The position numbers were made by a program, and so were the translations under genes. From IMG/VR virus record IMGVR_UViG_3300032092_000122, positions 1 through 35,047 of that record: 35,047 nt of DNA; one strand, 5' to 3'. Of the stretch, positions 1 to 35,047 are shown in pieces. Source of the stretch: a virus. The notes beneath the pieces were generated by a model. That model did no database searches. It worked only from the letters and a program-made list of their open reading frames with translations, and had not been told where the DNA came from. The first letter of the stretch is position 1, and each line of letters begins with the position of its first letter.

Positions 1-1
1 T

Positions 2-112
2 GTCGACGGCGAATGGACGCTGAGCAACAACCCCGTTCAAATCCCTGAAGGTTGGTACCTCGTACCTCCCTCCTACATCTCCGAGCCTGACCCACTCCCC
101 GGCCATGAGTAG
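2..112 (+). CDS. 3' end of an unknown gene (partial)
   Basis: An open frame runs from the window edge to a TAG at 110-112 and gives 36 residues, ending in PDPLPGHE. Its stop overlaps the ATG at 105 of the next gene, the same compact arrangement seen throughout the window, which supports it being the tail of a real gene. The residues (WTLSNNP, EGWYLVPPSYI) look like ordinary protein, but nothing identifies a family. The start lies outside the window. Confidence 0.5.
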   Translation, partial: VDGEWTLSNNPVQIPEGWYLVPPSYISEPDPLPGHE

Positions 113-365
113 AGCTCGTAACAAACTTCGCCTCGACGTTACGAAGCCCGGAGAAATGGGCGTTCATTGGTGGACCACCGGCCAAATTGCGAACCACTTT
201 GGAGTCTCAGCTAAAACAGCTTCTAACTGGATTGACAAAGGACTTCTGATCGGGATTCGTATCCCAGGTTCTAAAGATCGTCGAGTTCACCCCTCCGCCA
301 TCGCGAAGTTTGAAGAGGAGCAAGGGTACACCAGGGCACGAGGCGCAAAGCGAGCGGGGGAGTAA
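105..365 (+). CDS. Small helix-turn-helix protein, MerR/excisionase type
   Basis: The 86-residue product contains a MerR/excisionase-like winged helix: WWTTGQIANHFGVSAKTASN is the helix-turn-helix (about residues 22-41), followed by WIDKGLLIGIRIPGSKDRRV, the hairpin wing with the typical R-x-P-G-S-x-D-R-R pattern, and HPSAIAKF. Such proteins bind DNA as excisionases or small repressors/activators. There is no good Shine-Dalgarno; the ATG overlaps the stop of the preceding gene, so translation is probably coupled. It sits directly before a sigma-like gene. It is one candidate for the protein that reads the dispersed CCCCCACTGA element, but that is only a guess from position and type. Target DNA is unknown. 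Confidence 0.8.
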   Translation: MSRARNKLRLDVTKPGEMGVHWWTTGQIANHFGVSAKTASNWIDKGLLIGIRIPGSKDRRVHPSAIAKFEEEQGYTRARGAKRAGE

Positions 366-368
366 CGT

Positions 369-938
369 GTGGACCCTCGTTTTAGCCGAGATCCCTCCGT
401 CCATCTCGGCTTCCTAATTTGGTGGTGTCGGGACGCCCACAAAAATGGACGCTTCCGTCGCTGGTGTCACGAGGAACTTCTTTCCGAAGCCTACCTTCAA
501 ACGCACCGGCTCCTCTCCACCACTTACGACCCCACCAAATCTTCGGTCGTCACGTTCCTGAAAGCATTCCTATGGGGTGCGGTCCACTACGCCTACTGGA
601 AGAACCAAGGGTTTCGATTCACCGACACCGGTGTCGCACCGAAGATACCCTTGACAGATTCACCACTCAGTGAATACTATGCCGCCGCGTCCGAAGAAGT
701 GATCATCGAGTTTCCTGAACTCACCGAAGAAGAATGGCTCATTGTCCGGCTCCGATGTGACGGCTACACAATGAACCAAATCGCAGACGTCATCGGATTG
801 AAGTCGCCCCAATCCGTGAACAACAGGCTCGTTCGTATCAGGGCGAAGTTCCCCATCAAAGGTAAAAAAAATGCCACCCGAGACAAAGCCAATCCCCCTA
901 CCGACGGACCACAGCCGGAGTGCCCGGATCTACCTTGA
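369..938 (+). CDS. Sigma-70-like RNA polymerase factor (phage-encoded)
   Basis: This 189-residue protein begins at a GTG preceded by GGGGGAG. Residues ~30-85 resemble sigma region 2 (YDPTKSSVVTFLKAFLWGAV then HYAYWK, recalling the core-binding and -10 recognition segment of ECF-type sigmas). Residues ~115-160 form a region-4-like helix-turn-helix: LTEEEWLIVRLRCDGYTMNQ, IADVIGLKSPQSVNNRLVRI. A short linker joins the two, as in ECF factors. If active, it would redirect host RNA polymerase to phage promoters, a common way to time late transcription. The 3' end overlaps the nuclease gene by 68 bases. Homology is inferred from pattern only; region 2 is the weaker match, so a DNA-binding regulator with a sigma-4 domain is the alternative. 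Confidence 0.7.
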   Translation: MDPRFSRDPSVHLGFLIWWCRDAHKNGRFRRWCHEELLSEAYLQTHRLLSTTYDPTKSSVVTFLKAFLWGAVHYAYWKNQGFRFTDTGVAPKIPLTDSPLSEYYAAASEEVIIEFPELTEEEWLIVRLRCDGYTMNQIADVIGLKSPQSVNNRLVRIRAKFPIKGKKNATRDKANPPTDGPQPECPDLP

Positions 939-2295
939 GTCCGAAGGTCTTGTCAGCAGGATCCCTGCGATCCGATCATCCGACTACAGCTCCGCACTCT
1001 CCGATCCCTTCGGTTACTACATCCGCCGCCGGCTCGGCCTGATCCCCGCGCTCTCGTACTCCGAAGCTCTCTCGCGAGGTTCGTACTTCCACACCCTCTT
1101 CGCTCTCTACGACCGCGACGATCGTTGGCCCATCTTCAAACGCCAATGCTCTTCCCGCATCGACGAGCTCAACAAGATCTGCCGTGATCTCCGCATCTCT
1201 GACACGGCCCGCTCCGACGCCGTCCAAAACGAGCGCATCGACCAAGCCTTCGCTTCCGCTTGGTACCACGCCTTCGAGACCCTGCCCTGCCTCAATCAAG
1301 ACAGCGCACTCGACCTGCTCTCCGACAACTACATCAAGCTCGGTGCTGAAGTCCGACTCACGTGGCAAGACCCGCGCTTCCCACGCACCCATCAAGTCGT
1401 GCAGTTCGACCTACTCCTTCTCAACCGCAAGACCAACAAGCTTTGGATCGTGGACGCGAAGACGACCGCGTCACCCCCACTGATTAGGTTGGCCACCGTG
1501 AAGGAGGAGTTCCAGACTCAGCACTACCTGCATGGTCTCGAATGGTTCTTCGAGCGCGGCCTACTCCAGAAGCAGTACAACCTGCCCGAGGACGTGACCA
1601 TCGGTGGCATGATGCACGTCGCCATCCTCAAGCCCTCGATCCAGTTCGGCCAGTCCGACCGTGACTCCCACTGGGAATCCGAAGGCAAGCGCACCGGCAT
1701 CTCCGGCCGCATCATGCGCTCGCCGGTGCACCTCCAAGCGGATGGCGAGTACGTGATCAAGTGGACCAAGAACCAGCCGGCCCCCGAACCCTGCTGTGGC
1801 ACCCTCGAAGAATGCCTGCACGTACTGCACGAAGTCACAGGCAAGAAGCCCGAGCGCGTGTACCAGGGCGAGCCCTCCCTTGACAACTACATCAAGCGGT
1901 GTAACCGTTGGTACAAAGGTGAAGGTGAGTACCTTGATCGCGCACCCGATTTCACAAACGATCCACCAATCAACATTTCTTACACTCACGCCTCCACTAT
2001 GCTTGACAAGGACTGGAGGGCTTCCTATAGTGACCGTGTTGCCATGATTTACAGCTTGGCAACACGAGAAGCAAACCCATGCAACTTCCTAAAGAACATC
2101 GATCATCTGCGGATGGGCTCGAAGCTGGCCCTGTACAGCCCGTTCTATCTGACGGAACCGAAGGAGTGGCCCAGCCTGGTACAGGCGCAGCACTTCCTAG
2201 TGGCACACAGGGACGCCGGCGAGGTGGACGCAAATCCCGAAGCACACGAGTTCTCCGGGACGATCGAAAGCCTAGCGCCCGATCTCCGCATGTGA
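871..2295 (+). CDS. PD-(D/E)XK nuclease, RecB/Cas4-type exonuclease
   Basis: The 474-residue product shows the full motif set of RecB-family nucleases: GSYFH (residues 70-74, His of motif I), D180 in QVVQFDLLL, the D-x-K core in WIVDAKTT (D195, K197), and the QxxxY helix in QTQHYLHG (Q215, Y219). These coordinate metal and cut DNA. With the downstream RecA-fold ATPase and SSB-like protein it probably generates single strands for phage recombination or replication. The ATG follows GGTAAAAAAA and lies inside the end of the sigma-like gene. A copy of the dispersed element (1474-1483) encodes S-P-P-L-I between the D-x-K and QxxxY motifs. The last ~150 residues have no motif I recognise. Confidence 0.85.
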   Translation: MPPETKPIPLPTDHSRSARIYLESEGLVSRIPAIRSSDYSSALSDPFGYYIRRRLGLIPALSYSEALSRGSYFHTLFALYDRDDRWPIFKRQCSSRIDELNKICRDLRISDTARSDAVQNERIDQAFASAWYHAFETLPCLNQDSALDLLSDNYIKLGAEVRLTWQDPRFPRTHQVVQFDLLLLNRKTNKLWIVDAKTTASPPLIRLATVKEEFQTQHYLHGLEWFFERGLLQKQYNLPEDVTIGGMMHVAILKPSIQFGQSDRDSHWESEGKRTGISGRIMRSPVHLQADGEYVIKWTKNQPAPEPCCGTLEECLHVLHEVTGKKPERVYQGEPSLDNYIKRCNRWYKGEGEYLDRAPDFTNDPPINISYTHASTMLDKDWRASYSDRVAMIYSLATREANPCNFLKNIDHLRMGSKLALYSPFYLTEPKEWPSLVQAQHFLVAHRDAGEVDANPEAHEFSGTIESLAPDLRM

Positions 2296-2645
2296 TGTTC
2301 GAGGACGAGTACATCCGCCTCGTCATCAAGCCACGCATCGACTTGATTCTTGAGGACGGCGTTGACTCCATCGCGGACCTCGTGAAGAAGTTCAACACCG
2401 CCCACTCATGCCGTGTCTCAAAGGCCAAGGTCACCGAGTGGCTCAAAGCCCTTGACTACCGCATGACAAAGAAGATCGAGTTCAATCGCCCGATCGTGCG
2501 GACGTTACGTGTGGGTCAACCCCCACTGGAACAAGTGCCCGAGCGACCGGTTGAGTTCCGCACTCAGCACACCCAGCAGATGTTCAACTTTCCGGCACCC
2601 ACAGGCATGTTCGCCAACGTGAGGATGCCGGGTTTCGAGGAGTAA
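2295..2645 (+). CDS. Small unknown protein, possible helix-turn-helix
   Basis: I place the start at ATG 2295, where TGATG joins it to the nuclease stop; the frame is open upstream to 2079, but that part would overlap the nuclease by 217 bases and is Gly/Arg/Ser-rich shadow-like sequence. The 116-residue product has a helical segment IADLVKKFNTAHSCRVSKAK followed by VTEWLKALDYR, which could be a helix-turn-helix (DNA binding is inferred, not shown). The C-terminal third is Pro/Gln-rich. An imperfect dispersed element at 2520-2529 encodes Q-P-P-L-E. Placement between nuclease and ATPase suggests a role in DNA metabolism. Family unknown. Confidence 0.7.
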   Translation: MFEDEYIRLVIKPRIDLILEDGVDSIADLVKKFNTAHSCRVSKAKVTEWLKALDYRMTKKIEFNRPIVRTLRVGQPPLEQVPERPVEFRTQHTQQMFNFPAPTGMFANVRMPGFEE

Positions 2646-2648
2646 AAA

Positions 2649-3545
2649 ATGACAGTCACGACACACGCAGGCAAGCTGCCACAGCAGCGATATGCCGGCC
2701 TCGGCTTTACCGGGGTCAAGATGATTCACCCACCGGAGAGGCTCTTCGGTCTCATCTGTGGTCTGCCCGGCGAAGGCAAGTCCCAGTTCATCCACTCGCA
2801 CCCGGACTCATGGGTGTGCAACATGGACTGCACCTCCTCGCTCGGTGATCCGCAGGCCACGATCTGGCCGGGCATCAACCCGCAGGGCCAACCGATTGAC
2901 GTCACCAACGAACCACTCGTGATGACGTGGGAAGCCGTGCAAGCCAAGATCGATCTGCTCTGCAGTCTCGCCAAGAACAACCAACCACGTCCGGCCACAG
3001 TGTTCTTCGATTCGCTCGGTACATGGATCCCGCTCCTCAAGGACTGGATCACCCGCTCGAACGACAAGAAGGACTGGCGTGAGATGGACGGCCGTCGCTC
3101 ATGGGATCAACTCTACGACATGGTCATTGACTCGTGCCTCACCCTCCGTCGCTACGGTTACGGTGTGTACATTGTGTGCCACGTGGTCAACGCCAAGATC
3201 CCACTGGGCGACGACAAGTACGCCTTCAAGCCAGAGCTCACGATCACCGACGGTTTCTACAAGAGGCTCTACCCCTTGTTCGAGATGGTTGCTGCCATCT
3301 CCTCCGAGTGGGTCACGGAGCAACGTGAAGTCGCGCAGCCTCCGATCGTGAAGGATGGCAAGACCGTTGTCCTCAAGCCAAAGCTCATCACCGAGAAGCG
3401 CAAGCGTCACATCTTCTCGGTAGACTCTGAACCCCTCGCTGGCATTACGAAGCACCGCGTCAAGATGCCGTCCGAGTTTGAGCTTCCCGAAACCGGCGGC
3501 TGGGCAGAGTTCGTTCGCAACTACAACACCAACGCCAGCGCGTAA
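2649..3545 (+). CDS. RecA-fold P-loop ATPase, Sak4-like recombinase
   Basis: The 298-residue protein has a Walker A motif GLPGEGKS (residues 38-45) after the strand LFGLIC, and a Walker B strand ATVFFDSLG (Asp121). This size, a short N-terminus before the P-loop, and the neighbours match the phage AAA/Sak4-type group of RecA-fold proteins, which assist single-strand annealing together with an SSB-like partner and a nuclease. GAGGAG six bases before the ATG is a strong ribosome site. Between the motifs lie IDVTNEPLVMTWEAVQAKID and NNQPRPATV, typical of the family core. Sak4 assignment is by pattern and context; a more generic phage nucleotide-binding ATPase is the alternative. Confidence 0.8.
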   Translation: MTVTTHAGKLPQQRYAGLGFTGVKMIHPPERLFGLICGLPGEGKSQFIHSHPDSWVCNMDCTSSLGDPQATIWPGINPQGQPIDVTNEPLVMTWEAVQAKIDLLCSLAKNNQPRPATVFFDSLGTWIPLLKDWITRSNDKKDWREMDGRRSWDQLYDMVIDSCLTLRRYGYGVYIVCHVVNAKIPLGDDKYAFKPELTITDGFYKRLYPLFEMVAAISSEWVTEQREVAQPPIVKDGKTVVLKPKLITEKRKRHIFSVDSEPLAGITKHRVKMPSEFELPETGGWAEFVRNYNTNASA

Positions 3546-3579
3546 CGCTGGTAGACCTTTCAGTCAGGAGAAGTCAGCT

Positions 3580-4146
3580 ATGGCAAACAGCAAGATCAGC
3601 GCAATGTTCGCATCCCAGAAGGCCGCTTTCGGAGACGCCAACCCAGACACTGGTGTGGGTGGTCTCGGTGAATGGCCGACCGAAGGTGAGCACGACTGCT
3701 ACGTCCTCGGTCTCGAAATCAACGAGAAGGCGAACTACCGCTTCAGCACCGATCAGGGACAGCAGATGGAGATCCCTGCCACCGAGTTCCGTTTCCGCTA
3801 CCAACTCCTGAACGACGAGACCAATCCGGACTCGCCGCTTGTGTGGGGTGGCGCACCATTCACCTTCCCCGACAACGCTGGCTCGGTCACCGCCGAAGGC
3901 CGTCGCACCGGTCTCCAGATCGAACGCAACCGATTCTGCGGTCACCTTTCCACTTTGCTTGGAACCAAGGTCGGAACTGCCGATGGTCTGGACGTGGCGA
4001 ACGCTGTTGAGAAGGCTGTTGAGATCCTCGGGTCCAACAAGCAGGTCGTCGCTACCGTCCGTTGCCAGTACCGCAAGGGCAAGGGCAACTCCGCTTCCAA
4101 GGTCTACAAGACCGAGTTCCTCAACAAGCTCCTCTCGGAAGCCTGA
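3580..4146 (+). CDS. Probable single-strand DNA-binding partner (SSB-like/DUF669-like)
   Basis: Start chosen at ATG 3580 because AGGAG lies at 3566-3570; an upstream in-frame start at 3478 would overlap the ATPase gene by 68 bases. The 188-residue product begins MANSKISAMFASQKAAFGDA and has alternating beta-type stretches (HDCYVLGLEINEK, ATEFRFRYQLLND, VVATVRCQYRKGKG) compatible with an OB-like or DUF669-like fold, with a basic segment near the C-terminus. Phage Sak4-type ATPases usually sit beside such a protein, so single-strand DNA binding is inferred mainly from context. The stop is followed after nine bases by a dispersed element and then a strong hairpin, so it probably ends the main rightward message. 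Confidence 0.55.
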   Translation: MANSKISAMFASQKAAFGDANPDTGVGGLGEWPTEGEHDCYVLGLEINEKANYRFSTDQGQQMEIPATEFRFRYQLLNDETNPDSPLVWGGAPFTFPDNAGSVTAEGRRTGLQIERNRFCGHLSTLLGTKVGTADGLDVANAVEKAVEILGSNKQVVATVRCQYRKGKGNSASKVYKTEFLNKLLSEA

Positions 4147-4166
4147 ACCGTAAACCCCCACTGATA

Positions 4167-4198
4167 GAGGGGGTGGGTCCCACAAGATCCACCCCCTC
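4167..4198 (+). terminator. Strong hairpin after the recombination genes
   Basis: GAGGGGGTGGGTC (4167-4179) pairs with GATCCACCCCCTC (4186-4198) over 13 positions with one G-U pair and a six-base loop. There is no clear T-run afterward (CCCTCAGTCTACTTCT), so it may be a weak terminator or an mRNA-stabilising end. A dispersed CCCCCACTGA copy (4155-4164) abuts its left side, between the stop codon at 4146 and the stem. Confidence 0.6.
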
Positions 4199-4293
4199 CC
4201 CTCAGTCTACTTCTCCCCGCAGGTTGGTCGGGGGTGCATCCGCGCCCTCTTCATCGGACAAGGCGCGACTGTCTCGGCCTTGAAAGCGTTGTG

Positions 4294-4836
4294 ATGGATC
4301 GTCCGCCGCACGAGCCCCCGACAGCCTACGTGGAACACCCGACATCTTGCCGGATCCACCCCTTCCCGGGTGCCTCCCACATTTGGAACCTTCCAGTGGG
4401 GGTTCGAGTAAAGCACTCTGGCCTCAAGCAGTGGGGGTCTATCGCACCCGCTGACCTCTGCAGCAAGCCACAGTGCTCTACTCTTTCCCTCAAAGGAACT
4501 CCGCACATCCTCACGTACAAAGCCGGCAACCACTGGCTGGTCACGACGTTCGACTTTCCTGGTGGGTCAACCCCCACTGATCTGTTTGTGGGCGAGGCCC
4601 CCATGCATCGCGTGGATGGGGGCTACTGCACCCTCCGCTTGAGCCACTCCCCCAAGGGTGTGCTCTACGTGGCGAACATCGACATCAGCCGTGCAACGCT
4701 GGCCCCAATGGCGACCAGGGTCCTGGAGTCTGAGCCTGGCTCTAGGATCCTGGTCCGCCTATCTCCGCGTGTCGCCAAGGGCGCGTTCCGTTGGTTCCCC
4801 GACCTCCGGCACATTCAGTTCTGGACCGCGATCTAG
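4294..4836 (+). CDS. Unknown protein at the end of the rightward block
   Basis: The 180-residue product from ATG 4294 has no family I recognise; an in-frame GTG at 4234 would add 20 residues and neither start has a good ribosome site. It contains beta-rich patches (HWLVTTFDFPGG, GYCTLRLSHS, GVLYVANIDIS) and no transmembrane segment. Three dispersed elements lie within it (4393-4402, 4428-4437, 4571-4580), encoding P-V-G-V, Q-W-G and T-P-T-D, the densest cluster in the window. Its TAG shares the CTAG with the opposing gene's stop. Because it follows the 4167-4198 hairpin it may be poorly or separately expressed. Confidence 0.65.
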   Translation: MDRPPHEPPTAYVEHPTSCRIHPFPGASHIWNLPVGVRVKHSGLKQWGSIAPADLCSKPQCSTLSLKGTPHILTYKAGNHWLVTTFDFPGGSTPTDLFVGEAPMHRVDGGYCTLRLSHSPKGVLYVANIDISRATLAPMATRVLESEPGSRILVRLSPRVAKGAFRWFPDLRHIQFWTAI

Positions 4837-7800
4837 TACCCCTGGAACTGCTCGAATGACCGACGCTTGCCCTCAGCTAGGTAAGCTTCTTCGGCCATGC
4901 GTTGCTGCTGTTGCTCCGTCAGAGGGACCGCGTTGATCGCTCGCGCCTGTGCTCGCTGCCGTGCCGTGTCCGCGCCAGCAATCGCGCCTTCCTCGACGCC
5001 GAGGTTCGCTGCCCTGCCAGCTGCCATCTGCTGGAACATCGGTCGCTGGTCGGGGGGCATGCGATCCAAGATGCGTTCGGTTCTGCTGACCAACCGGTTC
5101 TGCATGGCGTCGTCCAGCTGCTCCTTGCTGATCGTCAGCTCCATGCCGTACCGCCGCTTGAACTCCGACTTGATCGACTGCATCTTCGGGATCTCGTTGC
5201 TCAGCAACGCCTGAATCGCCCGCCTTCGGTAGTCCACGATCTGCTCACGGTTCTTCAGCAGGAACCCATCGAAGTCTGCCGTCTGCTTGAACTGCCCAAG
5301 GTCAACACCGAGCTGCCGCGCGAAGATCATGCCGGGGCTCTGGTAATCCACCAAGGTTCCGTCGGCCTTGTAGACCGCAACCATCCCCTCGGGTGTCCGC
5401 TGCTTGAAGTCGACGTACGTCTTCTGCAGTGCCCCCGGCAATCCAAACAACGGGGACTCCGGCATGTTCGGAGCCATGCTCAAAGCGCGGGAGATCGCAA
5501 TACCGCCAGGCACCAACCGGGGGATGTTGTTCTGCAACAGCTCCCTTTGCCCAGGATCGAGTGCGCCCCGCACAATGTTCACGGGGATGTCCACCACCGG
5601 TGGAATCGGCACGTACTCGTTGCCATCTTGGAAGAAGCGGTCTCCCCCCACTGCTTGCGTGAGGCTGGCCCCGAACAACCCAGGACTCAAGTCCGCCCCG
5701 AAGGTGTTCTTGCCTGCCTCGTAGAAGATTGCGCTGATGCCCATGCCGCGAATGAAGTCTTGCCCGACGCCCTTCAGAACACCACGCTCCCCGAGCCGTG
5801 CGCTCTGGTACGACAACGCGGTCGCGCTCCGCAGCGGGAAGCTCAAAAACTGGCGGAACAGCGGGTTGTTTCCGACACGCCCCAGCGGACCCACACCTTG
5901 GAAAGCCAGCGGCGTGTTCAACGTGTTGCCACCGAACTGCGTCGAGCTCACCATCTCGTCGACGTCACTCAACATCCGGTAGTAATCTTCGGTGCCTGCT
6001 GTGACGTTTCGCCCGGCTGACCGGTACGCATTCTCCACTGAGTGCGCGGCCACACTGCGGTTCAACCACTCCGCCTTCTCGAACAGCTTCATCGGGTAGT
6101 CAAAGAAGTACGACTCCTTCTTCGCCACGTTCCCGAGAGCGTCACCCTTGTACGAGATTGTGTCGAGCGTCGAGAACGTATCGCGCCCGATCTGAATCAA
6201 GTTCTCCCCATCGATGTTCGAGTACTTGAAGTGCTTATTGATCAGCTCAAGGTGTTCGGTATCCGACAATGCCCGCACACCGTACTTGCCGACGCGCTCC
6301 TGTACGTATCCACCAAGCTCCTTGAATGCTTGGGTATACCCCTTTAGCACATTGCCAAGGCCACCGTACGTGCTCGCCAGCAACAGTGGCTGCATCATGT
6401 TCATCGTGACCGATCCCAGATTGAGACCGAGGTGGGTCACGTAGAAGTAGCGGGCCAACGCCCCACTGATTCCCTTCGCTTCGCCGAACGTCAGCTCCGC
6501 GTTCGCCACCCCATCCAACCGGTCATAGAGCCCACGACCCCAGCTGCCGGCGCCCTTCATCGCCTTGCCAATCGGCGAATCCAGCATCGTTCGCAGGCCC
6601 TCTTTACCCTTGATCAACGCCATGTGCGTGGCCACGTGCTCAACCTTCTGCACACCTGTGGCCTGTCGCATGATGACTTCGAGTGCTTCCTTCGCGAACC
6701 GATCCTCCAACAGGTAATGCTGATCGTGCAGCACCGTCGCAATGCTGGTCTTGCCACCTTCCAGCAGCGCAGACTTCGGCCTCATCGCCTCCAGCTGTGC
6801 CAGCTTCTCAGGCTTCACCGCACTCCGCGTGTCCTTGATCCGTTGAGCCAACCGCGCGTTGTCTTCCACCGTCTGCACGTACAGCGAGTGCGTGATTCCG
6901 GTGTCTCGGAAGTACCGGCTCAGCGATTCCTGCGTGTTGATCCGGTAGGTCCGTGCTGCATCACCACGACCCAAGATCTTGTTGACACGCTTCTGCGCCA
7001 TCAACACCGCCTTGGATCCCGCCTCCGTAGGCCCGAACATCTGCAGCACTTCTTCAAGATCCTCGGGATCCCACTGGCCGCTCTTCGCCGTTCTGCTGAT
7101 CGCGGACCCCGTGGCCACCAAGCTGCGACTGCGCCGCTGCTCCATGATGTCTGCCACGTTCTTCGAGCCCTTCAGATCCACCAAGTTCCGAGGCATGTAG
7201 TTCGACGGCTGATTCTCCAGCAGCTTCCGGATCTGTGCCTTGAACACGTCCGCACTGATGAGCCCTTGTTCAATGGCTTCTGAAACTTCAGGGCCCAACA
7301 TCATGGCCGCGATCTCTTTGCCCGTCCCCTTCATTACCCCATCGTTCTTAAACCCGTACCGAAGACCTTGCCAGATCCGAAGCACTTTCTCTTCGTCCGG
7401 CACGAACGTCGCTTCCCCATCCTTACCGAACAACCGAATGCGCCGTTGATCCTGCGCTTTCTTCAGCGCATCCCTCAACTCCAAAGCGCCCAGTCGTCCG
7501 AGCTCCTCGTCCATGTTCCGCATCACGTACCGTTCGCGCGTGAACTCTTTGAACTTCAGCTCACCCTTCTGCATTCTCGGGATCAGTTGCTTCACTTCCT
7601 GATCCAATCCCTCCAGCGACGCAAACAACCCGTGGGCGATCCGCTTCGCAATCGCCTTCTTCTTTGGATCCGCAATCTTCTCGAAGTTCAGAGTCTCCAG
7701 TCCGTGCTTCTCCAACACCTTTGCCAACGGCGCAGCTACCGTTCCCAACATCTCCCGTTCCATGCGGTCCACACCCTTGGTGAACGCTTGCACTGCCGGC

Positions 7801-8210
7801 GTGACCGCTGTGCCCTGAAACTTCTGCATCGGAGCCAACGCTCCCAACGCCGAGTGCAATCCACCCTGTTCCTTCACGAACGGGCTGAACCGCGCACCCA
7901 TGTCGAAGATCGCCTTGCCTGACCTGCTCAGCGCCTGCCCAGCCACCGGACTCGTGACCGCCATCAACAACACAAACGGATTCGTGACCACGTCCACCAG
8001 CGTGTCCGTCAGCGGATTCCTTCCCACCTTCTCCTTGATCCGATCCGTAAACAGATCGCGCTCTTTCGGAGTCAACCCATCTGCATCCACCAGTGTCTGC
8101 AATGCCCCACGTGCCGTAAGTTCATTGTCTAACAACTGTGTCAACAACAGCGTCGGCTTCTCGTAGCTGGACAACTGCTCGAACGGAAGTGTCATGGGTA
8201 CTTGGCTCAT
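4833..8210 (-). CDS. Very large virion protein, probable internal/ejection protein
   Basis: The 1125-residue product is the longest of the distal late genes. It is largely helical with hydrophobic stretches (NPFVLLMAVTSPVAGQAL at ~90; YFYVTHLGLNLGSVTMNMMQ near the middle) and a Gln/Ala/Arg-rich helical C-terminus (LTEQQQQRMAEEAYL). The segment FFDYPMKLFEKAEWLNR followed by SVAAHSVENAY is of a type seen in long phage internal virion or polyvalent proteins that are ejected with the DNA. No lytic transglycosylase or protease motif was evident. A terminator-like hairpin precedes it, and GGAG lies 11 bases before the ATG; an in-frame ATG at 8195 is an alternative start. Its stop overlaps the converging gene. 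Confidence 0.65.
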   Translation of the reverse strand: MSQVPMTLPFEQLSSYEKPTLLLTQLLDNELTARGALQTLVDADGLTPKERDLFTDRIKEKVGRNPLTDTLVDVVTNPFVLLMAVTSPVAGQALSRSGKAIFDMGARFSPFVKEQGGLHSALGALAPMQKFQGTAVTPAVQAFTKGVDRMEREMLGTVAAPLAKVLEKHGLETLNFEKIADPKKKAIAKRIAHGLFASLEGLDQEVKQLIPRMQKGELKFKEFTRERYVMRNMDEELGRLGALELRDALKKAQDQRRIRLFGKDGEATFVPDEEKVLRIWQGLRYGFKNDGVMKGTGKEIAAMMLGPEVSEAIEQGLISADVFKAQIRKLLENQPSNYMPRNLVDLKGSKNVADIMEQRRSRSLVATGSAISRTAKSGQWDPEDLEEVLQMFGPTEAGSKAVLMAQKRVNKILGRGDAARTYRINTQESLSRYFRDTGITHSLYVQTVEDNARLAQRIKDTRSAVKPEKLAQLEAMRPKSALLEGGKTSIATVLHDQHYLLEDRFAKEALEVIMRQATGVQKVEHVATHMALIKGKEGLRTMLDSPIGKAMKGAGSWGRGLYDRLDGVANAELTFGEAKGISGALARYFYVTHLGLNLGSVTMNMMQPLLLASTYGGLGNVLKGYTQAFKELGGYVQERVGKYGVRALSDTEHLELINKHFKYSNIDGENLIQIGRDTFSTLDTISYKGDALGNVAKKESYFFDYPMKLFEKAEWLNRSVAAHSVENAYRSAGRNVTAGTEDYYRMLSDVDEMVSSTQFGGNTLNTPLAFQGVGPLGRVGNNPLFRQFLSFPLRSATALSYQSARLGERGVLKGVGQDFIRGMGISAIFYEAGKNTFGADLSPGLFGASLTQAVGGDRFFQDGNEYVPIPPVVDIPVNIVRGALDPGQRELLQNNIPRLVPGGIAISRALSMAPNMPESPLFGLPGALQKTYVDFKQRTPEGMVAVYKADGTLVDYQSPGMIFARQLGVDLGQFKQTADFDGFLLKNREQIVDYRRRAIQALLSNEIPKMQSIKSEFKRRYGMELTISKEQLDDAMQNRLVSRTERILDRMPPDQRPMFQQMAAGRAANLGVEEGAIAGADTARQRAQARAINAVPLTEQQQQRMAEEAYLAEGKRRSFEQFQGY

Positions 8211-8224
8211 ACCTTAAGTATCTC

Positions 8225-8263
8225 CAAAAAGAAGAAAGGGCCACTCAAATGAGCAGCCCTTTC
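8225..8263 (-). terminator. Intrinsic terminator on the leftward message
   Basis: On the minus strand GAAAGGGC (8263-8256) pairs with GCCCTTTC (8241-8234), with extra pairing in the 14-base loop (TGCTCATTTGAGTG), and is followed by TTCTTTTT down to 8225. It follows the gene ending at 8286 and lies just before the ribosome site of the 1125-residue protein, so that gene probably receives read-through or has its own promoter. Confidence 0.75.
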
Positions 8264-8285
8264 CGGAGGTAAAAAAATGCCAGGG

Positions 8286-8726
8286 TTAGAAGGAGCTGCG
8301 CCACCGAACTTGAACGTGCAAACTACCCGCGACTCCTGAGAAATGACCGCTCGCCAAGATCCACAATCCCGATGGGGCCACCAACATATTGTGAGCCGTA
8401 TTGACCGTAAAGCCTGCGGTCACACCTGTCTCAACCCTCATGGGATACGTTCCAGAAGTTGTGAAAGCCACCTCTGACGTCAGATCTTGTTGTCCAGTAA
8501 CAGGGGTCCCATAGTTTGGAACCGCAAACAATGGTACCTTCACCAGCTTTACGTTGATATTCTGGTTGACCGAGTCTTCCAGAAAGATCGCCGCAGAATC
8601 CACCACCAGATTCCGATCCGTAAAGAACAACGGATAGTGCGAATGCTTGGGTTCATGGGCTGTCCAGCTTGTGAACTGGAAATCCCCAGGGTAGTACCGG
8701 GTTTGCAAAGGAATCTGTCCCGGCAC
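8286..8726 (-). CDS. Small structural-type protein, paralogue of its neighbour
   Basis: The 146-residue product starts at a GTG with GGAGGG four bases upstream. It is beta-rich, with no Cys and no membrane segment. It shares with the upstream gene (8738-9232) the opening MPGQI-L-x3-YYP-DF, the middle (L)VVDSxxxF, and the ending RWRS, and so is a divergent tandem duplicate. Position at the distal end of the virion genes suggests a head-decoration, fibre-attachment or similar minor structural role, but no known family is recognised. Confidence 0.7.
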   Translation of the reverse strand: MPGQIPLQTRYYPGDFQFTSWTAHEPKHSHYPLFFTDRNLVVDSAAIFLEDSVNQNINVKLVKVPLFAVPNYGTPVTGQQDLTSEVAFTTSGTYPMRVETGVTAGFTVNTAHNMLVAPSGLWILASGHFSGVAGSLHVQVRWRSSF

Positions 8727-8737
8727 AATCCCTCCAA

Positions 8738-9232
8738 TCAGAGCTGACTACGCCACCGCATACTGATGAACGACCCGGTCGTGTGTGCAACGCTCCACGA
8801 GGAACCAGTAGTGCTTGATGGAACAGTCGCTCGCATCCAAACAGTGGCCCCGGCGGGGATCACGTTCGCAGCGGTCGTACCCGTAGACCGAATCGTAAAG
8901 CTGAACGTCTGCGCCGTGGTCACGGATTCAGCAATGCTAACTACGTCAGTCAGCTGAATCTGGGTCGAAGACGCCGTACCCGTCGGAATTGCCGTGTTCG
9001 TGATCACCCAGAAAGTGAAATCGTGATTATCCGTGTTGTCTCCGTCTCCGTTGCTAAGCTGTTGAGCAGTGAACAACCTCAAAGAGTCGACCACGATCGG
9101 CTTGTCCGCATAGACAACCGGAACATTGATCATGCTTCCACCAGTGGTATTGCAGATCGTTGGGATCAGAACCGTGGTGAGATTGAAGTCCGCAGGGTAG
9201 TACTTGGGGTCGAGAGCGATTTGGCCAGGCAT
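8738..9232 (-). CDS. Small structural-type protein, paralogue of its neighbour
   Basis: The 164-residue product starts at ATG with GAGG seven bases upstream and ends 11 bases before the paralogous gene at 8726. Thr/Ser-rich beta stretches (FTFWVITNTAIPTGT, TFSFTIRSTGTTAANV, GATVWMRATV) resemble jelly-roll or decoration-type folds, though that is inference. It opens MPGQIALDPKYYPADF and ends MRWRSQL, matching the neighbour's termini; the middles have diverged. Function unknown; probably a virion surface component. Confidence 0.7.
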   Translation of the reverse strand: MPGQIALDPKYYPADFNLTTVLIPTICNTTGGSMINVPVVYADKPIVVDSLRLFTAQQLSNGDGDNTDNHDFTFWVITNTAIPTGTASSTQIQLTDVVSIAESVTTAQTFSFTIRSTGTTAANVIPAGATVWMRATVPSSTTGSSWSVAHTTGSFISMRWRSQL

Positions 9233-9240
9233 GGGAAACC

Positions 9241-9774
9241 TCAGTAGGAGTCAACGAGAGACTGCATCATATCAGGAGAATCGGGGGTTCCAGCACCATT
9301 TCCAAACCCCCCTGTTGCCATCTGGTATGCCACACTCTCAAGGAAGTCGCTGCGCTTCGGGCCCCCAATAACGACTGCGCCCTGTGGCAGCACCCGCCCC
9401 ACCATCAGTTGGTTGTACAACTGTGGGTTCGCAGCCGCGAGCCGCATCATGTTGTCGGCCATCGCCTTCTGCAGCCGCTGCGCCTTCATGGCCTGCGCGG
9501 CCTGATACCGCTGCCGCTGCAACTCCACCTTCAACTCATCCGTGATCGGCTTTCCCGTCACCGACGCAGCCGCGCCCTTCCCGATGTCCCCCAACAACGG
9601 TGCCGCAAACAGCGCCGTCGGAGCCCCGAACGCCAGCGCAGCCCCCGGACTGCTGAAGTCAAACCCGACCGCCTTGGCTCCGCCAGTGACAGTGTTTAGG
9701 CTCTTCTGGAGCCCAGCACTCGGGGTCAACAGCCCAGCCAGTCCTTTGAACGCACTACCTGCAAATCGGCTCAT
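9241..9774 (-). CDS. Unknown virion-region protein with hydrophobic N-terminal half
   Basis: Start is set at 9774, where ATGA overlaps the stop of the preceding gene and GAGGTGG precedes; six extra in-frame codons upstream lack support. The 177-residue product has a Gly/Ala-rich hydrophobic stretch (PGAALAFGAPTALFAAPLLG), then a helical Gln/Arg/Ala segment (LQRQRYQAAQAMKAQRLQKA) and a Gly/Pro-rich end. This profile recalls small internal virion or membrane-interacting ejection proteins, but no homologue is recognised. Confidence 0.65.
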   Translation of the reverse strand: MSRFAGSAFKGLAGLLTPSAGLQKSLNTVTGGAKAVGFDFSSPGAALAFGAPTALFAAPLLGDIGKGAAASVTGKPITDELKVELQRQRYQAAQAMKAQRLQKAMADNMMRLAAANPQLYNQLMVGRVLPQGAVVIGGPKRSDFLESVAYQMATGGFGNGAGTPDSPDMMQSLVDSY

Positions 9775-10139
9775 GTGTCCACCTCGATCCACTGGTAGTC
9801 CGGGTTGAGTGCCGCCAGTTTCTCGGCCACTTCCCTCTTCGTCATCGCCGCAAAGCCCACCACGCTCACGCCCTTGTCCTCAAGGTACCGAGTCCAGATC
9901 CAAGTGCGGTCCTTCCGGCGCACCTTCGCAGAGTTCCGGTGTTCCCACAGAAACCGCCGAACGTCCGCCTTCGCCTTCAGCTCCTTGCCCTCGACCACCA
10001 ACGGTTCTTTGGTCACGTTGAGGAGAACCCCCACTGAATCATTATCAGTGGGGGTCAACTTCACCAGTGCGAAACCACGGCGGTTGTGAGAGGCAACCAC
10101 TTCATGCGAAAGGTGTTTGACGTCGTCGATCTGGACCAT
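9771..10139 (-). CDS. Unknown 122-residue protein carrying the repeat hairpin
   Basis: The product has basic and aromatic patches (LWEHRNSAKVRRKDRTWIWT) and a C-terminal helix (AAMTKREVAEKLAAL). No family is recognised. Its start ATG at 10139 overlaps the preceding stop (TGATG) and its stop overlaps the next start (ATGA). The inverted pair of dispersed elements at 10027-10055 encodes L-T-P-T-D-N-D-S-V-G-V, reading as an inserted turn between two strands (FALVK and LLNVT). Confidence 0.65.
   Translation of the reverse strand: MVQIDDVKHLSHEVVASHNRRGFALVKLTPTDNDSVGVLLNVTKEPLVVEGKELKAKADVRRFLWEHRNSAKVRRKDRTWIWTRYLEDKGVSVVGFAAMTKREVAEKLAALNPDYQWIEVDT
10027..10055. repeat. Perfect inverted pair of the dispersed element (hairpin)
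   Basis: ACCCCCACTGA (10027-10037) faces TCAGTGGGGGT (10045-10055) across a seven-base spacer, giving an 11-bp perfect stem inside a coding region. No T-run follows, so it is not an ordinary terminator. Both arms are exact copies of the element found across the window. Confidence 0.9.
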
Positions 10140-12640
10140 CAGTATCTCGCCATCATCTCAGCAATGCTTGGGCGGCTCGGCATAGCCAAAGCAGCCAACG
10201 CCCGTTCGTTACCAGCCAAGAGGCTGTTCAACGTCTGATCGGTAGTATACTGCTGACGCATTTGGTCAAGGCCCTGCTGACGTTGGATCGCAGCAAGATC
10301 AACCATCTGTTGCATCTGACGGAGCTGTTGCTTCTGCTGAGCATCGGACATCAAACCCCCACTGACTCCACCGAGAGCCTGTAGGGCTTGAAGCCGACGT
10401 TCATCAGCTGCACCCACGGTTCCTTGACGAGCCATGTCGAGCAACTGGTACGCGGTGAACGCGCCCAACAGCGGTCCAAGGAACCGCATCGCGCCACCCA
10501 TTGCACCGACGCCCTTGTTCCCGAAGATCTTCTTGGCCCGATCCCGAACCTCTGACGCCGATGGCTTCTTGCCTGTCGCTGCCGCCGGTGCCGGAGTCGT
10601 TGGTGCTGCTGGTGCAGCGACCGCAGCCAATCCCCCTTCGGGTGGTTGAGGGAAGAACCCTCTTGGAAGCTTTGGACCTTCTGCCCTTGTAGGAACATTG
10701 GGGCCCATCACGCGGCCTTCGGGTACTGCCGCAGTAACAGCGGGTGCCCCAGGTGCCTCCGGTGCCGCTGCAGCCGCAGCCGCCGCACCCCGAGTAGCAG
10801 TACGACCCTTCGGCGCGAGATAATCCGTTTCAAGTTTTTTGTACAGCTCGTTACGCGCAGTCTTTTGAGCGTCTGTCAGGTTCTTCTTGGCCTTACCGTA
10901 CTTCGTAGGATTGAGCTTCAAAGCCTCGCCGTACAGCTTATTGATTGCCGCACGGTCTGGATCATCTCGGAGCAACAACTCCTTGTTCAAAGCCCGTCGA
11001 GCAGCGTATTGCTCTTTGGTTGCCTTGACTTCGCCCTTGCCATGGCCCGTACCGTATTTGGAGGGGTCTGCATCAATGAGTTCTTTGTACGTCTTTCCAG
11101 CAGGAGCCGTTGTCGCAGCAGGAGCTGCCGCCGGCGCAGCTGGTGCCGCAGCCTCCTTGTTGTTGAGGCCAAGCGAATCTGCAAGAGCCTTTCGATTAGC
11201 CCTTTGCTCGTCAGTCACCACCATCTTTCCACGACCAAAGCCAGTGCCGTACTTGGCAGGATCCGCATTCACTGCCTTTTGAAACGCAGTGAGTTCCTTT
11301 TCCGTAGGCATGGTTGTTGAAGGAGCGGCCGCAGGAGCTGCACCTGCAGCTTCTTCAAGACTCATCTTCCCAGGCTTGGCAGGAGCCGCTGCAGCAGCAG
11401 GAGTTTCAGTGGGGGTTCCCGTTGGAATACCCAAAGCCTCATCAAGGCTCTTCTTCTTCGTAGGTTTAGGGGCTGCACCTTCTCGGGACATTGAACGCTC
11501 CTCTGCTTTTGCCTTCTTCTCCGCAGCCGTTTGACGCACCTGCCTTCGACGGCCAGCTTCAAGGCTACCTTCGGATCGGAACTTCAGCAGGTCCGCTTTG
11601 ATCTTTCCGGAACCTTTGGCCAACAACTGTCCGTGCCGAGCATCAATCACCCGTGCAACATTCTTGGGGTCCCGAACATCTTGGATCTGTTCCCGAAGGT
11701 TCACAATGACCTTATCCACATCGTCCATGTTGGGAAGCGAAGTAAGGCCCGTTTGCTTGAACGCTTCTTGCGCCAAAGCCAGTTCGCCCAACTGATTCCG
11801 AGACGCGACACTCAAGCCTGCAGTGCGTCCTTTGCCAAACGTATTATCGAGAATACGCTGCTTGACAGCTTCAGGAGTTCGAGACCACTCCTTCTTGAAG
11901 TTCTGATTCCGAAGCCCCTTGATCCGATCTTCAGGTGAAGCAGTTGGGGAAGTATCTCCCTTCAAGCTCAAACCGGATGCAGCCGCGAGTTCCTTGTCCG
12001 CTTCCGTCTTGTTGGCGGTCTTGGTTCGCTCCTTCATTCGGCCCATCGCTGCCTGCTGCTCTTGGCGCGACGGCTTTTCAACTGGTACGCCAGTTTCTTT
12101 CTTCGCGGGGGCCGGAGGGCTGACGTCTCGCGCAGGAGCAACCTCGCGCGTAGGAATGCCTGCCGCCACAGATTTTGAAGTCGGAGTCTTGGTTTCCTTG
12201 CCGGGAGCGTTCTTCTTTGCTTTCTCTTCAGCAGGACGCTCTACCTTTGGCTTCGCTGGTTCTTCAGGCTCCGCAGCTGCTGCCGCTGCCTTCGCTTCTT
12301 CTGCAGTCTTCTTCTTAGCCAACAACTTGTTGAGCTCTTCTTGCTCGGCCTTCTTCCGCGCAGCTGCTGCTTCTACTGCCTTCTTCTCAGCAGCCTCCAT
12401 CTCCTTCTTTTCCGCAGCCGTCAACTCTTTCTTGCCACTCTTTCCAAAGTCCTGTGGCACCACTTCTGCCTTCGGCTTTGGAGCAGGACCCAACACAGGC
12501 ACTCCTGAACCCTTGGGGATGTGGATCACATCCTTGAGCAAAAGGCTTTTCATCTCTTTGATCGCAGCCGCGTCTTTCCCCTGAATAGCGCGCTTGATCA
12601 ACAGATCCAATTCGTATTGATCCAATTCAGGCTTGGCCAT
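10139..12640 (-). CDS. Low-complexity Ala/Lys/Pro-rich virion-region protein with three internal repeats
   Basis: Start at ATG 12640 follows GGAGGTTGACC; a TTG two codons earlier is less likely. The 833-residue product has an N-terminal Lys/Glu/Ala coiled-coil-like part (KKEMEAAEKKAVEAAAARKK), Pro/Ala linkers, three ~45-residue repeats (about residues 445-610) and a C-terminal helical Gln-rich part (DAQQKQQLRQMQQMVDLA). A hydrophobic segment (AMRFLGPLLGAFTAYQLLDM) lies near residue 735. Long disordered, repeat-bearing proteins in this position are typically internal virion proteins, which is inference. Dispersed elements lie at 10356-10365 and 11406-11415. Confidence 0.7.
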   Translation of the reverse strand: MAKPELDQYELDLLIKRAIQGKDAAAIKEMKSLLLKDVIHIPKGSGVPVLGPAPKPKAEVVPQDFGKSGKKELTAAEKKEMEAAEKKAVEAAAARKKAEQEELNKLLAKKKTAEEAKAAAAAAEPEEPAKPKVERPAEEKAKKNAPGKETKTPTSKSVAAGIPTREVAPARDVSPPAPAKKETGVPVEKPSRQEQQAAMGRMKERTKTANKTEADKELAAASGLSLKGDTSPTASPEDRIKGLRNQNFKKEWSRTPEAVKQRILDNTFGKGRTAGLSVASRNQLGELALAQEAFKQTGLTSLPNMDDVDKVIVNLREQIQDVRDPKNVARVIDARHGQLLAKGSGKIKADLLKFRSEGSLEAGRRRQVRQTAAEKKAKAEERSMSREGAAPKPTKKKSLDEALGIPTGTPTETPAAAAAPAKPGKMSLEEAAGAAPAAAPSTTMPTEKELTAFQKAVNADPAKYGTGFGRGKMVVTDEQRANRKALADSLGLNNKEAAAPAAPAAAPAATTAPAGKTYKELIDADPSKYGTGHGKGEVKATKEQYAARRALNKELLLRDDPDRAAINKLYGEALKLNPTKYGKAKKNLTDAQKTARNELYKKLETDYLAPKGRTATRGAAAAAAAAPEAPGAPAVTAAVPEGRVMGPNVPTRAEGPKLPRGFFPQPPEGGLAAVAAPAAPTTPAPAAATGKKPSASEVRDRAKKIFGNKGVGAMGGAMRFLGPLLGAFTAYQLLDMARQGTVGAADERRLQALQALGGVSGGLMSDAQQKQQLRQMQQMVDLAAIQRQQGLDQMRQQYTTDQTLNSLLAGNERALAALAMPSRPSIAEMMARY
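10822..11313 (-). repeat. Three tandem ~45-residue protein repeats
   Basis: The copies share D-P-x-K-Y-G-(T-G-x-G-x-G), then (T)-x-E/A-Q-x-x-x-R-x-x-L: FQKAVNADPAKYGTGFGRGK, YKELIDADPSKYGTGHGKGE and LYGEALKLNPTKYGKAKKN. Short Ala/Pro linkers separate copies one and two; copy three follows directly. The third is the most diverged, losing the G-T-G-x-G. Confidence 0.8.
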
Positions 12641-12642
12641 GG

Positions 12643-14280
12643 TCAACCTCCAAAGAGTCCTGCGAGTTCAGCGAGCCGACGATCCGCATCTTCCAATCCA
12701 CGCAACCGACCTTCAGCCATCACTTGAGGCTGCAGCTGGTCGATGTTCTCTTGGACCGTTTCAAGTCCAAGAGTTGCCTCAGACTGCTGACGCTTCAAGC
12801 CCTCCAACATTTGTGCAAACTCTTCGGGCCGAAGATACTGAAGACTAGGATCGGATTCGATCAGCCTTGCACTCAACGCTTGGATCTCTTGTTGTGAAAG
12901 ACCCATCGCCTGAAGATCTTGCGCGAGCGCGGCCATCTCTGGGCTCTCACCCATGCCGTACGCCAACTGCGCCTTGCGGACAACACCGTTGACATCGAAC
13001 TTACTGAGGTCCGCCAGCTTTCCGCCAGCCGTCTTCATCAAGTTCTCGTCGGTCAGCACACCCTCAATCATGTCTTGAATCCGGCCCACACCCTCAAGGC
13101 TGCTGTCCACCAGATTGAACTGGGCTTGATCACCAGTCGCAGAGTACGTTTGCAAGATCTCTGCACGATTGTTCGACAAGCCTTCAAGGCCATCGAAGAG
13201 TGCGGCAATCTGTTCGTCACCCATGCCGAAGCCTCGCATCTTGCCGATGCCGGCCGCGATCTTCTGCTTCAACGCTTGAGTATCACCGGTGCCACGAATC
13301 CGAGGATCAAGACCCGTCATGATTGTGGCTGCTGAAACAACTTCCGTAGCCGCAGCTGCAGCTGCTTCTCGCTCTGGTCCTTCAAGGCCGAACGCACTCT
13401 CGTTCAACGTGATCGCATTGTGAACAGCCTGCGCTGCCATTGCGCCACCGTTCTTCATGAAGTCTGTCGCTCGCTTCTTCGCCAACTCTGGATCCCCAAC
13501 ACCTGTGAAATACCGTTGGGTCTCATCAAGAAGTGTTCGGATCCCATAGCCCAAAGTGCTTGTGGCAACAGGTTGAGCACCCGTCATCGCAGCTTCAACG
13601 TCGTAAGCTTCGAGAACCCGTTGGGCCTCATTCAAGAAACCGCCCTGCAGAGCATCTTTAGTCAGTGCATATTCAAAGCCGTTGGCGAAAGCGGTGCGAG
13701 CGGTTTCAGCCCGTTGGCCTACACCGTCCGAGTACGCCGTAAGCCGCGTCGTGATTTCATTCAGACGCTCGCCCTTCAAACCTTGGGCGAACTGCATGGC
13801 CATTTGACCCCCACTGATAAGCTCTTGGAGGCGGTAGCCATCACTCTTCAACTGGAGACGGCGACGACGAGCTTCCACAATTCGGGGGTCATCGTTTGCC
13901 ATCGCGGCGATCTCTTGCTCGTTGCGGGCAAGGTCCATGTCGAGCTGCTTCATCTTGACACTGACCATCCGTTCAAGGTTGGCCTGTTCACGATTGAAGT
14001 CCATCGTCTGCCTGAACTGGCCCTGCTGTTGGGCCATCTCTTGCGCGGCCAAACGCTCGCGGCTCTCGTTCAGCTTCTGGTAGTTCGCGGCTTCGGCCTG
14101 AAGACCCTGCTGAAACTGCTGGCCTTGCTGTGCCATCCTCTCGCGCTCAAGGCCCATCTGCTGTTGAGCCAGCCGATAGTCCATCTTGGCTCGCTGGTTC
14201 TGCGAAGCCAACGCAAGATTCTGGGTACCTGCAGCCAACCCACCAAGGAACTGTTCTGTGTTCGACGGAAGTGCGCTCAT
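12643..14280 (-). CDS. Gln-rich coiled-coil virion-region protein
   Basis: The 545-residue product starts at an ATG that overlaps the preceding stop (ATGA). Its first ~180 residues are an almost continuous Gln/Arg/Met/Glu helix (MDYRLAQQQMGLERERMAQQ, QQFQQGLQAEAANYQKL), followed by a more globular Ala-rich half. Such long helical, Gln-rich proteins encoded after the tail genes in short-tailed phages often form the internal core or channel that is ejected at infection. That role is inferred from composition and position. A dispersed element at 13808-13817 encodes I-S-G-G. Confidence 0.65.
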   Translation of the reverse strand: MSALPSNTEQFLGGLAAGTQNLALASQNQRAKMDYRLAQQQMGLERERMAQQGQQFQQGLQAEAANYQKLNESRERLAAQEMAQQQGQFRQTMDFNREQANLERMVSVKMKQLDMDLARNEQEIAAMANDDPRIVEARRRRLQLKSDGYRLQELISGGQMAMQFAQGLKGERLNEITTRLTAYSDGVGQRAETARTAFANGFEYALTKDALQGGFLNEAQRVLEAYDVEAAMTGAQPVATSTLGYGIRTLLDETQRYFTGVGDPELAKKRATDFMKNGGAMAAQAVHNAITLNESAFGLEGPEREAAAAAATEVVSAATIMTGLDPRIRGTGDTQALKQKIAAGIGKMRGFGMGDEQIAALFDGLEGLSNNRAEILQTYSATGDQAQFNLVDSSLEGVGRIQDMIEGVLTDENLMKTAGGKLADLSKFDVNGVVRKAQLAYGMGESPEMAALAQDLQAMGLSQQEIQALSARLIESDPSLQYLRPEEFAQMLEGLKRQQSEATLGLETVQENIDQLQPQVMAEGRLRGLEDADRRLAELAGLFGG

Positions 14281-15455
14281 GCCAGAGCTCCAAAGTTAGG
14301 TACTGCAATCTGCCCAATGCCCGGTGTGGTCGCGCCAGCCATGAAGCCGGTCAACCCCGCGAACAAGCTCACGAACTGCCGAGGGTTCTGTTGGATCATT
14401 TGAGCCACGGCTTGACGGCCTTGCATCTCAAACAACACCGACTGGTTCATCGCGGACGCATACGCTTGCTCGCCCATCACCCGAAGGTTTGATCCGAGCT
14501 CTCGCATCTGTTGGTTCATGCGCTGAGCATCCAACGTTTGCGCTCCGAACGAGGTACCCATCTGTCCCCGAAGTTGTCCACCAGCCAGGGTTTGCTGGGA
14601 CTGGCCCATCCGCAGCCCCGCCAGATTGCTACCCATGCTGGCAACTTGTTGGTTCATGTTGCTGTAGATGCCCGTGACCGCCTGGGTCACTTGGTTGCCA
14701 ACGTCCTGAGTCAACTGTTGCTTAAGCGCCGCTTTCTCCGCAGGGCTCGCATCCAGCATGTCGATCTCAGCCATCTGGCTCTTTGCGCTCTGCCTCATGC
14801 CAAACGCCGCATTGGCCGCATCCTGGGCGCCGGTATCCTGAAACTTCGAGATCGTCTGCTCGTAGCCTGAGACCGCCGCAGCAGCTTGTTGATTTGCTGC
14901 CGCAATGTCCTGATCAACCCGGCCCATCTGCTGGTCCCGGAAGCCCTTGAACTCCTCGTAGCCCTGCTGGCCCTGTTGTTCAAGCCCTCCCGCGATCCTG
15001 CCCATGGCATCACGCTGTTGAACCCCCACTGATTGCATGGTGCCGAGGCCACGCTGCAAAGCATTCTCGGTGAGCCCGATCTGCTGCTGATTGGCCCCGT
15101 ACATCTGGTTCATGGCGCCCTGCTGGTTCCGAATGTCGGTACCCATCGCGTTCGCCAGCGCCTGATCCCAGCTCGCAAACTGCTGCTGGGTTCCACCGCG
15201 CTGCTGGGTTGGACGAACCGGGGAACCGTAGTTCGCCGTGATCCCCATCGTTCCACCCGTGCGAGCCTCAAAGTACCGACCTGGTGCTTGACGCTGAGCC
15301 GGTGAGTTCAGCCCGACGTTCTGCACCCCGCCCATTCCGGTGGGGGCTGACCGACGACCCATCTGCCGATCGCGCTGTGATTGGCCACCAAACGGCTGAC
15401 CGAAGTTCGACAGCGACGAAACTGGATCAAAGCCTTGGGTGTTGAATTGGCTCAT
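14277..15455 (-). CDS. Gln/Met/Gly-rich virion-region protein
   Basis: The 392-residue product starts at an ATG overlapping the previous stop (TAATG) with GAGGGAG just upstream. It opens with a disordered Gly/Gln/Arg region (FGQPFGGQSQRDRQMGRRSA), then has helical Gln/Ala/Met segments (QQMGRVDQDIAAANQQAAAA), ending with a small hydrophobic patch (FVSLFAGLTGFMAGATTPGI). Composition fits an internal virion or assembly protein; no family is recognised. One exact dispersed element (15023-15032) encodes Q-S-V-G-V. Confidence 0.65.
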   Translation of the reverse strand: MSQFNTQGFDPVSSLSNFGQPFGGQSQRDRQMGRRSAPTGMGGVQNVGLNSPAQRQAPGRYFEARTGGTMGITANYGSPVRPTQQRGGTQQQFASWDQALANAMGTDIRNQQGAMNQMYGANQQQIGLTENALQRGLGTMQSVGVQQRDAMGRIAGGLEQQGQQGYEEFKGFRDQQMGRVDQDIAAANQQAAAAVSGYEQTISKFQDTGAQDAANAAFGMRQSAKSQMAEIDMLDASPAEKAALKQQLTQDVGNQVTQAVTGIYSNMNQQVASMGSNLAGLRMGQSQQTLAGGQLRGQMGTSFGAQTLDAQRMNQQMRELGSNLRVMGEQAYASAMNQSVLFEMQGRQAVAQMIQQNPRQFVSLFAGLTGFMAGATTPGIGQIAVPNFGALA

Positions 15456-18400
15456 TAGCTCCCTCGAATCTGGGTGGACCGTTCGACCGACGTAATCGCA
15501 CCGCGCACAATACAGCCCATCAATCGGAAGTCGAGATCAGGGCACAGAATCCGGATTCCGGGGGTCAACGTCGTACCCTTGGCACCGTATCTCCCGTCAG
15601 AAGAATCGGTACCAAAGGCTGCATATACCACACCTTCATCGGCTTCTACTGACGAGTACAACGCCCGTGCCGTATCGTACGTTTCCGCTGTGTACGTCGG
15701 GGTTCCTGCAACGCCCGAATACAGCAATCCCGTGAACCGGTCGAGGGGAATGGACGTCAGTCCATCGCTTTTCGCCCCACCAGAGACATCTGAAAACGAA
15801 GCCCCGATGCTTCCGACAACCTTCATCCGGAAGAAGTCCGCATTCGAGAAGGTCATTCCCTGCTCGGTCTCCATCCCCAACGGGTGGCCGGCCCACTCAA
15901 ACACGACCGGGCTCACAACGAACACGTCTCCAGCCGTGGTGTTGTTGACCCACGAGTTGGCACCCGCGTTGTCCACGATCACGTCGTTCGTGTTGTTATA
16001 CATGATCTTGAACTTGCGACCGATGTACGGGGTCATCGCCGCATTCGTAGACCAAACAAGGTAGGCGTACGAGAACCGCCAAGCTCCCGCCGTCACAATC
16101 GTGTTCACGGCGCTGAACGGAATCCGCTTACCAATGTTGTCCCAAGACCCTGTCGCAACAAACCGCGAATCCCCGTCGAAGTCCAACGTCGTGATTCGTC
16201 GCGAGTATTGGTAGGCAGCTGTTGCAAACTGGATCTCTCGCGACTGATAGCAATCGACGGTGTACACCTGCGGACCAGTCCAACTGCTATTACCAGTGCC
16301 CGACGCTCGCGTGTCTTGCCAGTTCAACAAGAAGAACGCTCTTCGACTCAAGCTGTTCGTTGAGCTAACAATGCCACTCGCTTCGATGGGCCACGACCCT
16401 TGAGCCGTCAGCGCAAAGTTGGCATCCGCAACCTTCGTAGTCTTTCCCGTCGAGAACCACAGAACGTACATCTCTTCCTGCGTCGGATTGTGGACGAACA
16501 AGCAGTTCATAAACGGGTCGTGCACAACCTGGAGAACAGACAGATCCGTCTTCCACTCCTTGACCATGACGCTGTTCAAGTTGCGAATCTCGTCAAGCTG
16601 GCCCTGCGCGTCCACACTCTTCAAGCCGTGGCTCGTCACGTAGTAGACCGAGCTGCCCACTGAATCAGCGGCCCGAGGATTCACGATGCCGTAGCCCTCG
16701 TGCATCTCCGTCACTTTGATGTAGGGGCCGCTCTTTCGGATGTGATAGACCTTGTCGCGCGAGAGCCCGATCGCATTCGATCCTGCCCGTCCGAACTTCA
16801 CAACCTCGTTACTTGGAACAGTGGGGGTATACCGATTGAACGGGGGGAACAGCTCCGGCACAAGATCCATCAAGCTGGACCAGCGCATCTCACCCAATCC
16901 ACGAACCGTATCCGAGACTCGTTTCGTCTCCGTTGTTGACTCTGGTGGTGCATCAATCTTGGACACCAACATCGTGTTCTGGTGGAACAGCGCAGTGCCA
17001 CCGAACGGCATCTTCTCATCAAAGACGCTGCGATCGACGTACGCATCCTGATAGACCAACTGCTTGTCTTCCAGCTCGTAGAAGTACATAGCGTGTCGGC
17101 TCGTCGTTGCATCCCCGAACGTACGACCTGTGCCGTTCAAGCAAGTGTGGTAATCCGACAACCGAACAACCGCGTCTAAGAACGGCAACCCTGCGACCAT
17201 TGTGCCGCCGGCATCCTGAATCTTGACGCTTCGGTACACGTACATCAGATCGTACTTGCTGGAGTCGTACACGATCTCGATGCCCACGTACTGATCGTTC
17301 TTCACGCTCAGGTTGTTTCCGCCCTGTGTACGCGCGAGCACGAAGTCTTCGCTGCGAACTTGCGCCACGGTGCTGAACGCGCTCTTGCGACCCGTCTTCG
17401 AGTTCACCAGCACGTATCCGAAGCTGTAGTCACCCGGCTCAAACTTACGAGCTTGATAACGGTTCTCCGTCGTGAACGAACCTACGATGCTCTCATAGAA
17501 GAACCCAGTGCAATCCTCGCGCTTGACAGCCACTTTCCAGTAGTAAGTCTTGCCGTATGCCAACCGAAGATTGGGGAACAACTGCGCTGGCGAATAGTTC
17601 GAGACAGCCAGATCAGTAGCAATGCAGTGATCATCGAGAGCGCCTGTGCCTTCTTCAACCAAGTACACGTCCCATCGGACGTTCGCATTCAACGCTTCCC
17701 CGTCTGGGTAATACGAAGTCCAGTCCAACTTCGGGGTCACGCTCACATTGGTCTGCTTGTTCGCAGGCGTCAACAACTGCGTCAGAATCCCGACCCCATC
17801 TGTGCAAGCACTTCCAGTTGCGCTGTGCGAATTAGCGGTACCTGGTTGCGAAACAGCCCCAGCGGCCGGCACAGTGTCGTTGTAGCAGATGCCCGACGCC
17901 TCATTCGGAAACAGGTTCGAACTCGTGTACGGGTTCTCCGCCAACAGCACAACCTGCGCGGACGCCGGTCGTCCCGTCTCCAACGTCGTAAACGACCCAG
18001 GCGCAATCCCACGTTCGGGGCTCGACAACGATGGCTGCATCCCTGGGCCCGGAATCGTACCTGTGCCCGTGGATCCAATAACTGTCGGCGTCAAGAACGT
18101 CTTGTTGGTGTACGTGACCGTCAACTTCGGACGGATCCCGTAGTTCGGCTGGGTCCGTCCCGCAAACGAAATCAGATTACCTGCCGTGCTTCCGCGCACA
18201 ATCACGTCGGTCTTTCTGGTGAACGACTGTGACAACCCGCTTACTGCGCGTTGCACAATGTTCGTCGCCGTCAGCTGAACCTTGCCCAGATAGTTCTTCA
18301 GCAGCGTCGTGGAGATCTGGTGGGCGGCCTCGTACGTCCCACCTGGCGTACCCCACGGGGCCGAGGTCGTGCGGTTGTTCCACGTGACCTGCGCCTCATT

Positions 18401-19153
18401 CCAAAGTACTCCCGTCAGAGAAGAATCGTCCACCGGGGCCACGAACAACGTACCTGAAGCACCCGTCAGCGCATTGCCCGTGACGGTGAACTCCAACACC
18501 GCAGACTCAACAGTCTTTCCGGTCTCAGCCGAAGTATCAAACCGTAGCAGGGTATTCTTGGTGGTACCCCCACTGATTACTTCGAGTGTCAGGGGTTGGG
18601 TGCTTTCGTAGTTGGTAGTTGCTGCGGCGCTGTTGATGAAAGCGTCTACCTCGCAGGCGTACTCCTTCGTGCGCGTAGCCTCAATGTAGAACAGAGACGG
18701 ACTGCGCCCCTCAAGGAAGCAGTACACGAAACGGCCTGCAACTTGCACATCGAACTGGCCCGTCACTGGAGCCGCATCCATCAACTTCACGCAACGGGTG
18801 AAGCTCTGATTGACCGAGTCCCAGTAGTCGATGAAGACATCCGATACAGTGGGGGTTGCCGGCCTCACTGCCCGATACACGAACCCGTAGGCGTACTCTT
18901 CGGATCCGATCCGGAAGTCCACCGCCTTAAAGTCCACGATCACGGACTTGTGCGTGTGGTTGGTTTGGTTCTGAAGCTCGGTGATCGTGTACGCCAGCTT
19001 GAAGCCAGGGAACGGTCGGAGGCCACCCTCACTGGAACCGTCGACGCCTGTCATCTCCGAGGAGAAACCCCGTTGAACACCTGGGCGCTCAACGCGCTTA
19101 TCCAACGTCGTCTCCATCACAGGGTATGACCAGTCAGTCTTGAGATCAGCCAC
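15455..19153 (-). CDS. Large tail/hub protein with DNRLRE (CBM96-like) and FN3-like domains
   Basis: The 1232-residue product begins at GTG after GAGGTGAACC. The N-terminus (to ~165) is beta-rich. Residues ~170-350 match the DNRLRE/CBM96 pattern: NYESTQPLTLEV, TLLRFDTS, VESAVLEFTV, then W-N-E-x-Q-V-T-W-N-N and a closing PKLTVTYTN; related domains bind polysaccharide or stabilise surface proteins. Residues ~460-563 resemble fibronectin type III (LAYGKTYYWKVAVK ending VGSFTTEN). The C-terminal half has propeller-like beta motifs (LSRDKVYHIRKSG, SVYYVTSHGLKSV), as in short-tail nozzle or hub proteins. Position after the adaptor-like gene agrees with a tail component. Four dispersed or near-match elements touch this region (16818, 18567, 18846). 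Confidence 0.75.
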   Translation of the reverse strand: MADLKTDWSYPVMETTLDKRVERPGVQRGFSSEMTGVDGSSEGGLRPFPGFKLAYTITELQNQTNHTHKSVIVDFKAVDFRIGSEEYAYGFVYRAVRPATPTVSDVFIDYWDSVNQSFTRCVKLMDAAPVTGQFDVQVAGRFVYCFLEGRSPSLFYIEATRTKEYACEVDAFINSAAATTNYESTQPLTLEVISGGTTKNTLLRFDTSAETGKTVESAVLEFTVTGNALTGASGTLFVAPVDDSSLTGVLWNEAQVTWNNRTTSAPWGTPGGTYEAAHQISTTLLKNYLGKVQLTATNIVQRAVSGLSQSFTRKTDVIVRGSTAGNLISFAGRTQPNYGIRPKLTVTYTNKTFLTPTVIGSTGTGTIPGPGMQPSLSSPERGIAPGSFTTLETGRPASAQVVLLAENPYTSSNLFPNEASGICYNDTVPAAGAVSQPGTANSHSATGSACTDGVGILTQLLTPANKQTNVSVTPKLDWTSYYPDGEALNANVRWDVYLVEEGTGALDDHCIATDLAVSNYSPAQLFPNLRLAYGKTYYWKVAVKREDCTGFFYESIVGSFTTENRYQARKFEPGDYSFGYVLVNSKTGRKSAFSTVAQVRSEDFVLARTQGGNNLSVKNDQYVGIEIVYDSSKYDLMYVYRSVKIQDAGGTMVAGLPFLDAVVRLSDYHTCLNGTGRTFGDATTSRHAMYFYELEDKQLVYQDAYVDRSVFDEKMPFGGTALFHQNTMLVSKIDAPPESTTETKRVSDTVRGLGEMRWSSLMDLVPELFPPFNRYTPTVPSNEVVKFGRAGSNAIGLSRDKVYHIRKSGPYIKVTEMHEGYGIVNPRAADSVGSSVYYVTSHGLKSVDAQGQLDEIRNLNSVMVKEWKTDLSVLQVVHDPFMNCLFVHNPTQEEMYVLWFSTGKTTKVADANFALTAQGSWPIEASGIVSSTNSLSRRAFFLLNWQDTRASGTGNSSWTGPQVYTVDCYQSREIQFATAAYQYSRRITTLDFDGDSRFVATGSWDNIGKRIPFSAVNTIVTAGAWRFSYAYLVWSTNAAMTPYIGRKFKIMYNNTNDVIVDNAGANSWVNNTTAGDVFVVSPVVFEWAGHPLGMETEQGMTFSNADFFRMKVVGSIGASFSDVSGGAKSDGLTSIPLDRFTGLLYSGVAGTPTYTAETYDTARALYSSVEADEGVVYAAFGTDSSDGRYGAKGTTLTPGIRILCPDLDFRLMGCIVRGAITSVERSTQIRGS

Positions 19154-19156
19154 GGT

Positions 19157-19654
19157 TCACCTCGGCTTCTGCGGTAACGGGACTCTCTTTGCGGACAAAC
19201 TACCCCATGCTTGAATGGGGCACTTGGCTTCAGGCATTGTCGCTTTTACGGTCAACTCTGCACGGGCTCTTTGACCACAGCCGCAGGCACCGCACCAACC
19301 AAGTTTTCCTTCTTCGGTTGACCTCTGAAGTTTCGGGCACCCATTGCAGATCTCCAGCCGATCCTGATACTCGGCATCTGGAACCGGCCCCTGAATCGCT
19401 CGGCTGATTTCGGCCTTGGCCCAGCTCAAAGCTTTCGACACCAAGCTCGGAGTCTTCGGCACCATCGCCTTCAACTCTTCTGCCCGAGCCTCCTGCTTCG
19501 CTTTCTGAAACCTCTCGACCTTCTCTTCAATGGGTGGCAGGTTCAACGGCACCAGTCGGCGCATCGAGCATGAACCACACCGCTCCGGAAACGCAGGCGT
19601 TCGCCCGATCCGAGGGTGCTGGCACGTTCCTTCTTTGTCCCAGAAGCAAGTCAT
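19157..19654 (-). CDS. Cysteine-motif (zinc-ribbon-like) small protein
   Basis: Start at 19654, where ATGA overlaps the preceding stop. The 165-residue product opens MTCFWDKEGTCQHPRIGR and has a first cysteine set (C3, C11, then C-G-S-C) and a C-terminal set CNGCPKL-x10-W-C-G-A-C-G-C-x15-C-P-I-Q-x-W. The latter matches the short zinc-knuckle segment often found in phage structural regions (DUF6171-like by memory; not verified). A Lys/Glu/Ala helix links the two. It lies between two tail-region genes and may be an assembly chaperone or minor virion protein; metal binding is inferred from spacing. Confidence 0.65.
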   Translation of the reverse strand: MTCFWDKEGTCQHPRIGRTPAFPERCGSCSMRRLVPLNLPPIEEKVERFQKAKQEARAEELKAMVPKTPSLVSKALSWAKAEISRAIQGPVPDAEYQDRLEICNGCPKLQRSTEEGKLGWCGACGCGQRARAELTVKATMPEAKCPIQAWGSLSAKRVPLPQKPR

Positions 19655-21195
19655 ATGATCTCGAACCCCCACTCGATTGTGTGGGTCGTCACCCCAAACA
19701 CCGTCGGGAACTCCGAACAAACCCCTTCACTACCATCACAAAAAGCTTCCAAGATGTTCACAGTCACAGGTCCTGAGGGGGTGGAGTACGTACAAGGCAC
19801 AGTTTCCGTGTGAGCCAAAGCACGGCTGGTGCAACAATCAGGATAACTCTTACCGGAAGTTGAGTCGTTGATGTCGTAAGCGACCTTCTTCTCGGTGTAT
19901 GTGCGGTCCAACGGGCTGCAGTACTGATCGATGCCACACATGTTCAACAGCAACCCTTGGAATATCCCTCCAACAGGTGGCGCTCCAGGAACACCTGAAA
20001 GACTGCTTGGCGGTTCCAAGTTTGTTTGAGGTCCTCCCCCATAGCGGACAGACGGCAAGTCGTCGCTACAGGTGTTGATCGGGTTTGGGCAAGTTGTTGC
20101 AGGTTTCGAGGTGATCGGGCTGTCAAAGGTTGTGTCACTCAAACACGATCCAGATCCAAAGATGACCCACGGATTGATTAGAGGTAGGTTCATAGCGTAC
20201 GACGTTTGACAATCAGTCGTAGGCGCTTGGCAACCCATGGTGGCACAAGGGCTCATACAAAAGTCTTCGGTGTACATACCCGAAACAACTTGTGAAGGGT
20301 TTGGATTAAAGATCAAGATCGGACTATCACAATCCGGATCGCAGTTCCGTTTGCAAGCAATCGTTATGACCGATCCTGGGACCCAAAGGTTTTGATGGTT
20401 GGGCCTGTTTGGCTCAAGACCGTTATCCAACCCCGTGTTGGTCAGTTGCCCAGCGATATATTGGGCGGGACGTCCTTGAAGCGTGGCGTTCCAAACCCAA
20501 GTCTTCTCCCGAATGATCTTTGCTTCAATGTCCGCAGCAGCCTTGTGCCCGTAGCCTGCACAAGCGCCCGCATCTGCGTACCCACTTGAGTAGCTTTTGC
20601 AGTTCCACGATCTGCATTGATGCCGAGCACTACTAGAGTTCTCGCAGGTGTACCCAGAGTTGTCTCGGCAGAAATTGTTGAATGTGCAAGCACATCGACC
20701 TGTTGCCGCAATAGTTGGTGATCCCGCACAAGGGCAAGCGGAGCGGTCACATTCGTTGTTGTATTGCCCGTGAAACTCAAGCCCAGACCCTGTTCCATCG
20801 GTCGTAACACCTTCGTAGAAGCCGTCGCCGTCGAGGTCGTAACGGTTCCAAACAGTACAACGCCCCGACACTCCGCCCACGGCTGCGGAGCCGTCATCTT
20901 CTAGACCCATGAAGTCGATGTGGCGTTTGATGTATTCGTAGGAGAAGGTGCAGGTATTTGCGTAGTACCGGTAGGTGGCGCAATCAGTACCGGTGCGTTG
21001 AAGCGTGGCGGTAATGGACCAGCTGATTTGGCCAGTCGTAAAGACTTGGCCCGAGGGGCTCAAAGTTTCTTCGGAGATCCAGCTACCAGTGAGCAAGATT
21101 GTGAATGGACTTGATGGACTGCAGGCCCAGAAGTCACAACAGGCTGGGCAAGATTCTTTTGTGCAGCAACAACCTGAAGAGACCGCGCCACTCAT
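19651..21195 (-). CDS. Cysteine-rich virion-region protein with calcium-loop motif
   Basis: The 514-residue product contains 37 Cys by my count (about 7%), beginning MSGAVSSGCCCTKESCPACC. The cysteines are spread in small Gly/Asn/Ser-rich clusters (CPCAGSP, CACTFNNFC, CKRNCDPDCDSP, CMSPCATMGC). DLDGDGFYEG near residue 120 is a D-x-D-x-D-G calcium-binding loop as in EF-hand/dockerin-type sites. There is no signal peptide. It starts at ATGA overlapping the previous stop. Placement between adaptor-like and tail proteins suggests a tail spike or fibre stabilised by disulfides or metal after release from the cell; this is inference. No homologue is recognised. Confidence 0.7.
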   Translation of the reverse strand: MSGAVSSGCCCTKESCPACCDFWACSPSSPFTILLTGSWISEETLSPSGQVFTTGQISWSITATLQRTGTDCATYRYYANTCTFSYEYIKRHIDFMGLEDDGSAAVGGVSGRCTVWNRYDLDGDGFYEGVTTDGTGSGLEFHGQYNNECDRSACPCAGSPTIAATGRCACTFNNFCRDNSGYTCENSSSARHQCRSWNCKSYSSGYADAGACAGYGHKAAADIEAKIIREKTWVWNATLQGRPAQYIAGQLTNTGLDNGLEPNRPNHQNLWVPGSVITIACKRNCDPDCDSPILIFNPNPSQVVSGMYTEDFCMSPCATMGCQAPTTDCQTSYAMNLPLINPWVIFGSGSCLSDTTFDSPITSKPATTCPNPINTCSDDLPSVRYGGGPQTNLEPPSSLSGVPGAPPVGGIFQGLLLNMCGIDQYCSPLDRTYTEKKVAYDINDSTSGKSYPDCCTSRALAHTETVPCTYSTPSGPVTVNILEAFCDGSEGVCSEFPTVFGVTTHTIEWGFEII

Positions 21196-21983
21196 GAGCA
21201 GTTCACCTGTAGTGGGTTGACCATGTGGAACCAGTGAGCTCCTGCTTCATCGATGAACATAGGCACCCGCGCACCCACGGGGATCGAAAGCCTCGTCAAC
21301 GTAGAACCAGTGGGGGGTGTATTACCACCATTGTTGGCAACACTATACTCATGTTCGTTTATGGCAAGCCCACCTGCTGCACTTGTTCGAGGATTTGTGC
21401 GAGCAGTAACTTCAGTCCAACCGTACAAGTAATACGACGATCCGATCGGGGACGTATACGAGGTGCTGACCGAAGTGATCTCTGCTTTAAAGGTTGTGTG
21501 GGATGGACCAAAGCCACAGTCACAACCAGAGCTTTCAAGTCCTCCACCACCAACAGAACCACAGCCATCAACCAAGCACTCGTCGATACCCAAGAACAAG
21601 CCGTTGGGGTCTTGAAGACAACGACCGGAGACACAGGAGTACCGCAGTTTCTCCTCTGGGCCCACCGGCGGAACAGAGCCTGGGTTCGCGGTTGGAGAGA
21701 TGGCGGTCGTTGCAGGATTGCCGACGACGTTGAAGAACGCGAACGACGTGTCCCCAAAGCCGTTGCCGCCAGGCATGAAGAACTGCGCAGGCAACGACGG
21801 ACCCGTTTGATTCGGGGCAGAACCAGGCGCAGAGTAACTGGTGGGGTCTACGAACTTAAGGCCAGGAGCCAACGTGACAATCTGAAACCCGCTCGTCATG
21901 CGTTGCGTGAACGCTTGCGAGAACACAGGGAGAATCTGCTCGAACTCCCGGTTGGCGGTGTTGAGAAGTTCGTCGTTGTTCAT
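21192..21983 (-). CDS. Virion-region protein with small disulfide-type Cys module
   Basis: The 263-residue product begins MNNDELLNTANREFEQILPV at a TGATG overlap. Its centre holds YSCVSGRCLQDPNGLF followed by IDECLVDGC, a C-x-x-x-x-C ... C-x-x-x-C mini-module that I recall from other phage and environmental bacterial structural proteins, probably disulfide-held; then SSGCDCGFG. The flanks are Gly/Pro/Ser/Thr-rich and beta-type (SYYLYGWTEVTART). It directly precedes the cysteine-rich 514-residue gene and probably works with it in the same tail or fibre structure. An imperfect dispersed element (21307-21316) encodes T-P-P-T-G. Confidence 0.65.
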   Translation of the reverse strand: MNNDELLNTANREFEQILPVFSQAFTQRMTSGFQIVTLAPGLKFVDPTSYSAPGSAPNQTGPSLPAQFFMPGGNGFGDTSFAFFNVVGNPATTAISPTANPGSVPPVGPEEKLRYSCVSGRCLQDPNGLFLGIDECLVDGCGSVGGGGLESSGCDCGFGPSHTTFKAEITSVSTSYTSPIGSSYYLYGWTEVTARTNPRTSAAGGLAINEHEYSVANNGGNTPPTGSTLTRLSIPVGARVPMFIDEAGAHWFHMVNPLQVNCS

Positions 21984-22867
21984 CAGAACACGAAGAGGTT
22001 CATGTTGTCCACGGTACCCCCACTGAATCGCTTTCCAGTGCGGGAGTTCATGTTGCCCAAGGTGTCATGCGCGGTCTTGATGGCTTGGCGGTACGCGAAC
22101 GCCAATGATTGCTGTTGGCCCTGCGAGATCTTTCGACCAACGCCAGCCCGCATCGCCGCGCTCAACGAGACTGCATCAACCATCGGCTCCATCACGAACG
22201 GAACGACCTCGTAGCTGTAAGAGCCTGCCGCGTTCGTGGCAGGAGTCCGCAGCGTGGCCACTCGGGTGGTCGCGTTGTACGCCGAGATCGTGCATTCGTC
22301 CGTGACATTGGCCCCAAAGATCCGCAAGTAGCAGCCCACGTAGGCGTTCTCACGTTTATCGAGGGAGCCCAAGAAGCCAGTAGATGGCAACGTGAATGTC
22401 CCGTTCGCATTCAAAGTTCCTGTCGTTCCGGAGACGTAGTGAGCGGCGACGTCACCTGACGGAACGTACAAGATGGTGTACGTCTTGGCCTCGGTCGGGT
22501 AGGGCTTGAACGAGATCAGGTTGCCCTCGATCGACCAGCCTGGGCCGTACACGTTGAACTCGCTACGGGGGTGGAAGTCCTCGATGAACACGCCCGTTGA
22601 CGCATTGACGATGCCCACCCGAAGAACCTGGCGCACCATCGGGGGCAACCGGTAGTACTGGGTGTTCGCGGCAACCGTGACCGTCAGCGGAACCACGACC
22701 TGTGCGTCTGACATCATGGAGACCCGCGAGACCACGTCGGTCATCGCGCTCGACATGAAGAACCGCACCAAGTAGTTATCGTCGTACTTCGCGTCCAGAT
22801 CCGGATCATCCAAGTAGTGGCGAACCTTCTCGCAGTACGTCTTGATGATGGATCCGGTTGAGTGCAT
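21983..22867 (-). CDS. Adaptor / tail-tubular-A-like protein
   Basis: The 294-residue product starts three bases after the upstream stop. It opens with a helical segment (YCEKVRHYLDDPDLDAKYDD, LVRFFMSSAMTDVVSRV) and continues with beta motifs such as QYYRLPPMVRQVLRVGI and LISFKPYPTEAKTYTILYV. This arrangement and position between the capsid and tail genes are usual for the connector-adaptor (gp11-like) of short-tailed phages, which joins portal and tail. The C-terminal helix RAGVGRKISQGQQQSLAFAY is also typical. Assignment is by pattern and synteny. An exact dispersed element lies at 22017-22026. Confidence 0.55.
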   Translation of the reverse strand: MHSTGSIIKTYCEKVRHYLDDPDLDAKYDDNYLVRFFMSSAMTDVVSRVSMMSDAQVVVPLTVTVAANTQYYRLPPMVRQVLRVGIVNASTGVFIEDFHPRSEFNVYGPGWSIEGNLISFKPYPTEAKTYTILYVPSGDVAAHYVSGTTGTLNANGTFTLPSTGFLGSLDKRENAYVGCYLRIFGANVTDECTISAYNATTRVATLRTPATNAAGSYSYEVVPFVMEPMVDAVSLSAAMRAGVGRKISQGQQQSLAFAYRQAIKTAHDTLGNMNSRTGKRFSGGTVDNMNLFVF

Positions 22868-22870
22868 GGT

Positions 22871-23422
22871 TTAGCCCGTAGAAATGATCTTCTCGTTCAT
22901 GGCCCAGCGTAGCAACTCCCGCATCTGGTCCAGCTCTGGCCCGTCGTCCGGAACATCTTCAAGACTCAGTTTGTCGGCGGCTTCATCCAGCTTCCGTTTC
23001 CGAAGCACCTTCTCCATGTCGTCGAGCACGGTCTTTCGGTCCATCAGCGCACTCTGCCGGTCGCTGATCTTCTTGTACCGATTCTTCCGCATCTCGTCGA
23101 CCATCTCGTGCTCTGGCTTGCAGCGCCACATCAGCCAGTCCATCTCCGGCAGATCTGCCGGATGATCTCCCGGAGGACCCGAGAAGAGGCAGATCTCGGT
23201 TGCAGCGGCAATGCCCTGTCCGAACACCTTGGGTTTGATGGACCACTGAGCCAGACCGAACTTGCCGGTCTTCCGATGGCGGTACACGAAGAGGTTTTCC
23301 AACCCCGTCTTCCGCCGCAGACTTTCCAACCACGGGCACGTAGGGATCAACTCAAAGCGTTCCGGAGTCATCTCCGTACCCATCAACAGAGCGATAGTCA
23401 TCTGCTCGTCAGACATTGTCAT
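22871..23422 (-). CDS. Unknown protein between capsid and adaptor genes
   Basis: Start at ATG 23422 (MTMSDEQMTIALLMGTEM), with GGAGTG four bases upstream; an ORF start 16 codons earlier would run through the hairpin and is rejected. The 183-residue product has an alpha/beta N-terminal half (LFVYRHRKTGKFGLAQWSI, GIAAATEICLFSG) and a charged helical C-terminal half (KISDRQSALMDRKTVLDDME, KVLRKRKLDEAADKL). No family is recognised; position suggests a head-completion or assembly factor. Confidence 0.65.
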   Translation of the reverse strand: MTMSDEQMTIALLMGTEMTPERFELIPTCPWLESLRRKTGLENLFVYRHRKTGKFGLAQWSIKPKVFGQGIAAATEICLFSGPPGDHPADLPEMDWLMWRCKPEHEMVDEMRKNRYKKISDRQSALMDRKTVLDDMEKVLRKRKLDEAADKLSLEDVPDDGPELDQMRELLRWAMNEKIISTG

Positions 23423-23440
23423 GTAACACTCCAAAGAATA

Positions 23441-23468
23441 GGGGCCACCCCATTTACGAGGTGGCCCC
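23441..23468 (-). terminator. Hairpin after the capsid gene
   Basis: GGGGCCACC (23441-23449) pairs with GGTGGCCCC (23460-23468) across a ten-base loop. On the minus strand the stem is followed by TATTCTTT, a weak T-tract. It lies 25 bases past the capsid stop and probably reduces transcription into downstream genes or stabilises the abundant capsid mRNA. Confidence 0.65.
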
Positions 23469-23493
23469 ATTGTACCGTTTCCGTCAGTGTGAA

Positions 23494-25176
23494 TCAGACA
23501 ATGTTGTCTGAGTTCATGTAGACGCGGTCTTCGGTGATGCCCGTGAGCTTCATGCCGTTGACCTGATCAGGAACCAGCTGCATGCGGATACGACCCGGCA
23601 TCTGGCTCGCTTGGGTCACCAGGTTGGCATTGCTGCCGGCACTGGTGCTGGTGGTGACGTAGACCGGGAGCTGGTTGGTCGAAGTGCCGGTGATGGCGCC
23701 CGCGACGAACTCGAACGGAACGTAAGCGTCCGCCTGGCTCATCTTGGACATACCGTTCGGGCTCGGTGGGACGTACTTCTTCCAGTTCTTGCCGCCGAGC
23801 TTGATGCCGTACATCGTGCCCTGCTCAACGAACCGAGAGGTGTAACCCTTGTACGAGTTGCCCTCGAAGCTGAAGGTGAAGCCTTCCTGCTGGCCTTCGC
23901 TCGTGATCGACGCGACACGGTTGGTGCGGTCGATTCGGTACTGGCCGATCTTCTGCGACTCGTACGCGCTCCACACACCTTCGGACGCAACGAGCGTGTC
24001 GATGGTGTGACCATTCGGCTCGAACGCCGAGTGGACGCGCTGGAGGTAACGCTTCAGGTTGTACTCGGTGAGAACCCCGTTGACGTTGTACTTGAAGCTC
24101 TTGAACTCCGGACGCTCTGCAACATCGATGAAGTCGGAGCTATCCGATTCTGCACCGAGAAGCTTGGTGGACGAAGTTTCAGCACCGTTCTTCAGCCAGC
24201 TGTTGATGCCAGCGATACCGACGAACGTGTTCGAGCCGACATTGGATGCGTTGATCGTCGCGTTCGCGTACACGATGAACGCAAGATCGAAGTCAGTCTG
24301 CGCCGCGTAGGTCGTCGTAACCGCCGAACCAGCAGCATTTCCAGCCGTATCGAAGAACGTCGTGTTGGGATCGACGTTCGTGACAAGCACGACTTCGTTG
24401 GTCAGCGGATCAACGCTCTCAACGATGAGCTGAACACGAGTACTACGGGTTTGATTAGCTTGAGCAGCTTGTCCGTCGTTTGCACGATCACCGTCAGCGT
24501 AGACCATGTCAACGCGCTGACCACGGGAGAAACGATGAACCGCGTAGTTGCTGGGGTTGAACTTGATCTGGTAGTAGGTCGAGGTCGAGGTTCCAGTTGC
24601 ACCAGTAGAGGACGCCACTGAACGAACCTGGGTGTTGGTCATGCCGCAGAGACGGTACGAATCGTTCTGCGAGAGGTACCAGTAGTTGCACAGCGTGTGC
24701 GCCATGTTGCGGGCGAACGCGGTGAGCTTCGGAGCAACCACTTGATCGATGAGCGCCGGCGTAGCGTCGGCTTGCTTCTCACCGAGGGTGATCATCAGGT
24801 TGGTGACGAGCGAACGCATCGGGATCGCGAGGCGATACGCCGTGGCGTTCGGACCCTCAAGCGGGCTTGGGTAAGCTTGGGCGGCCGATTGCAGGTGCAT
24901 CGAGGGGCCAAACGACGAAGTGCCTGATCCGTAGAGATCCTGTTCGCCGAACGAACGGCCCGACTCGATCACGCCAGTGAGGCTGCCCATGAAGAGGCGA
25001 GTGATCTTGAGGTCGCGGCCGAGATCGCCGGAGTTGCCGACGCCCTGGCTGGTGACGACGTTGTCGCGCCACACCGGATCGAGACCGGCGAGGAACACGC
25101 GCATCGACTTGTTGAGAACTTCCTGAATGCGGTTTGACTGACGGTCGAAGATCGACCCGGTTGTTGCGAAAGGCAT
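23494..25176 (-). CDS. Major capsid protein
   Basis: The 560-residue product directly follows the acidic scaffold gene, has its own good ribosome site (AAGGAAA) and is the only gene with a hairpin right after it, the usual layout for the capsid subunit. It opens MPFATTGSIFDRQSNRIQEV and contains segments typical of podovirus capsid proteins (RLFMGSLTGVIESGRSFGEQ; FARNMAHTLCNYWYLSQN; HTIDTLVASEGVWSAYESQK; ending LTGITEDRVYMNSDNIV). HK97-type fold is presumed from the family, not visible. Two Cys only. A long Thr/Asn/Ser-rich middle (about 190-300) may be a surface insertion. No maturation protease is seen nearby. Confidence 0.85.
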   Translation of the reverse strand: MPFATTGSIFDRQSNRIQEVLNKSMRVFLAGLDPVWRDNVVTSQGVGNSGDLGRDLKITRLFMGSLTGVIESGRSFGEQDLYGSGTSSFGPSMHLQSAAQAYPSPLEGPNATAYRLAIPMRSLVTNLMITLGEKQADATPALIDQVVAPKLTAFARNMAHTLCNYWYLSQNDSYRLCGMTNTQVRSVASSTGATGTSTSTYYQIKFNPSNYAVHRFSRGQRVDMVYADGDRANDGQAAQANQTRSTRVQLIVESVDPLTNEVVLVTNVDPNTTFFDTAGNAAGSAVTTTYAAQTDFDLAFIVYANATINASNVGSNTFVGIAGINSWLKNGAETSSTKLLGAESDSSDFIDVAERPEFKSFKYNVNGVLTEYNLKRYLQRVHSAFEPNGHTIDTLVASEGVWSAYESQKIGQYRIDRTNRVASITSEGQQEGFTFSFEGNSYKGYTSRFVEQGTMYGIKLGGKNWKKYVPPSPNGMSKMSQADAYVPFEFVAGAITGTSTNQLPVYVTTSTSAGSNANLVTQASQMPGRIRMQLVPDQVNGMKLTGITEDRVYMNSDNIV

Positions 25177-25193
25177 GACTTGTTTCCTTCAGA

Positions 25194-25733
25194 TCAGATT
25201 GCGGATTCACCTGGAGACGATGCCAATGCCCGCTTGATCGTGTCTGATGCGAAGTTCTTGACCTGGGACTCAATGTCGCTCAGGGATGCACCAGGCTTGT
25301 ACTCAGGCTCGGGAACTGGCTTAGAGCGCAGAATCTCCTGCGCGTCGAGTCCGGTGACCGTTTCCGAAGACCGACCCAAACGGTCAATGTCTCCGATTAC
25401 CGACCGAAATGTGCCCACTACGGGCTCTACTGCTTTCTCAACCTCTTCGGACATCCATGCGTCCTCAAAGGTTCCTGCGGAAGCCCGTCGGGCTTGCATT
25501 CGTTCGATGGCCCTCTGCTCAAGCTGAGACCGCAAGGTCTGCTTCGCTTGCTGGAGGCCCTCGTCACCACGAGTGGACTTCGCGCTTTCCAGAAGTCTCT
25601 GGAAATCAGCGTTCTTTTCCAGCACTCGATCCAACTGGGAGTTGAGGTTCTCGCGGAGTTCCCTCACGCGCATCTTGTGAAGTTCAGCTCGCTGTGCCTC
25701 AAGTTCCTGTCGGAGAATCTGTTCGTTGCTCAT
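25194..25733 (-). CDS. Possible nested short scaffold from internal start
   Basis: Met136 of the scaffold (ATG at 25733-25731) is preceded by AAGAGGACACC, a better ribosome site than that of the full-length gene. It would give a 179-residue protein starting MSNEQILRQELEAQ, exactly the coiled-coil half without the acidic N-terminus. Nested scaffold products from internal starts are known in other phages (lambda Nu3 within gene C). An imperfect dispersed element (25750-25759) sits just upstream. Confidence 0.5.
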   Translation of the reverse strand: MSNEQILRQELEAQRAELHKMRVRELRENLNSQLDRVLEKNADFQRLLESAKSTRGDEGLQQAKQTLRSQLEQRAIERMQARRASAGTFEDAWMSEEVEKAVEPVVGTFRSVIGDIDRLGRSSETVTGLDAQEILRSKPVPEPEYKPGASLSDIESQVKNFASDTIKRALASSPGESAI

Positions 25734-26138
25734 GGTGTCCTCTTGTGAACCCCCACTGGGATTGGTGTCGTCTTCCAGATCGGGGAGATCGATCTCTTCA
25801 ATCTCGTCTTCATCGTCATCGGGGAACTCCGGCGCATCGTCTTCGGTGTCCGGTTTCGGGGTACCCTGCTGCATACGTGCGCGTACAGCTCCGAGGTACT
25901 GGTCGATCTGTTGATCCTCGTACCCAAGGTCCGCCAAGATGTTGCGGGTCGCATCTTCACGCTCATCTGCCGAAGCATCAGCGCGGAACAAAGTACCAAC
26001 GCGCTTCAGGTCACCCTGCAGCGTGTCGTTGATCTCGATTGCTTCCGCCAGATCCTTGCGGCTCTGCACGAGATCCCCGATGGAAACCTCGGTGCCGTCG
26101 TCAAGCGTGATCGTTGTTGAAAGGTCGATGTCTGCCAT
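25194..26138 (-). CDS. Scaffold protein
   Basis: The 314-residue product lies between portal and capsid genes and begins directly after the portal stop (TAAATG) with AAGGGA upstream. The first half is acidic (FPDDDEDEIEEIDLPDLEDD near residue 115), and the second half is a charged coiled coil (LRQELEAQRAELHKMRVREL, RENLNSQLDRVLEKNADFQR). This is the standard profile of head-assembly scaffolds, which guide capsid subunits and then leave. A second start with its own ribosome site lies at Met136 (see separate entry). Confidence 0.85.
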   Translation of the reverse strand: MADIDLSTTITLDDGTEVSIGDLVQSRKDLAEAIEINDTLQGDLKRVGTLFRADASADEREDATRNILADLGYEDQQIDQYLGAVRARMQQGTPKPDTEDDAPEFPDDDEDEIEEIDLPDLEDDTNPSGGSQEDTMSNEQILRQELEAQRAELHKMRVRELRENLNSQLDRVLEKNADFQRLLESAKSTRGDEGLQQAKQTLRSQLEQRAIERMQARRASAGTFEDAWMSEEVEKAVEPVVGTFRSVIGDIDRLGRSSETVTGLDAQEILRSKPVPEPEYKPGASLSDIESQVKNFASDTIKRALASSPGESAI

Positions 26139-28160
26139 TTACATCCCTTGCATCTGGGGCACCATTCCGGGCTGCGGAGCCGGTGCCCCCTGCTGGAGCC
26201 CCTGCAGCTGGGCCATCTGCTGGTCCAGTTTGCCTAGCATAGCCACATCGTCAGGATTGGGAAGGGCATTCGGCAACACAAGTCCCATGAATCCGAGCAT
26301 CGTCTTGTGGTACTCAATGAATGCATTCTGTACCTCGGCCGACGCAACCGCCATCGTCGGTGAAGCCATGAACGAATTGAGCACTCGGATCTGCATCTCG
26401 GGCTTCGACGTCTGCGGCGTCAAAATCAACTGCCCGGGTTCCTTGCCGTCACCGTACAACAGCAAACAGTTGCGAACCACGGACTCGTAGGCGGACTGAT
26501 GTTCGTCGGTCCACATCGCGAAGTCGAGACCTTCCTTCAGCGCGAACAGCATGAAGGTGTCCGGATCAATCTGGAACTGCTGCTGGAGCTGGAGGGCTTC
26601 CTGCTTGCGAGCCACCTTGCTCCTCGGATTGATGTCCTTGATCTTGAACGACAGCTGGCTCAACGACGGCAACGGATTGCGCTCGAAGCTCACAGCCATC
26701 GTCTCTGGATCCACCACAACGCCCGCAAGATCCAGCGTCAACTGATCAACGGTGAACGTCTTCGGGCTGAACACAACCTCACGCACCGAGCCCGCAAGCA
26801 CCGCTCGATAGCAGTCACCCCACGCTTGCTGCACACCAGCAGTCGGCGTGTTCATCGCTCGGTTGACCTGTTCATCCAAGAACTGCAGACCCGTGGCCGA
26901 GTCCACCCGGCCCTTCTCCGCAATCAAATCACGGATCGGGTTCAATCGGTCGATCTGTTGAACCGCGAACGCGCTCACGCGCCCGGGCACGTCACCCGAG
27001 TTGTACGGCGTAATGTTGAACGGTCGGAAGCCTTCGCTGATCGGATCCGGTTCCCATGGGAACACGCGCAGTCCCTGACCGACGTCTCGCAACATCGTGT
27101 TCGCGTTGAACGAGCCGTGCGGCAACACCAACACACCGTACTTGTCGATGTCCCGAATGTTGTTGAACAGCGACTTCTGCAACCGTTCTGCCTCCCGACA
27201 CAGCGGGAACAACAGATCGAAGACGCCGGCTCCGTGGAACGAACCGTTCTCCATGAACCGTGCAAACCCGATCGGGCAGTAAACCTCTTGGCCCTCCAGA
27301 TCCTCATCGTGGATCACGTACTCACCACTCGTCACGACGTACCGTGTGACAGTGTCCCGAGGACCCTTCAGCCACAACTCACGGACCCGAACGACCTGCA
27401 TCGAATCAGCTTCTGGGTCGTGACCGACGACCTTCTGATCCGAGTAGACCACCTGAGAACCAAGGGTGTACTCGTTGGCGTTCTGCTGCTCGAAAGTCTC
27501 GCCCGGCTTGATCGTGTAGAACTCCATCCGTTCCTTGTTGCGGGCAACCTTCGGGCCGAACGTGTCCTTGAGGAAGTCCATCGACACGACGCGCTGCCTC
27601 AACAACCCGCGCTGCTTCGTATAGTCCGCCGTCAAACTCGGGAACGGGAACAACTCCATCGGGTGCACCACCTCCAGATCAGCAGTCATGCCGATCGTCG
27701 GGTGATTCACCATGTGGCCCGTGATTCCGCAGGAACCCAGAAGCGCGAAGATGTGGTTGAACTGGGGGACCACCCGCTGCAACTGATGATCCGAGACCAC
27801 CTGATCCAGCATGATCTGGGCGATCGACCGCTGCCGGATCGAGCTCAACGACGACCCGACCCGCATCACGAGCGGCCTGAAGTCCAAGCTGCTCAGCCGG
27901 CCAGAGATCTTGTCCACGGCACTGAGCAACTCGGACGACTGGAAGTCCAGCCGGTCCTGCTCGTCCAGATAAGAATATCGGACGGTGCCACTCTCGGGGT
28001 CAAACACATCAAACTGACGGGCCCCCATCAGGTAGTACAGGGCCACGAGCCACGTCGCCCTGCGGTACGCCAGGCGATTCGTCTCCCGTTCGCAGTGCTC
28101 GTCGATGATCCGAGCCAACGCCATCGGATCCTTGGTCAGTTTGATCTTGTCGTTTGCCAT
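26139..28160 (-). CDS. Portal protein (head-tail connector)
   Basis: The 673-residue product follows the large terminase and precedes the scaffold. Its size fits large podovirus portals, and it carries portal-like segments: YRRATWLVALYYLMGARQFD near the N-terminus, MELFPFPSLTADYTKQRGLL, the clip/stem-like VFDLLFPLCREAERLQKSLF, and a Gln/Pro/Met-rich tail (LQQGAPAPQPGMVPQMQGM). Twelve copies would form the DNA channel at the packaging vertex. The ribosome site before ATG 28160 is weak (GCACGAA). Identification is by synteny and pattern; a portal is clearly the best fit. Confidence 0.8.
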   Translation of the reverse strand: MANDKIKLTKDPMALARIIDEHCERETNRLAYRRATWLVALYYLMGARQFDVFDPESGTVRYSYLDEQDRLDFQSSELLSAVDKISGRLSSLDFRPLVMRVGSSLSSIRQRSIAQIMLDQVVSDHQLQRVVPQFNHIFALLGSCGITGHMVNHPTIGMTADLEVVHPMELFPFPSLTADYTKQRGLLRQRVVSMDFLKDTFGPKVARNKERMEFYTIKPGETFEQQNANEYTLGSQVVYSDQKVVGHDPEADSMQVVRVRELWLKGPRDTVTRYVVTSGEYVIHDEDLEGQEVYCPIGFARFMENGSFHGAGVFDLLFPLCREAERLQKSLFNNIRDIDKYGVLVLPHGSFNANTMLRDVGQGLRVFPWEPDPISEGFRPFNITPYNSGDVPGRVSAFAVQQIDRLNPIRDLIAEKGRVDSATGLQFLDEQVNRAMNTPTAGVQQAWGDCYRAVLAGSVREVVFSPKTFTVDQLTLDLAGVVVDPETMAVSFERNPLPSLSQLSFKIKDINPRSKVARKQEALQLQQQFQIDPDTFMLFALKEGLDFAMWTDEHQSAYESVVRNCLLLYGDGKEPGQLILTPQTSKPEMQIRVLNSFMASPTMAVASAEVQNAFIEYHKTMLGFMGLVLPNALPNPDDVAMLGKLDQQMAQLQGLQQGAPAPQPGMVPQMQGM

Positions 28161-28434
28161 TTCGTGCCTGTGCTTTCCGGGCCGCGAACCCGCCGGGGAC
28201 CATCTGGACTTGGTTCCTTACTTGAGCGTATTGAGTCACCGACTCCTTGGGAGGGAGGTCGGCAGCATACGGGGAACCCCCACTGATTCCTACGGACGGG
28301 TGACGTGCACCATTGCCGAAGTAGGAAAGACAGAGAAGCCCCATCCAAGCATCGGAAATTGTGACCTCTTGATCCGCCCCGCGATCCAGTGGGGGTTCTT
28401 TCTCTACAGAACCTCCGAAATACCATCGAGCCAT
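28009..28434 (-). CDS. Candidate small gene in the terminase-portal gap
   Basis: An open frame from ATG 28434 (MARWYFGGSVEKEPPLDRGA) crosses the whole 305-base gap and enters the portal gene in another phase for 152 bases. GAGG lies only two bases before the ATG. The part over the gap looks protein-like (SDAWMGLLCLSYFGNGARHP), while the part over the portal is Gly/Arg-rich shadow-like. It could be a real 141-residue gene, a start of a frameshifted portal extension, or chance. Both dispersed elements of the gap fall in it, encoding E-P-P-L-D and I-S-G-G-S. Confidence 0.3.
   Translation of the reverse strand: MARWYFGGSVEKEPPLDRGADQEVTISDAWMGLLCLSYFGNGARHPSVGISGGSPYAADLPPKESVTQYAQVRNQVQMVPGGFAARKAQARNGKRQDQTDQGSDGVGSDHRRALRTGDESPGVPQGDVARGPVLPDGGPSV
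28277..28395. repeat. Facing pair of dispersed elements in the terminase-portal gap
   Basis: AACCCCCACTGATT (exact core 28277-28286) and its reverse CCAGTGGGGGTT (core 28386-28395, one mismatch) face each other about 100 bases apart in the 28161-28465 gap. The pair could fold or be bridged by a protein. Nothing else regulatory (no clear -10/-35 or terminator) is seen in this gap. Confidence 0.8.
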
Positions 28435-28465
28435 GGCCTCAAAAAGACCTTGGGGTACTCGGGAT

Positions 28466-30430
28466 TCAGATCTTGGAGCGCCCGTTCGGTCGTGGATCTG
28501 GGGTTCGTGCATCGAGGATCTCGTTGATTTGGCTTGCGGACAACTGGTTGATGTCGAGACCTTCGCCGATGTGGACTCCGCTCTCTACGAAGTCGCCGTC
28601 GCGAAGACGCTCGAACAAGGTTTTCTGGGCTGCAGCTGGTCCCGCCTTCGAAAGCCGGCCTTTCAGGATGAACTGGGACATGGCGACCGCATCCAAGCAG
28701 TCGTCCTTCTCCAATCCGCCGTCTTGGGCTTCGGGGTTGAACGACTCGATCTGGTCGAAGAGGTGACGCCACGGCAACTGGTCACGTCGCCACAGCGGCA
28801 ACTTGATCTTGCCGTGCTCGAAGCGGAACTGGAGACCGGCGATCTTGTCCTGCTTCTCCGAGATGCCCGGGTTCAGTTTGACGATCTTTGGCAAGTGCTC
28901 GACGCCAGCCATGTCGTTGGCGCGGGTCGAAACGATCGAGGAGAGCGCGTTGTAGAGTGAGACGCCCTGACGAATCGATTCCGGATGAACTGTCGGACAT
29001 TTCCAGCGATCGGCCATCTCGAAGATCCCGCGCACCAACTCGGACTCTTGGCCCTGACGAGCCCAGAGGTCGAGGACGAACAGGTCGTTTTGAGGTGACA
29101 CGGCCATCAAGCAGCAGACCTTAAAGTCCGAGTCCTTGCCGGACGTGTGCGAAGTATCGGCGGTGATGAACGTGCGGACGTAGCTGCGGAGGAAGTCAGG
29201 CAACGGCATCCGCTGAAGGCTGAGCTCGTCGCCGCGACGCTCATGCCAGCAGATGTACGTGGTCGTGGAGAGCGGTTGGTCGAGACGGTCGTCGATCTCC
29301 TCGAACCACCAGCCGTGCTTCACGTCATCGAGGTCCCCGAAGAACGCGCCTTCGCCGTCGCCAGGGGACGCCAAGTACTCCGAGGCAAAGTTGGCGGACC
29401 CGATCGTTTCACGGATCTCCTCCAGCGAAAGAGCCTCCTTGAATCGTGGGCGCGTAACTGCTAGTTTCATGCGCTCTTCACGAGTCGTTGGCCACATGTC
29501 TGGCCAGCATGACATCATGGAGCCGTTCTCTTCAATAGCCGCAGGGATCACGAGACGAGACCACCGATTGAATCGGGGATCCTTCGCCCGTTGTCCTTCC
29601 GGCGTGTCATCCAACTGCATTGCGTGCCACAGATAATGGCGTTTCGACACGAACGTACCGACCCAATCGACTCCTGTATCTGGGCGCGTGACCATCGGGA
29701 TCACGATCTTGAACAGCAGTTCCGACATGTACGCCCGAAGCACCGACATTGGCGTCGAGCTTTTCGGATCGTACTCAGGGTCGTCAAGACGGTATCGACG
29801 TGGACGGCCACCACGCTGCTTCGATGACGCGCTCAAAAGCCGCAGCCACGACCCATTGTTCAAGATCATGTGCTCGGTGCTGAACGAGCCTTCGCCACGA
29901 CGGGGCACGATTCGATTGCCGTCGTACTCCGGCGAGAAGTCGTCGTTGATCCGCTGGTTGTGGATCAGCTGGCGCTTGATGCGCTCGCCGACCTCACGCG
30001 CGTTCGGGTGCGTGGACGTTGCATAAACGAATGAATATGCAGGCCGCGTAATCAACCGGAGCAGCATGTCCTTGCAGTTCAGGTACGACTTCGCAGAACC
30101 ACGAGGCGCAACCGCCGCCGTCAACCTGTACGAAGCCCACTGCCGCAGCAGGACCCAGTGAAAGTCCGGCGTCTCCAGCGGCGTGTCGTCGTAGAACAGC
30201 GGATTGAAATCAGCTTCGTCGTCAGGCCACAAGTAATACCGATCGAACCACCACACCGAAGCCACAAGATTGTTGCCTCGGGTCTCTAGGTTCTCTTCGG
30301 GAATCAACCACTGACGACAAGCGTTCACTCGCGCCATCCGCTGACCATCTTCGGTCAGATCGTCGTAGTCTGCCGGAAGCGGATAATTTGGATTGCCATC
30401 CTCACGACTTTGGATCTTCTTGATTTCCAT
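28466..30430 (-). CDS. Terminase large subunit (packaging ATPase-nuclease)
   Basis: The 654-residue product has a Walker A variant APRGSAKS (residues 108-115), a Walker B region YRLDDPEYD (213-221), and an RNase H-type nuclease domain with ITADTS (Asp425), a middle acid near HPES (Glu484) and the closing D-D-C-L-D helix (576-580, EKDDCLDAVAMSQF). It pumps DNA into the prohead through the portal and cuts concatemers. It starts at a TGATG overlap with the upstream gene. Length and two-domain order are normal for the family. In the Walker B region the usual D-E is replaced by D-D-P-E, so the catalytic acid should be checked by alignment. Confidence 0.9.
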   Translation of the reverse strand: MEIKKIQSREDGNPNYPLPADYDDLTEDGQRMARVNACRQWLIPEENLETRGNNLVASVWWFDRYYLWPDDEADFNPLFYDDTPLETPDFHWVLLRQWASYRLTAAVAPRGSAKSYLNCKDMLLRLITRPAYSFVYATSTHPNAREVGERIKRQLIHNQRINDDFSPEYDGNRIVPRRGEGSFSTEHMILNNGSWLRLLSASSKQRGGRPRRYRLDDPEYDPKSSTPMSVLRAYMSELLFKIVIPMVTRPDTGVDWVGTFVSKRHYLWHAMQLDDTPEGQRAKDPRFNRWSRLVIPAAIEENGSMMSCWPDMWPTTREERMKLAVTRPRFKEALSLEEIRETIGSANFASEYLASPGDGEGAFFGDLDDVKHGWWFEEIDDRLDQPLSTTTYICWHERRGDELSLQRMPLPDFLRSYVRTFITADTSHTSGKDSDFKVCCLMAVSPQNDLFVLDLWARQGQESELVRGIFEMADRWKCPTVHPESIRQGVSLYNALSSIVSTRANDMAGVEHLPKIVKLNPGISEKQDKIAGLQFRFEHGKIKLPLWRRDQLPWRHLFDQIESFNPEAQDGGLEKDDCLDAVAMSQFILKGRLSKAGPAAAQKTLFERLRDGDFVESGVHIGEGLDINQLSASQINEILDARTPDPRPNGRSKI

Positions 30431-30873
30431 CAGTCGTTCAGAGCCCGACGAAGATCTCCGTCAATGAACAACTCGGCAGCAGCCAACTGGCACAAGACCA
30501 TCAGCATCATGGTCGGATCCGATGTGCCCGGAGACACAATCGAAACCCGTGACGCGACCTCTGCCCACTTGTGGTTGATGAGCCCGTCTGGGCCACACAA
30601 CGTCTTCCGAAGTCGAGCTCCGAAGTCCGATGGGTTTCCAACCAAGCGATCTATCTCGATGACCCCGAGGTCCTCGAACGTCATCGCGCCCCCACGCGCG
30701 AAGTCCTCATTACGAAGCCGAGGGGTCACTCGGTCGAGTTTCTCCAGTACTTGTGGCCGGTGGGAGGACACGGGAGGAGATGAAGGACTTGCCAGGGATT
30801 GGAAGCCCGCGAACTTGGGAGAGGAGGCGGGATTCTGAGCGGGTGCGTTCGACGAGGGTTCCGTCTTCTTCAT
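30430..30873 (-). CDS. Unknown protein upstream of the large terminase
   Basis: The 147-residue product has a Pro/Ser/Ala-rich, probably disordered N-terminus (SSNAPAQNPASSPKFAGFQS) and a folded C-terminal half (DLGVIEIDRLVGNPSDFGAR; TMMLMVLCQLAAAELFIDGD). It ends in TGATG joined to the terminase gene. Its first 164 bases overlap the preceding gene in another phase; no good ribosome site is visible at ATG 30873, and Met64 (30684) is a non-overlapping alternative start. It may be part of a split small-terminase function or a head protein; unassigned. Confidence 0.6.
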   Translation of the reverse strand: MKKTEPSSNAPAQNPASSPKFAGFQSLASPSSPPVSSHRPQVLEKLDRVTPRLRNEDFARGGAMTFEDLGVIEIDRLVGNPSDFGARLRKTLCGPDGLINHKWAEVASRVSIVSPGTSDPTMMLMVLCQLAAAELFIDGDLRRALND

Positions 30874-31132
30874 GGGAGACCATTCTAACAGATCCAGTCG
30901 AGATCATGCCATTCACTTCTGCAACTTCTCGTACACGCCTATTCAACCTTTGCAGAGCGGCAAGCCTCGTGTTGTCTTCCAGCGAATTACGGGCGATATC
31001 GATGTACATCGACACCTCCTCCTCCACATCAAAGCCGGACCGCTGAATGGCTGCAGCCACCCCGTCAATCGAGAACATCGAGCGGATCACACTCTCGCCG
31101 TCCTCAATGGTCTCTTTCGTCTTCGGGTTCAT
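30710..31132 (-). CDS. Possible small terminase subunit
   Basis: The 140-residue product starts at ATGA overlapping the preceding gene. Helical N-terminal part (VIRSMFSIDGVAAAIQRSGF, EVSMYIDIARNSLEDNTRLA, ALQRLNRRVREVAEVNGM) recalls small terminase proteins, which recognise packaging sites next to the large subunit gene. The C-terminal part (from ~80) is Ser/Thr/Pro/Arg-rich and is the segment that overlaps the next gene. Assignment rests on position and helix content and is tentative. Confidence 0.5.
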   Translation of the reverse strand: MNPKTKETIEDGESVIRSMFSIDGVAAAIQRSGFDVEEEVSMYIDIARNSLEDNTRLAALQRLNRRVREVAEVNGMISTGSVRMVSHEEDGTLVERTRSESRLLSQVRGLPIPGKSFISSRVLPPATSTGETRPSDPSAS

Positions 31133-32526
31133 GCGGCCTCCCGTTCACCCATGCCTGCGTACATGGCCGCCGACAACAGGGCCGCGATCGCCAACACAGC
31201 CACGGGATTCTTCGGTGTCACTCCGAGCCGCTTCGCAGTCTGCTTCATAATCTTCTCTGCTTCCGCCGGCTTCAGGATCTTCTCCTCAACGACCTTCTTG
31301 GTCAGTCGAGTCTCCGACGGAATGCCCGCCTCTGGCCCACGACGCTGAACGCCCGGCCTGATCGTAGGCCCAGTCCGGCCCGCCGTCATCTGCACGATCC
31401 GATCCCGCGCTTCGGTCCCGTACAACTCCCCAAGAGACCTGAGAACACGAACCAACCGCTCTTCCGGCGGCAACGCTTTCAAATTACCACCCGCATTTCT
31501 CACAAGAGCATACTGTTCTTCTTGAGAGATAAACTGCTTGATGTTGTCAGCGACTGCTTTGTAACGACCTTCGGGGTCGAGAGCGCGGAACTCTTGGGTG
31601 GTCATCTGCCGGAACTTCGCAGCCTCACGGGCCCCGATGTCCTTGCGAGCCGCCCTCAACGCCTGTTGGATCGGTGGGATGTTGGCATCCAACCGAGGAG
31701 TCAACGGAAGATCGTTGGGGCCACGGCCCTTCCGAAGCCCGATGGACGGGGCCAACCGCGACAGGTACATACTGATAGCATCGGCCAGCAACGGTCCAGA
31801 AGCCTTACTACCCTTGGCTTTCATAACCGCCAGTTCACCGTGCAACGACTCAATGTAGTTGCTTCGAGCCAGCACCCCTGAACGCTTCTTCCAACGCTCG
31901 TTACCACGAACGCTCATCTCAGCGGTATCAGGCGCAGTAGCCATCCCCTCAAGCAACAACGGCAACACGAAGGATTGCTTCACGTTGCTCGCATGAAACT
32001 TCGGTCCAGCTGCAAAGCCCGTTTGCAGGACAACGTGGTACGGCTCCCCGAACGAGTTCAACAGTTCAGCAGCTTGCTTGATCTCAGGCGCAGTAGCACT
32101 GTACTTCTTGCTCGCCAAAAGCTTCTTCGTGTGCTCATAGAACTGAGCCGTGAGCTTCGGATCGTCGAACGCGGGCGCAATCGACGAGAACTCAAACGGC
32201 ATGTCCGGCTGCACGTCAACCCGAAAGAACGGATCCACGAAGTTCCCGATCGGAGCCCGCGTGACCCCGAAGGTTTCCGTGTACGGATTGCCCTCGATGA
32301 TTCCCTTGAGCGCCTCGGTCATCCTGCCGACCATGCGCTTCGAGCCACCAGCTAACTGCTTCGCCTCATCCTGCAGCAGTTCTGCTTGCCCAGGATACGG
32401 CCGCTGAGGCACCGGCGTTTCCCGCCGAAATAGCTCAGCAGAAGCTCGACCGCCCGTGGGGACGTCCTCAGACATCACACCACGGGCGCTCAGTTCAGCT
32501 AGGAATCTGGTGTCGAGTTGGGACAT
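31129..32526 (-). CDS. Unknown 465-residue protein with C-terminal membrane-type segment
   Basis: The product starts MSQLDTRFLAELSARGVMSE at ATG 32526, immediately downstream of a dispersed element whose GTGGGGGT may stand in for a ribosome site. It is mainly helical and basic (KAVADNIKQFISQEEQYALV; VVEEKILKPAEAEKIMKQTA). A hydrophobic stretch AVLAIAALLSAAMYAGMG near the C-terminus could span a membrane. No catalytic motif is recognised. It precedes the terminase genes, where some short-tailed phages keep virion or host-takeover genes, but no function can be assigned. Confidence 0.65.
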   Translation of the reverse strand: MSQLDTRFLAELSARGVMSEDVPTGGRASAELFRRETPVPQRPYPGQAELLQDEAKQLAGGSKRMVGRMTEALKGIIEGNPYTETFGVTRAPIGNFVDPFFRVDVQPDMPFEFSSIAPAFDDPKLTAQFYEHTKKLLASKKYSATAPEIKQAAELLNSFGEPYHVVLQTGFAAGPKFHASNVKQSFVLPLLLEGMATAPDTAEMSVRGNERWKKRSGVLARSNYIESLHGELAVMKAKGSKASGPLLADAISMYLSRLAPSIGLRKGRGPNDLPLTPRLDANIPPIQQALRAARKDIGAREAAKFRQMTTQEFRALDPEGRYKAVADNIKQFISQEEQYALVRNAGGNLKALPPEERLVRVLRSLGELYGTEARDRIVQMTAGRTGPTIRPGVQRRGPEAGIPSETRLTKKVVEEKILKPAEAEKIMKQTAKRLGVTPKNPVAVLAIAALLSAAMYAGMGEREAA

Positions 32527-32530
32527 TCAA

Positions 32531-32540
32531 CCCCCACTGA
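32531..32540. repeat. Exact dispersed element filling an intergenic gap
   Basis: On the minus strand TCAGTGGGGG lies right after the TGA of the 49-residue gene (its TGATCAG overlaps) and five bases before the ATG at 32526. It covers nearly all of the 14-base gap, the position where mycobacteriophage stoperators are often found. Confidence 0.85.
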
Positions 32541-32690
32541 TCAACCGCCTTTGCCCCCGCCACCACCTTGGATAGTACCTGCGTTCGCGGAGCGGGAACG
32601 AGCGCCAGAGATAGCGCCCATCTTGCCGCGCACGTTGCGCTTGGTGCTCACAGCCTTCACCTTGGAACTGGTCGTCTTCTTCTTTGCCAT
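32541..32690 (-). CDS. Small basic protein (49 residues)
   Basis: Begins MAKKKTTSSKVKAVSTKRNV and ends in a Gly-rich tail QGGGGGKGG. ATG 32690 overlaps the preceding stop as TAATG. About a quarter of the residues are Lys or Arg, fitting a nucleic-acid-binding or capsid-internal role, which is inference. It is one of a run of tiny genes with tight coupling. Confidence 0.7.
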   Translation of the reverse strand: MAKKKTTSSKVKAVSTKRNVRGKMGAISGARSRSANAGTIQGGGGGKGG

Positions 32691-32827
32691 TAGACCTTAC
32701 CTCCGCTCTTGCGGACCATCTTGGTGGCCGCAACCTTCTTCATGGTGCCGGTCTTCTTTGCAGCGCGATTCGCAGCTGCCTTTCCCTTGACCGTGTAAGG
32801 GAAGCTCTTTCCGTTGACCTTCGGCAT
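32690..32827 (-). CDS. Small basic protein (45 residues), MPKVxGKxFPYT type
   Basis: Start at ATG 32827 with AAAGGG upstream. Opens MPKVNGKSFPYTVKGKAAAN and is very Lys/Ala-rich. I recall similar short proteins beginning MPKV-G-K-x-F-P-Y-T in other environmental phages, found among structural genes with no assigned function. An upstream open frame to 32914 overlaps the neighbour and is rejected. Confidence 0.75.
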   Translation of the reverse strand: MPKVNGKSFPYTVKGKAAANRAAKKTGTMKKVAATKMVRKSGGKV

Positions 32828-32829
32828 GG

Positions 32830-33015
32830 TTAGCCCTTTCGCTGAAGAGAATCTGGCAAAAGGATCGAGATCTTCAGCATGATCCCTTCCTCTTCGTGGC
32901 CATCGCAGCCACATTCACCCTCTTCTTCATCATCGTCGTCTTCCTCTTCGGAGTACTTCGATTTCTTGGAGGGCTTGCCAAGTGTAGCAGGTGGTAGCAT
33001 CGGACGCTTCGCCAT
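32830..33015 (-). CDS. Small protein with polyacidic Cys/His segment
   Basis: The 61-residue product starts at ATG 33015 with AGGAAG upstream. It has a basic N-terminus (MAKRPMLPPATLGKPSKKSK), a run of Glu/Asp (SEEEDDDDEEEGECGCDGHE) and a hydrophobic end (IMLKISILLPDSLQRKG). The C-x-C and His in the acidic part might bind a metal. Its acidity contrasts with the basic neighbours, suggesting it may shield or partner them. No family known. Confidence 0.65.
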   Translation of the reverse strand: MAKRPMLPPATLGKPSKKSKYSEEEDDDDEEEGECGCDGHEEEGIMLKISILLPDSLQRKG

Positions 33016-33018
33016 GAA

Positions 33019-33423
33019 TCACTTCCTGTATCTGCGGGTCTTTTCCGCAATGTCCTTCGGCTGACTCACGAACTGTTTGCCGGCCGCACGGCCCGCTCGC
33101 TTCGCTGCCGTCGTTCGAGCGTACTCTTCCGAAGACATCGACTGAATCGCCTTCTTCGGCAAGTACCGTTCACCCGTGGCCTGCGATCCCTGCGTCGACG
33201 GCTTGCCCGACTTGGTGGTCCATTCCTCGCGGGTCCACTTCGACAGACTGTTGTCCGCCTTCTTGGGCCCGACGTAGGAACCCCCGCTGGATTTGTAGGC
33301 TTGGGTCGCCAGCTGAGCTTTGCGGGCAGACCACTGGCCAGGAGCGCCGCCCTTTGAGGACGCCTTGAACCTAGAGACGATGGCCTTCCAGCGTTCGGGG
33401 TTGGTGCGTCGAACCTCGGACAT
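33019..33423 (-). CDS. DUF5872-like protein
   Basis: The 134-residue product carries the conserved pattern GGAPGQWSARKAQLATQAYK, SLSKWTREEWTTKSGKPS, ERYLPKKAIQSMSSEEYART and a Lys/Arg-rich end. I recognise this as the DUF5872 family, recalled from algal giant viruses and aquatic phages; function is not known. ATG 33423 overlaps the preceding stop (TGATG). The basic, Trp-containing make-up suggests nucleic-acid contact. The repeated AR/KR segments near the C-terminus are typical. Confidence 0.8.
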   Translation of the reverse strand: MSEVRRTNPERWKAIVSRFKASSKGGAPGQWSARKAQLATQAYKSSGGSYVGPKKADNSLSKWTREEWTTKSGKPSTQGSQATGERYLPKKAIQSMSSEEYARTTAAKRAGRAAGKQFVSQPKDIAEKTRRYRK

Positions 33424-33593
33424 CAGGTACCCTTGCCCATCATGCGCTGCTTGATCTCAGCCATGCGGTCCTTCATGGCTTTCATGTTCCGTGGCTTCCG
33501 CTTCTTGGTCGGCGGCTTCAATGGATCAGGATGAGGCTCGTTGGCCTCTTCGTGCATCTTCAGCCGGTCGTAGCGTCCGTGTAGGTTTGGCAT
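33423..33593 (-). CDS. Small basic protein (56 residues), unknown
   Basis: Starts MPNLHGRYDRLKMHEEANEP at ATG 33593, one base after the previous stop, and ends in a Lys/Met/Arg helix (RNMKAMKDRMAEIKQRMMGK). Stop and next start overlap as TGATG. It belongs to the tight run of tiny genes. No family recognised. Confidence 0.7.
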   Translation of the reverse strand: MPNLHGRYDRLKMHEEANEPHPDPLKPPTKKRKPRNMKAMKDRMAEIKQRMMGKGT

Positions 33594-33594
33594 A

Positions 33595-33846
33595 TCAGCA
33601 GTTCCAGGCCCGAAGGCTCTTGTTGATGCGGGAGTTTGGATCGTTCGCAGTCTTCGCGCTCGTGAGCCGCTTCTTCATGCCCTTCATCCGAGCACAGAAG
33701 CTGTTGCGCCGTGAGCCACCCTCAGGCTGCGGTCTCTTCAAGTTGCCACCGGTCGCTCGGTTGTACGCCTCCCGACCAGCTTCACTGAGCCCACCCTCTG
33801 GGTTCTTGTGGACCGCCTTGAACTTGAAGCGCTTCTTCGCCGCCAT
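33595..33846 (-). CDS. DUF6321-like protein
   Basis: The 83-residue product from ATG 33846 (TAATG overlap) shows the conserved run GGLSEAGREAYNRATGGNLK, PEGGSRRNSFCARMKGMKK and a final KSLRAWNC. This matches the family I know as DUF6321, found in aquatic phages and some large viruses, function unknown. The longer frame to 33912 overlaps the next gene and is rejected. The single Cys in SFCARM and the terminal Trp-Asn-Cys are strongly conserved in what I recall of the family. Confidence 0.75.
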   Translation of the reverse strand: MAAKKRFKFKAVHKNPEGGLSEAGREAYNRATGGNLKRPQPEGGSRRNSFCARMKGMKKRLTSAKTANDPNSRINKSLRAWNC

Positions 33847-33977
33847 TACTTGCTCCGCTTCTTGGGTGCCTTCTTCGGGAGTGACTTCATGTTCGGAGTT
33901 TCCTTCGCCCACTTCTTGGCGGTCTTCGGCATCTTCGCGAACATGTAGCCCTGCTGGGCCTTCGACTTGAACGGCAT
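33846..33977 (-). CDS. Small basic protein (43 residues), MPFKSxxQ type
   Basis: Opens MPFKSKAQQGYMFAKMPKTA and continues KKWAKETPNMKSLPKK. Short proteins of the form MPFKS-x-x-Q-x-x-Y-x-F-A ... AKKWAKET are widespread in phage genomes, usually near structural genes, with no established function. GAGG lies about ten bases upstream of ATG 33977. Confidence 0.8.
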   Translation of the reverse strand: MPFKSKAQQGYMFAKMPKTAKKWAKETPNMKSLPKKAPKKRSK

Positions 33978-33996
33978 ATCAGTAGCCCTCTTGGTT

Positions 33997-34413
33997 TTAC
34001 TGGCGGCCCATTTCATCCCTCATCTGGTAGCCCTTCTTAAAAACAAGCTTGTTTCGTAGAAGCTTTGGCTTTTTCTTTTGTGCCCGCCATTCAGCTCCGC
34101 TAGGAAGACCTAGCTGTTCTCGTCTTTCGCGCGGGAACAAACGCTCAGTCTTCGTCTGGGCACGTTTCTTTTCCTCTACTGCCCTCTCCAAATTAGCGAG
34201 GAAGTCCGCCTTGAGCACGACTTTGTTTTCAGGAACCGGCTTACCGGTCCTGGACATGTAGGATTCATGCACTAAGTCTCTCGTCTTGTTGTGTCGCCTC
34301 AAGCCCTTTGCGACACTGGTCTCAAGTGAAGTGCGGAACTCCTTTCCACCCTTACCGAATGAGCGAACAAGATCGGTGAACATTTCTTTGGCGACGACGA
34401 CGTACTTGGCCAT
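33997..34413 (-). CDS. Unknown basic protein
   Basis: The 138-residue product from ATG 34413 starts MAKYVVVAKEMFTDLVRSFG and is strongly basic and helical (NLERAVEEKKRAQTKTERLF). It begins three bases after the upstream stop. No family recognised; it may bind nucleic acid. Confidence 0.65.
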   Translation of the reverse strand: MAKYVVVAKEMFTDLVRSFGKGGKEFRTSLETSVAKGLRRHNKTRDLVHESYMSRTGKPVPENKVVLKADFLANLERAVEEKKRAQTKTERLFPRERREQLGLPSGAEWRAQKKKPKLLRNKLVFKKGYQMRDEMGRQ

Positions 34414-34416
34414 GGG

Positions 34417-34857
34417 TCAGGTCCTGGGGTTGAGAAGGTTGAGCATCCGGCGAGCTGCGTCACGGGACTCGTCGATCGTGCGTTGTTCCAGTTCGACTCC
34501 GTCCATGATGCGGGCTTTGTTGATCTCTTCAATAAGGTTCGGCAGATTAGCTTCGATGTACTCGCGAGGCACTGAAACGGCTTGCGATTTGCGACGCTTC
34601 CCCCGTGTCAGTGTGGTGCAGCCGGGTACGAGGAAGTCGGGCTGACCGAAACGGCAAGCAGCCCACATCCCGATTCGGAACATGTGGATGTTCACAAGCC
34701 AGTCATCGTGGATCTGCAGCATCGGAACCCCGATGGACCGACACATCTTGCGGAACGTAGCCGGCTTCATCTGAAGCTCGTCACAGAACCGTGACTCGTG
34801 AACCCACCGGAGTCCGCCACCAAGGCTGAAGGACATGCCCTTCTTCTGCTTACTCAC
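34417..34857 (-). CDS. Unknown protein with possible helix-turn-helix
   Basis: The 146-residue product begins at GTG 34857, which overlaps the preceding TGA (GTGA). RFCDELQMKPATFRKMCRSI followed by GVPMLQI resembles a helix-turn-helix near residues 23-49; the C-terminal part is a charged helix (IEEINKARIMDGVELEQRTI). It could be a small regulator or packaging-linked protein. No family is recognised. Confidence 0.6.
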   Translation of the reverse strand: MSKQKKGMSFSLGGGLRWVHESRFCDELQMKPATFRKMCRSIGVPMLQIHDDWLVNIHMFRIGMWAACRFGQPDFLVPGCTTLTRGKRRKSQAVSVPREYIEANLPNLIEEINKARIMDGVELEQRTIDESRDAARRMLNLLNPRT

Positions 34858-35033
34858 TTAGCCGCCTTCTTCTTGGCTTCGTCGCGATCGGACTTGTAGC
34901 CTTCGACGACACCCTTCGCCCCACGCTTCGTCGCATTGGCGAGACGGTTGGTTCCGCCGATCAGTTTCTCAAGAGCCGCATCGACTGCTTGTTGGATCAC
35001 AGGGTCTACAGGAATCGGTGCCTTCGCTGCCAT
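34854..35033 (-). CDS. Small Ala/Lys-rich protein, start uncertain
   Basis: From ATG 35033 the product is 59 residues: MAAKAPIPVDPVIQQAVDAA then LEKLIGGTNRLANATKRGAK, ending AKKKAAK. The frame stays open to the window edge at 35047, so it may start further right. TGA overlaps the next GTG start. No family recognised. Confidence 0.6.
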   Translation of the reverse strand: MAAKAPIPVDPVIQQAVDAALEKLIGGTNRLANATKRGAKGVVEGYKSDRDEAKKKAAK

Positions 35034-35047
35034 CTGTCGAGCAATCT

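Follow-up and report, generated by a model that had tools for sequence, protein, structure and literature searches.

What is a protein with 37 cysteines doing among the head and tail genes of a phage? Phage structural proteins are made in a reducing environment, the cytoplasm, and usually contain little cysteine. The protein family examined here reaches 5–9% cysteine in precisely the part that relatives exchange and that is probably host-facing, which raises the questions of how such a protein is folded and why disulfides would aid attachment. Our analysis points to three adjacent genes that probably form an exchangeable host-recognition module, in which a 514-residue protein, most likely a tail adhesin held by disulfides, would be accompanied by a zinc-ribbon-like partner.

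Genome context

The window, meaning the whole stretch of 35,047 bases that was analysed, is the entire IMG/VR record. It is most likely a fragment of a larger phage genome, because four relatives with the same terminase sit on contigs of 52.8–54.1 kb. The phage is uncultured and of the short-tailed (podophage-like) type. Genes on the minus strand follow the order terminase, portal, scaffold-like, major capsid, a 199-residue gene, adaptor, a 263-residue gene, the cysteine-rich gene, the zinc-ribbon gene and a 1,232-residue gene, where portal, scaffold, capsid and nozzle were named from position and size (Table 1). Several cysteine-free proteins that resemble internal virion proteins come after the 1,232-residue gene. 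Searches of 50,697 phage records with the terminase, capsid, nozzle-like (1,232-residue) and cysteine-rich proteins gave no match, and these records thus hold no known cultured relative. Among 84,980 genomes of bacteria and archaea, alignments of the capsid and nozzle-like proteins gave no relatives, in scans seeded by short exact peptides and of limited sensitivity, and neither Rfam families nor tRNAs were found in the window.

The 1,232-residue protein shows no sequence relation to solved nozzles of the T7 gp12 kind, and only DNRLRE/alginate-lyase-type chains match it (residues 163–319). A CBM96/DNRLRE-like domain lies at about residues 164–319 (Pfam E 4.2e-10; PDB 8wab E 2e-5) and is possibly a second carbohydrate-facing element. 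Elsewhere in the window, positions 8286–9232 encode what are apparently tandem paralogues of 146 and 164 residues with similar starts, PGQIPLQTRYYPGDFQ and PGQIALDPKYYPADFN.

Table 1. Features of the module and its surroundings (window positions).
Feature	Position	Strand	Remarks
Terminase	28466–30430	-	phrog_38
Adaptor-like (head-tail connector) protein, left module flank	21983–22867	-	Pfam SU10_adaptor, 28.5 bits against a cut-off of 27
263-residue protein	21192–21983	-	Conserved N-terminal part; mini-disulfide module at about 105–160; C-terminal beta domain (164–263) within the exchanged block
N-terminal tag MSGAVSSGCCC	21163–21195	-	Form common to all body types
514-residue cysteine-rich protein, type A body; proposed adhesin/receptor-binding protein	19651–21195	-	37 Cys; CCC at residues 9–11; DxDxDG at 120–125
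165-residue zinc-ribbon-like protein; proposed cognate assembly partner	19157–19654	-	N-domain C-x7-C-x-H ... C-x2-C; C-terminal ribbon phrog_13558
1,232-residue conserved protein, right module flank	15455–19153	-	Nozzle-like from position and size only
Exchanged block	19164–21474	-	No detectable DNA similarity to L003; flanks 94.3% and 96.8%

A protein built around conserved cysteines

Cysteine accounts for 7.2% of the 514-residue protein, against 0.63% in the other proteins of the window (60 of 9,515 residues), and the binomial chance of at least 37 cysteines at this background rate is about 8e-27. The capsid protein contains two. Nine homologues are 27–56% identical to the window copy, and cysteine occupies 21 of the 38 invariant columns of this comparison, with 21 cysteines kept without exception. 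Nothing suggests a chance open reading frame, and the earlier note's description of a 514-residue protein with 37 cysteines is borne out. No relative of the protein was found in Pfam, PHROG, PDB or cultured phages, and searches with it and with the module revealed no homology to receptor-binding proteins, chaperones or structural proteins already known. Judged by its sequence, it is outside every described protein family.

The AlphaFold model is of modest confidence (pLDDT 58, pTM 0.64), and its Foldseek/PDB matches have TM-scores near 0.1 and give no reliable fold. A likeness to outer-membrane barrels (best Foldseek E 4e-4) was rejected as an artefact of long strands, with a TM-score of about 0.12 and an rmsd over 30. 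The D-x-D-x-D-G loop pointed out in the earlier note as a calcium loop is indeed present at residues 120–125 (YDLDGDGFYEG), but among type A proteins it is kept only in L007, the nearest homologue, and thus does not stand as a functional feature or family trait; outside type A, a similar motif is found once in L003 (type B) and once in L025 (type C). The calcium-loop (EF-hand-like) reading was dropped for this lack of conservation.

Block exchange between near-identical phages

The closest relative of the window, L003, shares 97% identity in the nozzle-like protein and 99% in the adaptor protein. At the DNA level, the two are 94.3% identical up to position 21475, similarity is undetectable for about 2.3 kb, and identity returns at 96.8% from position 19163. 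The block between these points contains the C-terminus of the 263-residue protein, the cysteine-rich gene and the zinc gene. Its left break coincides with the edge of the C-terminal beta domain of the 263-residue protein, and its right break with the end of the zinc gene. Within that protein, the left break separates an N-terminal part that is 95% identical between the window and L003 from a C-terminal part that is 39% identical, and comparison with L007 gives the reverse mosaic (66% and 79%, respectively). GC3 is 0.56–0.63 in the cassette and 0.70–0.80 in the flanking genes, and this lower value agrees with import of the block. No match to the module was found in plasmids. As a natural near-identical pair, the window and L003 isolate the effect of the module.

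A constant tag on changing bodies

An open reading frame with a CCC start fills the same slot, after the adaptor-like and 263-residue genes and before the zinc-ribbon and 1,232-residue genes, in all 24 contigs of the set (the window and 23 IMG/VR relatives, which include several near-duplicates and amount to about 17 distinct sequences). The bodies behind this start comprise three unrelated cysteine-rich types, one orphan cysteine-rich body and one glycine-rich body. Type A, found in the window, has 37–48 cysteines or more; full-length copies of type B (L002, L003, L006, L013) have 25–32, type C (L025, L054) has 45–47, and the orphan (L055) has 55. Comparison of the type A and type B profiles yields an alignment limited to the tag (residues 1–13; P 2.5e-5). 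In L023 the tag precedes a glycine-rich body with only 4 cysteines, on a contig that ends inside the gene, and this body has no match in Pfam or PHROG. It brings to mind the glycine-rich adhesins of T4-like phages (the gp38 kind), a likeness that serves as a lead only; unlike those adhesins, the window body is cysteine-rich.

This arrangement would fit a constant tag used for attachment or oligomerisation, followed by a variable body that may contact the receptor. A DNA pattern derived from the CCC tag matched 17 contigs, five of them new, of which four were chance matches and one (L035) was a true member. The tag offers a marker for spotting such putative adhesins in metagenomes.

The zinc-ribbon-like gene, a proposed partner

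The start of the zinc gene is most likely the overlapping ATGA at 19654, which gives 165 residues, and the TTG at 19720 is merely the mechanical start of a 187-residue open reading frame. Overlaps of 1–4 bases join the cysteine-rich, 263-residue and zinc genes and the adaptor gene, and because of these overlaps the four look translationally coupled. The zinc-ribbon protein contains 10 cysteines, and its C-terminal ribbon (C-x2-C ... C-x2-C-G-C ... C-P) matches phrog_13558, a family of unknown function, with E 7.9e-8 over residues 113–172 of the 187-residue frame. The ribbon is common to both, but the window protein has a type-specific Cys/His domain at its N-terminus as well. That the CGC motif has a redox function is no more than a guess.

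In a comparison of 13 phages, the cysteine-rich protein diverges closely in step with the zinc N-domain (partial Mantel r 0.86, p 0.0005, with the 1,232-residue protein controlled for) and also in step with the C-domain of the 263-residue protein (0.69, p 0.0005). The zinc N-domain does not follow the 1,232-residue backbone gene (r 0.11, p 0.18). In L025 and L054, whose backbones are distant, zinc N-domains are 58% identical and the 1,232-residue proteins only 53%. Such co-inheritance is the pattern expected of partners that need a mutual fit, though part of it comes from the physical linkage of neighbouring genes. The suggestion of the earlier note that the small zinc gene assists assembly thus gains indirect support, from this tracking of the cysteine-rich type and from adjacency of the two genes in unrelated phages. 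The zinc-ribbon protein would be the cognate folding or assembly partner of the cysteine-rich protein, and the pair offers a testable candidate folding factor.

The 263-residue protein and its mini-disulfide module

The third gene of the module encodes seven cysteines, at residues 117, 122, 136, 141, 154, 156 and 262, and the pairs 117/122, 136/141 and 154/156 are invariant in 13 homologues. Of the C-x4-C and C-x3-C spacings described earlier, the first pair is as stated and the second is also C-x4-C; the motif given as Y-x-C-x3-G-x-C must be corrected to Y-x-C-x2-G-x-C, itself a C-x4-C. The search for this module in other phages, proposed in the same note, found it in other environmental phage proteins, so it is not special to the 263-residue protein. 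One environmental phage contig (L091) carries a 1,251-residue open frame with 67 cysteines and repeated Y-x-C-x2-G-x-C modules (module match at 2944–2984).

The C-terminal beta domain (164–263) is confidently modelled, and OB-fold/SSB-like matches to it were discarded as too weak. Since this domain is swapped along with the cysteine-rich protein, it is probably in contact with it. An argument from fusion, by which distant relatives would join the N-terminus of the 263-residue protein to a cysteine-rich body, failed, as hmmsearch and hhalign gave nothing above shuffles.

Other backbones and tail context

A scan with the type A profile recovered the cysteine-rich gene, next to a zinc-domain gene, in two further kinds of phage. 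One is HK97-type (L102, L107–L110, L112–L114), with terminase phrog_9, portal phrog_12, capsid phrog_10 and head-tail adaptor/neck families phrog_442 and phrog_5; the other (L100) carries the head-tail adaptor phrog_195 together with a RecT-like gene. The terminase and capsid of the window were not found in either set of contigs, though these are fragments. HK97-type phages keep the zinc N-domain alone, with the C-terminal ribbon replaced, which suggests that the N-domain is the part tied to the cysteine-rich protein.

In L008 and L018, a long-tail-fibre-like gene (phrog_1699) is inserted directly upstream of the cysteine-rich gene. Phages at a greater distance have a positional analogue that is also rich in cysteine, and that of L066 carries a collagen stalk with tail-fibre PHROG matches. 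Tests for homology between these analogues and the window proteins gave nothing above shuffles, so the analogues are tied to the window proteins by position only.

Some relatives carry further genes around the module. Two extra genes of about 370 residues each lie between the adaptor and the 263-residue gene (L004:7770–9995), and neither Pfam nor PHROG matches the L018 versions. Just upstream of a type C cysteine-rich gene lies a Kelch-repeat protein (L025:9488–10915; Pfam Kelch, E 1e-5), and the zinc-gene position of distant relatives holds a protein weakly similar to MptE-like and sialyltransferase-family proteins (L068:4040–4990).

Disulfides or metal

The earlier note had left the choice between disulfides and metal-held folds open, and the cysteine pattern leans slightly towards disulfides. 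CxxC, the usual metal-binding spacing, is not enriched in the cysteine-rich protein (19 seen, 24.5 expected). Three homologues lack both C25 and C351, and one lacks both C19 and C281, a signal of co-loss that amounts to two clade-level events. The total number of cysteines is often odd; therefore at least one is unpaired or joins chains.

It is rather unlikely, though worth weighing, that the protein is a metal-binding virion part, its folds kept together in the reducing cytoplasm by clusters of zinc or iron, with metal supplied by the zinc gene. Cytoplasmic synthesis with no obvious signal peptide, a neighbour that resembles a zinc ribbon and the odd cysteine counts would all agree with this, but the CxxC count and the two disulfide-like joint losses argue against it, as does the precedent of extensive disulfides in virions of phage Milano (PMC10491603).

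Probable host recognition and its alternatives

In the host-recognition module proposed here, whose virion location, disulfides, receptor binding and chaperone role we infer, the 514-residue protein would be a tail-attached adhesin made of small folded units, braced by disulfides that form outside the cell or late in assembly. The host-binding spike imagined in the earlier note gains indirect support from the swap between flanks of 94–97% identity, the fibre genes upstream in relatives and the tag on a glycine-rich body. Such hypervariability would also be in keeping with a different surface protein, for example a head fibre.

The nearest described parallel is in the Alteromonas phages A5 and V22, where related as well as unrelated phages swap a tail fibre together with its cognate chaperone as one block (PMC10579305). 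The window module likewise differs between near-identical flanks and has a co-inherited partner, so a putative receptor-binding gene and its partner are swapped together in both systems. The A5/V22 partner is an established fibre chaperone, whereas our searches found no sequence relation of the window module to known tail fibre or chaperone families, and disulfides are not part of the Alteromonas system (the word is absent from PMC10579305).

A bolder extension, which we offer tentatively, is an adhesin system that is mobile and has no known example in cultured phages. It would combine a constant CCC N-terminus with interchangeable receptor domains built on disulfides, each type having its own zinc/CGC-motif partner to manage cysteine folding, and would move between podophage-like and HK97-type phages.

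The cysteine-rich protein might instead be a structural or decorating protein, such as a head fibre or collar protein, with variation that has nothing to do with host binding and with disulfides that serve only particle robustness. Agrobacterium phage Milano provides the precedent for disulfides in a particle: its virion is disulfide-bonded, its structural proteins contain 2.1–2.4% cysteine, and disulfide networks form its collar and neck proteins (PMC10491603, PMC10811340). Cysteine-enriched virion proteins would be common to both phages, but the proteins are different, and Milano raises cysteine over its structural proteins generally, whereas here enrichment is confined to one swappable module, with 2 cysteines in the capsid and 0.63% outside the module. 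The cysteine-enriched proteins also coincide exactly with the exchanged block, and fibre-like genes adjoin the cysteine-rich gene in relatives, which makes a decorating role improbable.

Least credible by far is a secreted or lysis-associated effector against the host or competitors (superinfection exclusion or bacteriocin-like) with the zinc protein as immunity factor or partner: toxin-immunity pairs would show the same cognate co-inheritance, and the HK97-type and third-backbone pairs adjoin short genes, possibly for lysis, that encode a hydrophobic or lipoprotein-like stretch, but the protein has no evident signal peptide, its bodies (the glycine-rich one included) have only the tag in common, and its gene is embedded with overlapping starts and stops in the head-tail operon of every window-family contig.
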